IMG/VR virus record: IMGVR_UViG_3300030107_005087
Location: 1 to 47,143 of that record
Reading direction: 5' to 3' (one strand)
Length of the DNA: 47,143 nucleotides
Source of the DNA: a virus
Part shown: piece after piece, positions 1-47,143 of the stretch
Layout: every line of letters begins with the position of its first letter
Position numbering within the stretch: position 1 is the stretch's first letter
Notes under the pieces: model-generated
Database searches by the model: none
What the model saw: the letters and a program-made list of their open reading frames with translations, nothing else
What the model was told of the DNA's origin: nothing
Program-made: the position numbers and the translations under genes

Positions 1-100
1 GTAGCAGCCCATGCAAGGGTAAAGGAAGCTTCACAGGTAGGCGGTTCTACTGCTCCTGTTAAAGATCCTAGATCTTTGTTTGGTGTTGACTCCATTGAAG
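1..100. repeat. Left copy of 100-bp terminal direct repeat (circular join)
   Basis: Bases 1-100 match bases 47044-47143 at 99 of 100 positions; the only difference is A at 99 against G at 47142. Joining the copies continues one reading frame without a break, so this is the overlap of a circular or circularly permuted genome and not a mobile element. The difference is silent (GAA/GAG, Glu), which fits natural variation in a population. Confidence 0.9.
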
Positions 101-126
101 CAGGATTAGCTAGAAAGACTAAGTAG
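1..126 (+). CDS. 3' end of scaffold-like protein gene (continues from 46699-47143)
   Basis: This open frame has no start here; it is the C-terminal part of the gene that starts at 46699 and crosses the circular join. Joined, the protein has about 156 residues. The last residues are VDSIEAGLARKTK, then TAG followed at once by TAA. The capsid gene starts 37 bases later. Position directly before the major capsid gene and the charged, helical composition suggest a capsid assembly scaffold, but no family was recognised with certainty. Confidence 0.7.
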   Translation, partial: VAAHARVKEASQVGGSTAPVKDPRSLFGVDSIEAGLARKTK

Positions 127-162
127 TAACTATTAATCCTACAATACAATGAGGTAATTATT

Positions 163-1104
163 ATGGCTTCAGGGAGCCTTTCACTCCTTGAGTCTGCCAA
201 GTACGGTAACGATCAGTTAGCTGCTGGGGTTGTTGAGACTCTTATACAAGAATCACCAATTTTAGAAATGCTACCTTTCACTGCTATACAAGGTAACGCA
301 CTCAAGGTCAACGTTGAAGATACTCTTCCAGCGCCTGCCTTCCGTAATGTAAACGAAACCTATACCCGAACCTATGGTACGGATACAGAACGTTTCTTCG
401 GATGTAGCATTCTCGGTGGAGAGGTCTTCATAGACAACTACATTGTTCGTGTACAAGCGAACCAAATCAGTGCCAAAGCACGTCAATATGCGAAATTTGC
501 TAAAGCAATGTCTCGTACTTTTGACAAGTACTTCTTTGACGGTACTGGAACAGCCAAAGACTTTAAGGGTATCAATGCTCTTATTGACGAGGATCTGGGC
601 CAGAAAGTCTTGCAAGCTTCTGGTGGAGGCACACTAACACTAGCCAAGATGGACGAGGCAATGGATACCGTAAGGAACCAGTCATCTCCAGATGCATTGC
701 TAATGAATCGTACGCTACGTCGTAAGATCACAAGCCTTGCTCGCAACACCAGTGGGTACTTTACCCTTCTGGACGTTGGAGAAGATATGCTCGGCCGTCA
801 GGTATCAACCTACAACGGTGTTCCAATCCGAATCATCGGTGATGACAAAGATGGCTCAGCTATCCTTGGCTTTGACGAAGATCCCGGAGATGGAACTTCA
901 GATACTTCAAGTATCTACTCAATAGCTTTCGGAACCGATGAAAACGTTTACGGTATTCTCGGTCTCGGTGGAAGCTTTGACGTTGTAGACTTCGGAGAAA
1001 CAGAAGCTAGCCCCGGTCACTTGGGACGAGTTGAATGTTACCCCGGAGTTGTCGTAGCCAATTCATTTAGTGTCGTACGTCATTACGGCATCCATGACGC
1101 TTAA
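163..1104 (+). CDS. Major capsid protein (HK97 fold)
   Basis: This 313-residue protein forms the icosahedral shell. The N-terminal stretch (about residues 5-40, with SLLESAKYGN, LAAGVVETLIQESPILEMLPF) and the middle E-loop/P-domain-like part (DKYFFDGTG, FKGINALI near 120-140) and SPDALLMNRTLRRKI near 175 are typical of HK97-fold capsid proteins of this length class, which lack a large delta domain. It follows a scaffold-like gene and precedes a small virion protein, the usual head-gene order. GAGGT sits 8 bases before the ATG. No protease gene is seen next to it, so a maturation cleavage cannot be argued from context. The family assignment is from recognition, not from a search. Confidence 0.9.
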   Translation: MASGSLSLLESAKYGNDQLAAGVVETLIQESPILEMLPFTAIQGNALKVNVEDTLPAPAFRNVNETYTRTYGTDTERFFGCSILGGEVFIDNYIVRVQANQISAKARQYAKFAKAMSRTFDKYFFDGTGTAKDFKGINALIDEDLGQKVLQASGGGTLTLAKMDEAMDTVRNQSSPDALLMNRTLRRKITSLARNTSGYFTLLDVGEDMLGRQVSTYNGVPIRIIGDDKDGSAILGFDEDPGDGTSDTSSIYSIAFGTDENVYGILGLGGSFDVVDFGETEASPGHLGRVECYPGVVVANSFSVVRHYGIHDA

Positions 1105-1113
1105 GGAGTAAAC

Positions 1114-1533
1114 ATGGCACAAGCAACTAGAACACCCGGTCCGGGTACAACTATTGAAGATGCAAATGCAGTTGAACTTATCGCTTCTAGCGCTAAGTCA
1201 GCTAACGTTACTGCATCTTGGAAACAAGTTGACCGGCCCGGTCACGTCGTAGCAGTCGCTACCTTTGGTACGATTGATGCGGATATTACACAGGCAGACA
1301 TTGAAATAATTGGAGCTGATGATTCATCAGGAACCAATCCTGTTTCATATGGACGCTTTGATACCGTAGCTCATACTGATGACAATAAAGTCGTCTATCT
1401 TGAGGCAGTAATCCACAAATCATATCTTGCAGGAGTTTTAACTTTTGCTCGTTCAGGTTCTGGAACTGCAACGGTTGGTGTTAAAGTTCATGCGATACCT
1501 CACAAGGGTCGCAGCAACACACGCACAGCCTAA
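1114..1533 (+). CDS. Small virion protein, putative capsid decoration protein
   Basis: This 139-residue protein is predicted to be beta-rich, with alternating hydrophobic strands (VVAVATFGTI, VVYLEAVIHK, GVLTFARSGSGTATVGVKVHAI) and no cysteines or membrane segment. It starts 9 bases after the capsid gene with a strong AAGGAG site, so it should be made in similar amounts. Location and size fit a head decoration or head-stabilising protein. A tail component cannot be excluded. I do not recognise a named family. A strong UUCG hairpin follows the stop codon. Confidence 0.6.
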   Translation: MAQATRTPGPGTTIEDANAVELIASSAKSANVTASWKQVDRPGHVVAVATFGTIDADITQADIEIIGADDSSGTNPVSYGRFDTVAHTDDNKVVYLEAVIHKSYLAGVLTFARSGSGTATVGVKVHAIPHKGRSNTRTA

Positions 1534-1550
1534 GGTTGTGCTCTACTTGG

Positions 1551-1572
1551 TGGAGGGGCTTCGGCCCCTCCA
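1551..1572 (+). terminator. Strong C(UUCG)G hairpin between virion genes
   Basis: A perfect 9-bp stem TGGAGGGGC/GCCCCTCCA closes a TTCG tetraloop, an exceptionally stable hairpin. No T-run follows; the sequence goes straight into the ribosome site of the next gene (GAGGT at 1580-1584). It could attenuate transcription, protect the 3' end of the abundant capsid mRNA, or be an RNase site. A full terminator is less likely because of the missing T-run. Confidence 0.6.
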
Positions 1573-1587
1573 CTATAATGAGGTACT

Positions 1588-2082
1588 ATGCAAGATACTA
1601 TTGATTCAAAAACATGGAACGTATTAGCCACTTGTGAAAAGTGGAACAAAACTGAGGACTATAAGTCCGGCAGTTCACCCGATGAAGTTCTTGAAGTAGA
1701 GAACAATCTCCTCCTTAATGAGGGCATAACTGCTCTTCTTAATCTTCTTATCGGTGCTACTGAAACAGCTTTCACTAACGGCAATTCATATATTGGTGTT
1801 GGTGATAGCTCAACGTCAGCAGCTGCTGCACAGACAGGCCTTCAGGCTAGCTCTAACAAAGACTATCAGGGCATGGAGTCGGGCTTTCCGTCTGTCTCTG
1901 GCCAGACTGTTACATTTAAATCTGAGTGGGGTTCCTCTGAGGGTAACTTTGCTTGGAATGAATGGACGATAGCGAGTGGAAACAGCGATTCAGCTGATAA
2001 CCTTAATAGGAAAGTGGCTTCCCTTGGAACTAAAACTTCAGGATCCACTTGGACCTTAACAGTAACGATTACAATTTCCTAG
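1588..2082 (+). CDS. Virion structural protein (tail/fibre region), unknown function
   Basis: The 164-residue protein has a charged helical first third (to about 50), then a glycine/serine/threonine-rich beta part (GNSYIGVGDSS, WNEWTIASG) ending in a strand-rich C-terminus (TWTLTVTITIS). Such proteins are common in the tail-gene block of environmental phages; I recognise the style but not a named function. GAGGT lies just before the ATG. It sits between head genes and the first long fibre gene, and its stop nearly touches the next small start (2084). Structural role is inferred from position and composition. Confidence 0.6.
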   Translation: MQDTIDSKTWNVLATCEKWNKTEDYKSGSSPDEVLEVENNLLLNEGITALLNLLIGATETAFTNGNSYIGVGDSSTSAAAAQTGLQASSNKDYQGMESGFPSVSGQTVTFKSEWGSSEGNFAWNEWTIASGNSDSADNLNRKVASLGTKTSGSTWTLTVTITIS

Positions 2083-2083
2083 T

Positions 2084-2242
2084 ATGCAAACATCTCAGAT
2101 AGAAATTCAAGATATCTTTAACAAGCTCAGCCCTCAGGGCAAGCTTGAATGGGAGAATGCTGCTTTGAAAGCCCAGATTGAAGTTCTAACTGAGAGACTA
2201 ACTGAGTTGGAGCAACAAGATGGCAACGAACTTTCCGAGTAG
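2084..2242 (+). CDS. Small coiled-coil protein overlapping the fibre gene start
   Basis: This 52-residue frame starts one base after the previous stop and overlaps the fibre gene by 23 bases in another frame. It is rich in Glu, Gln and Leu, and residues about 20-46 (with LKAQIEVLTERLTELEQQ) follow a heptad pattern expected for a coiled coil. No separate ribosome site is visible, so expression would depend on coupling. It may be a fibre assembly partner. Its compact fit between two genes and clean codons support it, but with no homologue recognised it is a modest call. Confidence 0.5.
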   Translation: MQTSQIEIQDIFNKLSPQGKLEWENAALKAQIEVLTERLTELEQQDGNELSE

Positions 2243-3971
2243 CTTAGACACTTCCACACAACAACCTACTATTTCATCTACTGATGAGATGGATGATTCT
2301 GGTAAGGAACACGATGTTGTTCATACCAACCATTCTGGTGCGATCATTGCTCTGGAGACTAAGCTAGGTACTGGTGATTCTAATGCCGTTGCCGATGCAG
2401 TGCTCATGGGCACTGGGTCTGGCACGTCTGGGTGGGATACGTCACCGACCTTTAAAGGTGCGGTGACTGTTGGTGTTGATGATACCGGTCATGATGTTAT
2501 TTTTTATGGCGCTACGGCAGGCGATAAGTGGAAATGGGATGAGTCGTCTGATGCCATGCTTGTTGAGGGTCATTCCTTTTTGGAGAAGAAAGTTCAGACA
2601 GGAGCGACATCGTTTACGCAAGAGCCTTGGTCTAATTCAACGATTGCGTTAGGTGATTATGGTTCCATAGGTACTCAGGGTTCGTATAGAACTGCTTTGT
2701 CGTGGAACTTTGAACGTGGAACTGACAGCGCATATCACCATTTAGATGTAAATAGTTACCCACAGGCAGGCCTGATAGAAATTGGGGCTAGTGGGATTAA
2801 TCTTTGTTGGGAAGCAGATTATGAAAATAATCACACTGACGCTCCAACAACGGTACTTATAATGGATGCTGATGCTATATACCCAGCAGATGATAACGTA
2901 ACTGATTTAGGTACTTCTGCTAAGAAATTTGCTATAGGATATATTAATTACGTTTTAGCTACCGATGGTTCTGTTTCGTATCCTGCGTATGCTTTTGCAA
3001 GTGACACTGACTCTGGTATTTATTTAACCTCTGAAGATAATGCAGGTGGTTCAACAGTTCCTGTGGTAGCTATTGCCACTGGTGGAACAGTTAGGGCAAC
3101 GTTTGGTGATGACATAGCTGATTTTAAGAACGCTAAAATTACCACTACTGACATTATTGACGCTAATGAGCTTAGAGCTGACGATGGTGGTGCTACTGAC
3201 CCTTCATTTACGTTTAGTTCTGATGGCGATACTGGCTGGTATCGTTATGGTGCTAACTCTTTAGCTCGTTCTGTTGGTGGGAATGAGGTCTGGTATGTTT
3301 CTGATGCTGGCAATAACGTGTTCAAAACACACACTAACGCTACTGCGTACAATTATTTCCTTGCAGGTGGAGGAGCTAACTCTATTATTTATATGGGTGA
3401 CACTGGCTCTAATACTACTATGGGCGGTATTTATGTAACAGGTTCAGGGTATTTGTACACTAGGGCTGGTGGTAACTGGAGGACAAGGCAATCTTCTGGC
3501 GAGTTCAGACCTTACACTGACAGTGCGATGACTTTGGGTTCGTCTGCTGCTAGGTGGACGCAGCTATATGCGGACACTTCAACGATTAGCACTTCAGACG
3601 TTAATCTTAAAACAGATATTATTGATACTCCTTTGGGCTTGGATTTTATTAAGTCCTTACGCCCAGTCCAATACAAATGGAAAAAAACTGATGGTGGTAA
3701 AGATGGGGTCAGGGATCACCAAGGTTTAATAGCGCAAGAAGTTAAAGTTATTCTTGATGCACAAAGCGGAACTAATGCAAGTGAGCAAGCTATGTGGTGT
3801 GATTTTGCCGTTGATGGGGAAGAAGAAGAACTACCTTCTCAGGATGACCCTGAAGTAATGGTCACTATGCCTGCTCCTACAGATCAAGCTTTACGTTACG
3901 AAGAGCTTATTGCACCTATTGTTAAGGCTATACAAGAACTGGAAGCAAGAGTAGCTTCATTGGAGAGCTAG
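2220..3971 (+). CDS. Tail fibre/tailspike with C-terminal S74 intramolecular chaperone
   Basis: This 583-residue protein is a probable receptor-binding fibre. The long middle is Gly/Ser/Asp-rich with repeated short strands (DGDTGWYRYGANSL-type units), as in trimeric beta fibres. From about residue 456 a Peptidase_S74 (endosialidase-type) chaperone domain follows: Ser459 and Lys464 in SDVNLK form the autocleavage dyad with the expected five-residue spacing, followed by LDFIKSLRPVQYKWK and HQGLIAQEV, which are hallmark segments. The domain helps the trimer fold and is then cut off. Residues near 80-115 resemble part of the 380-residue protein at 5689, so the two fibres share a module. Start overlaps the preceding small gene. 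Confidence 0.88.
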   Translation: MATNFPSSLDTSTQQPTISSTDEMDDSGKEHDVVHTNHSGAIIALETKLGTGDSNAVADAVLMGTGSGTSGWDTSPTFKGAVTVGVDDTGHDVIFYGATAGDKWKWDESSDAMLVEGHSFLEKKVQTGATSFTQEPWSNSTIALGDYGSIGTQGSYRTALSWNFERGTDSAYHHLDVNSYPQAGLIEIGASGINLCWEADYENNHTDAPTTVLIMDADAIYPADDNVTDLGTSAKKFAIGYINYVLATDGSVSYPAYAFASDTDSGIYLTSEDNAGGSTVPVVAIATGGTVRATFGDDIADFKNAKITTTDIIDANELRADDGGATDPSFTFSSDGDTGWYRYGANSLARSVGGNEVWYVSDAGNNVFKTHTNATAYNYFLAGGGANSIIYMGDTGSNTTMGGIYVTGSGYLYTRAGGNWRTRQSSGEFRPYTDSAMTLGSSAARWTQLYADTSTISTSDVNLKTDIIDTPLGLDFIKSLRPVQYKWKKTDGGKDGVRDHQGLIAQEVKVILDAQSGTNASEQAMWCDFAVDGEEEELPSQDDPEVMVTMPAPTDQALRYEELIAPIVKAIQELEARVASLES

Positions 3972-3972
3972 T

Positions 3973-4734
3973 ATGTCTGTCGCTTATCGTGCGGTAGCGA
4001 CAGACTATAGGTCGTCACTCCTCTACAGGCCAACACTAGTTGCTAAGACTGATTCTGATACTGGGTCGGGTGCTGATGCTGCCACACTGGCAGCTGTATT
4101 GTCATCGTCTGACACAGGGTCGGGAGCTGATGCGAGCACACTTGTTGTGGTCTTATCATCTGCTGATACAGGGTCTGGGGCCGATGCAGGTAGCGTAGCA
4201 GCTGTCCTAACGTCCTCTGATACAGGCTCAGGAGCCGATCTAAGCGCCCTTATAGCCCTTCTAACGAGTTCTGATACAGGTTCTGGTGCTGACGCAGGGT
4301 CTATTATCGCCCTTCTGAGCGGATCTGACACCGGTTCAGGGGCAGAAGGTGGGCCTTTCATTGATTTATCGTCTTCAGATACAGGCTCAGGTGCTGATGC
4401 TGGCAGTGTCGCAGCTCTTTTAAGCAGCTCTGATACAGGATCTGGAGCTGATGCACAGACATTATCCCTTGCGATAGTGGATACTGATAGTGGTTCTGGC
4501 AGTGACGCAGGCAGTATCATAGCTGTTTTGACAGCTTCTGATACTGGTACTGGCGTGGATGTCACGACTGTTAGCGATAGGGATTTCCTCTTTACAGAGG
4601 ATGTAAACATTGCTGTGATCAATATAGGGCCTTATGGTGTGGATGATTCAGCATTTTCCCACAAGGTCAACGAAAGGTACAGGCTTGGCAAGGCAACTAC
4701 TAGGATGAAAGGCCGGAGAGGGTACTCAAGATGA
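3973..4734 (+). CDS. Virion protein made of about ten 18-residue DTGSGADA repeats
   Basis: The 253-residue product has a short lead, then nine full and one degenerate copy of an 18-residue unit, DTGSGADA followed by a hydrophobic stretch such as GSVAALLSSS (residues about 27-200). It ends in a basic, arginine-rich tail (RMKGRRGYSR). The unit alternates an acidic/glycine turn with a short hydrophobic strand or helix, which suggests a solenoid or beta-roll-like spacer; metal binding by the aspartates is possible but not shown. It lies one base after the fibre gene and is probably a tail-fibre or baseplate linker. Most copies are near-identical in protein while third codon positions differ. Confidence 0.7.
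   Translation: MSVAYRAVATDYRSSLLYRPTLVAKTDSDTGSGADAATLAAVLSSSDTGSGADASTLVVVLSSADTGSGADAGSVAAVLTSSDTGSGADLSALIALLTSSDTGSGADAGSIIALLSGSDTGSGAEGGPFIDLSSSDTGSGADAGSVAALLSSSDTGSGADAQTLSLAIVDTDSGSGSDAGSIIAVLTASDTGTGVDVTTVSDRDFLFTEDVNIAVINIGPYGVDDSAFSHKVNERYRLGKATTRMKGRRGYSR
4051..4575 (+). repeat. Tandem 54-bp coding repeats (18 aa, about 10 copies)
   Basis: Each unit begins with codons for Asp-Thr-Gly-Ser-Gly-Ala-Asp and has a period of 54 bases; one unit (near 4327-4377) is 51 bases. Synonymous positions vary freely between copies, which suggests selection on the protein rather than recent copying of DNA. Confidence 0.85.
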
Positions 4735-4758
4735 GACATATTAGGGGTAGTTACTGAG

Positions 4759-5679
4759 ATGGCTACTACAACGAGTAAGACACTAAAAGAATTAATTGAA
4801 GATACTCTTTCTATTCTGTATAGGAATAGCGAGCGTCCTTTTCAGGTAACTACTGGCTCTAATGCTTTAACAGCTGATGCCACTGACACTACTTGTACCC
4901 TAGGTTCTGGTGCTTCGTCTGTTTCGGCCACAGATATTTTGGAAAATGGGCAGGAACTTATGCTAGTCACTGCTAAGAGTAGCGATGCTACTCCTGTTTT
5001 CACGGTCGCTCGTGCTTATGCGAACACTAACGTAGAGGCGAGCAGCACGGCAGATACTCTCTTGATTAACCCTTCCTTTGCTAGGAGGGACATCTCAGTA
5101 TACATACAGCGATGTTTTAAATCCTTGATGAATACGCATCTGCCTGCGATCTCATCTGGTTCATACACCAGAACCAGCAAGAAGCAATACATTGAAATGC
5201 CAGCCACCACTGTCAGGATTTTATCCGTCCGGCACATGGTCACATCTACTGGGCGCATTGTTGATGTCGGTGGTTGGCAGTTTGAAGAGGACCTTCCGAC
5301 TGGTGTTATTTCAACTGGGAAGGCCTTGCGTCTTCCCTCTACTGTGGACGATGATGACTCTATGATAGTTACTTACCAAGCTCCTTATGCTTGGTCTGAT
5401 ACTACTCCTGTTGAGACATCTACGATCTCTATACCAACTGGGGCTGAGGATATTCCTGCCCTTTGGGCAGCTGCTTATGCTGTTTCTCGTCGTGAGGTTA
5501 CTCGTGGTGACCTTGACAAGATTGAGGAATGGAATCAGGAAGCTGCCATGCGTCAAGGCGTGAACTTGCGTTGGGCTAGGGAGCTTTGGGGCGAGGTGTA
5601 TCGCCGTGTTGATGATGCTAAGCGTCTTCAGTATGTTCCGAAGTATCGCACGTTCCGTAAGATCCCCCACATTCTATAA
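4759..5679 (+). CDS. Virion structural protein, possible head-tail adaptor
   Basis: The 306-residue protein opens with a helical part (TLKELIEDTLSILYR), has a beta-rich domain to about 110, a middle segment (RRDISVYIQRCFKSLMNTHLP) and a helical C-terminal half with WAAAYAVSRREV and basic, tyrosine-rich ends. Helix-strand-helix layout and the short helical start recall connector or neck adaptor proteins, but the position inside the fibre block also permits a tail role. I do not recognise a specific family. It begins 24 bases after the repeat protein and ends 9 bases before the next gene, so it is in the same transcript. Confidence 0.6.
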   Translation: MATTTSKTLKELIEDTLSILYRNSERPFQVTTGSNALTADATDTTCTLGSGASSVSATDILENGQELMLVTAKSSDATPVFTVARAYANTNVEASSTADTLLINPSFARRDISVYIQRCFKSLMNTHLPAISSGSYTRTSKKQYIEMPATTVRILSVRHMVTSTGRIVDVGGWQFEEDLPTGVISTGKALRLPSTVDDDDSMIVTYQAPYAWSDTTPVETSTISIPTGAEDIPALWAAAYAVSRREVTRGDLDKIEEWNQEAAMRQGVNLRWARELWGEVYRRVDDAKRLQYVPKYRTFRKIPHIL

Positions 5680-5688
5680 GGTAATAAT

Positions 5689-6831
5689 ATGACGACTAGA
5701 GTATATAAAAATTTCGTAGAGGGCACATTAGCAAGTGGCATTGCAGGGACAGGCACAACAAGTATGTCTGTTACTTTTGCGACTAATGCAACTGTCCCTG
5801 TTAGTTCTGACTTCAGCAGTAAACACATTTATTTTGTGATTGATCCTGAAGGAGCTGAGCATGCTCCTGAGATAGTTAAAGGAACTGCAATATCTGGTTC
5901 TGGTCCTTATGACATAACCATTGCTCGTTCTCAAAATGGTACCACTGCTCAAGTGTGGGACTCTGGTCGTAAAGTGGTAGCTGCTCTTATTGAAGAGGAC
6001 ATTACTAACTTTGCTACTAAGGATGGTACGACCTTTACCGGCGATGTCACTGTCGGTGCCAATACTGCTGGGCATGATGTCAAGTTTTTTGGTAATTCTG
6101 ATGGTCATTATATGTGGTGGGATGCGTCAGCAGATGAGCTGGTTTTCCCTGCTGATACTAAGATTTCTTTTTATGATGCTGCTGGTGGCGAGAAGATTCA
6201 GGCTGCTACTGATGGGCATCTAAACATAGATGCTGGCACTACGTTAGATTTAACAGCGCCAACGATTGATTTAAACGCTTCTACTGAAGTTAATATAGAT
6301 GGTGACGTTGACCTTAACGGCGCTTTAGATATTTCTGGTACTGCTGGTTCAAGCAATCTTCAAATTACTTTTGCTGAGGGCTACAAAATTTACGCTGATA
6401 ACACTACTACAGGTGGAGGAGCAGCTAATTCACGAATATGGTTTGAGGCTCCTGACAATGGTGAAATGGTTCTAGGGCCAAGAACAGGTGGGCATGAGTT
6501 ACACAATATGCGGTTAAGGGCTACGACTATAGCTGCTGAAGGCGCTATTAATGTAACTGGTTTACTTACAGCTAATGGTGGTTTAACTCTTCAGGATGGT
6601 GACACGTTTACGTTTGATGGTCAGGGTTTGACTGATGTTTTGACAAGTGTTGAAACGTTTGTAGATAATGATGCTTCTCTTATGACTTCTGGCGCTATTG
6701 TGCATCAGTTTTTGCAATACAGTGTGGAGAGTGGCGCTGATGCTGGGGCTACTATTTATATTAAAGCTGATGCGCCTTACACTGATGGCCATTCAGATGG
6801 AGTCAAAGGCGACATTTGGATTGATACCTAA
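5689..6831 (+). CDS. Second tail fibre-like protein sharing a module with the S74 fibre
   Basis: This 380-residue protein has an N-terminal domain (to about 105) that looks like a virion anchor, then a module at about 118-150 (TVGANTAGHDVKFFG, YMWWDASADELVF) that matches the 583-residue fibre near residues 83-115 (TVGVDDTGHDVIFYG, WKWDESSDAMLV). A beta-helix-like tract follows with short repeats of the type LDLTAPTIDLNASTEVNID. There is no S74 chaperone. The stop overlaps the next start by one base (TAATG). It is probably a fibre shaft or a chaperone-less partner fibre. Confidence 0.7.
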   Translation: MTTRVYKNFVEGTLASGIAGTGTTSMSVTFATNATVPVSSDFSSKHIYFVIDPEGAEHAPEIVKGTAISGSGPYDITIARSQNGTTAQVWDSGRKVVAALIEEDITNFATKDGTTFTGDVTVGANTAGHDVKFFGNSDGHYMWWDASADELVFPADTKISFYDAAGGEKIQAATDGHLNIDAGTTLDLTAPTIDLNASTEVNIDGDVDLNGALDISGTAGSSNLQITFAEGYKIYADNTTTGGGAANSRIWFEAPDNGEMVLGPRTGGHELHNMRLRATTIAAEGAINVTGLLTANGGLTLQDGDTFTFDGQGLTDVLTSVETFVDNDASLMTSGAIVHQFLQYSVESGADAGATIYIKADAPYTDGHSDGVKGDIWIDT

Positions 6832-7589
6832 TGGCTACGTTGAAATACTACAACGGTTCTGCATGGACTACTGTAGCTGACGGTACAGCTTTCAAGTATT
6901 ACAACGGTAGTAACTGGGTTAACCCGACTAAGGTTCAATACTATGATGGTAGTAATTGGCAGACTGTTTGGAATAAATCTAATGCTGTCACGCTAGTGTT
7001 CCAAGCTGTTGACTCCAATTCTTGGAGGCAAGGAGGCTGGCGTGGGTCAAGCGATCTACGAATAGGAAGCTGGGACTACGGTGACCACATTGGTTTAGTA
7101 TCGTTTGTTACTGGAAACAACACGAACTCTGCTACAGCAGCTGACGGCACGTCTGTTTCTGCTGACACGTTAGCCAACCATCTTGCTGAAAGGACAGTCA
7201 TAAATAGTTGCACCCTCACCCTATATAGGGAATCAGGTGCAGGCTTTAACCCCATTGGTGCTACTGGCAATACAGAGAGTCTTTATTTAGGTTATTACGA
7301 TGGCACTATTGGCTCTGGCGACGCAGACGACGACATCAATACCACTAACATGACGACTATTGCTGCATCTGATTTAAATGCGCTTGGGTGGAACTACAAT
7401 GAATCCCAAACGTTAACGTTTGCAGCAGCAACGGCTGCACAACTAGGGACCAAGGAATTGTGGATGGCCAACAGGACATCTTCGTTTGCTTCTTCCCCCG
7501 GTGGTGGTCAGGACACTACATACAGTACGTTTAATGGGCATAGCGACACTAACAAGCCTACGTTAACCATTGAATTGGATTATGTATGA
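6831..7589 (+). CDS. Fibre-tip protein with triple YYNGS-W repeats
   Basis: The 252-residue protein starts with three tandem units, YYNGSAW, YYNGSNW and YYDGSNW (residues about 5-50), a Tyr/Trp-rich pattern also seen in short phage fibre and surface-binding repeats. The rest is beta-rich with many Thr, Asn and Gly and ends in TLTIELDYV. It overlaps both neighbours (TAATG before, ATGA after), so translation is coupled through the fibre block. A distal, carbohydrate-binding role is an inference from the aromatic repeats and the position after two fibre genes. Confidence 0.6.
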   Translation: MATLKYYNGSAWTTVADGTAFKYYNGSNWVNPTKVQYYDGSNWQTVWNKSNAVTLVFQAVDSNSWRQGGWRGSSDLRIGSWDYGDHIGLVSFVTGNNTNSATAADGTSVSADTLANHLAERTVINSCTLTLYRESGAGFNPIGATGNTESLYLGYYDGTIGSGDADDDINTTNMTTIAASDLNALGWNYNESQTLTFAAATAAQLGTKELWMANRTSSFASSPGGGQDTTYSTFNGHSDTNKPTLTIELDYV

Positions 7590-8299
7590 CGAATTTATCA
7601 AACGCAACTATGCGTATAGGTGGGAACTCAATAGGGGTAAACGGTGTGGCCGGTAGGCCTATACACGATTCACCCACTGTTACCAGTGTGTCGGCAAGCA
7701 ATAGCAAGAACAGTGAGTCTAATAGCACTGTGACATGGACGTATGGGCAAGGACAGGGCGATGCCCAACATGCTTTCCGTGTCCGTGCACAAAACAATGC
7801 CGGTGGTTCAACAGTTTATTATGACTCTGGCTACCAGTACAGTACTGATACTAGTTTTGTGGTTGATACTGATGAAGAGGGCATTCCTGCTAGGGCCGGT
7901 GCTAACGTTTTTTGGCAGGTTGATGTGCGCTCAGATGAGTACAGCTCTCATGCTGCTATTAGTAGGTATGAGGCTGAGGGTGATTCATCGGCCATAGCAT
8001 ATGCTTGGGGCGATGCTGCTTGTACAGTGACCACCCTTGAGGGTGTCACAATTTCAGGTGGGGCTATTACTATCACTGGTGCCACCGGTCAAACAGTTGC
8101 ATGGTCTTTAGCAGGAGGGGAAACACAGCAAGAGTACAGGGTCATGGTCAAAGAGTTCGCTACTGACAATGTGTTGAGCGACTCTGGCTGGGTCGTGAGC
8201 ACTGACACATCATACGATATACCTTTTACGTTTAGTAGTGGTTCAAAGTATAAGCTTTCAGTTCAGCTGAAAAATGATTACGGTATAAGGAGCCACTAA
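7586..8299 (+). CDS. Tail protein with two Fn3/Ig-like modules
   Basis: The 237-residue protein has a short lead and two similar beta-sandwich-like modules. The first (about 32-115) runs from STVTWTYGQG through HAFRVRAQN, DSGYQYSTDTSFVVD to FWQVDVRSD; the second (about 140-232) repeats this order with TVAWSLAGG, EYRVMVKEF, DSGWVVSTDTSYDI and YKLSVQLKN. Such fibronectin-III-like modules are frequent on tail surfaces and can bind host cell-wall sugars weakly. Start codon overlaps the previous stop in ATGA and its stop overlaps the next start (TAATG), so it belongs to the same coupled block. Confidence 0.65.
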   Translation: MTNLSNATMRIGGNSIGVNGVAGRPIHDSPTVTSVSASNSKNSESNSTVTWTYGQGQGDAQHAFRVRAQNNAGGSTVYYDSGYQYSTDTSFVVDTDEEGIPARAGANVFWQVDVRSDEYSSHAAISRYEAEGDSSAIAYAWGDAACTVTTLEGVTISGGAITITGATGQTVAWSLAGGETQQEYRVMVKEFATDNVLSDSGWVVSTDTSYDIPFTFSSGSKYKLSVQLKNDYGIRSH

Positions 8300-10224
8300 T
8301 GACTACGCCAGCAGAGGACATTGTAGTAATAGACGTAGACATTGATGATGTCTTTGATTACGATGACCTTGAATCTGTTGGTAACATTTATCAGGTGGGG
8401 ATTAATGGCGTGGGATACATGCTCGCTGACTCTCCTCAAGAGTCAGCTTACCAAAAGCAAGTCGTGCCTCTTGACCCTGAAAGATTAGCTACTACTAACA
8501 CGCCTTTTTCTGAGGCCATAGAACGATACAGTTTTGCGTCTTTGTCAGACGCTACCGGTGGCGCAGGCCAACGATGGCTTAACCGTGCCACCAGTGACGG
8601 CACCATGTTCTACTCTTCTGAGGGGATTGATCCGTTTACTACTGAGGGTGAAATAACGTTACTGAATACAGCTTCTACTGAAGAGGTGGATAATACTTAT
8701 GCTTCTGCTAGGTCTACTGTTGTGGGTACTGTGCTGTACACTCAAACAGGGGCATCGGCATTGAAGCATGTAAGTACCCCCGGAGGAACTGAAACTGCTC
8801 TGAGTATCACTGATGGTTCTGGTGCTGTTACTATTACAGACCTTACTTCTGATGGCCAGTACTGGTATGCAGCTACAGGAGCTGCTGTGCTGAGGGGAAC
8901 TACGTCTGATCCGGCAGCTAACTGGTCTACGATTGATTGTTACAAAGTTAAATGGGCTGGAGGTAGAATCTGTGCAGCTTCAAAGAGCTCAGGTTCTACG
9001 CCCAACGTGTTTACCACACTTAATCAGACAGGTGGGGAGGAAAGAACTAATGGTCACATTACTTTCCCAGTTGGTTCAACAGTTCACCTAGGTGGTGAAT
9101 CTGCTGGCTTTGTTTATTTCGGAGTTGAGTCCGGCTCTGACGGGGCTATCTGGGGTTGGGACATGAGCCTTAATGACTCAGGTGCCCAGCACTATCCTTT
9201 TCAAGCTCTTGAACTACCGTCAGGGTTAGTTCCTACTGCTGTTGATACAGCAGGAGGGTATGTTTTTATTCGTGCGTACAGGCCAGAGGGAGCGAGCAAG
9301 GGGCAGACGATACTAATGCAAGCTGTCCCTAACGAGAGTGGTGCTTTAATAGCTACTGTTGTAGCTGAACTAGCTCCTGTAGGGACATCAGCTAATCATA
9401 AGGTAGGTGGTTTTGCCACATCTGGTGACTTCCTATACTTTTCTTGGAAAACTATGTCTAACTCTAAGGCAGGTGTCGGTGCCGTGTACCTACCCACTGG
9501 TGGGTATGCCAAATGGTATGAGACAGGGGCCGATGGAGACATAGAAACTATTAACATATGGCAGGGCTTGCCTGTCATGACGGTTCAGGGTCAGGGCGTG
9601 TACCGTGTGGACACGTCATCTTATGTTACTTCTGGCAACATTATTACTTCTATAGCCGACGGTGCTAGCGCACTGGATAAGGTCTTTGATGAAGCAGTCG
9701 TAGTGGCCGACCCTATCCCTACTAACGGTTCAATTCAAGTTCATTATTCTCTTGACAATCAAGGTTCATGGACGGATGCAGGCACATTAAACTCTGCTGG
9801 TGTTAAAAGCAAGACGTTTGACATAGCCAAGATAGGTAAAACCATAGCGTTAAAAGCTACGTTAGCTTTATCATCTGGTTCAACAGCTCCTAAGATGTCT
9901 ATCTTGCAAGCCATGTACCATCCTATAGGCCTTAAGGATGAGGTGGTTCAGATTCGTATAGACTGTGGCGATCAGTTAACTGGGTTAAACGGTGCCCCTT
10001 TACCAGAGAATGGAAACGGTGCAGGGGCTACTAGGGCAAGGACGTTGACGAACTTGGTTCAGCAACGTGTAAAGTTTCAAGATATTGACTGGCACCTTGT
10101 AGGTGGCAGTTCTGTTTACGACTGCGAGTCAGTTGAGATAGGAGCAAACATGATATACAGTTCTTCTACCAGCACACAACAGCTGAGACTTTTAGCTACC
10201 GTAACACTGAGAAAGGCGAGCTAA
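8299..10224 (+). CDS. Large tail protein, beta-propeller-like
   Basis: The 641-residue protein has an acidic start (DIVVIDVDIDDVFDYDD), then about 400 residues of repeated strand-turn units with aromatic and Gly/Asp turns (GQYWYAATG, AGFVYFGVESG, GGYVFIRAY, DFLYFSWK), which resemble blades of a beta-propeller. A beta-sandwich-like segment (IQVHYSLDNQGSW) follows near 490-550, then a C-terminal domain. Position after the fibre modules and directly before the lysis genes suggests a minor tail or tail hub/needle component. Blades were judged by eye only. Start and stop overlap neighbours by one base. Confidence 0.6.
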   Translation: MTTPAEDIVVIDVDIDDVFDYDDLESVGNIYQVGINGVGYMLADSPQESAYQKQVVPLDPERLATTNTPFSEAIERYSFASLSDATGGAGQRWLNRATSDGTMFYSSEGIDPFTTEGEITLLNTASTEEVDNTYASARSTVVGTVLYTQTGASALKHVSTPGGTETALSITDGSGAVTITDLTSDGQYWYAATGAAVLRGTTSDPAANWSTIDCYKVKWAGGRICAASKSSGSTPNVFTTLNQTGGEERTNGHITFPVGSTVHLGGESAGFVYFGVESGSDGAIWGWDMSLNDSGAQHYPFQALELPSGLVPTAVDTAGGYVFIRAYRPEGASKGQTILMQAVPNESGALIATVVAELAPVGTSANHKVGGFATSGDFLYFSWKTMSNSKAGVGAVYLPTGGYAKWYETGADGDIETINIWQGLPVMTVQGQGVYRVDTSSYVTSGNIITSIADGASALDKVFDEAVVVADPIPTNGSIQVHYSLDNQGSWTDAGTLNSAGVKSKTFDIAKIGKTIALKATLALSSGSTAPKMSILQAMYHPIGLKDEVVQIRIDCGDQLTGLNGAPLPENGNGAGATRARTLTNLVQQRVKFQDIDWHLVGGSSVYDCESVEIGANMIYSSSTSTQQLRLLATVTLRKAS

Positions 10225-10481
10225 TGACTGACGGTGTTATCGCTGCGATTGTCACAGGGGGCTTTGCCTTACTGGGAACAATCATTACAGCAGTGGTGGC
10301 ACAGATTCGTGGGAGCCGATCAAGGCTCGGAAAGATCTTAGGAGAGATAGCTGACCTCAGGGAAGAGAACAGTATGCAACATGGTGTTACTGAGGTTAAA
10401 CTAGATAACCTAGGTGAAAGCGCAGAGCGCATTGAAACAAGATTAGATGGCCACATTGAGTGGCACATGGAGAACAAATGA
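10224..10481 (+). CDS. Membrane protein with coiled coil, lysis cassette
   Basis: The 85-residue product has one membrane segment at residues 5-27 (VIAAIVTGGFALLGTIITAVV), then a basic RGSRSRLGK region and an amphipathic, coiled-coil-like C-terminus. It overlaps the holin start (ATGA). One membrane segment plus cytoplasmic coiled coil next to a holin is common in actinophage lysis cassettes (DUF2746-like proteins), where such proteins may act as a second holin or regulator. The endolysin gene lies elsewhere, on the minus strand at 16749. Confidence 0.6.
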   Translation: MTDGVIAAIVTGGFALLGTIITAVVAQIRGSRSRLGKILGEIADLREENSMQHGVTEVKLDNLGESAERIETRLDGHIEWHMENK

Positions 10482-10684
10482 CAACATTAATTAAAGCAAA
10501 GGAAATACTATGGGTGAACGTGTTAGAACGTGCTGTTGCCACGACTCTACAGAGCTTTCTTGCTGTGTGGATGGTAACGGATTGCTCAACTCTTCGTGCT
10601 GCTGCAGTCTCGGCAGTTGCATCGGGACTGTCAGTGCTGAAGAATGCAGTTGCTGAATGGAACAGTAAATTGGAGAAACTATAG
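10478..10684 (+). CDS. Holin, r1t-like
   Basis: The 68-residue protein has the order of r1t-type holins: a short basic start, ERAVATTLQSFLAVWMV as first membrane segment, then TLRAAAVSAVASGLSVLKN as the second, and a charged C-terminus. Holins make lesions in the cytoplasmic membrane to release the endolysin at the set time. The ATG at 10478 overlaps the previous stop (ATGA) and is preferred over a GTG at 10460. Its TAG stop forms TAGTG with the next start. Family match is by recognised pattern. Confidence 0.75.
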   Translation: MTTLIKAKEILWVNVLERAVATTLQSFLAVWMVTDCSTLRAAAVSAVASGLSVLKNAVAEWNSKLEKL

Positions 10685-10758
10685 TGCCATCCGGTAAAGG
10701 TACCTACGGTCGCAAGAGAGGCCGTCCACCTAAAAAGAAAAAGAAAAAAAAGTACTAG
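10684..10758 (+). CDS. Tiny AT-hook-like basic peptide (24 aa)
   Basis: This 24-residue frame starts with the GTG in TAGTG shared with the holin stop, and ends in a second TAGTG that starts the next tiny gene. The peptide reads PSGKGTYG, then RKRGRPP, then seven lysines and KY. The RGRP core with flanking basic residues is an AT-hook-like minor-groove DNA-binding motif. It may bind phage or host DNA or be packaged. Evidence for translation is the unusual double stop-start coupling and the motif; there is no independent ribosome site. Confidence 0.55.
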   Translation: MPSGKGTYGRKRGRPPKKKKKKKY

Positions 10759-10838
10759 TGCCTGAGGGTAACGTACCTCTTACCTCTTCTTATGGTAGTG
10801 TTACTACTCGTAAGGTAAAGAGGAAGAAGAAGAAATGA
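10758..10838 (+). CDS. Tiny lysine-rich peptide (26 aa)
   Basis: The 26-residue frame starts with GTG inside TAGTG and ends with TGA inside ATGA of the next gene. It carries PEGNVPLTSSYGSVTTRK then a basic tail KVKRKKKK. Like its neighbour it is a short peptide with a terminal basic tract, so both may bind nucleic acid or the inner membrane. The GAAGAAGAAG-type codons of the tail provide purines near the next start and could also serve as its ribosome site. The possibility that this is only a translated leader remains. Confidence 0.5.
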   Translation: MPEGNVPLTSSYGSVTTRKVKRKKKK

Positions 10839-11059
10839 AATTCTGTACTCACTGCAATTTGGAGAGCGACGGTAATATCTGGTGCCCTATTTGCAGTAAA
10901 GCTTACGACGTTAAGGAAGCTCGTGAGACTCTTGAGTCTCTAAGGTGGAAAGGCTTTACCGGTGAGCACTCTACTAATCCTAAGATGGAGGAGTTCGCTA
11001 AGACAGGTGATCCTTCTGTGTTCGCTAAAAAGGGTGCATTGGATTACTCAGGGAAGTAA
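10835..11059 (+). CDS. Small zinc-ribbon protein
   Basis: The 74-residue protein has CTHC at residues 4-7 and CPIC at about 17-20, a compact four-cysteine zinc ribbon, then a helical charged part. It overlaps the previous tiny gene by ATGA and is the last rightward gene before the strand switch. Its 3' end overlaps the convergent minus-strand gene by 16 bases. Zinc ribbons of this size often bind DNA or proteins; no specific role can be assigned. Confidence 0.65.
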   Translation: MKFCTHCNLESDGNIWCPICSKAYDVKEARETLESLRWKGFTGEHSTNPKMEEFAKTGDPSVFAKKGALDYSGK

Positions 11060-11334
11060 TCTTCATCGTCGTTGTATAGGCCTGCCAGTAGCTGGCCTAC
11101 ATGTTCCTCGTCATAGTATGTTCCATCTAATGGGAAGTGCTGGCTCACTGTGACAGGGATGTCATCTAACCTTATTACAACTAACGCAGGCCCACACATA
11201 CACGACGCTTCCATGTCGCAGTCATGTATGAACTGCTCTACTGGTACCCTGTGCAGGGACGCTTGTTCTGTTTCTGAAGACAGAAAGTGTTGCCATGCAA
11301 TCACTTGAGGCTGGGATTGATTCATCCCAGTCAT
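11044..11334 (-). CDS. Hypothetical protein of actinobacterial CGP-motif type
   Basis: The 96-residue protein has a core with HDCDMEASCMCGP, a strand VVIRLDDIPVTVSQHFPLDG and an acidic tail. The order Asp-Cys...Cys-x-Cys-Gly-Pro, strands, then HxPLDG resembles small uncharacterised proteins common in actinobacteria and their phages; I infer metal binding by the three cysteines and histidine. Its start overlaps the upstream stop in ATGA, so it is the last gene of the leftward operon. Its 3' end overlaps the convergent zinc-ribbon gene. Confidence 0.6.
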   Translation of the reverse strand: MTGMNQSQPQVIAWQHFLSSETEQASLHRVPVEQFIHDCDMEASCMCGPALVVIRLDDIPVTVSQHFPLDGTYYDEEHVGQLLAGLYNDDEDYFPE

Positions 11335-11582
11335 GACGTGTACTTATCTAACCTACGACCGTCGTTTCTTGGTCTCCCTGCAAACATAGCATCTATCTCA
11401 GATGAGCTGAGATAGTGGCCGGTGGGAGAGAGGAGGCCTGTAGCTATTTTCTTGTGGTAGTAATCGTCATCGTTAGTGTGGTCTCTGACTGATTGAGCTA
11501 AATGGTAGTAGCAGTAGTTGTAAGCTCCGTGTTTGGGCTGAACACATCTACCCCATGGCGTTATAGTTTCACAGCAGTTCAT
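11331..11582 (-). CDS. Small Cys/His-rich protein
   Basis: The 83-residue protein begins MNCCETITPWGRCVQPKHG and continues AYNYCYYH, giving a cluster C3, C4, C13, H18, C24, H27 that could hold one zinc ion. The C-terminal half (LLSPTGHYLSSSEIDAMFAGRP) is polar. It overlaps the sigma-like gene upstream by 14 bases and the next gene by 4 (ATGA). I do not recognise a named family; a nucleic-acid-binding zinc finger is plausible. Confidence 0.55.
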   Translation of the reverse strand: MNCCETITPWGRCVQPKHGAYNYCYYHLAQSVRDHTNDDDYYHKKIATGLLSPTGHYLSSSEIDAMFAGRPRNDGRRLDKYTS

Positions 11583-11826
11583 GTTTCATCTTTTCTTTAG
11601 CTGTTCTCCATACTTTATGAACGTATGAACGAGAACAACCAAGCTTTTTAGCGACATCAACTTTAGTCATCTGGCCCCAGACAATAAGTTCTACTACATC
11701 TCTTTGTTTCTGTGGCAGGGCTTCAACTAATTCAATGATCTTTTCTTTTAAAGGATGATCTTCTATTTCAGGATGTGAAAATATAGAATTAATTATGTCT
11801 GGGTTAACTATTATCTCTCTCATCAA
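11569..11826 (-). CDS. Sigma-70 region 4-like HTH protein
   Basis: The 85-residue protein is essentially a sigma region 4: helix ELVEALPQKQRDVVELIVWG, then MTKVDVAKKLGCSRSYVHKVWRTAKEKM, which is the -35-binding HTH pattern (about residues 30-82). It lacks regions 1-3, so it cannot act as a complete sigma factor. It may bind RNA polymerase beta-flap or DNA as a phage transcription switch. It overlaps the dNMP kinase gene by 23 bases and belongs to the replication operon. Confidence 0.75.
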   Translation of the reverse strand: MMREIIVNPDIINSIFSHPEIEDHPLKEKIIELVEALPQKQRDVVELIVWGQMTKVDVAKKLGCSRSYVHKVWRTAKEKMKHELL

Positions 11827-12343
11827 TGATTGCCCTAACTCTGTCCACTAGATATGGAATGGTGAAATTGTTTTCAACCACCGCATCCCAGTCGGCATCG
11901 TCAAGGCTATCTTCACTAGGGTGAGATAGCTTGGGAGCTGATTCACGGTCAATGCGGATCATAATCCCCCCAAGCTTTTTAATAGCTTTGAACTCGTTAG
12001 GGTATCGCACGTCTGTGACTGCGATACCTTTCACGGCCTTGTCCTTCTGTAGCTCTTTGACTTTAGCTATTACTATCTTAAGCCAAACGTCTTCTCCTAC
12101 TACTAAACGAGCTCCTTGGCCTAGGTTTTGTAGGAAAGTTCTAACCTCAGCTGTTTGCTTGGCTGTTTCCCAGCCTTGCACGTTAACGAAATCACTAAGT
12201 GGCATGCCACCACCAATAATAGGGTTGGCTTTGAGGGCCAGCTCTCTCACTCCGTCTGCAAAAGCTACCTTAGAATAGAAAAGGTTATCAGCTAAGGTAT
12301 CTTTGCCTACCTGTGCTCGTGATCCTAATCCTATGATAGTCAT
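11804..12343 (-). CDS. Deoxynucleoside monophosphate kinase
   Basis: The 179-residue P-loop kinase phosphorylates dNMPs to dNDPs for phage DNA synthesis. The Walker A is GSRAQVGKDT (residues 7-16; Lys14, Thr16), followed by KVAFADGVRE, and the VTDVRYPNEF segment near 108-117, which is characteristic of the phage dNMP kinase family, with IRIDRES after it. Length fits the small actinophage version. It starts in ATGA with the upstream nuclease gene, and GAAGGAG lies before the start. Its location among replication genes supports a nucleotide-supply role. Confidence 0.82.
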   Translation of the reverse strand: MTIIGLGSRAQVGKDTLADNLFYSKVAFADGVRELALKANPIIGGGMPLSDFVNVQGWETAKQTAEVRTFLQNLGQGARLVVGEDVWLKIVIAKVKELQKDKAVKGIAVTDVRYPNEFKAIKKLGGIMIRIDRESAPKLSHPSEDSLDDADWDAVVENNFTIPYLVDRVRAIIDERDNS

Positions 12344-12882
12344 ACGTTGTTAACTCCTTCTCCTAGGCATTCACTGTTCAGCCATGGGGTACTTACCATA
12401 GCATGATCACAGTATTCTTGTGCGTCTTTCTCATGGGCTAGACGAGTGCATAACGTTAGGTCAACGATCCATTTGCCTTTCTTGTGGCCTGTGTTTCCCT
12501 CTCTGTTTACCCTCTTCTTAGGAAGAGTTATCATTTCCCAGATGGGGACTATGAATACTCGTGGGTTCTCTTTGTCTACGTTGTCTCTTAGTAGGAAGAA
12601 CACTTGAGGGTAGTGTCTCATCGCTCTCCTGATGGAGAGCTCGTCCACTATGAAAGCGTTACGTTCTTCACATCCCTCTGGGATGGGCCATCTGTTGGTC
12701 ATCTTGGAATGCTTTTCCTTGATCTCAATGTACCATCCGGGGGTGTAAATATCTAGGTCATCTTTAGCATTGAATCTCGTAAGAAGTGGACGTGTGATTT
12801 GGGACGACACAAAGTGTTCGTACCCTTCACTCCTTTGCTTATCAAGCTTCCGTTGTTGTGCTGTTCTCTGGTATGTTGCCAT
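12340..12882 (-). CDS. PD-(D/E)XK-like nuclease
   Basis: In this 180-residue protein a nuclease-like core is visible: helix YEHFVSSQITRPLLTRFNA, then DDLDIYTPGWYIEIKEK (about 41-57), where Asp followed by Glu-Ile-Lys fits the D...ExK active site. The downstream strand-helix region (VFFLLRDN, RVFIVPIWE) is consistent with the fold. GGAGAAAT precedes the ATG, inside the upstream gene (41-base overlap). It may resolve branched DNA or degrade host DNA. Family is inferred from the motif; no named group is certain. Confidence 0.6.
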   Translation of the reverse strand: MATYQRTAQQRKLDKQRSEGYEHFVSSQITRPLLTRFNAKDDLDIYTPGWYIEIKEKHSKMTNRWPIPEGCEERNAFIVDELSIRRAMRHYPQVFFLLRDNVDKENPRVFIVPIWEMITLPKKRVNREGNTGHKKGKWIVDLTLCTRLAHEKDAQEYCDHAMVSTPWLNSECLGEGVNNV

Positions 12883-13198
12883 ATTTCTCCTTGAGTAGGT
12901 TAATGCCGAACTCTAGGGGCAACACCATTACTGTTGGTGGCGCAGTGGCAGCTCTTCTATCCCCTGCAGCTGCGACCAAAGCCCAGCGACCATCATCGGA
13001 TACCTCTTGTAGTGCTCTGCACCATGCTGGGATGGCCCAGCTCTTTCTGTGCTTTGCTTCTACAGGGAAAGGAACACCATGAAAGTCGTTGGACTTGTTG
13101 TTGGCCTTAGCTCTGTCGGCTTCAGGCCAAACCAGACGTAGCTTAAGTAGAAGTTCGTTTTCAAACTTCGTTCCTTTAGCTTTGCTTGGATTAGCCAT
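12842..13198 (-). CDS. Holliday-junction-resolvase-like PD-(D/E)XK nuclease
   Basis: The 118-residue protein shows the compact resolvase pattern: KGTKFENELLLKLR helix (8-21), then ADRAKANNKSNDFHG and PVEAKHRKSW (about 27-53), giving Asp and Glu-x-Lys of the metal-dependent nuclease core, then WALVAAAGDRR. Such enzymes cut four-way junctions before packaging. It starts 9 bases after the primase stop with an AAAGG site. It overlaps a second nuclease gene downstream, so two related nuclease folds are encoded in tandem. Confidence 0.65.
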   Translation of the reverse strand: MANPSKAKGTKFENELLLKLRLVWPEADRAKANNKSNDFHGVPFPVEAKHRKSWAIPAWCRALQEVSDDGRWALVAAAGDRRAATAPPTVMVLPLEFGINLLKEKYGNIPENSTTTEA

Positions 13199-13207
13199 GC
13201 CTTTATA

Positions 13208-14116
13208 TTAGCACAAAGGATTCCATCCTGTTGCCATTGATTCAGCAACTCTTCCTTCAGGGATGTCAGGTCTCTCTACTAGGCTTGAACCTAAGTTGTC
13301 CTGTATCTTATCCATTGCTTTGTTGCCTGCGTCGTCGTTGTCTAGGAGCATGACGACGTGGCCCCAGTTCTCTACCTCTTCAGTCCAGTTGTCTCTCCAC
13401 ATTGATGCTCCTGATGGTAGGGACAGGACACTCATTGTAGATGTGTGTCCTTGGTCGTCTATCCATTTCTGTAAGCACCATAGGTCTGACTCTCCCTCAC
13501 ATATGAGGAGAGTCTCTGAACTTGGGTGAGTTTCCTTCACCCTGTATAGGCGTGAAGAATAGTTTGATCCATCTACTGAGTACTTGCTACCAGATGGTAT
13601 GGATCGTATCTTAATGCCTCTAATGATCCCTTTACTGTCCGTGTGAGGGGCCCACAGGGACGTGGGGGTTAGCTTTACACCATAGGATAAGAGGTTTTCA
13701 AGCGTTAGCGTAGGCCATTTGGTAGCTATGAGCTCCCTTGCTTGAGCTTCAGCTTTCATGTCTGGGACAGGCTGGCCATTAAAGATCTTTCCAAGGTCTT
13801 TAAGCTCTTGCTGTTTCTTCCTCTCCATTTTCCTTGGGGAAAATTGTATCCCACCACTCAGGATCTTTAGTGCTGAATGGTAGTCTACTTGTAATGCATC
13901 CATGGCAAATTTGATAACGTCACCACTCTTGCCTGTGGCATAGCAGTGGTAGTTATCTTTATAGATGTGGAGCGACGGAGTGCTGTCGCTGGTGTAGATA
14001 CTATGTATCTTCTTGCTCCTGTTGGGAGCTTCCCATCCGATGATCTCTAAGCATCGCTCCATGGTGACCGTCGCTTTAACGTGGTCTCTGAGTCGTGTGT
14101 CATATCTTTTTGACAT
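13208..14116 (-). CDS. DNA primase (Toprim) with degenerate zinc domain
   Basis: This 302-residue primase makes RNA primers for lagging-strand synthesis. The N-terminal part keeps the CHC2 zinc-domain layout (STPSLHIYKDNYHCYATGKSGDVIKF) but only one of the usual metal-binding cysteines remains. The Toprim domain follows with the Glu motif LLICEGESDLWCLQKW and the DxD motif VVMLLDNDDAG (about residues 200-270). The start at 14116 is chosen because GGAGG lies 4 bases before it; an ATG nine codons upstream has no site. It lies directly downstream of the helicase gene, the usual primase-helicase pairing. Confidence 0.85.
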   Translation of the reverse strand: MSKRYDTRLRDHVKATVTMERCLEIIGWEAPNRSKKIHSIYTSDSTPSLHIYKDNYHCYATGKSGDVIKFAMDALQVDYHSALKILSGGIQFSPRKMERKKQQELKDLGKIFNGQPVPDMKAEAQARELIATKWPTLTLENLLSYGVKLTPTSLWAPHTDSKGIIRGIKIRSIPSGSKYSVDGSNYSSRLYRVKETHPSSETLLICEGESDLWCLQKWIDDQGHTSTMSVLSLPSGASMWRDNWTEEVENWGHVVMLLDNDDAGNKAMDKIQDNLGSSLVERPDIPEGRVAESMATGWNPLC

Positions 14117-14150
14117 TGGTCCTCCATATGATTTTTGTGACAACAGCCTG

Positions 14151-14996
14151 TTAGAATCTTATCTCACTTATCCTACCGGTGTCGCCATTCCAATAATGTT
14201 GTTTACCTTCAGGGTGGATACCTCCACCTGTCCGAGTCTTTAGAAACTGCAACCTAATGTCATTATCCAAAGAGTCTCTCAGGTCCTGATTAATCGTAGG
14301 GTTCATGCTGGGCCTATACATGCCCAACACAAAGTCAGCTGATTCTTCAGAACCAAACTTACCATCCGTGAGATCCAAAGGTTTATGGCCAGCGTTAGCT
14401 TCGCCTCTTTTAACCTGATGCAGAACCACTACAGCTACGTCGTGCTCCCTGCTAAATACTTTAAGCTCTCTGGCAAGGCCTTGGACCTTAGCCATTTGGC
14501 TGTCAGTATAAGCTCGGATCAGCTCTAGGTAATCAATACAGATCAACCTAGCTGGCTGTTCATGCAACTCTGCATACTTCTCTAGTACTGCTTCCATGTC
14601 TCCCACAGTGATGTCTGGATCATCTTCCACCATCAACATAGGATAGTCACGGCAAGTTTCATCAAGAGCACGAGAGCGATTGCCTGCCCTGAGCTCTTTC
14701 TCTATCTGCTTGGTGGGTGTGTTTGTATGCACCGATGCCAGACGCTCCATGATGTAGCGTCCATGCATCTCCAAGGAGAATATAATTGTAGGTACTTGCG
14801 GAACATTGACAGCAATGTTAACCAACAACCAAGTCTTACCGACCCCTGTCCTAGCTAGGCAGAACATCAGCTGACCCGGCGCAATCCCCCCATTCGTACG
14901 GTCGTCAAAAAAACTAAAGCCAGTGGGAATGCGGACATGATCCGACACTGCCCACTGGCTAAGTTCCTCAGAGACCTCATTGAGGTCTCTTAACAT
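14151..14996 (-). CDS. DnaB-type replicative helicase (RecA-fold core)
   Basis: The 281-residue protein is a hexameric-type helicase motor. It has Walker A GVGKT (51-55), the FSLEM segment (73-77), Walker B LICIDYLE (151-158, Asp155), VVVLHQVKRG as motif H3-like, and ESADFVLGMYR near the end. The N-terminal primase-binding domain of bacterial DnaB is missing, so it is a short phage version. Its ATG overlaps the previous stop (TAATG). With the adjacent primase it forms the only recognisable replisome parts; no polymerase is encoded, so host polymerase is presumably recruited. Confidence 0.88.
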   Translation of the reverse strand: MLRDLNEVSEELSQWAVSDHVRIPTGFSFFDDRTNGGIAPGQLMFCLARTGVGKTWLLVNIAVNVPQVPTIIFSLEMHGRYIMERLASVHTNTPTKQIEKELRAGNRSRALDETCRDYPMLMVEDDPDITVGDMEAVLEKYAELHEQPARLICIDYLELIRAYTDSQMAKVQGLARELKVFSREHDVAVVVLHQVKRGEANAGHKPLDLTDGKFGSEESADFVLGMYRPSMNPTINQDLRDSLDNDIRLQFLKTRTGGGIHPEGKQHYWNGDTGRISEIRF

Positions 14997-15550
14997 TAGA
15001 CCACCTTGCCCTGAGCAAGGTTAGTTTGATATTCGGCCTCAAGATTGAGACCTTTCCATACCCAGTAAGGTGCAGAAAGCTTAGGGTCCTTGCCAGATAC
15101 TAGCCAGAAGCCATGCTTGTAGCCCTTGCCGTTAACTACTGTCTCATGCTGTACGTCTTGTGACGTTCCACCATTCATGGAGCTCTTAGGAGTGTTCCAT
15201 ACTTTGTAGTCAGCTGGGTTATGGTAAACCGCATCATGCCAGAGGTCTTCAGCTTTAGAAGATCCAGTGATGGGCTTAGGTGGGTTAGGGCTAACATCTT
15301 CAGCATTAGGAAATGTTTGTTTGATGTTTGCCACAGCTTGCACTACAGGAGCTACTTGCTCTGCAGTGTTAACTGATGTTAATTGTGGGGCTGGTGTAGA
15401 TACGCCAAGGTCCATGCGACTAAGTAAGTCGTTATGGATTACTTCAACGGCTATCATATAACCTTCCTCATTGCCTGTGCCTGAATAGAGCTCAGCTGCT
15501 GCCTTGGCTGCAACTTGTGCCACTATACTGGCTGTTTTTGGGTCCAACAT
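14996..15550 (-). CDS. Replication-operon protein, possibly single-strand DNA binding
   Basis: The 184-residue protein has a helical N-terminal third (SIVAQVAAKAAAELYSG), a proline-rich linker (NPPKPITGSS) and a C-terminal globular part rich in Trp and Tyr (EDLWHDAVYHN, KHGFWLVSGKDP, PYWVWKGLN). Aromatic-rich small domains next to helicase genes often bind single-stranded DNA, but this is inference and no OB-fold was confirmed. GGAGGT 8 bases before 15550 decides the start over an upstream ATG. It is coupled to the helicase by TAATG. Confidence 0.55.
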   Translation of the reverse strand: MLDPKTASIVAQVAAKAAAELYSGTGNEEGYMIAVEVIHNDLLSRMDLGVSTPAPQLTSVNTAEQVAPVVQAVANIKQTFPNAEDVSPNPPKPITGSSKAEDLWHDAVYHNPADYKVWNTPKSSMNGGTSQDVQHETVVNGKGYKHGFWLVSGKDPKLSAPYWVWKGLNLEAEYQTNLAQGKVV

Positions 15551-15584
15551 AATTTTTACCTCCATGGTATCTCATTGTTGGTCT

Positions 15585-16463
15585 CTAATTTAGAGAACTG
15601 TTTGCGTACACTTTTCCGAACTCGCATTCGTTCCAGTAATCACAGAAATTCTTGCTACACCACCAACCTTGTGTGTTGGGAGCGTAAGCGTCCTTGTCCA
15701 TTAAGTCACCGATTATTTGTGCATGCTTTAGTGTAGCAGTAACTTGCTCGTTTGTGCGTGATTCTTCAAATCTTTCAAAGCGTGCGGTTTGATCTACTTC
15801 TTTACCTCGGCCTGCTTTCTTTGGGTTCCAGCTCAGTACGTCAAAGAAAAACCTTATCGCACTGGGATCTACACCTTCCATGACAGCTCCTGCCCATGTG
15901 TAATATGCGGCTTGAGCTGTTTCTTTAGCTGACCATTTAGACTTGGTTGGGAAATCTTTGGACGTTTTAAAGTCAGCGCAAATGAGCTGACCTCTTGGGT
16001 CAATCATCCTTAGGTCCATCGTGCCGTGTGCTGTGTGCACATCGTCTGGTAGGGGAATGTTAAAGGAGTCTTCTACTCCTCTGATCTCCCAGTCCATTGG
16101 GTAGTACCATTTGTGTTCATGATACATCTCTATTAATTCTTTCATCATTGCGATAGATGTGTCCCTGTCAAGGATTAGCTCGTCCTTGTATTTGGTTTGA
16201 TTTTGGAATGCCCAGTTCATTGACTCAGATTTGCCTATCTCATCATCAAATTCTTGTATCGTTGCTTCAACGTAGTCTTTGACAGTGAGCTTGGGCACAT
16301 TGCCTGTGTCTTTCCGGTCGTTGTAATACACTTCCATCCCTTTGTGGATGGCAGTGCCTAACACTCGGACGATTGATGTCCGGTATCCGTAGTCTCTTCC
16401 CAGCTTAAGCTGGTAGGAGCACTTCCCGAAGCTTCCTATTGTTGATTGTCTGACGATTGCCAT
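15585..16463 (-). CDS. Cas4/RecB-type exonuclease with iron-sulfur cysteines
   Basis: The 292-residue protein has the PD-(D/E)XK exonuclease layout of the RecB/Cas4 group: GTAIHKGME helix (36-44), HGTMDLRM and LICADFKTSK (about 150-175; Asp and D-x-K active site), then the QxxxY-like helix ETAQAAYYTW. Cys15 near the start and three cysteines near the end (WWCSKNFCDYWNECEFG) match a Cas4-like 4Fe-4S cluster. No cas genes or CRISPR arrays are near, so a phage recombination or DNA-processing role is likely. AGGAGG lies 8 bases before the ATG. Confidence 0.82.
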   Translation of the reverse strand: MAIVRQSTIGSFGKCSYQLKLGRDYGYRTSIVRVLGTAIHKGMEVYYNDRKDTGNVPKLTVKDYVEATIQEFDDEIGKSESMNWAFQNQTKYKDELILDRDTSIAMMKELIEMYHEHKWYYPMDWEIRGVEDSFNIPLPDDVHTAHGTMDLRMIDPRGQLICADFKTSKDFPTKSKWSAKETAQAAYYTWAGAVMEGVDPSAIRFFFDVLSWNPKKAGRGKEVDQTARFERFEESRTNEQVTATLKHAQIIGDLMDKDAYAPNTQGWWCSKNFCDYWNECEFGKVYANSSLN

Positions 16464-16744
16464 TGTTTAATCCTCCTGATTTGTCTTCTGACTTGATAGT
16501 AGCTTGCACCTGTGACACTTTGTATCTCTCGGATGCTTAGCTCTTTGTTATGTAGCTCTAAGATCTTTGTCTTTTGCTTAGTGCTTAAGGGATTCGGCCA
16601 TTTAGGATTCCTAGGAATCGCTATGCCGTGCTCCTTGAGCACCTTGTAAACGAGCGGTCTGCTACAGCCCACTAGATCTGCAATCTCGGCTGGGATAAAC
16701 CCTTCCTGTGCGTATGCTCTTATTTTCTCGTAACGTGATTGCAT
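16436..16744 (-). CDS. Double HTH DNA-binding protein
   Basis: The 102-residue basic protein contains two helix-turn-helix units. The first is EGFIPAEIADLVGCSRPLVYKVLKEHG (about 14-40) and the second ELSIREIQSVTGASYYQVRRQIRRI (about 68-92), with a proline-rich linker. This resembles the DNA-binding half of transposase or resolvase proteins, but no catalytic domain follows. It may regulate the operon or mark an origin. It starts right after the endolysin stop without its own ribosome site and overlaps the nuclease gene by 28 bases. Confidence 0.65.
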   Translation of the reverse strand: MQSRYEKIRAYAQEGFIPAEIADLVGCSRPLVYKVLKEHGIAIPRNPKWPNPLSTKQKTKILELHNKELSIREIQSVTGASYYQVRRQIRRIKQWQSSDNQQ

Positions 16745-16748
16745 GATA

Positions 16749-17477
16749 TTATTTTCGTGACAACAGCCCCTCCGTCCACTCTACATAATTCCAAGTGGCT
16801 TCGTTGCAAGTTCCAAGATTTTTTCCCAATAAAGGAAAAAGATCTTTTTGTATACGAATAAGGCGACGCTCCGTCTTAGGTCCGAAATCTCCGTCAACGG
16901 CTATCTTCCTTAGAGCCTTCTGTAGGCGCTTAACTTCTACTCCTTTGCTTCCCTTGCTGAGTACCTCGTACTTCACTGGGGCTACATCAGGGGCGACTCT
17001 GGGCTCTAGCTTACCCTGCTCAATAAGGTTCTGGAGCTCTGCCCCCGGACACCTAGTAGCTTTCTTAAGCTCCCTGTGACCCTTGAGCTTCGTTGCATGA
17101 GGGTAATGAGTCCTAATCATGCCTATGACCTTCTTGAGCCCTTCTATGAGCTCTGGTGTGACGGTATTGGATGGTCCCATGATCGCACACACGGCAATGT
17201 ATTGCCTATTGAGGAAGATGCCTCCATTGGCACCGTTCTCTATGGTCATGCCTCTTCCCTCAAAAATCTGTCCGGTTAAATCTACACCGAAATTGTAAGC
17301 GAGATCGTAGTAGCCCATCGAATTGAGATGGTACCTCTGGTAGGCACGCCATGTGGCTTCACCCTTACTGGGCGCTTTAACACCGCCCCAGTGGATACAG
17401 ATACCTTTAACAGCCTTGGGCTTTAAAGGGACTCTTCTCTTTGCTGGTAGTGCTTTCCATTGTTCTCTAGTTTTCAT
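16749..17477 (-). CDS. Endolysin: N-acetylmuramoyl-L-alanine amidase with peptidoglycan-binding domain
   Basis: The 242-residue lysin cuts the amide bond between muramic acid and L-alanine. An Amidase_2/PGRP domain spans about 15-155: zinc ligands His29 (GICIHWGG), His134 (KGHRELKK) and Cys143 (RCPG), with Tyr and NFGVD between. A PG_binding_1 domain follows (about 170-225: LSKGSKGVEVKRLQKAL, VDGDFGPKTE). There is no signal peptide, so export depends on the holin at 10478. It is unusual that it lies in the leftward replication block and is headed by a structured leader (17502-17611). AGGAGAG precedes the ATG. Confidence 0.9.
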   Translation of the reverse strand: MKTREQWKALPAKRRVPLKPKAVKGICIHWGGVKAPSKGEATWRAYQRYHLNSMGYYDLAYNFGVDLTGQIFEGRGMTIENGANGGIFLNRQYIAVCAIMGPSNTVTPELIEGLKKVIGMIRTHYPHATKLKGHRELKKATRCPGAELQNLIEQGKLEPRVAPDVAPVKYEVLSKGSKGVEVKRLQKALRKIAVDGDFGPKTERRLIRIQKDLFPLLGKNLGTCNEATWNYVEWTEGLLSRK

Positions 17478-17501
17478 ATCTCTCCTTAGTTAGCGAATGG
17501 A

Positions 17502-17611
17502 TGCCCGACGGAGGAACACTTAAACTCATTGTATGAACTAATAAACTCCTACAATGGATACACAGTTGTAAGTGAAGGGAGGAGGACAACCTCATTACCC
17601 TCCGTCGGGCA
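17502..17611 (-). ncRNA. Structured RNA element upstream of the endolysin gene
   Basis: A perfect 13-bp inverted repeat (TGCCCGACGGAGG and its complement at 17599-17611) closes 84 bases. On the minus strand the inside folds into a short GAGG-TTGT-CCTC hairpin and a long arm: TACAATG, AGTT and TAAGTG in a continuous 3' strand pair with CATTGTA, AACT and CACTTA, with 7-nt and 1-nt bulges on the 5' side and a 16-nt loop. This makes a three-way junction 24 bases upstream of the endolysin start. Pairing was found by eye. A riboswitch-like, ribozyme or RNA-stability element are all possible. Confidence 0.6.
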
Positions 17612-17630
17612 AGACCGTAGATCGGGGGGA

Positions 17631-17831
17631 TCATCTGGTCATACTCAGCATAGCACCCTTTACGAGTGCCTGTGCTTCATTTGTACGAAAATACAAAGTA
17701 TTGCCGTCGTTGTCGGCAATAACCCATCTAACGGTATTATCTTCAGGGTCCCTAGCCTGATGGAAACCTTTGATGACTTTCTTCTCAAGCATTAATCCTA
17801 ATGCTTCTATCAATTCGTTCTTGTTACTCAA
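17631..17831 (-). CDS. Small hypothetical protein
   Basis: With the TTG start that overlaps the upstream stop (TTGA) and has AGGA in front, the product has 66 residues: SNKNELIEALGLMLEKK, then HQARDPEDNTVRWVIADNDGNTLYFRTNEAQAL. A helix followed by a small beta-sheet with another helix is likely. An ATG at 17876 would extend it by 15 residues but would overlap the upstream gene by 49 bases. No family is recognised. It is the last gene before the structured element of the endolysin. Confidence 0.55.
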   Translation of the reverse strand: MSNKNELIEALGLMLEKKVIKGFHQARDPEDNTVRWVIADNDGNTLYFRTNEAQALVKGAMLSMTR

Positions 17832-18037
17832 AATAACCGTCCTTGGTCTTTGTCTAATGTTGTGCAATGACCGCACAACACTCTGCCTGTCGGCACGATC
17901 TTTGTTACTGATAAAGGCTTCCCGTGCGTGTCAAACTTACGCCAGCCTTTAACTTCCTGTGAGCTCAATGGTTCAACAGGACGCACTGCCCTGTGGCACA
18001 CTTCGCACAAACCCACTACAGGCACATGCTCATCCAT
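17828..18037 (-). CDS. Small zinc-finger-like protein
   Basis: The 69-residue protein has CEVC at residues 11-14 (with His15) and CGHC at about 55-58, two CxxC knuckles suited to one zinc ion. Between them is a basic WRKFDTHGKPL segment. It overlaps both neighbours by a few bases in the leftward operon. It may be a nucleic-acid or protein-binding adaptor; no specific function can be given. Confidence 0.6.
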   Translation of the reverse strand: MDEHVPVVGLCEVCHRAVRPVEPLSSQEVKGWRKFDTHGKPLSVTKIVPTGRVLCGHCTTLDKDQGRLF

Positions 18038-18215
18038 CTCTTGTACTCACTTTTAATTGGTCTGCCATCCTCATGGCATCCTGTTTGAGCCGGTAGACGG
18101 CAACGGTTTTATCCCGATGCCGAACTACCCAGCTACCACCGAATAAGCCTTCAACGGTATAATCGTCTAAAAGCTCCGGCTCTTGTCTCTCAGTCATGAC
18201 TATATGATAGCGCAT
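18030..18215 (-). CDS. Small hypothetical protein, DUF2188-like pattern
   Basis: The 61-residue protein has strands GSWVVRHRDKTVAVYRL followed by helix QDAMRMADQLKV, a pattern like the DUF2188 small domain (strand, strand, helix). It starts 3 bases after the whiB stop with no evident ribosome site, so coupling is likely; a second ATG at 18197 is a possible start. The family suggestion is weak and function is unknown. Confidence 0.5.
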   Translation of the reverse strand: MRYHIVMTERQEPELLDDYTVEGLFGGSWVVRHRDKTVAVYRLKQDAMRMADQLKVSTRDG

Positions 18216-18218
18216 ATT

Positions 18219-18470
18219 TCAGGCTAATGTCACAACCTTCTGGTTTTTCCCACGGTTAGTCTTCCTAAACCAGTGACCGCCCCAGATGCCTTCTTCATTG
18301 TCACGGATGGCAGTCTCGTAACAATCTCTCCTGACAGGGCAAGATTCACATATGCTTATCGCACGCCTCATCTTGGTCCTGTTAGGAGCTCCACCCTTAG
18401 GCGTAGGTGCATGAGGGAACCAGAAAGACGTATCCTCATTTTTACACAAAGCTTGTTCTCTCCAGTTCAC
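18219..18470 (-). CDS. whiB: WhiB-family iron-sulfur transcription regulator
   Basis: The 83-residue protein has all WhiB hallmarks: Cys9, Cys41, Cys44 and Cys50 (CESCPVRRDC) to hold a 4Fe-4S cluster, then the GIWGG turn (61-65) and a basic C-terminus (RKTNRGKNQK) that can contact DNA. WhiB proteins bind sigma region 4 of the actinobacterial housekeeping sigma factor and retune promoters; phage copies can repress host whiB and affect superinfection. WhiB occurs only in actinobacteria and their phages, so it fixes the host phylum. The GTG start overlaps the upstream stop (GTGA). Confidence 0.93.
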   Translation of the reverse strand: MNWREQALCKNEDTSFWFPHAPTPKGGAPNRTKMRRAISICESCPVRRDCYETAIRDNEEGIWGGHWFRKTNRGKNQKVVTLA

Positions 18471-18763
18471 ACTATCCCAACCCCTCTTTTGGTTTCATGG
18501 GGTTCAGCCAGACCAGCTTTAACCATGCAGTGCTCACACAAGTAAAACCAATTCCACCCTTTTTTACGATGCTCTCGTTGCGCTTGTATGATAATTTCCC
18601 TGTCGCTCCAGTGCCATTCATTGACAGGGAACAATTCGTCAATGTTGACATCCCCATCCCTGTATTGACTCCAAAGCTTTATAGGCACGTCTACTGTGAA
18701 TGGTTTCAAGCATTCCCTACATGTCTGCCTAAGAGTTTGGGTTACTGTTTCTTCATTGCTCAT
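18467..18763 (-). CDS. Small CxxC zinc-binding protein
   Basis: AGGAGG five bases before the ATG at 18763 defines a 98-residue protein. It has CREC near residue 15 and CEHC near 76, two knuckles of a zinc site, with an acidic middle (YRDGDVNIDELF) and Trp-rich segment (NEWHWSDREI, KKGWNWFYLCEHC). It directly precedes whiB and overlaps its GTG start. Role unknown; a partner in transcription control is possible from the context only. Confidence 0.6.
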   Translation of the reverse strand: MSNEETVTQTLRQTCRECLKPFTVDVPIKLWSQYRDGDVNIDELFPVNEWHWSDREIIIQAQREHRKKGWNWFYLCEHCMVKAGLAEPHETKRGVGIV

Positions 18764-18764
18764 A

Positions 18765-19394
18765 TCATCCTCCTCTAGGATAATCTTCAATAGGATACCG
18801 GAAATCTTCCAGCACCTGTTTCTTCCATTTCTTATCGCCATGGAAGAAGACGTAGCGATGCTTACGAGGCCGTTGAACGGTCTTTAAAGCATCACCATAT
18901 TTGTCACGCATTAACTGCGCTCTGTTGGGCTGGCCTCGGAACTCGTCTACCACAGATTGACTGTGTAGATGTTCCTTGCCTGCCACGACTGTATCTGTAC
19001 GCTTGGCGCTAAGCCCAGAGTACAGAAAGTTTGTAGCCTGATACACAACACCAAGGTGGTCCTGTGCCGTATCGGCATAGGACACGATGATCTTGTTCTT
19101 GGGTAATTGCCTGAGGCTTTTACCCACGAGCCTGCTCGCCTCGTTAGGGCGATTGTACTTCAGCACAAGCCTGTTGAGCTCCAGTACGTCAAGCTCGTAT
19201 CCTTCGCCACAGATACCCTTCCTCAATGTTGATGAGAAAGGAGTACCGTAGGTGACGACACCAACGAGCTCTTCGTCGTGGAACAAACCAAACCGATAGC
19301 TGACGCTTGGGAACCTCTTGGCATAGTGGATCTCAAGGATGAACGGTTCACAGTCAGACCGGCTAACCGGTCTGACTGCGTATCCGCTACTCAT
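18765..19394 (-). CDS. Mom-like DNA base modification protein (GNAT fold)
   Basis: The 209-residue protein matches the Mom family of phage Mu, which converts adenine in phage DNA to a methylcarbamoyl form that blocks restriction. Recognisable parts are FGLFHDEELVGVVTYGTP (about 35-52), LELNRLVLKYNRPNEASRLVGKSL (about 68-91), and IVSYADTAQDHLGVVYQATNFLYSG (about 100-125), the acyl-transferase-like core. The ATG at 19394 is preferred, with GGGGGA 7 bases upstream. It lies next to whiB. Activity on adenine is inferred from the family; other substrates are possible. Confidence 0.8.
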   Translation of the reverse strand: MSSGYAVRPVSRSDCEPFILEIHYAKRFPSVSYRFGLFHDEELVGVVTYGTPFSSTLRKGICGEGYELDVLELNRLVLKYNRPNEASRLVGKSLRQLPKNKIIVSYADTAQDHLGVVYQATNFLYSGLSAKRTDTVVAGKEHLHSQSVVDEFRGQPNRAQLMRDKYGDALKTVQRPRKHRYVFFHGDKKWKKQVLEDFRYPIEDYPRGG

Positions 19395-19653
19395 CTCTGA
19401 GTCCCCCGACAAGGTGAAAATGTAAAGGATCAGTACCTTCCATCAAATCATTGATGTCCATGTCTTTCGTGAAGCTTCTCTCATAGGCGAAAAGGTGTTC
19501 CCAGCCGCTTTCATATCTCCATACAGATCCAGATTTCATGTTTCGGTTAATGGTTGCTTTGTACAATCCTTTACTACCCTCATATGAAAAGATGGCTGTT
19601 ACTATCTCTCCATATTCTGCATCTTCGTGATGTACTTCTTTTTGAAAATTCAT
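19387..19653 (-). CDS. Small hypothetical protein
   Basis: This 88-residue protein (start at the second ATG of ATGATG, with AGGAGG 7 bases upstream; the first ATG at 19656 overlaps the previous stop) is acidic and aromatic: EDAEYGEIVTAIFSYEGSKGLYKATINRN, WRYESGWEHLFAYER. Two or three beta strands and a helix are likely. It overlaps the Mom-like gene by 8 bases. No family is recognised. Confidence 0.55.
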   Translation of the reverse strand: MNFQKEVHHEDAEYGEIVTAIFSYEGSKGLYKATINRNMKSGSVWRYESGWEHLFAYERSFTKDMDINDLMEGTDPLHFHLVGGLRDE

Positions 19654-19982
19654 CATGCTTCCTCCTCGGTCATCTTGTATTCTACTTGTGACATATCGCA
19701 ATGACTAAGTATCAAGTCCAACGGTACAAATATGTTGTACAGGTTGGCTTCATCTCGGTAAGCGCTCTGCCCAGATGGAACTGATCTCCTATCAGGATAG
19801 TGGTACATGTAACAGTTCACCGTTACGCCTCTCTCAGTTGCCATGTGGACATTAAAGTCCAACACGATAGCTCTGCCATCTGGCAACGTGTAGGTAGGCG
19901 CAAGAGGGAACTCGTCCTCTTCCGTTTGGATATGTTCATCGGTAGCAAATGTGCCGATGTGGTTTTCTATAAAGTTGTTCAT
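19653..19982 (-). CDS. Small hypothetical protein headed by element copy 1
   Basis: The start at 19982 is set by GAGGAGG in the loop of the hairpin at 19978-19999. The 109-residue product is acidic at the start (NFIENHIGTFATDEHIQTEEDEF), with strands PTYTLPDGRAIVLDFNVHM and VTVNCYMYHYPD and a C-terminal part ending MTEEEA. A small alpha/beta domain is likely. It is the most downstream gene carrying the repeated leader element. Function unknown. Confidence 0.6.
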   Translation of the reverse strand: MNNFIENHIGTFATDEHIQTEEDEFPLAPTYTLPDGRAIVLDFNVHMATERGVTVNCYMYHYPDRRSVPSGQSAYRDEANLYNIFVPLDLILSHCDMSQVEYKMTEEEA

Positions 19983-20074
19983 GATTTCCTCCTCATGAAT
20001 TATGCCGTGCCATTGTGACACGATCGTGGACTGCCGGATCATGAATCCGGTGCCGGTCGTTAGCCGGTCAGTCC
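19978..20074 (-). promoter_or_regulatory. Repeated leader RNA element, copy 1
   Basis: Minus-strand order: outer stem GGACTG/CAGTCC (20069-20074 with 20028-20033), arm 1 CCGG/CCGG with 7-nt loop, arm 2 CCGGA-TTCATGA-TCCGG, linker ACGA, hairpin TCGTGTC-ACAAT-GGCACGG, then the start hairpin TTCATGA/TCATGAA (7 bp) with GGAGG in the loop and the ATG in the stem. Confidence 0.8.
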
Positions 20075-20080
20075 TTTGGC

Positions 20081-20686
20081 TCATGTGTACCATGTCCTAT
20101 CTGGTTTCGGATCCCAAGGGCACTGGTTCTTCGCACCCTGAGGACGTAGGTATCTAACGTTGTTGTCCTTGAATGCTTGTCGCAATGCTTTCTTGGCATC
20201 AGCTCCCAGAGCCATGCCCACAAGATTAAGATAGATGGCACAGAATTGCCATCCGTGACCTTGGTGCCACATAAAGTCTGGGCGACCATTCTCACTGTAG
20301 TCAACAGTATGAGCCAGCTCGTGCAAGACAACGTACTTCTGTCTTGCCCATTTGGATAAGCTGATCTCTTCATCGTTGGCACATCCACCGGATGCTCGTG
20401 GAGTGATCTTGATCCCACGAGATCCATTGCTGGTAATGCCTTGAACGTAAACATGCCTTCCATAAGGTGTGTACCTCCATGGCTTCATCTTTACTGATCC
20501 TTGACGACGATGGAGCCTAGGGTACTTCTTCGCAAACGATTGCCTGCGAGTCAGTCTGGTAACGAACTCCCAAACGTCCTCTAGGTCGCCTAGCATTTCC
20601 TTACCACCAAAAGCACCCCAGTCCACACTCCGCTCTGCAGTGTAGACCATCTGCTGTTGATTGTCATAATCTTTTTTACCTCTCAT
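20081..20686 (-). CDS. SprT-like zinc metalloprotease
   Basis: The 201-residue protein carries the zinc protease motif VVLHELAHTVD (His122, Glu123, His126) and a third histidine in HGWQFCAIYLNLVG (about His144), the order seen in SprT/Spartan-like WSS-type proteases. The basic N-terminal half (RRQSFAKKYPRLHRRQ) may bind DNA. SprT-like proteins act on DNA-bound or damaged proteins; a phage role in removing host DNA-bound proteins is inference. The leader is element copy 2, and the start codon lies in a 7-bp hairpin stem. Confidence 0.8.
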   Translation of the reverse strand: MRGKKDYDNQQQMVYTAERSVDWGAFGGKEMLGDLEDVWEFVTRLTRRQSFAKKYPRLHRRQGSVKMKPWRYTPYGRHVYVQGITSNGSRGIKITPRASGGCANDEEISLSKWARQKYVVLHELAHTVDYSENGRPDFMWHQGHGWQFCAIYLNLVGMALGADAKKALRQAFKDNNVRYLRPQGAKNQCPWDPKPDRTWYT

Positions 20687-20779
20687 AGTGTCCTCCTCTA
20701 TGAGTCATGTCCATGGATTGCCCATGGATCGTGCCCTGCCCAGTCTCGCTCTGGGAGCCGGTCGTTAACCGGTCAGGGC
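20682..20779 (-). promoter_or_regulatory. Repeated leader RNA element, copy 2
   Basis: Outer stem GCCCTG/CAGGGC, arm 1 CCGGT-TAACG-ACCGG, arm 2 CCCAG with loop AGCGAGA (the most divergent loop, still 7 nt), linker ACGA, hairpin TCCATGG-GCAAT-CCATGGA, start hairpin CTCATAG/CTATGAG (7 bp) around AGGAGG. A further 6-bp inverted repeat CGGATC/GATCCG lies just upstream (20782-20810). Confidence 0.8.
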
Positions 20780-20801
20780 TGTCGGATCCGAGGGGACGTA
20801 A

Positions 20802-21131
20802 TCAGATCCGAACTTCTTTGGTGATGGCAGTCACATGCTCCGGTCGCTTGCACTCTAGCTGAGACTTGCTGTTGGGAGTCAGTAGCCGTGTGCTTCTCCA
20901 GCTGGTATGGATCTCAATCGTTCCATCGTGTAGCTGTTGAATGTACTTCACGGTGTGATAGCCACGAGCTCGTCCATCGTAGTCCTTAGCCCTGAACACA
21001 CGTCCTACTTCCAATGGGTATCGGAAGCCTTCAACCTTGAATGACTCAAGGTGAATCGGTCGCTTGTCCTCAGGTAGCCAGTGATAGGCTCCTCTGGATT
21101 TAGCTCGTTTCCTTCTTGTTAGTTTTGCCAT
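20802..21131 (-). CDS. Basic hypothetical protein
   Basis: The 109-residue protein is strongly basic at the start (KLTRRKRAKSRGAYHW) and continues with strands SFKVEGFRYPLEVGRVFRAKDYDG, YHTVKYIQQLHDGTIEIHTSWRS, like a small SH3-like barrel with a basic tail. Nucleic-acid binding is possible. It is headed by element copy 3 and ends 22 bases before copy 2. No named family is recognised. Confidence 0.6.
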   Translation of the reverse strand: MAKLTRRKRAKSRGAYHWLPEDKRPIHLESFKVEGFRYPLEVGRVFRAKDYDGRARGYHTVKYIQQLHDGTIEIHTSWRSTRLLTPNSKSQLECKRPEHVTAITKEVRI

Positions 21132-21213
21132 AGTTCCTCCTCTGGCAGTCAGGGAGTTTCCCTGATCGTGGACCTCCGAGTCACGAACTCGGCGTGGGCT
21201 TAACCCAAGGTCC
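21126..21213 (-). promoter_or_regulatory. Repeated leader RNA element, copy 3
   Basis: Outer stem GGACCT/AGGTCC, arm 1 TGGG-TTAAG-CCCA (all four pairs changed from CCGG), arm 2 CCGAG-TTCGTGA-CTCGG, linker ACGA, hairpin TCAGGGA-AAC-TCCCTGA, start hairpin TGCCA/TGGCA with AGGAGG in the loop. This is the clearest compensatory variant. Confidence 0.8.
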
Positions 21214-21222
21214 TACCAATAC

Positions 21223-21240
21223 ATTATCACACTCTGTCAA
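21223..21240 (-). promoter_or_regulatory. Possible extended -10 promoter before element copy 3
   Basis: On the minus strand TGTGATAAT (21231-21223) is an extended -10 shape; the expected start near 21216 would put the 5' end almost exactly at the outer stem of copy 3 (21213). A TTGACA lies just upstream but at the wrong distance for a -35 box. Seen by eye only. Confidence 0.3.
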
Positions 21241-21250
21241 GTCGGACTTT

Positions 21251-21388
21251 TCAGTCGCATGACCAATGTGGCTCAATTTCACCATAATGTCCGGCGCATA
21301 AAGCGTCGTGCTCAAGCTTGCCAGTGACAATGATGCAGGCTAGGAGTACTAGCCCCATGAGTATGCTTTTGGTTCGCTTACTCATCAT
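21251..21388 (-). CDS. Small single-pass membrane protein
   Basis: The frame gives 45 residues with start at the ATGATG overlapping the end of the upstream gene (21378-21388). It has a basic start (MSKRTKS), one membrane segment ILMGLVLLACIIVTG, and a polar end with two cysteines (LCAGHYGEIEPHWSC). The topology is probably N-in. It could be a membrane-acting early protein such as a superinfection exclusion factor, but nothing specific supports that. No leader element precedes it. Confidence 0.5.
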   Translation of the reverse strand: MMSKRTKSILMGLVLLACIIVTGKLEHDALCAGHYGEIEPHWSCD

Positions 21389-21599
21389 CTGGCTCGTTAA
21401 GATCGAAGACGTAAACAGCAGTGAATGGCTGTTCACGAACTTTACGCTCTAACTCTCTAGCTTCTACTTTAAGTAAAGCTAGACGCTCACGTTCACGTTC
21501 AAGCTCTTCAAGCTGACCCTCCAGATGTGCTTGGATGGGATCGTAGTGATCGCTTGTGTCATCGCTGGCGATCCAGTCGTCGTAAAAGCCGTCACTCAT
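21378..21599 (-). CDS. Coiled-coil protein with YDPxQAxLEG motif
   Basis: The 73-residue acidic protein has the motif YDPIQAHLEG at about 19-28 followed by a Glu/Arg/Leu-rich coiled coil (LEELERERERLALLKVEARELERKV, in parts), then TAVYVFDLNEPDDE. The same motif ends the protein encoded directly upstream (YDPVQAILEG). It overlaps that gene by 4 bases (ATGA). Function unknown; the shared motif suggests a common partner or a duplicated segment. Confidence 0.55.
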   Translation of the reverse strand: MSDGFYDDWIASDDTSDHYDPIQAHLEGQLEELERERERLALLKVEARELERKVREQPFTAVYVFDLNEPDDE

Positions 21600-21937
21600 G
21601 AGTTACCCTCCAGAATAGCCTGAACAGGATCATAGGTCGGAACGATCTGTTTCTTAATATCGCTCCGAGGTACTACTGTTCCGTCAGGATAGACAGCACG
21701 GTCAGGATAGACACGGATGGGTTTAGCCACAGTGGACAAGTCCACCATTCTGTTACCATCCTTGTAAGCATCTGGTTTACCGTCAACGTGAACGACCTTA
21801 GGGGAAGTCACAGTGTCTTCCTTCCAGTCAATCGCTCCGTCACCGAGTGCGACGTGAACATCGCCCAGTGCTTCCTGAACTGATTTACTCAGTCCGGCTT
21901 CTTGTGTAGCCGTTATGGTTATTTTGTATAGTTCCAT
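21596..21937 (-). CDS. Hypothetical protein ending in YDPxQAxLEG
   Basis: The 113-residue protein starts MELYKITITATQEAG, has strands around VVHVDGKPDAY and IRVYPDRAVYPDGTVVP, and ends YDPVQAILEGNS. The end motif recurs near the start of the next protein. It is headed by element copy 4, which puts its start codon in a 6-bp stem. The next two genes (21378, 21251) follow without leaders, so the three form one translation-coupled unit. Confidence 0.55.
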   Translation of the reverse strand: MELYKITITATQEAGLSKSVQEALGDVHVALGDGAIDWKEDTVTSPKVVHVDGKPDAYKDGNRMVDLSTVAKPIRVYPDRAVYPDGTVVPRSDIKKQIVPTYDPVQAILEGNS

Positions 21938-22027
21938 GATTCCTCCTCATGGTTAGTGTACCGGCATTGTTACCGGTATCGTGCCCTGCCGAGTCGTGAG
22001 CTCGGTGCCGGTCCTACCGGTCAGGGC
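21934..22027 (-). promoter_or_regulatory. Repeated leader RNA element, copy 4
   Basis: Outer stem GCCCTG/CAGGGC, arm 1 CCGGT-AGG-ACCGG, arm 2 CCGAG-CTCACGA-CTCGG, linker ACGA, hairpin TACCGGT-AACAAT-GCCGGTA (one G-U pair), start hairpin CCATGA/TCATGG (6 bp) with GGAGG in the loop. Confidence 0.8.
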
Positions 22028-22034
22028 GATGAGC

Positions 22035-22232
22035 TTAGACGAGCGTTACTATCGCATCTCTGGCGATCTTGCCATCAATACATCCGCAGTACTCGTCGGT
22101 CTCGTAGTGAAAGAAAACCGTACCAGAATCTAACCACTCTCTAGGTTCCAGTACTCTCTCAATCGTTACTCGCTCTTGGTTATACATGAATGTATCACCT
22201 TCTTTGAGTCCGTTTGCTGTCATTGCTCCCAT
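22035..22232 (-). CDS. Small hypothetical protein
   Basis: The 65-residue protein (MGAMTANGLKEGDTF) has strands MYNQERVTIERVLEPREW, TVFFHYETDEYCGCIDG, a small beta-barrel-like layout with a CxC pair. It is headed by element copy 5 and stands alone between two leader elements, so it is expected to be translated from its own leader. No family recognised. Confidence 0.55.
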   Translation of the reverse strand: MGAMTANGLKEGDTFMYNQERVTIERVLEPREWLDSGTVFFHYETDEYCGCIDGKIARDAIVTLV

Positions 22233-22318
22233 GTATCCTCCTCATGGTGTTATGTCGGGATAGTTCCCGATCGTGCCCTGCCGGATCATGAATCCGGTGC
22301 CGACTAATCGGACAGGGC
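22229..22318 (-). promoter_or_regulatory. Repeated leader RNA element, copy 5
   Basis: Outer stem GCCCTG/CAGGGC, arm 1 CCGA-TTAG-TCGG, arm 2 CCGGA-TTCATGA-TCCGG, linker ACGA, hairpin TCGGGA-ACTA-TCCCGA, start hairpin CCATG/CATGG (5 bp) with AGGAGG in the loop. Confidence 0.8.
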
Positions 22319-22324
22319 GACCCA

Positions 22325-22549
22325 TTAGGACAGGTCGTACAAGCTGGTTAGAGCTTGCGTGATGTAGTTCTCAAGGTGGAGCTTGTCTTTCTCGCTACCC
22401 TTGAAGTCAACTACTGATTGATGAACGTCGCCACACTCCAGAGTCTCTAACCATTCGGTGTAGTACTCTTCGTCAGGAGCTCCTAGAGCTTCTGATTGAG
22501 CTTCGTCAATGTTCTCAATGATTTCTTCTAGTGTTAATGATATTCCCAT
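22325..22549 (-). CDS. Small acidic hypothetical protein
   Basis: The 74-residue acidic, mostly helical protein contains LTLEEIIENIDEAQSEAL, EYYTEWLETLECGDVHQSVVDFKG and a C-terminal helix NYITQALTSLYDL. Small acidic helical proteins from early phage regions often bind host enzymes; that is context only. It is headed by element copy 6. No family recognised. Confidence 0.55.
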   Translation of the reverse strand: MGISLTLEEIIENIDEAQSEALGAPDEEYYTEWLETLECGDVHQSVVDFKGSEKDKLHLENYITQALTSLYDLS

Positions 22550-22637
22550 GATTCCTCCTCATGGATAGTGTCAAGCGTTGTTGCTTGATCGTGAGCTAGG
22601 GGGTCATGAACCCCCAGCTGGTCTTACCAGTTAGCTC
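22546..22637 (-). promoter_or_regulatory. Repeated leader RNA element, copy 6
   Basis: Outer stem GAGCTA/TAGCTC, arm 1 CTGGT-AAG-ACCAG, arm 2 GGGGG-TTCATGA-CCCCC, linker ACGA, hairpin TCAAGC-AACAAC-GCTTGA, start hairpin CCATGA/TCATGG. The 5' strand of the outer stem includes the stop codon region of the upstream gene (22631). Confidence 0.82.
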
Positions 22638-22936
22638 GTTAGCTCTTCGCCACATACGAAGCAGTAGCCGTACTCGTCTTCTCGTGGATCCCATATTGCT
22701 GGGTCTTCACGAGATGGGTACAGGTACTCTCCATTGTGCTTAAGGAGAGGCATTTGCACTCCTTCGTCACTGAAGTCGCCATCTCTCTCGTCAATGAGAT
22801 CGTGAACCTCTTCAGGTGAATGTGACTTGCAGACATCAATGATCCAGCATGGTGCATGGTTTGGTCCTCCGAACTCTACGTCGTATTTCCGTCCATCAAC
22901 ATTGGTCATTGTTTCATATCTTATTGCTTGTGCCAT
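22631..22936 (-). CDS. Small acidic protein with C-terminal CxxC
   Basis: The 101-residue acidic protein has strands IRYETMTNVDGRKYDVEFGG, CWIIDVCKSHSPEEVHDL and ends EDEYGYCFVCGEEL, a rubredoxin-knuckle-like CxxCG. With Cys near residues 30 and 36 it could hold a metal. It is headed by element copy 7, and its own 3' end reaches into copy 6. Function unknown. Confidence 0.55.
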   Translation of the reverse strand: MAQAIRYETMTNVDGRKYDVEFGGPNHAPCWIIDVCKSHSPEEVHDLIDERDGDFSDEGVQMPLLKHNGEYLYPSREDPAIWDPREDEYGYCFVCGEELTS

Positions 22937-23026
22937 GTGTCCTCCTCATGGATAATTGCCTAGGGTGAATCCCTAGATCGTGCTCTGCCCAGTCGTGAAC
23001 TGGGAGCCGGTCTTACCGGTCAGAGC
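22933..23026 (-). promoter_or_regulatory. Repeated leader RNA element, copy 7
   Basis: Outer stem GCTCTG/CAGAGC, arm 1 CCGGT-AAG-ACCGG, arm 2 CCCAG-TTCACGA-CTGGG, linker ACGA, hairpin TCTAGGG-ATTCA-CCCTAGG, start hairpin CCATG/CATGG with AGGAGG in the loop. Confidence 0.82.
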
Positions 23027-23032
23027 TCGCCA

Positions 23033-23263
23033 TTAGACGATCTTGGCTAGCAGTGTGAATGCTTCGCCCATCTTGTTGTTCATGGCATCTTCATCATTGA
23101 AGTAGTCAGCTACATCTTCTATCACTGCACTCTTGAGTGTTTGGTCAAGCCCGATGTCTACTTGGTGGTAGTCAGCCCAAGCTCTTGCATCTACTTCCAC
23201 AACCATGGTCACTCGCATCTGGAATGTGGTTGCTTTCTTTGTTGGTGTTTCTGTTGTTGTCAT
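23033..23263 (-). CDS. Small hypothetical protein
   Basis: The 76-residue protein has a Thr/Lys-rich start (TTTETPTKKATTF), strand MRVTMVVEVDARAWADYH, then helical IGLDQTLKSAVIEDVADYFNDEDAMN and GEAFTLLAKIV. A strand plus two helices is likely. It is headed by element copy 8 and lies alone between two elements. No family recognised. Confidence 0.55.
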   Translation of the reverse strand: MTTTETPTKKATTFQMRVTMVVEVDARAWADYHQVDIGLDQTLKSAVIEDVADYFNDEDAMNNKMGEAFTLLAKIV

Positions 23264-23351
23264 GGATCCTCCTCCATGGTTGTGTCAGGGACAGTTCCCT
23301 GATCGTGGACTAGGGAGTCATGAACTCCCTGCCGGTCTTACCGGTTAGCCC
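23261..23351 (-). promoter_or_regulatory. Repeated leader RNA element, copy 8
   Basis: Outer stem GGGCTA/TAGTCC (one G-U pair), arm 1 CCGGT-AAG-ACCGG, arm 2 GGGAG-TTCATGA-CTCCC, linker ACGA, hairpin TCAGGGA-ACTG-TCCCTGA, start hairpin CATGG/CCATG around AGGAGGAT. The outer stem includes the last base of the upstream gene's stop codon. Confidence 0.82.
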
Positions 23352-23794
23352 TAGAGCTCACCTGCCTGCCTCAGAGCGTGCCTGAGGTAGTAATGGTTTC
23401 TCATGTCGGTGCCTGAGTTTGCCCACTGTCGCAATGTGCTTGTAGGCACTGGATTGCTTCGTGAGTAGTAGCTCCTTGTTTGATACTTCCAGACTAGGTG
23501 ACTGAACTCTTCATCACGTTGAGCTTGAATGATTTCCTTAGCTCGTGCTACCTGCTCTGGTGTGAGCTTTCGGCTCTTGTTTCCAGATACTCGGAAGGCT
23601 TCATTCTTGACCTCATGGTATGTGGTCCAGAATATGTGTGACGCTGTTCCAGCAATGGCTCGGTGGGGTGAGCTTCCACTGAAGATAAGCCCAGTTTCAG
23701 CTTCTAGTTCCAATGCTCGTGCTTGAACTTCACCAGTCCCGACCTTGGCATTTCCTAGCTTGGTTGCTTCGTTGATTATTGCTTGGTTGTTCAT
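23351..23794 (-). CDS. Hypothetical helical protein
   Basis: The 147-residue protein is largely helical: IINEATKLGNAKVGTGEVQARALELEAE (in segments), HIFWTTYHEVKNEAFRV, KLTPEQVARAKEIIQAQRDEEFSHLVWKY, and a basic Tyr-rich end (RNHYYLRHALRQAGEL). The residues LTPEQVARAKEII resemble a helical DNA-binding or adaptor segment, but no HTH is firm. It is headed by element copy 9. Function unknown. Confidence 0.55.
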   Translation of the reverse strand: MNNQAIINEATKLGNAKVGTGEVQARALELEAETGLIFSGSSPHRAIAGTASHIFWTTYHEVKNEAFRVSGNKSRKLTPEQVARAKEIIQAQRDEEFSHLVWKYQTRSYYSRSNPVPTSTLRQWANSGTDMRNHYYLRHALRQAGEL

Positions 23795-23881
23795 GGATCC
23801 TCCTCCATGGTTGTTGTCGGCACTGTTGCCGATCGTGAGTAGGGGAGCATTGCACTCCCCAGCAGGCTAGTTCCTGAACTC
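23792..23881 (-). promoter_or_regulatory. Repeated leader RNA element, copy 9 (most divergent)
   Basis: Outer stem reduced to GAGT/ACTC, arm 1 CAGG-AACTAG-CCTG, arm 2 GGGGAG-TGCAATG-CTCCCC, linker ACGA, hairpin TCGGCA-ACAG-TGCCGA, start hairpin CATGG/CCATG. The outer stem and arm 1 use the last codons and TAG stop of the upstream gene (23867), so pairing is kept within coding sequence. Confidence 0.72.
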
Positions 23882-24235
23882 TGAGAACAGCTGATACGAG
23901 CTAACGTATACGTTGGCCATGTGCTCTTGATATGCAGTGATGCGGTCGCCACGGTAGTAGCCATCAGGACCTTGCACTGCCCTGTCGTAGTAGACAGCCC
24001 AGTAACCTTCGTCATCGTCGCCTTTAACAAGCCCCTTCTCAACGAGGATGCTTAGCACCTGATCAAACTTCTCACGAGTCACTTCAACAAGTGAGTTGTC
24101 GTTGAAATCACGAAGAACTGTCTGCTCTTTGACGAATGACCAAAGGCTCTGTTCTCCGCATGGTTGCATAGCTTCTAGATGAAGCATGAGCATGTCGGCG
24201 ATTGCTTCTGCATGTGGTTTAAATTTACGGTTCAT
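23867..24235 (-). CDS. Hypothetical protein, possible winged helix
   Basis: The 122-residue protein has helices PHAEAIADMLMLHLEAM and then LVEVTREKFDQVLSILVEKGLVKGDDDEGYWAVYY, a helix-helix-hairpin order like the recognition part of a winged-helix domain (about 48-82), then a polar C-terminus. DNA binding is therefore possible. It is headed by element copy 10 and its 3' end forms part of copy 9. Confidence 0.55.
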   Translation of the reverse strand: MNRKFKPHAEAIADMLMLHLEAMQPCGEQSLWSFVKEQTVLRDFNDNSLVEVTREKFDQVLSILVEKGLVKGDDDEGYWAVYYDRAVQGPDGYYRGDRITAYQEHMANVYVSSYQLFSEFRN

Positions 24236-24322
24236 GGATCCTCCTCCATTGTTGCCTAGGGCTAGTCCCTAGATCGTGGACTGGGGAGTCACGAGCTCCC
24301 CTGCCGATCTTATCGGTAGTCC
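24234..24322 (-). promoter_or_regulatory. Repeated leader RNA element, copy 10
   Basis: Outer stem GGACT/AGTCC, arm 1 CCGAT-AAG-ATCGG, arm 2 GGGGAG around loop CTCGTGA, linker ACGA, hairpin TCTAGGG-ACTAG-CCCTAGG, start hairpin ATGG/CCAT (one outer pair lost). Its 5' part overlaps the last 13 bases of the gene at 24310. Confidence 0.8.
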
Positions 24323-24471
24323 TGATCACCAAAGTGATCACGGTTCTTGAACAAGCTCCAGCGATCCTGAAGCTTCGTCAAATTACTTACTCCGTACCGG
24401 TTTTCCCAGCCTAGGGCTATCCACCCTAGGTTGAGGCCAATCAGTACATACAATGTGATTGTGATTGCCAT
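24310..24471 (-). CDS. Small membrane protein, first gene of the early operon
   Basis: The 53-residue frame starts with ATG at 24471 behind AGGAGG and ends with TAA inside element copy 10. Residues about 3-21 (ITITLYVLIGLNLGWIALG) form one membrane segment; the rest is polar and basic (WENRYGVSNLTKLQDRWSLF). It is the first gene after the ribozyme-like fold. The start codon lies in a 5-bp CATGC/GCATG hairpin like those of its neighbours, which supports translation. Function unknown. Confidence 0.6.
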   Translation of the reverse strand: MAITITLYVLIGLNLGWIALGWENRYGVSNLTKLQDRWSLFKNRDHFGDQDYR

Positions 24472-24487
24472 GCTGTCCTCCTGCATG
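24469..24487 (-). promoter_or_regulatory. Start-codon hairpin (SD in loop) without three-way junction
   Basis: CATGC/GCATG pairs around AGGAGGACA, so the ribosome site is looped out and the ATG is in the stem, exactly as in the ten full elements. Here it directly follows the ribozyme-like fold. Confidence 0.65.
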
Positions 24488-24543
24488 TGAGTTTCTTGAG
24501 CCCCAGAGTGGGGCCCTCATCAGTGTGTTAATTCACAGACTCA
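24488..24543 (-). ncRNA. Hammerhead-ribozyme-like fold (type III layout)
   Basis: Minus strand in order: TGAGT then C (GTC cleavage triplet), stem I TGTG-AATTAA-CACA, the core CTGATGA, stem II GGGCCCC-ACTCT-GGGGCTC, then AA, GAA and ACTCA, which pairs with TGAGT as stem III. All three helices, both conserved core strands and the GUC site are in the right order. The flaw is two extra A residues between stem II and the GAA core strand, which could weaken or alter cleavage. A cut would fall after the C at 24538, separating upstream RNA from the operon mRNA. Stem II alone could also pair in a competing way. Confidence 0.55.
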
Positions 24544-25134
24544 TTGAGACAAGGAGGAGCGTCGGCACACAGTACCGAAACTGAGGTGAGGAAAGCCTCC
24601 ACTGTCATCAGTCACCAGCTGGATAATTGGCTGGTCTCAATTCTGCTTTGATCTGGCGATCATACTCCGAGGCGGTGACACTGAATATGTTTCGGATACC
24701 TACTCGCCTCGTCCCTGTGATGTCTTGGATGGGCTGGTTTAGCATTACTGCCAAGTGCCTCTAGATCCGAAGATCGCCTTTGCCCAACATCTCAGGGAGT
24801 CAACAGCTTTCGCTCACTCTCCTGCACCGGCTACTTCCCAGATCTGAAAGACCAAGGTTTTGCCAGCTACTCCAGTGTCCTCCGTGTGTCCCACGGCTGA
24901 AGCAATTCCCCAATCCTTGAACTTTCGCCCTTGGTATTAATTCCTGCTCCTGTCGCTGACCGCCTTGCCTTACCTCAGCAGTCTCCAGAAGCCCTTGGGC
25001 TACTCGTCCGATGTTCTCGGATCAAGTTTGTCAAGATCACCGCCCCTTGGCGCTTGAGGGAACCGGTACTGAACCCTTGGTGCTTGACCTCGGAGCTCAG
25101 GGACCTATCTGCGGTGTGAAATCCGATATGAGAT
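24544..25134 (-). ncRNA. Candidate large structured non-coding RNA (about 590 nt)
   Basis: No convincing gene lies here on either strand, but the minus strand is dense in hairpins: ACCAGC/GCTGGT (24614-24635), CGAGGCG/CGCCTCG (24668-24711), GATC-TTCG-GATC (24764-24775, a C(UUCG)G loop), CAGG-GAGT arm with an AGC-GAAA-GCT tip (24793-24824, GNRA loop), CCGTG/CACGG (24882-24896). The GNRA and UUCG loops read correctly only on the minus strand. A promoter-like site lies just upstream and the ribozyme-like fold just downstream. Size, phage setting and ornate folding recall GOLLD or ROOL RNAs; identity was not tested. Confidence 0.5.
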
Positions 25135-25162
25135 ACCTTAACGCATATCCGTCTTTTTTCAA
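25135..25162 (-). promoter_or_regulatory. Candidate minus-strand promoter for the ncRNA/early operon
   Basis: On the minus strand TTGAAA (25162-25157) and TAAGGT (25140-25135) are 16 bases apart, a sigma-70-like pair with an actinobacterial TAnnnT -10. Start would be near 25128, where the hairpin-rich region begins. The plus strand here could also form a terminator (GATATG/CATATC then six T at 25154-25159). Confidence 0.35.
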
Positions 25163-25322
25163 CGTTTTTGTTGGGATTTTTTCAAACAACTCTCTGACCA
25201 GCACAAACACAGGCTCTTGTCACAGCGAAATCAAGGCACATTGAGCACAAACATTGAAACACGACCCCGACCTAGGTCCCCAGCAACACCCCCTTAGCCA
25301 GACAAATACTTGAGCTCTCAGG

Positions 25323-25394
25323 ACCGGATGGATCGGATCGGATTTGTCCGGTACTGGTTCCGCTGGGAGCCGGATCGGATCGGATCGGGGGGGA
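25323..25394 (+). repeat. GGATC pentamer repeats with G-run
   Basis: GGATC is repeated head-to-tail near 25329-25343 and at 25372-25388, and the second cluster runs into seven G (25387-25393), followed by AGGGTGG. ACCGGA (25323-25328) and TCCGGT (25347-25352) make a 6-bp stem around the first cluster. A second G-rich stretch lies at 25436-25447. These may be iterons, a terminase recognition tract or G-quadruplex-prone DNA. Confidence 0.6.
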
Positions 25395-25554
25395 GGGTGG
25401 ACGGTTCAGGATCAATGATCTGGATCTGGGTTCATGGGGTAGGGGGGTCCATAAGATTCGGTTCGGAACATCATAGGAAACCCTTCACAGGATGTGGGTG
25501 ACAAACTGACATGAGTCAAGATCCAGTAATTCCACTGTCATTTTATGTCTAGCT

Positions 25555-25573
25555 ACCAAAACTTCGTTTTGGT
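25555..25573. other. 8-bp hairpin ACCAAAAC/GTTTTGGT
   Basis: A perfect 8-bp stem with a 3-base loop TTC (or 7 bp with CTTCG). No T-run follows directly; a T7 run occurs about 27 bases later (25600). It might be a bidirectional terminator or a protein-binding site. Confidence 0.45.
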
Positions 25574-25621
25574 GGACCTGGTACCGTACCGTTCCGTTCG
25601 TTTTTTTACATAGTACTGATA

Positions 25622-25647
25622 CCGGTTAGGGGATCAAACCGGCTTTT
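25622..25647 (+). terminator. Weak terminator-like hairpin
   Basis: CCGGTT and AACCGG (6 bp) enclose a 9-base loop and are followed by CTTTT. The T-run is short, so termination would be weak. It lies in front of the terminase leader. Confidence 0.3.
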
Positions 25648-25686
25648 GTCACAATGACGGATGTGTCTGAGCATGCTACTCACGGA

Positions 25687-25760
25687 AGCGCCTTCGGTAG
25701 GGTTCCACCCTAGTCCTATACAGAAGCTCTGCTTCTACCGGCGTATTTCGCTCCGGCGCT
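25687..25760 (+). ncRNA. Candidate multi-branch leader structure before terminase
   Basis: AGCGCC (25687-25692) pairs with GGCGCT (25755-25760) and encloses hairpins TAGGGT-TCC-ACCCTA (25698-25712) and AGAAGC-TCT-GCTTCT (25722-25736), plus a weak GCG-TATTT-CGC. The 74-nt size and branch count look like a cloverleaf, but there is no 5-bp T-arm with a TTCRA loop, so it is not a normal tRNA. It may regulate the terminase operon or act in packaging. Confidence 0.35.
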
Positions 25761-25840
25761 AATCCCCCGATTTCACAAGGTTCTCAGATTGTAAGGTTAT
25801 TCTATACCATACGCCCACGCTGTGTCCACAGTTAGGGTAA

Positions 25841-25846
25841 TATAAT
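25841..25846 (+). promoter_or_regulatory. TATAAT box three bases before terminase start
   Basis: A perfect -10 hexamer lies so close to the ATG at 25850 that a normal start point (about 25853) would fall inside the gene. No -35 is clear. It could be a leaderless-type or chance site; another promoter further upstream may serve the gene. Confidence 0.25.
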
Positions 25847-25849
25847 GAC

Positions 25850-27733
25850 ATGAATAAAAAGTACGAAAAATGGTCTAAAGCACGACGTTTTGAAGCTGCA
25901 GTTGCTAAGGTACTAGATGAGGGCTGGACTCAGACAGAGGCAGCCGAAATTTTCGGCGTTTCACGCCAACATCTAAACAAAAAGGTAAAGGAAGCTAGAC
26001 ATGAACAAAGTGAACGAGTTGAGTCCATTAAACAGGAGGCCATTAAAGCCGGTCCGCTTGACAAACAAGAAAGAAGGGTCGGGACTTTCACCGAGTTTTG
26101 CGATACTTATTTTCAAAACTGGATATGTCCAGACTGTGGCGTTCATCACGAAACTCCGGGATTCCATCAAGACATGGCTGAGGCGATTACGGGAGATTAT
26201 CGCAGGGTTGTAATTAACTGCCCACCATACCATTCTAAATCTACACTTGTTACGGTATGGCACACTGTATACGACATTTGCCGTAACCCTAACCTAAGAA
26301 CCCTACTGGTATCCAAGTCCTTGCCCTTTGCAAGGACGTTCATGCACAGCATCACCGAGATGCTGACAAACCCCGAATTATATGGGGATGGGCCTAATCT
26401 TATTGATGATTGGGGTCCTTTTAAGCCTGAGGGCCAGTCAACTTGGTCTTCTGAGCAGATTTACGTTTCTAATCGTACTGGTGCTGAGAAAGACCCGACT
26501 GTTGCTGTTTTGGGTGTTGGTCAGCAAATATATGGTCGTCGTGCCGATGTTATTAAATTTGACGACGTTGCTACGCTAGACAATATGAGAAACCCTGACA
26601 GGGTGTCTGCTATGCTTGAGTGGTTTGACAAAGAAGCTTTGTCTCGTATTGGGCGCTCTGGTAAAGCCATTTGGATTGGAACTCGTGTCCAACCCGGTGA
26701 TATTTATTCTACGCTGGCCATGAGACAAAATTACAAGGTTTTGAAGTACCCATGTATTCATGATGAAACTACAGAGCGTACTTTGTGGCCTGAGCACTTT
26801 CCTTATGAGCAAGCGCTTATTCACAAGAACGAAATGAGGCCTGCCGACTTTCAGCTGATTTATCAGCAGGTTGACATTCCGGGTGCAGGTGCTTCGTTTA
26901 CTGAAGAGATGATTGATGCCTCTAAAGACACTAGTCGTGTAGCAGGACACTATGACACCAGTTGGCGTTTGATAGCTGGCCTTGACCCTGCAGGCGGCAA
27001 TAAGGGATCTGGGTTTACAGCTTTTACTTTGTTAGGCGTTGACCTTGCTACTCAGAAACGGTATTTGATTGATTCTGTTGCCGTTAAGCAAATGAAAGCC
27101 CCTCAAATGAAACAACAGATTTTGGAGTGGACTGACAGGTATCCCATTTATGAATGGCGTGTAGAGTCTAATGGTGTCCAATCTCAAATCATTCAATATG
27201 ATGTTGAGCTTGTGCAGGAGCTGGCCAAGAGAGGCGTTCGTGTAGTGCCCCACCAGACACATGGCAACAAGTGGGATCCACAGTTTGGTGTGGAGTCTAT
27301 GGCCCCTTTGATGGAGACTGGTTTGTTTTCTATGCCTTGGGGTAATCAGCCTACAACGGCAGTGTTTCAGCCTATGATTGATGAGCTTATTGCGTTCCCT
27401 ATGGGAACTGTATCTGACAGGGTTATGTCGTTGTGGTTTGCTGACTTGGGTGTTCGTGATTTAGTAAAGCGAGCTCATTTGCCTATGTTCCATGAAAGGA
27501 TGCATGTCCCTAATCGCATTAAGCGCAAGCGACGTGTGGTAGACTTTCACAATCGTGAAGTAAGAGGTATTAGATTGCAGGATCAACGACCGGGGCATAT
27601 GTCTCGTGCGGCCAGTGGTTATAGGCGGCAAACTGTTGGTAATGCTATGGATCATAGTGCTGTTGAAGAATACGAAATAGAGAATGGTCCGCAACCGATG
27701 AACATTGACCCACAAATATGGAGCGAAGATTGA
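25850..27733 (+). CDS. terL: Terminase large subunit with N-terminal HTH
   Basis: The 627-residue packaging motor has an N-terminal HTH (WTQTEAAEIFGVSRQHLNKKVKEA, about 26-49), probably DNA-recognition that usually sits in the small subunit, since no separate small terminase is seen. The ATPase has a Walker A-like PPYHSKSTL (about 124-132) and Walker B-like VIKFDDVA (about 233-240). The RNase H-like nuclease follows, with LDPAGGNKGSG near 378 and DSVAVKQ near 405. TGA at 27731 sits at the edge of a 7-bp GACAAAA/TTTTGTC hairpin. It opens the late rightward operon. Confidence 0.9.
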   Translation: MNKKYEKWSKARRFEAAVAKVLDEGWTQTEAAEIFGVSRQHLNKKVKEARHEQSERVESIKQEAIKAGPLDKQERRVGTFTEFCDTYFQNWICPDCGVHHETPGFHQDMAEAITGDYRRVVINCPPYHSKSTLVTVWHTVYDICRNPNLRTLLVSKSLPFARTFMHSITEMLTNPELYGDGPNLIDDWGPFKPEGQSTWSSEQIYVSNRTGAEKDPTVAVLGVGQQIYGRRADVIKFDDVATLDNMRNPDRVSAMLEWFDKEALSRIGRSGKAIWIGTRVQPGDIYSTLAMRQNYKVLKYPCIHDETTERTLWPEHFPYEQALIHKNEMRPADFQLIYQQVDIPGAGASFTEEMIDASKDTSRVAGHYDTSWRLIAGLDPAGGNKGSGFTAFTLLGVDLATQKRYLIDSVAVKQMKAPQMKQQILEWTDRYPIYEWRVESNGVQSQIIQYDVELVQELAKRGVRVVPHQTHGNKWDPQFGVESMAPLMETGLFSMPWGNQPTTAVFQPMIDELIAFPMGTVSDRVMSLWFADLGVRDLVKRAHLPMFHERMHVPNRIKRKRRVVDFHNREVRGIRLQDQRPGHMSRAASGYRRQTVGNAMDHSAVEEYEIENGPQPMNIDPQIWSED

Positions 27734-27772
27734 CAAAAGGAGACACTTGTCGGGTTTTGTCTGAGGAGAAGT

Positions 27773-28009
27773 ATGTTTAAAAAAGTCCTCAATAAGAAAG
27801 CATACCGTGATGCTTCAGAAAAACTTAAAGAGAATGAAATGCTTTGTGGCACTATGTCTGGTGATAAGCCTGTGTATTTTGCTATGGCAAAAGATGCCAC
27901 TGACGATGAAATCAGGGAAAAAGCATTTGAGATTCGTGAAGGCCGTAAAATGAGCAAAGTTGAAAGATCGTTATTAAGTATCGCTGAAAGGGCTAAACAT
28001 GCCTCTTGA
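27773..28009 (+). CDS. Small helical protein between terminase and portal
   Basis: The 78-residue protein is helical and basic at the start (MFKKVLNKKAYRDASEKLKEN), with a short middle GDKPVYFAMAK and a C-terminal helix REKAFEIREGRKMSKVERSLLSI. GAGGAG precedes the ATG by four bases. Location between terminase and portal suggests a role in head assembly or packaging, but no family is recognised. It overlaps the portal start by 11 bases. Confidence 0.6.
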   Translation: MFKKVLNKKAYRDASEKLKENEMLCGTMSGDKPVYFAMAKDATDDEIREKAFEIREGRKMSKVERSLLSIAERAKHAS

Positions 28010-29837
28010 TACCGATCGTCTTGCCAGTATGTACGCTGCGTGGAGAGCACGCTATGAAGAACGTGATGTCAGGATTGATACGATTGATCGTGTCATTAAA
28101 GGCGAGTTTGATGTCTTTGATCCAGACGAAGAAGGTATAGATTCTAAGTCACCTAACCTTATACAGGTCGCTTTAGAAGACACGGCAGAGGCAGCTAGCC
28201 TTGTGCCGACTATTCGTGTGCAACCAAGCACCAACTCTAAAGAAGCTCGTAAAGTTTCTAAAAAAATGGAGCGTGTAGCTGGAAGCTACATGGATGCTAA
28301 CGGCATTGACTTGTTAATTCCTCGTGCTGTCATGGACATGGCTGCTTATGGGTTTAGCGTTTGGACGTTGACACCTGACTTTGAGCAGAAGATACCTTTG
28401 ATTGAACGACGTGATCCTAGGCATTGCTACCCTGAACCGGGTTTCAAACCGGGTGATGAGGTCAGAAGGTGCATGTTTGCTCGTGAAGTGTACTATACGC
28501 AGCTTCCTCCCGAATATCAGGTGGCTATTGCTGAATTTAGTGGTCAAAGGACAGATATTCAGAATCCTGACGAAAATACTCGTGTTGTTATAGTTGAGTA
28601 CTTTTCTGACGAAGAATACATACTTTCTGCCCTATATCAGGGTTCAACAGAGGGTTTTAACCGTTATGGGTCTAATACAGACATACCTTACCCTATTGTT
28701 TTGGAAAGAATTGAGAACGAAACAGGCATTTGCCCTGTAGTTATTGGGTCTCGCATTACCCTTGATGGGGAAATGAGAGGCCAATTTGACCAAGTGGTAG
28801 GGCTTTTGGAAGCTCACATACGACTTATGGGCCTTGTGCTGGATTTTGCTGACCAATCAGTGTACTCAGACATCTGGGTTCGTGACCTTATAGGCGAAAT
28901 GCCGTATGGTGGTGGGTCATTTATTGAATTAGGCCCATCTGGTGCTATTGGTCGTGTACCTCCAGCTGTCAGCAGCTTTAATATACAAGCTGATTTGACT
29001 AACCTTATGGAAGGAATCCATATAGGTGGCCGTTGGCCTAAGGCCAGACCGGGTGAAGTGGATCAATCTATTGCATCTGCTAAGTTTATTGAAGCTTCGG
29101 CAGGCATGATGAATACTGCCATTAGGACATACCATCAGATACTGCAGAAAAAACTTGAACGTGTGTTAAGACTAAGTTTTGCTATTGACAAGCAATTCTT
29201 CAATTCTCATAAGACTGTTTCTGGCATTTTGAGGAATCAGAACTACATAGAGGAATATCAACCCTCTAGGGATATTGATTTAAATCACCGTTTAAGAGTT
29301 GAATATGGCCTTGGTTTAGGCCGTGATCCAGCGCAAAGCGCTGTTTTGCACATCCAATACTCTCAAGCAGAGTTCGTATCTAAGGAATTTGTGCAGGAAA
29401 ACATTGATGGTTTGACTGATGTGGGCCGTGAAAGGTCACGTTTGGACGTTGAGAAGTTTAGGGGCATGGCCCTTTCTAAGCTTTTGCAAGGCCTTGAGAT
29501 GGGATCTATCCCTGAAGAGGCCCTTATTGAAATGGCTCGTGCTCGTGAAAAGGGTGAAGAGTTGTTTGATTTGTATGACAAGTACGTTGTTCAGCCTAAG
29601 AAAGAAATGGAAGAACAGATGATGGACACTGGTTTGGGTGGCTCACCTATGATGCCGGGTCAGCCTCCTATGGGAGGCCCTATGGGTCCAGAAGGTGGCC
29701 CCATGGGTCCTGAAGGTCCTGCCGGAGCTATGCCACCGCCTCCACCACCATCAGCCCCCGGAGGGGCAGATCTGCTGGCACGCCTTGGCATTCCAGCAGG
29801 TCCCGGTGGTGAACTTGGAACGCAGGTACAAGGATGA
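27999..29837 (+). CDS. Portal protein
   Basis: The 612-residue protein is the probable dodecameric portal at the head vertex. Support: position two genes after the terminase, size, helical N-terminus with the LIQVALEDTAEAASLVPTI segment (about 50-68), VMDMAAYGFSVWTL (about 110-123), the clip/stem-like region with long helices (DQSIASAKFIEASAGMMN, ILQKKLERVLRLSF) and charged C-terminal helices. The last 70 residues are low-complexity Pro/Gly/Met (repeats of GGPMGPEG and a run of prolines), an unusual tail. It ends in ATGA with the next gene. Confidence 0.85.
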   Translation: MPLDTDRLASMYAAWRARYEERDVRIDTIDRVIKGEFDVFDPDEEGIDSKSPNLIQVALEDTAEAASLVPTIRVQPSTNSKEARKVSKKMERVAGSYMDANGIDLLIPRAVMDMAAYGFSVWTLTPDFEQKIPLIERRDPRHCYPEPGFKPGDEVRRCMFAREVYYTQLPPEYQVAIAEFSGQRTDIQNPDENTRVVIVEYFSDEEYILSALYQGSTEGFNRYGSNTDIPYPIVLERIENETGICPVVIGSRITLDGEMRGQFDQVVGLLEAHIRLMGLVLDFADQSVYSDIWVRDLIGEMPYGGGSFIELGPSGAIGRVPPAVSSFNIQADLTNLMEGIHIGGRWPKARPGEVDQSIASAKFIEASAGMMNTAIRTYHQILQKKLERVLRLSFAIDKQFFNSHKTVSGILRNQNYIEEYQPSRDIDLNHRLRVEYGLGLGRDPAQSAVLHIQYSQAEFVSKEFVQENIDGLTDVGRERSRLDVEKFRGMALSKLLQGLEMGSIPEEALIEMARAREKGEELFDLYDKYVVQPKKEMEEQMMDTGLGGSPMMPGQPPMGGPMGPEGGPMGPEGPAGAMPPPPPPSAPGGADLLARLGIPAGPGGELGTQVQG

Positions 29838-29983
29838 CAGATATAACAGATGGTTACACAAGCGGAGAGTGGGCTCCTTATTGGGATGACACTGCTAAGC
29901 TCGGTGACCGCCCTGATTTGGATGAAGTTATTGAAGCTCAATGTGATTTGGAAAACCCAGAGGTGTGTGAGTCATGCCAGTAA
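29834..29983 (+). CDS. Small acidic Cys-containing protein (49 aa)
   Basis: This 49-residue frame starts in ATGA with the portal stop and overlaps the next start by 10 bases. It is acidic (TAKLGDRPDLDEVIEAQCDLEN) and ends PEVCESCQ, giving three cysteines with a CxxC at the end. Tight overlap on both sides and clean codon use support it as real. Function unknown; a small virion or assembly factor is possible from its place. Confidence 0.55.
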   Translation: MTDITDGYTSGEWAPYWDDTAKLGDRPDLDEVIEAQCDLENPEVCESCQ

Positions 29984-30402
29984 GCGAAGAGATAGAGAAA
30001 ACCCCTACTGGCAATACTGCCGTTAATGAACCTGAATCTGGTACATACGGTGAAAAAGCAGATTTGAATAAGCTCCAACAAAGTCTTCCTCCTATGGAAG
30101 GGCAAGGGCAGCAACCTCAAGGTCCTGCACCTATGCCGGAAAGGGGAGGGGCTACTCCTCCTAAACCAACTGGTCGTCCTGTTAAAGGACCTTCTAGTCT
30201 TCCTAGTGGCATCCTTCAACCTAAGGGAGGTAATCCTAACAGGCCCTTAACTGGCGCTCCTGAAATGCCACAAAAGCAAACCACAGCTGACCAGCAAAGA
30301 CTTGCTATTTTAGACGCTCTATCTTCCCATCCAGATGTTTCTCAGGAAACTCGTGAATGGGCAGCTGAAGTAAAGGATTACCTGATAAGTGGCAATAGAT
30401 GA
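29974..30402 (+). CDS. Proline-rich virion-module protein
   Basis: The 142-residue protein is mostly disordered: Pro/Gly/Gln-rich from about 40 to 100 (PPMEGQGQQPQGPAPMPERGG in part), with one ordered C-terminal helix pair (ADQQRLAILDALSSHPDVSQ, REWAAEVKDYL). Proteins like this after the portal can be assembly linkers, with the C-terminal helix docking to the portal or inner proteins. No family is recognised. It overlaps the giant gene by 14 bases. Confidence 0.6.
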   Translation: MPVSEEIEKTPTGNTAVNEPESGTYGEKADLNKLQQSLPPMEGQGQQPQGPAPMPERGGATPPKPTGRPVKGPSSLPSGILQPKGGNPNRPLTGAPEMPQKQTTADQQRLAILDALSSHPDVSQETREWAAEVKDYLISGNR

Positions 30403-33400
30403 ACGTGATCTCCTTGAAGGAGATTTAGAACAGCCCAATTTAACTCCCAGTGTAGGCGCTCCACCTCAGCCTGAGCCTGAGCCTGAACCTGAACCCAAAG
30501 AAGAATCGGTTGATGTTTGGGGAGCAATAAAGGACGATCCTGCTGCTTTTGCAGCTTCCTTAATACCCGGATATGCAGCTGGTTTTGAACAAAGGCAAAA
30601 TCAGGGGACAGAAGCTTTTAGTGTAGGGGATCTTTTTAACAGCTTAGGTCCGTTAGCTACTGAAGCTGGATACTACATGCCAATTCTTGGAACCGTAATG
30701 GGTACCCCTGCGTCGTACGATATGCTTTCTTCTGGTTCTGGCTTTTTGACTAAGACTTTAGGAGCATTAGGGTTTTTAGGTTTTGCAGAAGCTGGAGGTA
30801 TGCTAGCATCTGGGGCGAGCGTAGTTGGAGTAAGTAAGTTTGCTCAAAAAAGAATCGGTGCTCGTAGTGATGTCACATCTGCACACGGCCCTTTCCATCA
30901 AAAGTTTGATGAAGCTGTTACTTCGCCTAGTTGGATCGCAGAAGAATTAGATGGCATTCCTTTAGTTATTAATTCTACCAGAATGAATCTTTTAACTGAG
31001 TTGGCTGGGGCACCAGATACTACAGCACGGCGGTACACAATGTTCGCTTTGTTGGATTCAGAATCTCAAGGGATTCAAAAAGCTATTATGTTGAATCCAT
31101 CAATGTCGGTTAATCCAGACAGTGTGGTTAGAAGACGTTACCAAAAAATTGGGGAAAGCATAACTAATGCCCCCGGAGTCATTAAAAGGATTGACCCCAC
31201 CTTTATTGATTTTGCTATGGGTTTAGGTGAAATGCTTTTTGAGAAAGTTAAACTGACTCAAAATCTTGAAGGCCTTGACATTGAGCAAGTAAAAGCTGCG
31301 CTTGCAGCTAGAGTTTTAAGCCAGTGGAACTTCTTAAAAAATAGGGACGCTTTGAAATTGGAAGGCCCTTTTAAAAGTGCTGACGCTGTATGGCAAAAAT
31401 TCAAAGACACTGGGGAGTTTACTCCTGCAGACGTAGAAAAATTATTGCCAGCGATGAAAGCTTTTTCTGAAGCTACTGCTGACATAGGCCACCCTGAGTT
31501 AGTTTTACTTAACGACCCAAGGCTTAAAATAGCTGGCATTAAGTTAATGGAACACGATGGTACGCCTGCTCATCAAATATATTTACAAGTAAACCAATTT
31601 CAAGAGCTGGATCCTACTTCTTTAAATAAGTACGAAATGGATCAAAGAGTCAGGTTAATGTTTGAAAACAACCCTGAAGCTATGACTCATCTCGCTGCTC
31701 AAAACATTCTTGATTTTTTCTTTGATGAAGTTCTACCTAACTATGACAATATACATTCCGTAATGGCGACTCAAGTAGGGGAAGGCAAAAATTGGTACGG
31801 TTTAGCTAGGATGGAGCTGGAAGCTTATGCAGCTCGTTACGGCGTTGATGAAGATTTAACTATTGCTTTAGGAGCTTTGCTTTCAGCTACTACATCTTGG
31901 GAAACGAATCTAAATAATGTAGGACATCTTTTGCAGTTCATTGAACATTACGGTGGTAAGGACGCTATGTTAGCGAAGAAACCAAATGGTGAATACAAGT
32001 ATAGAACTAAGAAACGCAAAGGCGAAAGCAGCATTCCAGAGGGGGAAGATCTGGTTAAATTGGTTAAAGACGAATTGCAGCTTGCTAATCGGAATCTAAA
32101 AGTATCAGGCGATCAAGTAGAGTCCATAAGGGACCTTATACAATATGTCGAATACGGTGGAACAGTAGATGACTGGTTTAAGGCCAAAATGAGAAGAGGT
32201 GGATCTCTAAAAGTTCCTAACTTTTGGGCAGCTATTGCTGAAAGCGGTATATCTGATGTAAGGATGAGAAGAGTTCTTATGTGGGAGATTTTGAAAGGTG
32301 AAGTCACCTTGCAAGATGTCGGTAGAAAAATTAGTTCTGACTCAGCAGTCGGCATACAGTTAGCTGAAGCGTTTAAAACGTTTCCTTTAACTGTGGATCG
32401 GCACGCTTTTGCTGCAGCTATGGGATACTCTACTGAGCCTCACATAGACTCAACAATAAGAGCTTCTTATGATCCTATTAAGTTAGCTTATATAGCTGCT
32501 GCAGAAGCCATTGGGGAAATTTCTTTTGATGGTGTCCCTGCAGCAGTAATGGACCCTAATGAACTGCAAGCTTTGATTTGGCTTCGGTGGAGAGAGAAAA
32601 GAGGAGTCACTAAAGACTTTAGAGAAGTGTCATCTGGTAAGCCTTCTCAGCACTCTCATGGTGTGGGTCCAACATATGTTCATACTCCTAGAATTTTAGA
32701 TTTTGTAGCTGGCGCATTGCCAGATGGAGTTGATTTGGGTGGACCAAGAATTAACGGTGCTGGGCAAACAGTTCCTCTTGAACGGTTTGGTCGCACCAAG
32801 GGAGTGGGTGCTGTAACACAACAGGGAGTGCTGAAAGGGACACAGTCGGGTCACGCTCAAGCTATAATTGAAATTGGACCCGATGGGCCTAGGTGGGTCA
32901 GTGGTGATCCTGAAACTGGGCCTAACCAATTTACTTTTCCTAGCCAAGCTGCTAATGAAGAAGGGCTTCGTATTCACATACCAAGAAGCCCTATGGCGGT
33001 TGACAGCGTAGAGTCGCAGTTGCAGAGAATCATGTCAACAACATATCAAATGGTGGATGGCCAAAGGCAGCAAGCGATGGCAGGTGGAAGATTTTACCCT
33101 ATGGGTTCTTACGTTCCCGGTTTAAACATGGCAGCTCAAGGTGCCACAGGGCTCCATGCTAAAGGATTCCATGTTGTTATCAGTATTAAGAACTTGGGAG
33201 CTCAGGGTATCCGTGGCACGATGGCGAGCATTAAAGAACACCTTGGTGGTTTGTTTGAGGTTACTCCTGAGTACATAGTGAATAAGCCACACACTGGCAA
33301 ATCAACAGTCATAAACCATCCTCATCTTCTTAATGATGATGGTTCGCCAATGGCTTTTTGGACTCAGGAGGCTGTTGAGCAGCACATTAAAGACAACAAT

Positions 33401-35728
33401 TTGCCTCATGATCCCTTGTTGGCAGAAACTGTTCCAGACTTAGTGTCTGAGCCAAGAATTGAATTAATTGTTTCTTTTAACACTGGTGAAGATTTGCGTC
33501 ACGGACATTCTGTTTTGACTTCTAATCTTGGTGGTTTAAAAACCAATTCGTTTGATGGGGTCAATGTACCTTATATATCTCAACAAGTTAACAATTACAT
33601 ATCTACAATGAAAAAGTCTTTGACAGGTAGGGTGCTTGGTTTAAGGGGCAGCCGACTATTGAGAAGTAGAAATGCTGATGGCAGCCCAGACAATTTTGAA
33701 GTAGACATGAATGTCATGAAGCAAGTAGCTCACCTGTACGACACAGTTGATGATCTTCCCAAAGATCAATTACCTCCAGAAGTCAAAAAAGCTTGGCAGG
33801 CTTTTGAAGACGAAGTAAGGACCCAGTTTGTTTATTTGACTGAAACAATGGGAGTTGAAGTAGAAGTTGTAGATGTTGACCCTTACAAGAGTCCTGCGGA
33901 AATGATCGCTGATGTCCAACAAAACAATAGGATCAAAGTTCTTTCTACAGAATCTACTGGCGGTCACCCATATTTTTCAGATGAAGTCAACGACATGTTC
34001 CGAGCGTTGCACGATGTGTTTGGTCATGCTTCTGAAGGGCCTAATTTTACTCGGAATGGGGAATTTATGGCAACTGCGAAGCATATGCAAATGTTTTCTG
34101 CAGAGGCTTTGCCAGCTGTAATGTTTGATTTACTTGGGCAAAATGCTTCCTTGGTAGTCAATGGTACATTTCCTCCACAAAAAATAGGGATCCTTCCTAA
34201 AGGATTTTGGCCAGACGCTCCTATTTGGGGTGAAGGTCCTTTTGCAAAGAAACCCAATGGTCATCGTGTTATAGATTTGGGCCATACGGAAGATGTGGTT
34301 GACTACAGGCTTATAGCCCCGTCCGAAGAATTACCTGATGGAATTGTCAGGGTAAAAGAACATTACTTTGTTGACGAAAGTGGACAAATTTTAGTTCATA
34401 ACTCTAAACAAGGCTCTAGGACTTCTCAAAACACAAGGGAAGTTGGGATTCTTGGTGGAGAAAGCAATTTGGAAACTTATGTGGAAGGTGTGACTGCTGG
34501 TTATACGGCAGGTGACGCTCCACATAGGGAGAGGGCTGTCGGTGCTGCTGGAACTACACAGTTCCAAAGAGGGGCTTCCCGTGGCGAACAAGGTGTTGAA
34601 GCCATGGTCACTGGAAATACGCAGTATTTTGGTGGGGCAGAGTATGAAGGCGTAAAAGTCAGGATGGTGCCCATTGAAGCTTTGGAAGAAATGGGTGACT
34701 TTAGTTACAACCCTTCACGAAGAGCAGAACCTGATTTCCAAAAGTTAGTGGAAAGCATTAAGAATGACGGATTTATTGAGCCTTTAATGATCATAATAGA
34801 TACGTCTGAATATGATAGTAGCTTTGGCCCGTTGCAGGCTGTTTTGGGCCAAGGAAACCATAGGCTGGCTGCTGCTAGAGAAGCAGGGCTAACTCACGTT
34901 CCTATGATAGGTAGGTTTGACGATGCGAATTATGTTCAAAGTGCGTGGGCTCAAAACTTAAACCCACGACAACAATCAGTCAACGCTTCTACACAACAAA
35001 AATTTCGGAGGACGGGTCCAGCTGTTTTAACTAAAGGTATAACTGAGTCTAACAAAATTGAGATGAGCAGAAAATTTCAAGATGAAGTTAACGACGGATT
35101 TTTTGATGTGGATGGTGTTTTAGCTCATGACGAAGTTGAAGTAAAGAAAGTTGTTTTAACTGACAAAGACATTCTCGATACTGGTGTAGCTTCTAAAGAT
35201 GCTTCACCTGAGCCTGCTTGGGTTAATTTTAGTTCTTTAGAGGATGGCCCTAACGGTAAAACATGGGGCGGTAAAATTAGAATTGATAGTGATGTTAGGT
35301 CTACGAGTAGAGGTGACCTGAATGAACCGGGTCACATTTTTGGGGTAGAGGTAGTAGACGGCGTTGATAAAAACGGTCAACCTAAATATGTTAAACCTAA
35401 ACAAATAGTTATGTATGTTCCTGAGGACCCTAATCAAATGCCGGTCATACAGTACAATGTGGACATAATCCCAGATCAAGATCCTGCAAGGCAAGTCTTG
35501 TTGCAAACTACTCGTAAGAAAAAAATAAAAAGGAATATGCAGCCAGAGCCTGAATTAGGCGAAAGCAAAATCATGAATCTAATTATGAGCCCTTTGTCTA
35601 CACGAAGTCAAGATGGTAGAACATCTGCAGCAAGAACTGCAGATATTGGGTTGATTACCAAAGCTGTTGAAACTTTGAGAAGTGCCGATCTGGTGTTTGG
35701 CGAAATTGAAGTTAGGCGGTTTAAGTAA
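30389..35728 (+). CDS. Giant polyvalent-like virion protein with ParB-like domain
   Basis: This 1779-residue protein starts with GTG, has a run of Pro-Glu repeats (28-36), a hydrophobic stretch (about 95-155), a DUF7178-like region with LTIALGALLSATTSWETN near 490-508 and TVDRHAFAAAMG near 669-680, and a segment with HDVFGHASEG near 1205-1215 typical of polyvalent proteins. A ParB/sulfiredoxin-like domain lies at about 1420-1500 (VRMVPIEALEEM, LGQGNHRLAAAREAG). Polyvalent proteins are packaged and injected to protect and prepare the phage DNA in the host. It is in the head-gene block, which fits an ejected inner protein. Individual activities are not shown. Confidence 0.7.
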   Translation: MAIDERDLLEGDLEQPNLTPSVGAPPQPEPEPEPEPKEESVDVWGAIKDDPAAFAASLIPGYAAGFEQRQNQGTEAFSVGDLFNSLGPLATEAGYYMPILGTVMGTPASYDMLSSGSGFLTKTLGALGFLGFAEAGGMLASGASVVGVSKFAQKRIGARSDVTSAHGPFHQKFDEAVTSPSWIAEELDGIPLVINSTRMNLLTELAGAPDTTARRYTMFALLDSESQGIQKAIMLNPSMSVNPDSVVRRRYQKIGESITNAPGVIKRIDPTFIDFAMGLGEMLFEKVKLTQNLEGLDIEQVKAALAARVLSQWNFLKNRDALKLEGPFKSADAVWQKFKDTGEFTPADVEKLLPAMKAFSEATADIGHPELVLLNDPRLKIAGIKLMEHDGTPAHQIYLQVNQFQELDPTSLNKYEMDQRVRLMFENNPEAMTHLAAQNILDFFFDEVLPNYDNIHSVMATQVGEGKNWYGLARMELEAYAARYGVDEDLTIALGALLSATTSWETNLNNVGHLLQFIEHYGGKDAMLAKKPNGEYKYRTKKRKGESSIPEGEDLVKLVKDELQLANRNLKVSGDQVESIRDLIQYVEYGGTVDDWFKAKMRRGGSLKVPNFWAAIAESGISDVRMRRVLMWEILKGEVTLQDVGRKISSDSAVGIQLAEAFKTFPLTVDRHAFAAAMGYSTEPHIDSTIRASYDPIKLAYIAAAEAIGEISFDGVPAAVMDPNELQALIWLRWREKRGVTKDFREVSSGKPSQHSHGVGPTYVHTPRILDFVAGALPDGVDLGGPRINGAGQTVPLERFGRTKGVGAVTQQGVLKGTQSGHAQAIIEIGPDGPRWVSGDPETGPNQFTFPSQAANEEGLRIHIPRSPMAVDSVESQLQRIMSTTYQMVDGQRQQAMAGGRFYPMGSYVPGLNMAAQGATGLHAKGFHVVISIKNLGAQGIRGTMASIKEHLGGLFEVTPEYIVNKPHTGKSTVINHPHLLNDDGSPMAFWTQEAVEQHIKDNNLPHDPLLAETVPDLVSEPRIELIVSFNTGEDLRHGHSVLTSNLGGLKTNSFDGVNVPYISQQVNNYISTMKKSLTGRVLGLRGSRLLRSRNADGSPDNFEVDMNVMKQVAHLYDTVDDLPKDQLPPEVKKAWQAFEDEVRTQFVYLTETMGVEVEVVDVDPYKSPAEMIADVQQNNRIKVLSTESTGGHPYFSDEVNDMFRALHDVFGHASEGPNFTRNGEFMATAKHMQMFSAEALPAVMFDLLGQNASLVVNGTFPPQKIGILPKGFWPDAPIWGEGPFAKKPNGHRVIDLGHTEDVVDYRLIAPSEELPDGIVRVKEHYFVDESGQILVHNSKQGSRTSQNTREVGILGGESNLETYVEGVTAGYTAGDAPHRERAVGAAGTTQFQRGASRGEQGVEAMVTGNTQYFGGAEYEGVKVRMVPIEALEEMGDFSYNPSRRAEPDFQKLVESIKNDGFIEPLMIIIDTSEYDSSFGPLQAVLGQGNHRLAAAREAGLTHVPMIGRFDDANYVQSAWAQNLNPRQQSVNASTQQKFRRTGPAVLTKGITESNKIEMSRKFQDEVNDGFFDVDGVLAHDEVEVKKVVLTDKDILDTGVASKDASPEPAWVNFSSLEDGPNGKTWGGKIRIDSDVRSTSRGDLNEPGHIFGVEVVDGVDKNGQPKYVKPKQIVMYVPEDPNQMPVIQYNVDIIPDQDPARQVLLQTTRKKKIKRNMQPEPELGESKIMNLIMSPLSTRSQDGRTSAARTADIGLITKAVETLRSADLVFGEIEVRRFK

Positions 35729-38700
35729 TGGATCCATTAGGCATAGATAAAAACTTAAGAACAATTAAAAGTATTGAAAGTTCATGGAGCCAAGCAGAGT
35801 TGCCAGATATGGTTTCTTTAGATTTAGCTGCTATGTCTGGGCTAGATCAAAAAAACTTATCTGAGTTTTTGTGGGGTCTTGAAGCTGACATAAATAAAGT
35901 AGAAACTGCTCCTGTCCCTACCCTTGACCTTACAAGCAACGTTGATTTGATGAGCAAGACAGAACCTCTAAGTGTAGATCAAAACGAAGGTGAAATTGGT
36001 CCTTCTAACTGGAATCGTTTCTGGTCTGATATAGCAGGTGTGCAACCAGCTTCAGCAATTTCTGAAGATGCTGTTCTGAATTGGAAAAGACAAGCAATGG
36101 AAAGAGGGCAGATACCAGCATTGTACGATGATTCTGGGAACTACCTAGTGGATAATAGGTGGGGGCCTGAATATCAGCAAGTTTGGAACGAACAAACTCA
36201 AGATCATTATGAAAGCCAATTTAGAGGCAACAAATATGGTGCCATATCTTTACAAAGTGCTGCTGAGCACATGGGAGAATGGCTTTCTCCAACTGGTTTG
36301 TTCAAAGCAGCTGTGGGACTTGATCTCATACCTGACTTTGAAGAGATAGGTAGAGAAACGACTTGGAATCCTTTGACTTGGTGGAAGGCAATAGATGACA
36401 TTGCGATGCCTCTTATTAACTGGGGGCTTATGGCCTCTGGTGTCGGTAACGTTGTCCTTATAGGTAGAGCTGCATATGCAGGAACGAAAGCTGCTACCAC
36501 TATTGATAAGGCTTACAAGGCCTATAAGACTTTTCATGGTGCAACTATGGCTACGAGGGCTGGAGCGATCGCTGGCAAGATCACTGCCCCTATTGGCAAA
36601 GTGACTTCTTTTGGGTCGCATGTGGGCAAGTACGATGATATAGCTAGGGCAGGTGACGCTGCTCTGAAAAGCGTTCGTGCCCCCGGTTGGATAGGTACTA
36701 AAATGTCTGGCTCTTCTAGGGCAGGCTTTCAAGCTATAGGTAGCGCAAGCGCTAAATGGAGGAACACAAATTTTGCTTCCATAGGGAAAGGCATGACCCA
36801 GCAAGGAATGCGCCTTGGTTTGGCAGGCAGGATTCAAGGGGTCGCAGGGTTAGATGATTCTGGAGCGTACGGGTTGGACGCTATACCCGGTGTTAGAAGT
36901 ACAACTAATTATATGTATGATGAGATCGGTCCTTCTATCATGTTTGAAGCTATGTTCACTCCAGTGACCATGTTGGCTACTGGAAGTGTCAAAGCTTTGA
37001 AGCCTGCTGGAATCCTTAGGAGTTTCTCTAACGTTGGTAAAGACGCTAACGTTTCAGAAGATTTATTTGATGGCATAGATGCACTTTTTGAAGTGCAAAT
37101 AGGCAACAAGCTCATTGCTAATGAGGACATAAGTGAATTAGAAGCTGCAAGGAAAGTTTTCCGTAAGAACGCTAAGGAACATGGCAAGAGCAAAGCTATC
37201 ATGTTTCACCTTTTTGATGATTGGACTGACATAACTAGCGCAGCTCCACTTGAAGTCCAAGAACAGTTTGGTGCTTTTGTGACATACTTGGGGACTATGG
37301 CTGCCGTAGATCATGCAGCGTTAAATTTGGGTACTGATCTAGTGAGGGGCGCTGAAAATGCTTCTACTTATGCTGCAAGAAACAGTATCATTAACCAGCT
37401 TAGGTATGTTGATCCTGACGATTGGCAACAAATGCTGGTTGTTAATGCTTGGCAGCAGGCAGATAATCATGCAGGGTTTCTGAAAAATTTAGAAAAAAGC
37501 AAAGCAGAACTTGATGCACTCTCTGAACCTTTAAGAGAGAAAAAGATTAACGACCTTAAAGAACTGATCACCACACATAACAATAAAAGGCAAGAAGTAT
37601 TTGCTGAGCTTATGGCAAACCATTTACATGCTGGAGTTCTCAAAGAATACATGGGGCGACATTTAGAGGATTTAGGCAAAACATGGAAAGAGTTCTCAGA
37701 AGGCATGGACATGGTAAACGTGTCCGTAGCTGACGGAGCTTTAGACGGCGCTAGGTTTACGCCTGCATTGGCCGATGATGGCGTGGCCCTTATGGATGAC
37801 ACTATTCCTATGGCCCAGAATGTAATCATGGAAGACATTATGAAAATACTGGACGACCCTGAATACCTTGAGTTTGCTCAGAATGCAAAACTTTTTAATC
37901 CTATCGTTAAAGCCCCTAGCACAGAGGGAAGATTTACTGTTGCTAAGTTGGATACAATTACTAAACAGGATCAATTAAATCATGTTGCCCTTGTAAATCA
38001 AATGCTTCATTTGCGAAGAACTTTAACTAATTTCATAACAGGTCGTGTTGGTACTAATATCCCATTTGAGGTTCGTTTGGGACAAAACGTTCTTGACGCT
38101 TTGGATAGTTTGCTTCTTCAGGTCGGCGGTGACCTTGCAAGGATAGATATTAAGGCAGTGGATGCTGCGCTTAGACGGACGGGGATGAAGGGCAGGGCAG
38201 CATCTGGGCTTAAGGCTATGGAAACACTTGCTCAAAGACGGGGCAGGTTATTGCGTGTGCTAAGGTACGCTAAGGCTCAGGGCATTAAAGCCGACAATTA
38301 CGAAGATCTTTTTATTAGTGTAGAAAAGCACATGGATGATGCTATTAAAAATTTAAATGATTCAAATGATTGGGATGTTGTTTGGAAAATAGATGATGTA
38401 GAAGAGGGTTTAAGCCATGCTGATTCTTTAGCAGCTAAATCTGCATCATTAACTAGGAAATCAAAATTCACTGCTGGCGCTATAGACCCTTCTACGTTGC
38501 CTGCAAAGCTGGTAGCTGATCTGGAAGAAAGAGGCTACAAGCTTGTGCACGGAGTAGAGTTTGCTAGCCCTGCTGACCTTGACGACTTTATGGTGGAGAT
38601 GGTTGACCTTAAAGACGCTACAAGGTACAGGCAAAGCCTTGGCTTGGAAGGTAGCGCTTTTGCTGACCATATCAATTCTTCGTTAAGTAAAGCTAATTAT

Positions 38701-41382
38701 CTCAGGGCGAAGAGTGCTAGGACGGTATCTAAACCATTTAACAGGTTTACGAGATATGAAGAACGTGGGCTTTATGTAGCTGCGTTGCGTAACTCTATTC
38801 AAAGAAGCTTTAGGCATCTAAACGGTGGAGCTGGGATTCGTCCTGAACATGAAAATAGATTAGACTCTATTTTAACTGCTTTGGTTAGTAGGGTCAGTAA
38901 AGAATACCGTGAGATTATGACACATAAGAATTTGGTATCTACTGGGCCTGAATATCAAGGCGTGGTGACGAGGATGGCTAACAACGTCAGGGTGTCTTTT
39001 ACTCCTGTTGTGCCTACTGACTTAGTGAGAACTAAACCTTTACAAAAGCTTTTGGTTGATGCTTTAACTAAGGGTGAGTTTAAGGTTAAAACTGCAAAGG
39101 TAGCTAGAGCAGACAAAGGGGGTGCGGTGTCAAGAACGATTAAAGCTGACATAGACTTTCTTGTCCCTGATGAGGCTAGAGCGTATAAGAAAGCTTTAGC
39201 TGAGGGTTCCCCTGATGCTGTTAAGTTAGGTGAAGAATATGAGCACGCTAAGCTGCTTGCAGCTCATAAGGTTATTGATTCTTTGAAAGAAGCCAAGGTG
39301 GTTGGACCTCAACTTAGAGGTAGAGCCACTAACTGGCTTGATAAGATTCAAGCCAATAAGCAACTGACCAATACGATGAGGCTTTTGAGCAGACAAGATT
39401 ACGATGGCAGTAATACCCTTACTCGGTTCACAAGGGAAGCTACAGGTTTTGGTGTTCGTGGAGCTGGTACGGTAGCCGGTGGTTACTTAGCGACCATATT
39501 ATCTCCCGGCATAGATCATTCAGATTTCACTGATCCAAGGAATATATTGATAGCAGCAACTGGTGGATTGACTGGTAGGGCTCTTTCTACAAGGTTACTA
39601 GTTGGTTCTCAAAGTCCTTTTAAAGCAGCGAGGTTCAGGGATCACAAAATTCCTTTCCTAGATAAACCCATTAAGGGAGTGCTTGGTAATGCTGAAGACG
39701 CTACCTTACTGAAAGCTTCTGTTAAGAAAGTACAAGACAGTGGATCTTTTAACTATAGCAGAAAAACTACTAAGGGGGTTCTTAACAGGTGGGCTGCACG
39801 CATTGACAGGGGAGATACTAGTTGGAGAGCTGGCAAAGGGCATCTAAAATCTTGGTCTTATCTCGGCGATCATCTAAGTATGTGGCGTGACTTCGCAAGG
39901 TTCACGTTATCTCCAGTGTTTGACGCTTCACGTTATTCTGAAGCTATAGTCCTAGGCCAGATAGCTGCCCCAGAAGGAGTTAATTTACGGTTTAACATTT
40001 CTCCAAGTGCATGGAGGAAGACTCGTGCTAAAGAGATGGCTAAGGAAGTTGGCGCTTCGGATTGGAAACAGTTTAAACGTCAAGCTGCTGAAGAATTTGA
40101 TCAAGTACGGGCAAGATATAAAAATGCTGCTTCTAATTTCGGGGATTATGACTATGATGCTTTGGAAGCTGCTACTGCTAGGTTCTCTCAAGTAGGTGTC
40201 TTGGGCTTTAACACTTACGAATGGGAAACTTCAGTGTTTGCTGACCTTGTTTTGAAGCACGGCATGAGCGACATAGATGCCTATAAAGCTGCGAAGCACA
40301 TGTTTACTTACGGTGTGAAACCTAGGTCAGCTGCTGAGGTTAACGTTAACGCTATCTTCTTCCCGTTCAGCTTTACTAAGAAAACCATAGGTCACGCTGC
40401 CAATTTCGCTATGCAAGATTGGTCAAGGACAGCGATGATACATAATACTTTGCGTACATACTATCTTCTTGACGAAAAGTACAACCTTGATGACATGTAC
40501 GAAAAGTATTTACCTATATTTGATAAAGTATCTAGGCTTAACTTGATAGCCAACGGTGTGGCCCTTGGACAGTTCGGTGGTGCTAACAGGCCATTGCTTG
40601 ACACCATGTTGAACGTGCCTATCCTTTCAGAGGGAAGCGTCCAGCCTGTAATGAACAGCCCTATTCTGAGTGGGTTCTTGCCACAGGTGTTTGACGTAAG
40701 TACCCCTAAGAGTTTAAGTGGAGCTGTGGATGCGTTTGAAAGGATGATTCCTTTAATTAACGACATGCAAGACCTTAAAGAAGATCTCTTAGAACAAACT
40801 TATGTTGCTTACGGGAGCCCTACTCATATAACGAGAAGGCATGAAAAGATGGAAGGCAGCATAGCTGCTCAATCCTTGAAAGAAACATGGGAGCAGAAGA
40901 TAAGGAATGCAACGAATGGCGAACTGGGCTTTAACAACATGGGCAGCTTTGAAGTTGACGGCATAAACCTTGTCAAGGACAAGTATCAGACCGACATGGA
41001 AGCAATTTACGAAATGTACCCTGCATATAAGGAGAGCATTGGTGAAGGTGTTGGTAAATCTGTTGAAATGCAACAGAAAGAAAAAGACTATGTTCAAGAT
41101 TACGATAACGCTATAGCTTCAGGTAAGAAAAGGTCCGAAGTAAAAGAAAACGGTACTCATGAAGAGAAAATTGGTTTCTTGCTGAAGTTAGAAGACACAG
41201 CTTTGGATCAGTATGGCCGTGATAGGGTTAACCTTATTGCAAATGTGCCTGCTGATGTAGTTGATAGACTCAGAAAAGAGTACATATCTTGGGTAGAGAG
41301 TGACCCGACTCTTTTGCCTTGGTATAGGAGGCATTTGCAGTCAACGTGGGGCCCGATAGAAATTAGGAGCTTGTCAGAGTGA
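35728..41382 (+). CDS. Giant internal virion/ejection protein (1884 aa)
   Basis: The largest protein in the genome is rich in helices, with hydrophobic segments near 222-250 (IAMPLINWGLMASGVGNVVLIG in part) and near 1245-1262 (VAGGYLATILSPG). Long Lys/Ala/Glu helices fill the rest. No catalytic motif was recognised. Size, membrane-prone segments and location after the polyvalent-like gene suggest an inner-core protein that is ejected and helps DNA pass the membrane, as in short-tailed phages. A tape measure of a long tail seems less likely because no tail tube genes are near. Start overlaps the previous stop by one base. Confidence 0.6.
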   Translation: MDPLGIDKNLRTIKSIESSWSQAELPDMVSLDLAAMSGLDQKNLSEFLWGLEADINKVETAPVPTLDLTSNVDLMSKTEPLSVDQNEGEIGPSNWNRFWSDIAGVQPASAISEDAVLNWKRQAMERGQIPALYDDSGNYLVDNRWGPEYQQVWNEQTQDHYESQFRGNKYGAISLQSAAEHMGEWLSPTGLFKAAVGLDLIPDFEEIGRETTWNPLTWWKAIDDIAMPLINWGLMASGVGNVVLIGRAAYAGTKAATTIDKAYKAYKTFHGATMATRAGAIAGKITAPIGKVTSFGSHVGKYDDIARAGDAALKSVRAPGWIGTKMSGSSRAGFQAIGSASAKWRNTNFASIGKGMTQQGMRLGLAGRIQGVAGLDDSGAYGLDAIPGVRSTTNYMYDEIGPSIMFEAMFTPVTMLATGSVKALKPAGILRSFSNVGKDANVSEDLFDGIDALFEVQIGNKLIANEDISELEAARKVFRKNAKEHGKSKAIMFHLFDDWTDITSAAPLEVQEQFGAFVTYLGTMAAVDHAALNLGTDLVRGAENASTYAARNSIINQLRYVDPDDWQQMLVVNAWQQADNHAGFLKNLEKSKAELDALSEPLREKKINDLKELITTHNNKRQEVFAELMANHLHAGVLKEYMGRHLEDLGKTWKEFSEGMDMVNVSVADGALDGARFTPALADDGVALMDDTIPMAQNVIMEDIMKILDDPEYLEFAQNAKLFNPIVKAPSTEGRFTVAKLDTITKQDQLNHVALVNQMLHLRRTLTNFITGRVGTNIPFEVRLGQNVLDALDSLLLQVGGDLARIDIKAVDAALRRTGMKGRAASGLKAMETLAQRRGRLLRVLRYAKAQGIKADNYEDLFISVEKHMDDAIKNLNDSNDWDVVWKIDDVEEGLSHADSLAAKSASLTRKSKFTAGAIDPSTLPAKLVADLEERGYKLVHGVEFASPADLDDFMVEMVDLKDATRYRQSLGLEGSAFADHINSSLSKANYLRAKSARTVSKPFNRFTRYEERGLYVAALRNSIQRSFRHLNGGAGIRPEHENRLDSILTALVSRVSKEYREIMTHKNLVSTGPEYQGVVTRMANNVRVSFTPVVPTDLVRTKPLQKLLVDALTKGEFKVKTAKVARADKGGAVSRTIKADIDFLVPDEARAYKKALAEGSPDAVKLGEEYEHAKLLAAHKVIDSLKEAKVVGPQLRGRATNWLDKIQANKQLTNTMRLLSRQDYDGSNTLTRFTREATGFGVRGAGTVAGGYLATILSPGIDHSDFTDPRNILIAATGGLTGRALSTRLLVGSQSPFKAARFRDHKIPFLDKPIKGVLGNAEDATLLKASVKKVQDSGSFNYSRKTTKGVLNRWAARIDRGDTSWRAGKGHLKSWSYLGDHLSMWRDFARFTLSPVFDASRYSEAIVLGQIAAPEGVNLRFNISPSAWRKTRAKEMAKEVGASDWKQFKRQAAEEFDQVRARYKNAASNFGDYDYDALEAATARFSQVGVLGFNTYEWETSVFADLVLKHGMSDIDAYKAAKHMFTYGVKPRSAAEVNVNAIFFPFSFTKKTIGHAANFAMQDWSRTAMIHNTLRTYYLLDEKYNLDDMYEKYLPIFDKVSRLNLIANGVALGQFGGANRPLLDTMLNVPILSEGSVQPVMNSPILSGFLPQVFDVSTPKSLSGAVDAFERMIPLINDMQDLKEDLLEQTYVAYGSPTHITRRHEKMEGSIAAQSLKETWEQKIRNATNGELGFNNMGSFEVDGINLVKDKYQTDMEAIYEMYPAYKESIGEGVGKSVEMQQKEKDYVQDYDNAIASGKKRSEVKENGTHEEKIGFLLKLEDTALDQYGRDRVNLIANVPADVVDRLRKEYISWVESDPTLLPWYRRHLQSTWGPIEIRSLSE

Positions 41383-43508
41383 CGACAGTAAACGACGAAT
41401 GGATGCCAATTATTACCACCGAGTACTTAAAAGTTCTTGGTAGTGTAAATTCACCTCTTTTTGATGATGATAACTTTGAACTTGTTGTAGATATTATCAA
41501 AGGTAAGGTTAACCAGCTGTATGCGGATAACTCTAATATGACCACTGAAGAGCTGGCTATTAATTTGATTGGCGACACTGACCTTAGGGAATCTATAGCT
41601 AAAACGTTTGAAAAAGTTTTGGAGGATCAGGATTTTGCTTCAGATCTAGGTGATATTGGTGGCTTTAACATCAATACTGAAGCTTTAAAATTTATGCCTG
41701 AGGTAACCAGTGATTTTAAGGACTGGGACAAAGCACCTGAAAGTAAAGTAGTAACTGCCATAGAGCAGTCGGAGCTAACTCAACAACAAAGGGTAGCTAA
41801 CGAAGGGTGGTTGACAAGCTTTGAATCGTATATGGAGACTTCGGCTAGGGTAAACGAATTAGTTATCGTCCCTGAGCTTTTTAGGCATGGTCAGACTTTA
41901 AGGAACCTTCAGCGAAAAGGTTGGATTAGGAAACTTGTTCCCAAAAATGAAGATAAAATTGCTGACGCTGTTGCTGCTCTTTTTGCTGATGATGAAGATG
42001 ATGATACCACCGAGGCTGATGAAGCGGAAGCTACCATAGCAAGTTATGACGACACTGCCGAGCGACTATCTGGTGGAGTGATGGCTGATGAAGGCGCTTA
42101 TTGGGTTTTCACTGAACAAGCTACAGATGGGTTTAATGATTGGCTAGCTTCTGTCTTTACGGAAGAGGAGCTACTGGACTTTTATGAGGCTAATGGAATT
42201 AACCCCAATAAGATAGTTTATGAAGACTTGTTAGCCATGACGGATCTCATGAGTTCTAACTTCACTATTAGTGACAGGAGCGAGTTAATATATAACTTGA
42301 CTGGCGATGAAACCCTCAGCCCAGAGAACGCTTTCATTGAACTTAGTAACGGTATGCGTATTGCAGAAAATGACGTTGAATTAGTATCGCAAGCAACACA
42401 ATTTAGCAGGTCACAGATTAAACGCATTGCTGAAAAAGCTTCCGAAAAACATGGGGGTTTGGATTCAGGTAGTCTTCCTTGGCAGATCATAGCTTTGGCT
42501 ATAGAGCAAGCTGATGATTATCAGGACGACCAGACAGGGGGACTGATCACTGAGAACATTAATTTAGGTGTAAAGAAATTCAATAAATATGTTGAAGAGT
42601 ACGAGAAAGCTTTAAACATTTACACTGATGGTCAAACAACCCATTACGAGCTTGCTTACTTGCATTTACTTAGCCCTGATCTTGCTAACAAGATCATGCA
42701 GGGTGGGCATGACCAATTAACTGTGGGCGAAGTTAATTTTATTAACTCAGCTTTCAACACTATTGATACTTTCCATAATCGGACTGGTCAATTTTCACCG
42801 GGTTGGTCACTTAATATGTCTACGAAGAATTGGCTGCAAGGCCTTTCCCCCGGTCGTATGACAGATTCTTATTTAACTGAAGCTCAGATTGACAGCATTA
42901 TCGCTTCTGGAGATATAGAGGCCATTGTTGCTGCTGGCACTTACGCAGCAGGGGGCGAGTATGGAACTCAGGAAGAAGCAGATTTGGCTCAGCTGGATGC
43001 GACGAAAAAAGCCGTTGCCGAAAAAACGTACAGTGACTTGTATAAGCAATGGTTCATGGATGACCCAACTGACGTTGAGCTGGAAAGATTCATGGGCTGG
43101 CACGCTAGCAAGGAAGCCGATTATCGTAGAGAAGTGGCTTCTTGGAGTCCGTACACATCAGGGCAATACACTAACCCTAATGACATTAATGATCCTACTT
43201 TGCTATCGCAAAGAACTGCCTTGTCCGTGGAAGAAGCCCTTAGGAATGACCCTCAGTACGCTCAGTTGTATGGCAGGAAACCTACTGGCATGTCAGAGAC
43301 ACAGTACGGTCAGGTCTTTTCCACTCAGGCAATGGCCGACTATGGCCAATCTGGCATGTTGAACACTGACTTAATTAAGAAAGGTATGGCATCTGGGGAT
43401 ACTGGTGACATAACTAGGGAAGGTATTTTGACTGGGGAAGGTTACGATAATTCTCAGTACATGAAAAAGATTATGACTTTGAGGAATGCGGTTAGGAGAA
43501 ATACATAA
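41379..43508 (+). CDS. Large virion protein, unknown function
   Basis: The 709-residue acidic protein starts with GTG in GTGA. It is helical at the start (EYLKVLGSVNSPLFDDDNFELVVDIIKG), has a very acidic stretch (FADDEDDDTTEADEAEATIA, about 202-221) and a C-terminal half with repeated helical and Asp/Asn-rich turns. The last part (LRNAVRRNT) is basic. It lies between two other large virion-type proteins and is probably part of the inner core or short tail. No family recognised. Confidence 0.55.
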   Translation: MTTVNDEWMPIITTEYLKVLGSVNSPLFDDDNFELVVDIIKGKVNQLYADNSNMTTEELAINLIGDTDLRESIAKTFEKVLEDQDFASDLGDIGGFNINTEALKFMPEVTSDFKDWDKAPESKVVTAIEQSELTQQQRVANEGWLTSFESYMETSARVNELVIVPELFRHGQTLRNLQRKGWIRKLVPKNEDKIADAVAALFADDEDDDTTEADEAEATIASYDDTAERLSGGVMADEGAYWVFTEQATDGFNDWLASVFTEEELLDFYEANGINPNKIVYEDLLAMTDLMSSNFTISDRSELIYNLTGDETLSPENAFIELSNGMRIAENDVELVSQATQFSRSQIKRIAEKASEKHGGLDSGSLPWQIIALAIEQADDYQDDQTGGLITENINLGVKKFNKYVEEYEKALNIYTDGQTTHYELAYLHLLSPDLANKIMQGGHDQLTVGEVNFINSAFNTIDTFHNRTGQFSPGWSLNMSTKNWLQGLSPGRMTDSYLTEAQIDSIIASGDIEAIVAAGTYAAGGEYGTQEEADLAQLDATKKAVAEKTYSDLYKQWFMDDPTDVELERFMGWHASKEADYRREVASWSPYTSGQYTNPNDINDPTLLSQRTALSVEEALRNDPQYAQLYGRKPTGMSETQYGQVFSTQAMADYGQSGMLNTDLIKKGMASGDTGDITREGILTGEGYDNSQYMKKIMTLRNAVRRNT

Positions 43509-45304
43509 TGGCTAATTTCCAAGCTTTGGCAGGAGCCCCTGAAAATATGGAAGCTGTTAATAGAAGGCAGTTTGCTCATTTGGTTTTGATGGAGATGGGC
43601 ATTAATCCTAGGGCTGAGAATACTGGCATGTTGATGAGATGGATGCAGATGGAGTTCTCTAAGGCCAACATGGATGAAAGTAATCCTAGATCTTTAGGGG
43701 CTAGGTTTAATCCTATGGCAACCACCCATGGTTGGGACGGAACATTTGCTGGTCATACTCCTACAGCTTTTAATGACAATAACGGCCAATCTGTGCAGCA
43801 TTACGACTCTCTTGAAATGGGAGTTAGAGCTACTGCTGAGACTTTGAACAATGGAAATTACAAGACAATCGTAAGCTATTTAGCAAGAAACGCACCTCTT
43901 AGTGATTGGAAAGCTGCGATTGCTAACTCTGGATTTGATGCTGATGGTAAACCTACAGGTGGTTTGCTGCATGAGCTGAACACTTGGGGTGGGCTGGTTA
44001 ATTCAGTGAACAATTATGACCTTACTGATGTTGACGTTTTTGAAGATGCACAAGTGTTTAGTGGTGAATTGTCAGATAATAACACTTTTCAAGGTACCTC
44101 TAAATCCTCTCAATCTAGCCGAACTTTTTCTAGGATACCTTCTGGTTACAAAGCTTACAAAGTGAACGGCAAAAAGTTCCTTGTGTACGATATGGTCAAG
44201 GGCAGAAACGTCAAGATTGCCTTTCAACATACTGGCTCTCAGGCGGTGCAAGCCGAAAATATAACTTCAGCTGCTTGGAATGCCATGTCGGCAGACTATG
44301 TGCAGGGTGGAACAACTGAGCAGGGACTGTTCATAAACGATAGTATCAACAATGGGACAAGGTCATTTGACGATATTACTGAAGGTTTGTTGTTCGCTGC
44401 AGGTCTTTATGGAACTGACGCTTTAGAGAGCGACGAGGTCATGGCTGTCATAGCTGAGTTCATTGGTCGCCCTGACATGTCCGATGATGAACTCACTGGA
44501 CGTTTGCAGGAAACTGATTGGTGGGATCAAACAACAGCAAGTCAACGTGAATGGAATGATCTTTCTACAGCTGATCAGATTAAAGCCATTAAGGATAATG
44601 CTCAAGTCATTTCAGGTTTGTGGACTGCTTACACTGGTGAAGAAATGGACTGGATGGGCTTTGACACTGATGGTGATGGCACTGTAAGTGTTGATGAAAT
44701 TGAAGCTGGTAACTCAGAGCTTGGTGAGTGGGCTAGAAAGCTTTCCACTGGTGAGGTTAGTCAGCAAACTATTGTTTTGGAATGGATACGTCCAGCTGCT
44801 CTTGAGATAGATAACAGTCCTGCTAACAGGATTATCATTGAGGAAGAGCAAGCTCAGAATGAGCGTGGATATACAACCAGTGAAAATAAGAAACTTGTAG
44901 CTGATTTGTGGGAGCGTTATGGCCTTGACATTAGCGACGCTGACGCATCAGGATATGCTGATCAACTGTATATGCAAGAGAAATCTTTAGCTGATTTTGA
45001 AGAGACAGCTAAAGGCCTGTCCGATGTTCGTTGGGCTGGCAAGCCTGAAGGCGTTGATTTTGAAACATGGTCTAAGCCTTACGCAACAACGTACTCTAAT
45101 CTGCTTGAAGTAGGTGAACCTACTTTTAGGGATGAGAACTTTACTAGGTTTTTAGACGACGGTGTAGGGGCTGAAGGTGGAATGAACATGTATGATTTTA
45201 AAAAGTCTTTAAGGCAAGATGCTAGATGGGCTAACACTCAGAATGCTAAAGCAGCTGCATCTCAGACTTTAGGTCTTGTGGGTAGAACGATGGGGTTCGG
45301 TTGA
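43508..45304 (+). CDS. Virion protein with muramidase-like N-terminus and EF-hand
   Basis: The 598-residue protein begins with a domain (about 18-165) resembling transglycosylase/muramidase-like proteins of actinophages: RQFAHLVLMEMGI, NPMATTHGWDG, and YDSLEMGVRATAETLNNGNYKTIVSYL. Such a domain would locally open the cell wall at infection. Near residues 383-394 a canonical calcium loop DTDGDGTVSVDE (EF-hand/dockerin type) is present. The rest is helical. It lies with the inner virion proteins, so it may be the virion-associated cell-wall enzyme. Catalytic residues were not identified with confidence. Confidence 0.62.
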   Translation: MANFQALAGAPENMEAVNRRQFAHLVLMEMGINPRAENTGMLMRWMQMEFSKANMDESNPRSLGARFNPMATTHGWDGTFAGHTPTAFNDNNGQSVQHYDSLEMGVRATAETLNNGNYKTIVSYLARNAPLSDWKAAIANSGFDADGKPTGGLLHELNTWGGLVNSVNNYDLTDVDVFEDAQVFSGELSDNNTFQGTSKSSQSSRTFSRIPSGYKAYKVNGKKFLVYDMVKGRNVKIAFQHTGSQAVQAENITSAAWNAMSADYVQGGTTEQGLFINDSINNGTRSFDDITEGLLFAAGLYGTDALESDEVMAVIAEFIGRPDMSDDELTGRLQETDWWDQTTASQREWNDLSTADQIKAIKDNAQVISGLWTAYTGEEMDWMGFDTDGDGTVSVDEIEAGNSELGEWARKLSTGEVSQQTIVLEWIRPAALEIDNSPANRIIIEEEQAQNERGYTTSENKKLVADLWERYGLDISDADASGYADQLYMQEKSLADFEETAKGLSDVRWAGKPEGVDFETWSKPYATTYSNLLEVGEPTFRDENFTRFLDDGVGAEGGMNMYDFKKSLRQDARWANTQNAKAAASQTLGLVGRTMGFG

Positions 45305-45305
45305 T

Positions 45306-46364
45306 ATGAGCACGTTGCTTGATGAGGTTCTTGGTCTTTACCCTTGGGCAGAGAACATTGGTGTTACTGACATTATTATGGAAGCAATCATTAATGGAGA
45401 TACTCCAGATCAGATAATTCAAACAGTTAGGAAGAGTGAGCCTTATAGAAGGATTTTTCCTGCTATGGACTTTAAAACGTTCTCTAATGAGCGTGAATAT
45501 CTTGACCGTGTAGAAGATTACAGGACAGTGCTGAAGCAATCTGGCTTTTACAATCCTAGTGCTGATGATCCTCAGGATTACATTGGTTTCATACAGGGTG
45601 GTATAGACCCAGAGGAATTGCGACAGAGGGTAAACACATATCAGCAACTTGAAGAAGGCAGTCAAGAGATGCGTGACCAGTTTTATATATATGCTGGCAT
45701 GGATGTAAGTGTTGACGATCTTTTTGAAGCTGTTGTTAACCCTAGCTTTGGTCAGGCGTTAGTTGAAGAGTACGAAGCTGTTGTTCAGGGCAGCACTCTT
45801 GATTATGAAACTTTTATTACGAGAGCTACTGAAAGGAATTTAGAGAATGTAGCTACGTTGCTTGAGGGCATGGTTGATCAGGGCCTTACTACGAGAGAGG
45901 CTGTAAGCCGTGTCCGTGGTATAGATCCTACGTTTGCTAGGGAAATTATGGGTGTTATAGCTAACACTGGTGATGCTTCTTTGAATTATGATGAACTTTC
46001 GTATGCTTTCCAGTATGCTTTGATAGGTTCTGCAGCTTCTGAACAAGGTTTACAGGCTCCTGATAGGGAAATGGTGGGCAGATTGCAGCAAGCTGGGGTA
46101 GATAGGGCTCGTGCTTTGCAGTCATATGGGTCATTTGCTAAGAGCCAAGGGGCTATTCAGGGTATGGTTCAGAGGGCAACTCAGGGTGAGGTTCAGGAAT
46201 TTACACAAACCGACTTTGAAGAGGCAGCTCTTTTGGGCCAGTCAGGTAAGGTTGATTTGCTCCAGAGGGCTCAAGCTATGGAGGAAGCTTATTCTAGGAG
46301 GGGTGGCTTTGCCACCCAGCAGGAGGGCAAAAGGTTCACTCAGAGGGGTAGAACTGGGTATTAA
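45306..46364 (+). CDS. Virion-module protein, unknown function
   Basis: With the ATG at 45306, one base after the previous stop, the product has 352 residues; an upstream GTG at 45276 would add ten but overlap the previous gene. It is acidic and helical (LLDEVLGLYPWAENIGVTDIIMEAI, DYRTVLKQSGFYNPSADDPQDY) with a Gln/Arg-rich C-terminus (REMVGRLQQAGVDRARALQ). The last residues RRGGFATQQEGKRF are basic. It closes the inner-protein block. No family is recognised; a structural role is inferred. Confidence 0.55.
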   Translation: MSTLLDEVLGLYPWAENIGVTDIIMEAIINGDTPDQIIQTVRKSEPYRRIFPAMDFKTFSNEREYLDRVEDYRTVLKQSGFYNPSADDPQDYIGFIQGGIDPEELRQRVNTYQQLEEGSQEMRDQFYIYAGMDVSVDDLFEAVVNPSFGQALVEEYEAVVQGSTLDYETFITRATERNLENVATLLEGMVDQGLTTREAVSRVRGIDPTFAREIMGVIANTGDASLNYDELSYAFQYALIGSAASEQGLQAPDREMVGRLQQAGVDRARALQSYGSFAKSQGAIQGMVQRATQGEVQEFTQTDFEEAALLGQSGKVDLLQRAQAMEEAYSRRGGFATQQEGKRFTQRGRTGY

Positions 46365-46369
46365 GGGCA

Positions 46370-46612
46370 ATGGTTAAGGTCTGGATAGATCAGGATTTAT
46401 GCACAGGTGATGGTTTATGCGAAGAAATTGTGCCTGCTATCTTTTTTGGCCATAGCGACGGATTGTTTTATGTAAGGGAAGCTGGCACTGATGTGCCTGC
46501 TGAGCCCACTCATCAAATGTATCAAACCGTTGAAGTCCCAGATGATTTGGTTGAGTCAACTGTTGAGGCTGCTGAAGAATGCCCCGGTGAATGCATATTT
46601 CTTGAAATTTAG
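46370..46612 (+). CDS. 3Fe-4S ferredoxin of actinobacterial type
   Basis: The 80-residue protein carries electrons through an iron-sulfur cluster. Cys11 and Cys17 (CTGDGLC) and Cys71 followed by Pro (CPGEC) are the cluster ligands; Cys75 is an extra one, so a 4Fe-4S form is conceivable. The start VKVWIDQDLCTGDGLCEE and end EAAEECPGECIF are the hallmarks of actinobacterial ferredoxins that serve cytochrome P450 or other oxidoreductases. It has no partner redox gene here. Found between virion genes and the scaffold gene, so it is late-expressed or picked up from a host. Confidence 0.85.
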   Translation: MVKVWIDQDLCTGDGLCEEIVPAIFFGHSDGLFYVREAGTDVPAEPTHQMYQTVEVPDDLVESTVEAAEECPGECIFLEI

Positions 46613-46622
46613 TACACACTCT

Positions 46623-46659
46623 CTGGGGTGCTAGTAGATCCTTGTTTTGTTTCCCCCAG
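46623..46659 (+). other. Hairpin CTGGGG/CCCCAG before scaffold gene
   Basis: A 6-bp stem with a 25-base T-rich loop lies in the 86-base gap after the ferredoxin stop. No T-run follows. It may attenuate or protect the transcript. Confidence 0.3.
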
Positions 46660-46698
46660 CACAACAAGCGTACAACTATTGGGGCGTAGGAGAAGAGC

Positions 46699-47143
46699 AT
46701 GAGTATTTACGCAGATGACGACGGTCAGGAGCAAGAAGAATCGGGCTCAAGCCTCAGGCAAAAGCTTGAGGATACATTAAAAGAGAACAAGGAATTAACC
46801 TCAAGGTTATCCGGTTACGAGGCAGGTGCTGTCATTAGCGATAACGGATACGATCTGGTGAAACCTGAAGATCTTGAAAATGTTAAGCCAAGTGAAATGG
46901 CCGACAGGGCTAAGGAACTCCATGAGGAGCGACAAACCCAACAGGTTCAATTAGCTAGGCAAATGCTTAGTCGTAAAGGCTTTGAAGGCGAAGAACTTGA
47001 TAGAGAAGTGGAAGCTTTTCTTGATGTTCCAGCTGGCCCAGATGTAGCAGCCCATGCAAGGGTAAAGGAAGCTTCACAGGTAGGCGGTTCTACTGCTCCT
47101 GTTAAAGATCCTAGATCTTTGTTTGGTGTTGACTCCATTGAGG
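46699..47143 (+). CDS. Scaffold-like protein gene, 5' part (continues at 1-126)
   Basis: The frame opens at ATG 46699 behind TAGGAGAAG and runs to the window end, then on to 126 after closing the circle, giving about 156 residues. The protein is highly charged with a coiled coil (LRQKLEDTLKENKELTSRL, about 19-37) and further helices (PSEMADRAKELHEER), lacks cysteine, and ends in a basic tail. This is the usual look of a capsid scaffold located before the major capsid gene. The scaffold role is inferred. Confidence 0.7.
   Translation, partial: MSIYADDDGQEQEESGSSLRQKLEDTLKENKELTSRLSGYEAGAVISDNGYDLVKPEDLENVKPSEMADRAKELHEERQTQQVQLARQMLSRKGFEGEELDREVEAFLDVPAGPDVAAHARVKEASQVGGSTAPVKDPRSLFGVDSIE
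47044..47143. repeat. Right copy of 100-bp terminal direct repeat
   Basis: This matches bases 1-100 except G at 47142 (A at 99). See the left copy: the two ends overlap in one circular map. Confidence 0.9.

Follow-up and report, generated by a model that had tools for sequence, protein, structure and literature searches.

Genomic setting of the early operon

The window analysed here, a virus record of 47,143 bases, belongs to a tailed phage in which terminase, portal, and other structural genes lie on the right on the plus strand. The minus strand carries, leftward from position 24471, many small genes and then a DnaB-like helicase, an exonuclease, a primase-like protein, an amidase, and a nucleotide kinase. 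A marine phage was inferred from the kind of contigs. No close named relative was present in the phages collection: a DNA search there gave no match to the window and TerL matches remained below 60% identity. A search of viral contigs with the early protein encoded at 23867–24235 found no relative. A deoxynucleotide monophosphate kinase (11804–12343; PF21448, E=7e-9) and a Mom family protein (18765–19412; Pfam PF25680, E=8e-40) are encoded on the minus strand. Mom is a DNA-modification protein known from phage Mu, and the presence of both proteins suggests that the phage DNA is modified.

The following features were located at the operon head:

25799–25828, minus strand: sigma-70-like promoter TGGACA-18-TAGAAT for leader and operon, kept in the window and four close relatives
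24544–25790, minus strand: leader of ~1.25 kb, probably a noncoding RNA, with conserved blocks and no minus-strand ORF of at least 60 aa
24488–24543, minus strand: the entire type III hammerhead ribozyme, a variant with an AA insert (based on sequence, Rfam, covariation, and simulation)
24310–24471, minus strand: first early gene (53 aa); among 18 compared, the only homologue is the first gene of L004

The longest sense ORF in the window's leader was 45 aa. Across clades the leader measured 1.0–1.5 kb without a long conserved ORF, some relatives having longer frames (up to 246 aa in L035), and blocks such as CUUAUGGACCCC and CTTATGGACCCC were kept. Comparison of the leader with Rfam, including the known giant RNAs, returned no matching family. 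The promoter and approximately 240 bases after it were conserved in five close relatives; on consensus alone, the number of promoters found by scanning was not above chance. The first proteins of 18 records fell into 13 groups without detectable similarity, indicating that the ribozyme belongs to the operon head and not to a gene; L003 and L005 have nearly the same hammerhead as the window, yet unrelated first genes.

Anatomy of the hammerhead

Read letter by letter, the minus strand from 24543 to 24488 (UGAGU-C-UGUG-AAUUAA-CACA-CUGAUGA-GGGCCCC-ACUCU-GGGGCUC-AA-GAA-ACUCA) contains a complete type III hammerhead with two extra A residues between stem II and GAAA. Its parts are:

24543–24539, minus strand: 5' strand of stem III, UGAGU (open stem, 5 bp)
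24538–24539, minus strand: GUC site, with U16.1 at 24539 and C17 at C24538, assigned by homology to the hammerhead consensus
Minus strand: stem I, UGUG/CACA (4 bp), closed by loop AAUUAA
24517–24523, minus strand: core strand CUGAUGA, invariant in 14/14 AA-class sequences
Minus strand: stem II, GGGCCCC/GGGGCUC (7 bp), closed by loop ACUCU
24496–24497, minus strand: AA insert absent from the consensus, placed between stem II and G12 and unchanged in 14 distinct sequences
24493–24495, minus strand: core strand GAA, with A15.1 at 24492 (from sequence)
24492–24488, minus strand: 3' strand of stem III, ACUCA (open stem, 5 bp)

A previous sequence-only reading had listed these parts in this order on the minus strand and had pointed out the two A residues as non-standard. 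Both descriptions were correct, including the coordinates, and the insert recurred in all 14 AA-class sequences; this count includes L232 and L234, which came from a scan in which the AA was no requirement. The NUH triplet is present, with U16.1 paired to A15.1. The site is GUC in the window, while H17 is U in L021 and A in L019, L017, and L024. By homology, and in the absence of cleavage data, cleavage is predicted 3' of C24538, leaving U24537 with a 5'-OH. The hammerhead helices were present in the minimum-free-energy fold; the Vienna ensemble also contained folds in which the core helices were partly rearranged. Loop I (AAUNRA) was kept together with the AA, and no partner for a tertiary contact in stem or loop II was identified. 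A second CUGAUGA, at 24611, was rejected as a hammerhead, being without GAAAC and without an in-register cleavage site.

Chance expectation and Rfam models

The pattern CTGATGA-N12-30-GAAACTCA matched once in the window and never in 100 shuffles. A hammerhead descriptor (stem III of at least 5, stem I of at least 4, and stem II of at least 6 bp, insert of 0–2 nt) gave one match in the real window vs. one in 3000 Markov-simulated windows; with a looser descriptor, 8 matches were obtained in 400 simulated windows. At gathering (curated) thresholds, Rfam gave no match anywhere in the window. With an E-value threshold, RF00008 (Hammerhead_3) was matched over its full length (1–54) at 25.3 bits (E=0.0082), compared to a gathering score of 48.5. 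Recognition by the Rfam models, which had been proposed as a check on the sequence-only reading, was therefore obtained only in part, as a full-length but sub-threshold match, while matches to a family-specific model were strong. One consensus feature was not met, as stem II is not joined directly to G12 of GAAA, and the element is classed as a hammerhead variant rather than a consensus member. Type II hammerheads were found in the window neither with Rfam nor by manual scanning. Rfam matches to FTX_5, RF_site4, and snoRNA families in the window were dismissed as chance.

Conservation and covariation in relatives

Relatives were identified through TerL (37 contigs from viral_contigs, 99–46% identity). 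A descriptor scan located hammerheads at the equivalent place, in the interval that separates terL from the first gene of the minus strand, in L003, L004, L005, L007, L010, L011, L015, L020, L021, L022, L023, and L035, and reading of the sequences added those of L012, L017, L019, and L024. Every close relative with coverage had one; most other TerL relatives end short of the region. The most distant contigs that span the region upstream of terL (L030, L031, L032, and L037; TerL identity of at most 62%) had no hammerhead there. Deviating forms were observed among the added head hammerheads: GUA sites in L017, L019, and L024, CUGACGA with an odd stem II base in L017 and L024, and CUGAAGA with an extra U before stem II in L012.

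Two degenerate scans were run over all viral contigs, one requiring CUCAAGAAAC and the other, with free spacing, requiring GAAACGAGGAGGA. The AA form was present in 22 viral records including the window (14 distinct sequences), always just before a Shine-Dalgarno sequence (SD) and a start codon. The free-spacing scan gave 18 matches: 16 with AA, one AA-less (on the contig of L020), and one (L233) without hammerhead stems; inserts of other lengths were not seen in it. AA-less hammerheads occupied the equivalent place in L015, L019, L020, L022, and L023. The AA was always accompanied by a 4-bp stem I and loop AAUNRA, whereas the stem I of AA-less forms had 6–7 bp. This linkage suggests, by inference, that the insert is part of, or is compensated by, a particular tertiary arrangement. 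In cellular genomes, a degenerate scan of genome_contigs for the AA variant gave at least 118 matches and, among the matches listed, no retrieved locus folds as a hammerhead. Most matches of the degenerate scans are chance hammerhead-like motifs.

In an alignment of the 14 distinct homologues (A2), 99.1% of the paired cells were standard vs. 84.7% in shuffles, and 31 cells were changed on both sides vs. 10.3 in shuffles; sliding the partners reduced pairing to 22–44%. Both-side changes occurred at seven pairs, three in stem III (e.g., UGAGU/ACUCA to CUCGU/ACGAG), three in stem I (UGUG/CACA, CCCG/CGGG, CCUG/CAGG, and GCUG/CAGC), and one in stem II. CUGAUGA, GAAA, U16.1, and the AA were constant throughout, while the stems varied. 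The family model R1 gave exactly one match per record in 15 of the 23 records searched, AA-less forms scoring 20–25 bits. The window scored 77.1 bits but belongs to the training set, and the members of A2 match by construction. The earlier claim of a head-of-operon hammerhead that would cut a large upstream RNA from the mRNA is supported by its place, by the compensatory changes, and by the single copy per record.

Pairing of the Shine-Dalgarno sequence

Two further features surround the hammerhead:

24552–24558, minus strand: anti-Shine-Dalgarno UCCUCCU, upstream of the cut (from the fold; SD 95% paired to the 5' side)
24469–24487, minus strand: start-codon hairpin CAUGC-AGGAGGACA-GCAUG, with the SD at 24476–24482 and the ATG at 24471–24469

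The start-codon hairpin, which had also been proposed from the sequence alone, proved to be real: its CAUGC/GCAUG pairing is replaced by CAUGU/ACAUG (C-G to U-A) in L003 and L005. Other early genes show a comparable arrangement, with the SD in the loop of a short start-codon hairpin (e.g., 24469–24487 and 20684–20702) whose pairs change together between genes (CAUGC..GCAUG, CAUAG..CUAUG).

In most records stem III is formed by UCCUCCUCGU/ACGAGGAGGA, the 3' strand being the SD itself. The window and L003–L007 have a shorter stem III, and the SD follows inside the small start-codon hairpin, where it is paired by an upstream UCCUCCU (24558–24552 in the window). The minimum-free-energy fold of 24460–24566 contains the anti-SD/SD helix (z -3.3). 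According to partition functions, the mean probability of an unpaired SD was 0.06 in the uncleaved RNA vs. 0.57 in the 3' product, and 0.04 vs. 0.76, respectively, in the window. Pairing of the SD to the 5' side was near complete in most records, by one of two routes, stem III or a separate anti-SD. The fit was poorer for L004 (0.39 and 0.80 in uncleaved RNA and 3' product, respectively), where locking was weak with 36% paired to the 5' side, and for L040 (0.40 and 0.39), where by calculation it was absent. These calculations ignore tertiary structure and ribosomes. The distance from cut to ATG was 54–69 nt in all 20 tabulated loci, and the SD always adjoined or lay inside stem III. Because the SD is paired to sequence upstream of the cut, cleavage, for which there are no data, would also act on translation, a point absent from the sequence-only reading.

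RNA elements within the operon

Type II hammerheads above the Rfam gathering score were found in L010, L015, L020–L023, and L035, all on the operon strand and each shortly before an SD and start codon. Relatives had 1–7 type II matches per record (seven in L125), and judging from a degenerate scan of viral contigs such hammerheads seem to be very common in phages. The window has at its internal places ten copies (20006–24322) of a tRNA-like element, preceding nearly each small early gene:

24256–24322, minus strand: tRNA-like element 1, before gene 2
23817–23881, minus strand: tRNA-like element 2, a divergent copy
23285–23351, minus strand: tRNA-like element 3
22960–23026, minus strand: tRNA-like element 4
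22571–22637, minus strand: tRNA-like element 5
22255–22318, minus strand: tRNA-like element 6
21961–22027, minus strand: tRNA-like element 7
21149–21213, minus strand: tRNA-like element 8
20711–20779, minus strand: tRNA-like element 9, weak Rfam DUF2693-FD match (31.2 bits, E=3.3e-4)
20006–20074, minus strand: tRNA-like element 10

The repeats form a three-way junction. It consists of P1, a P2 hairpin, and P3, the last ending in a 7-nt loop and stacking directly on P1, and is followed by ACGAU(C/A), a further hairpin, and the SD. They also occur in G001–G005, G007, G010, G011, G019, G020, G022, G023, G026, and G028. In alignment A3 (17 sequences) both-side changes were found at 13 of 16 pairs; five of its rows are without the P2 helix, so that covariation in P2 rests on the remaining rows. 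In 69 model-fitted sequences the figure was 15 of 15 pairs, in an alignment that leans to the model. P1 and P3 together comprised 11 bp (5+6 or 6+5), with the 7-nt loop, in 63 of 63 copies among those listed; the search had required the 7-nt loop and direct stacking but not the 11-bp sum. The loops are often T-loop-like (UUCRANN), others being only NNCRNNN, and lie opposite an 11-nt linker such as ACUGGCAGGCA. A T arm with such a loop stacked directly on an acceptor-like stem is a tRNA feature, and the element resembles the acceptor/T-arm half of a tRNA. Other tRNA features were not met, as there is no anticodon arm, the stack has 11 rather than 12 bp, and ACGA stands in place of the 3' CCA; ARAGORN found no tRNA in the window. 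The best copy in the window reached 31.2 bits with RF02926 (DUF2693-FD), whose gathering score is 44.5, and sub-threshold matches were present in 7 of 18 relatives.

When four operons were mapped, a recurrent order emerged: element, 9–32 nt, start codon, ORF, stop codon, and next element. Of 36 distances computed from the stop to the next element, 31 lay between -15 and +22 nt. The exceptions (100, 225, 352, 382, and 496 nt) leave room for another gene. These operons contained a type III head hammerhead with ten tRNA-like elements (window), with nine (G001), with five type II hammerheads and four tRNA-like elements (G010), or with six and two, respectively (G023). Two unrelated structures thus occupy equivalent places, even within one operon, which is our strongest clue to a function in cutting the transcript between genes or in protecting its ends, and suggests an interchangeable mRNA punctuation. 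RNase P cuts the phage M3 and C4 RNAs, T4 gene 32 mRNA, and other mRNAs (PMC11143913), so that cutting of the tRNA-like elements by RNase P is possible, although nothing here shows it. In the absence of cleavage data, the element is a candidate RNase P/Z site or new ribozyme.

Tentatively, and at slightly less than even odds, we regard the early region as a series of cassettes, each an RNA element, an SD, and an ORF. In these, hammerheads (a type III element heading the operon, type II elements within it) and the tRNA-like junction, the latter cut by host RNase P, by another tRNA enzyme, or as a new ribozyme by itself, would be interchangeable cutters yielding single-gene mRNAs, with the head ribozyme also gating the ribosome-binding site.

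Proposed mechanism and alternative explanations

With a probability of roughly 0.7, we interpret the head element, whose anatomy, conservation, covariation, position, and predicted change in SD pairing were observed, as a functional type III hammerhead, representing a separate subclass marked by the AA insert, that cuts the leader off and exposes the first ribosome-binding site. Its cleavage, the order of events, the effect on translation, and the function of the leader are inferred. Transcription would start at the putative promoter near 25800 and proceed leftward, reading first the noncoding leader of ~1.25 kb and then the early operon. Until the cut is made, sequence on its 5' side would keep the SD of the first gene base-paired; in most relatives the helix concerned is stem III itself, and in the window it prolongs stem III. 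The ribozyme may fold during transcription and cut after C24538. The 3' end of the leader RNA would then be fixed and carry a 2',3'-cyclic phosphate, and the operon mRNA would begin with a 5'-OH shielded by the hairpins of stems I and II. The cut would also remove the strand covering the ribosome-binding site and make gene 1 translatable. Against this mechanism stand the non-consensus AA insert, given that other core inserts slow cleavage, the weak or absent SD locking in L004 and L040, and the partly rearranged folds in the Vienna ensemble; the cut leader could also stay annealed through stem III (5 bp) and the 7-bp SD/anti-SD helix.

It is possible, though unlikely, that the hammerhead is active but selected for RNA processing only, making the leader 3' end and separating the mRNA, with SD pairing as a by-product of placing stem III over a purine-rich SD. 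A leader of 1.0–1.5 kb without a long conserved ORF in all clades would suit such a role, the downstream type II hammerheads leave their SD uncovered, and phage hammerhead arrays that segment transcripts are described by Perreault et al. (PMC3088659). Processing alone fits less well with the almost full pairing of the SD to the 5' side in most records and with the two different routes that lead to it. We doubt more strongly that the ribozyme is slow or conditional, the AA tuning cleavage to need a factor or an infection condition in the manner of a timer. Slow or salt-dependent cleavage occurs in some natural hammerheads that have inserts in the core: A6a slows cleavage, and HHmeta is nearly inactive in standard Mg2+ (PMC3088659). 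The constant association of the AA with a 4-bp stem I and loop AAUNRA looks as if another tertiary contact were used. Slow cleavage is nevertheless not required by the position, since canonical AA-less forms stand there in relatives.

An inactive relic, kept only as a structured leader that locks the SD, had been left open by the sequence-only reading. The score below the Rfam gathering threshold and the non-consensus insert would be compatible with it. Because 14 distinct sequences share the AA and all core bases, including CUGAUGA, GAAA, and U16.1, despite changes in all stems, and the element persists in 22 records, this option lacks support, and we consider it very improbable and excluded as far as sequence can do so. 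Hammerhead-like motifs do arise by chance in large databases, as most of our degenerate-scan matches illustrate, but a chance match or an element acting at the DNA level is ruled out here by the covariation and by the simulation (one match in 3000 windows), and the place is conserved.

Comparison with known systems

In a literature search that left most subscription journals outside, and is weak evidence for that reason, we found no AA insert at this place of a hammerhead, no natural hammerhead with a helix holding the SD, and no tRNA-like element replacing hammerheads. What hammerheads do in phages has not been settled. The present one is kept at a defined place, with the SD locked by sequence on the 5' side of the cut, so that a role in translation lends itself to direct testing with a plasmid reporter. 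If confirmed, it would be a natural ribozyme that switches translation on. The exact replacement of type II hammerheads by a tRNA-like element in related operons hints at a selected function in separating cistrons and nominates the tRNA-like junction as a new RNA element for cleavage assays, and the AA-insert subclass widens what the hammerhead core seems to tolerate.

The element shares with Hammerhead_3 (RF00008) CUGANGA, GAAA, the U16.1-A15.1 pair, H17, closed stems I and II, and an open stem III. Its own features are the AA before G12, the 4-bp stem I with loop AAUNRA, and its occurrence in a phage mRNA before an SD; a 2023 paper handled stem II-GAAA-stem III as an uninterrupted block (PMC10085705). 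Perreault et al. (2011, PMC3088659) show that short core inserts occur in accepted natural hammerheads, and describe the HHphage of haloviruses HF1/HF2. This lies 13 nt ahead of the first gene in a polycistronic early transcript, whose in vivo 5' end was mapped to no more than 3 nt from the site of cleavage. Both HHphage and the window element combine a short insert in a variant core with a location immediately ahead of the first early gene, but the HHphage insert lies near C3/stem I (2a, 2b) and that of the window between 11.1 and G12. HHphage is also from an archaeal virus, and SD locking is not described in the text consulted. The arrays of type II hammerheads in prophages (Rfam RF02276), which cleave in vitro according to the same source (PMC3088659), have in common with our relatives the presence of several hammerheads per operon between single genes. 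The window differs from them in a type III, SD-locked head element and in the tRNA-like elements at its internal places.

These tRNA-like elements share with the DUF2693-FD RNA (RF02926), whose function is unknown, the three-way junction and, in the copy at 20711–20779, the loop AGCGAGA, while the subsequent ACGA(U/C), the further hairpin, and the SD are their own. For the head element, the engineered hammerhead switches of bacterial ribosome-binding sites by Wieland and Hartig are similar in that a stem reportedly masks the SD and cleavage frees it. Those switches are artificial, whereas the window element would be natural, with no ligand implied.

Follow-up and report, generated by a model that had tools for sequence, protein, structure and literature searches.

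Gene-free locus flanked by terminase and leftward genes

The window, an IMG/VR virus record of 47,143 bases, carries a terminase large subunit gene on the plus strand (25850–27733), and divergent from it a series of leftward, minus-strand genes starts at about 24471; between them lies the stretch described here, which we call the leader and whose parts are listed in Table 1. The closest relatives of the terminase were IMG/VR contigs. No DNA similar to the window was found among 50,697 named phage records, in which the best matches to the terminase protein showed only 26–30% identity, and a DNA search of named phages with the window region and three related leaders gave no match. A homologous stretch at the same locus was present in L003, L004 (near-identical to L007), L005, and L041, which together with the window constitute group A; pattern scans of IMG/VR for more members returned only contigs already known, or L041. 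A genome scan for the host produced a single match, in a Bacteroidetes MAG contig, and was rejected as a host assignment, the ribozyme model scoring only 18.5 bits there (E 0.015).

Table 1. Positions in the window of the leader, its parts, and neighboring features
Feature	Position	Strand	Basis or remark
Structured non-coding leader, ~590 nt	24538–25128	minus	5' end putative, from promoter-like site; 3' end from predicted hammerhead cleavage
Helix H1, GUCAAG/CUUGAC and inner CACC/GGUG	25030–25088	minus	Two-sided changes in 5/10 pairs among relatives
Core: H2 (CCGUG hairpin on its stem) and H3 (GCUGGC/GCCGGU)	24807–24907	minus	Comparative pairing
Optional domain 1	24922–25027	minus	In window, L004, L007, L041; short hairpin instead in L003, L005
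Optional domain 2, long closing stem, tip GAUC-UUCG-GAUC	24707–24806	minus	In window, L004, L007, L041 (tip swapped); missing from L003, L005
Helix H5, ACCAGC/GCUGGU	24614–24635	minus	Comparative pairing; AUCGGA/UCCGGU in L004
H6, terminal hairpin of the leader, CGGUAC/GUGCCG	24563–24577	minus	Comparative pairing; UGCGA/UCGCA in L004
Anti-Shine-Dalgarno CUCCUCC	24553–24559	minus	Leader side of cleavage site; predicted pairing with Shine-Dalgarno
Type III hammerhead, AA between stem II and GAAA	24487–24543	minus	Covariance models; C17 = 24538
Shine-Dalgarno AGGAGGA	24477–24483	minus	Predicted to be masked by leader before cleavage
First small leftward gene, 53 aa	24310–24471	minus	Different gene in L003, L005, L041
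Weak promoter-like site TTGAAA-16-TAAGGT	25135–25162	minus	Just upstream of leader; read from sequence
Strongest minus-strand promoter-like site, TGGACA-18-TAGAAT	25799–25828	minus	10/12 consensus matches; adjoins terminase start; putative function
Three-way-junction elements	ends near 24278, 23837, 23307, 22982, 22593, 22275, 21983, 21170, 20733, 20028	minus	

The first-pass annotation, made from the DNA alone, had described 24544–25134 as gene-free and had named a conserved protein frame as an observation that would speak against an RNA. No minus-strand ORF of at least 60 amino acids was found in this stretch, and the only overlapping frames noted were two short plus-strand ORFs (24931–25119 and 25011–25244). 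All six frames of the leader contained 2–12 stops per frame in each of the five homologues; the protein-coding reading was rejected, and no conserved frame came to light.

The same annotation had placed a promoter-like site at the 5' end. There is a weak one, and its aligned counterparts in relatives are stronger (TTGACA-17-TAAGGT in L041 and TTGACA-17-TAATCT in L004), but a consensus promoter scan called nothing at 25162–25135. The sole match of the scan was the minus-strand site at 25828–25799, conserved across group A, and where the transcript begins is accordingly uncertain. Judged from its sequence, the site at 25828–25799 is a possible alternative start; if real, it would give an RNA of approximately 1.25 kb. 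Beside the terminase gene, two DNA blocks (25441–25511 and 25560–25850) are conserved in relatives, the first of them across the wider family, and may be a packaging or origin site. As a single RNA sequence, 25630–25790 folded no better than its shuffles (z −0.42). Short repeats of the GGATCGGATCGG type occupy 25325–25385, in the poorly conserved gap separating the conserved DNA block from the leader.

Conserved pairing in the leader

Folded as a single sequence, the minus strand scored z −1.74 against dinucleotide shuffles, 5 of 100 of which folded as well, and the plus strand was no better than its shuffles (z +0.34). The single-sequence evidence for a structured RNA is borderline, and the comparative evidence carries the case. 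The tetraloops occur in the minus-strand sense as the first-pass annotation had described, with C(UUCG)G at the tip of optional domain 2 in addition to GAAA loops.

Only four distinct homologues carry this type of leader, and the helices counted were picked by hand from them; in nine such helices, 203 of 205 cells paired, and both partners had changed in 21 of 41 pairs. When the helices of a 31-pair subset were slid, pairing fell from 99% to 25–45% and the number of two-sided pairs from 15 to 1–3, with the minor flaw that helix H2b was located at a wrong place in these slid controls. Helix H3 was paired in 24 of 24 cells in four sequences, with changes on both sides relative to the commonest pair in three of its six pairs, and merely 12–62% of the cells paired when its partner was slid. 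All cells of helix H5 paired, one pair with a two-sided change. Blocks of sequence are conserved across group A, while two domains of ~100 nt come and go between phages. Compensatory base changes, the general mark of a structured RNA, are thus present, and the conserved pairing among related phages on which the annotation had staked its proposal was recovered from the alignment. Comparison with these four distinct relatives decides the matter at the sequence level: the stretch behaves as a structured RNA on the minus strand.

Against column shuffles, the aligned leader gave a fold z of −5.8 and its opposite strand −3.3. This test alone is supportive and not specific, because an upstream stretch outside the leader also scored about −3.2. 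The difference between strands bears on whether the conserved pairing belongs to a DNA element (a cos site, a pac site, or a replication origin) and not to an RNA. The stretch adjoins the terminase gene, and the region upstream of it, 25441–25850, is conserved across relatives, as would suit such an element; however, the alignment folds better as the RNA strand than as its complement, the stretch is closed by a ribozyme of the same sense, and other groups of phages keep the slot though their leaders do not match. We regard a DNA element as highly improbable.

Variant hammerhead and the leaders that precede it

The ribozyme-like fold that had been noticed at the 3' end was identified by covariance models as a variant of the type III hammerhead. 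RF00008 aligned over its full model length at 24486–24545 with 25.3 bits, below its gathering score of 48.5. The core consists of CUGAUGA and GAAA, with stem III UGAGU/ACUCA, stem I UGUG/CACA, and stem II GGGCCCC/GGGGCUC, and with AA before the GAAA. The window copy shares with type III hammerheads of RF00008 the core, the order of the stems, and the cleavage-site cytidine: stem III is open, stems I and II are hairpins, and CUGANGA, GAAA, and C17 are all present. It differs by two additional, conserved adenines that follow stem II and precede GAAA and, in several relatives, by a Shine-Dalgarno sequence inside stem III. Insertions within the hammerhead core are able to impair cleavage (PMC3088659), and the two extra adenines are carried by the window ribozyme.

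A model of this variant was built from 11 of the dozens of IMG/VR contigs in which it occurred, none of the 11 from group A, and its training set showed covariation in all three stems. It matched the window copy at 24487–24543 with 73 bits (E = 4e-19). Five phage records of 40–59 kb had one copy apiece, and a sixth, of 21 kb, had one strong and one weak copy; two further records of the terminase family, which may be fragments, gave none. At about 45 IMG/VR loci, the AA-variant hammerhead had mostly AAUUAA as loop I and scored below the threshold of RF00008.

Among terminase relatives, a hammerhead was located on the minus strand approximately 1.0–1.6 kb upstream of the terminase start, ahead of a leftward gene, so that its place is conserved family-wide. 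The core was the AA variant in some of them, canonical in L015, L020, L022, and L023, and CUGAAGA in L109, L126, and L128. In pelagiphage-like contigs, which have a different terminase, leaders of about 300–400 nt ended in the same ribozyme variant. One helix of these leaders covaried strongly in an alignment (A7) that includes a shortened copy of L080 as one row and gives class-level support only. Two other leader alignments also outperformed their shuffles in folding, although for one of the two the opposite strand did so equally or more strongly. The Pelagibacter phages HTVC027P, HTVC023P, 023Pt_psg01, and DSL-LC04, whose terminases share 53–59% identity with the terminase of a pelagiphage-like contig, gave no match to the ribozyme model.

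A covariance model of the group A core, searched against 35 sources, gave convincing scores only for group A sequences, and the idea of one core common to all leaders was rejected. The other leaders are therefore read as different RNAs sharing one slot, but the model is small (five sequences), so the leaders may still be distantly homologous.

Other RNA elements accompany leftward genes. Ten three-way-junction elements precede such genes on the minus strand of the window, each with two hairpins on a closing stem, CACGAU, usually another hairpin, and then a Shine-Dalgarno sequence. Their consensus showed two-sided changes in 14 of 16 pairs, and the copy at 20733–20779 matched the Rfam DUF2693-FD RNA (RF02926) with E 0.001, below the gathering score. 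On the minus strand of L010, L011, L015, L020, L021, L023, and L035, a series of Rfam Hammerhead_II matches lies ahead of leftward genes, a place that the three-way-junction elements take in the window. This series and the three-way-junction elements may be interchangeable, and, if so, the junction element would be a candidate RNA-processing signal. Short Rfam tmRNA matches of 102 and 81 nt, covering the model ends, were found at L023:790–891 (minus) and L146:2892–2972 (plus), respectively.

Relation to known RNAs and proposed role

When 4227 Rfam models, presumably including those of GOLLD, ROOL, OLE, HEARO, and raiA, were run over 24240–25860 with E up to 5, only the hammerhead matched. A search of the whole window gave no match to any of those five at gathering score, so the annotation's suggestion that the stretch might belong to a known family found no similarity to rest on. 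A place in, or at some distance from, one of the known classes of large phage RNA, such as GOLLD or ROOL, would suit the similar size, the phage origin, and the elaborate predicted fold; GOLLD and ROOL are phage-encoded, about 600–800 nt or more, elaborately folded, and of unknown function (PMC12286853, a work on three large ornate RNAs, two of which come from phages). GOLLD and ROOL are commonly near tRNA islands (PMC12286853). In contrast, the leader ends in a hammerhead and heads a leftward operon beside the terminase gene, and neither a tRNA nor a tmRNA gene was found in the whole window, so that its location differs from the GOLLD/ROOL type proposed for it. Together with the failure of any Rfam family except the hammerhead to reach E 5, this leaves membership of such a class, or distant kinship with it, scarcely plausible. 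Abundant, stable RNA and a homo-oligomeric cage are further characteristics of GOLLD and ROOL.

At many loci, the Shine-Dalgarno sequence 3' of the ribozyme was predicted to pair with a complement that belongs to the leader and precedes the cut; at several of them, this pairing is stem III itself (CCUCCUCGU/ACGAGGAGG). From these features we infer transcription, cleavage, release of the Shine-Dalgarno sequence, its timing, and a role in trans as follows. A leftward, probably early, operon would be transcribed with this RNA of ~590 nt as its opening segment. The type III hammerhead would cut the transcript after 24538, freeing a leader that terminates in a 2',3'-cyclic phosphate and leaving an mRNA that starts with a 5'-OH. 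The anti-Shine-Dalgarno would depart with the leader and unmask the downstream Shine-Dalgarno sequence, so that the next gene could probably be translated, and the released leader would then most likely have an independent function as a folded RNA. Group A phages share the leader and ribozyme yet differ in the first gene downstream, and therefore a function that belongs to the leader, or to the operon as a whole, is favored over a switch for a single gene.

The leader could instead be purely cis-acting, as a put-like antitermination element or a sensor through which the ribozyme, and with it translation of the leftward operon, is controlled, with the cleaved leader as waste. Its position between the promoter-like sites and the first leftward gene suits this explanation, as do the anti-Shine-Dalgarno on the leader side, by which cleavage and translation look coupled, and the fact that no terminator-like site was detected from the terminase gene to the leftward genes. 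However, for a leader switch, 590 nt with optional domains of ~100 nt is a large size, the gene that comes first downstream varies among relatives, and the core model gives no match to leaders elsewhere in the family. We consider a purely cis-acting leader a serious but rather unlikely alternative. The large ornate non-coding RNA of the first-pass annotation therefore holds as to its size, structure, minus strand, and ribozyme end, and its stand-alone status shares the field with the cis-acting explanation. On balance, we favor a new family in which a structured non-coding RNA, first in a leftward operon, is cut off by a hammerhead that unmasks a Shine-Dalgarno sequence, the released RNA most likely working alone; this is probably, though not securely, the correct reading.

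Hammerheads that flank genes in prophages have been described, and processing into gene- or operon-length mRNAs was proposed for them (Perreault et al. 2011; PMC3088659). The present ribozymes resemble them in appearing to segment phage transcripts and differ in that a single conserved copy lies at the end of a large structured leader, where masking of the Shine-Dalgarno sequence is predicted. A literature search, mostly without subscription papers, found no account of a large hammerhead-released leader. A broader proposal, which we hold tentatively and at somewhat less than even confidence, is that one slot beside the terminase gene, in marine phages with this type of terminase as well as in pelagiphage-like ones, is kept for mutually unrelated large structured leaders, each self-cleaved by one hammerhead variant that unmasks translation of the leftward genes, as a general and undescribed class. 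If the favored reading is true, the families of large phage non-coding RNAs, at present very few, would increase by one, and phage hammerheads would gain a concrete job, forming the 3' end of a big RNA and serving as a translation switch for the operon behind it.
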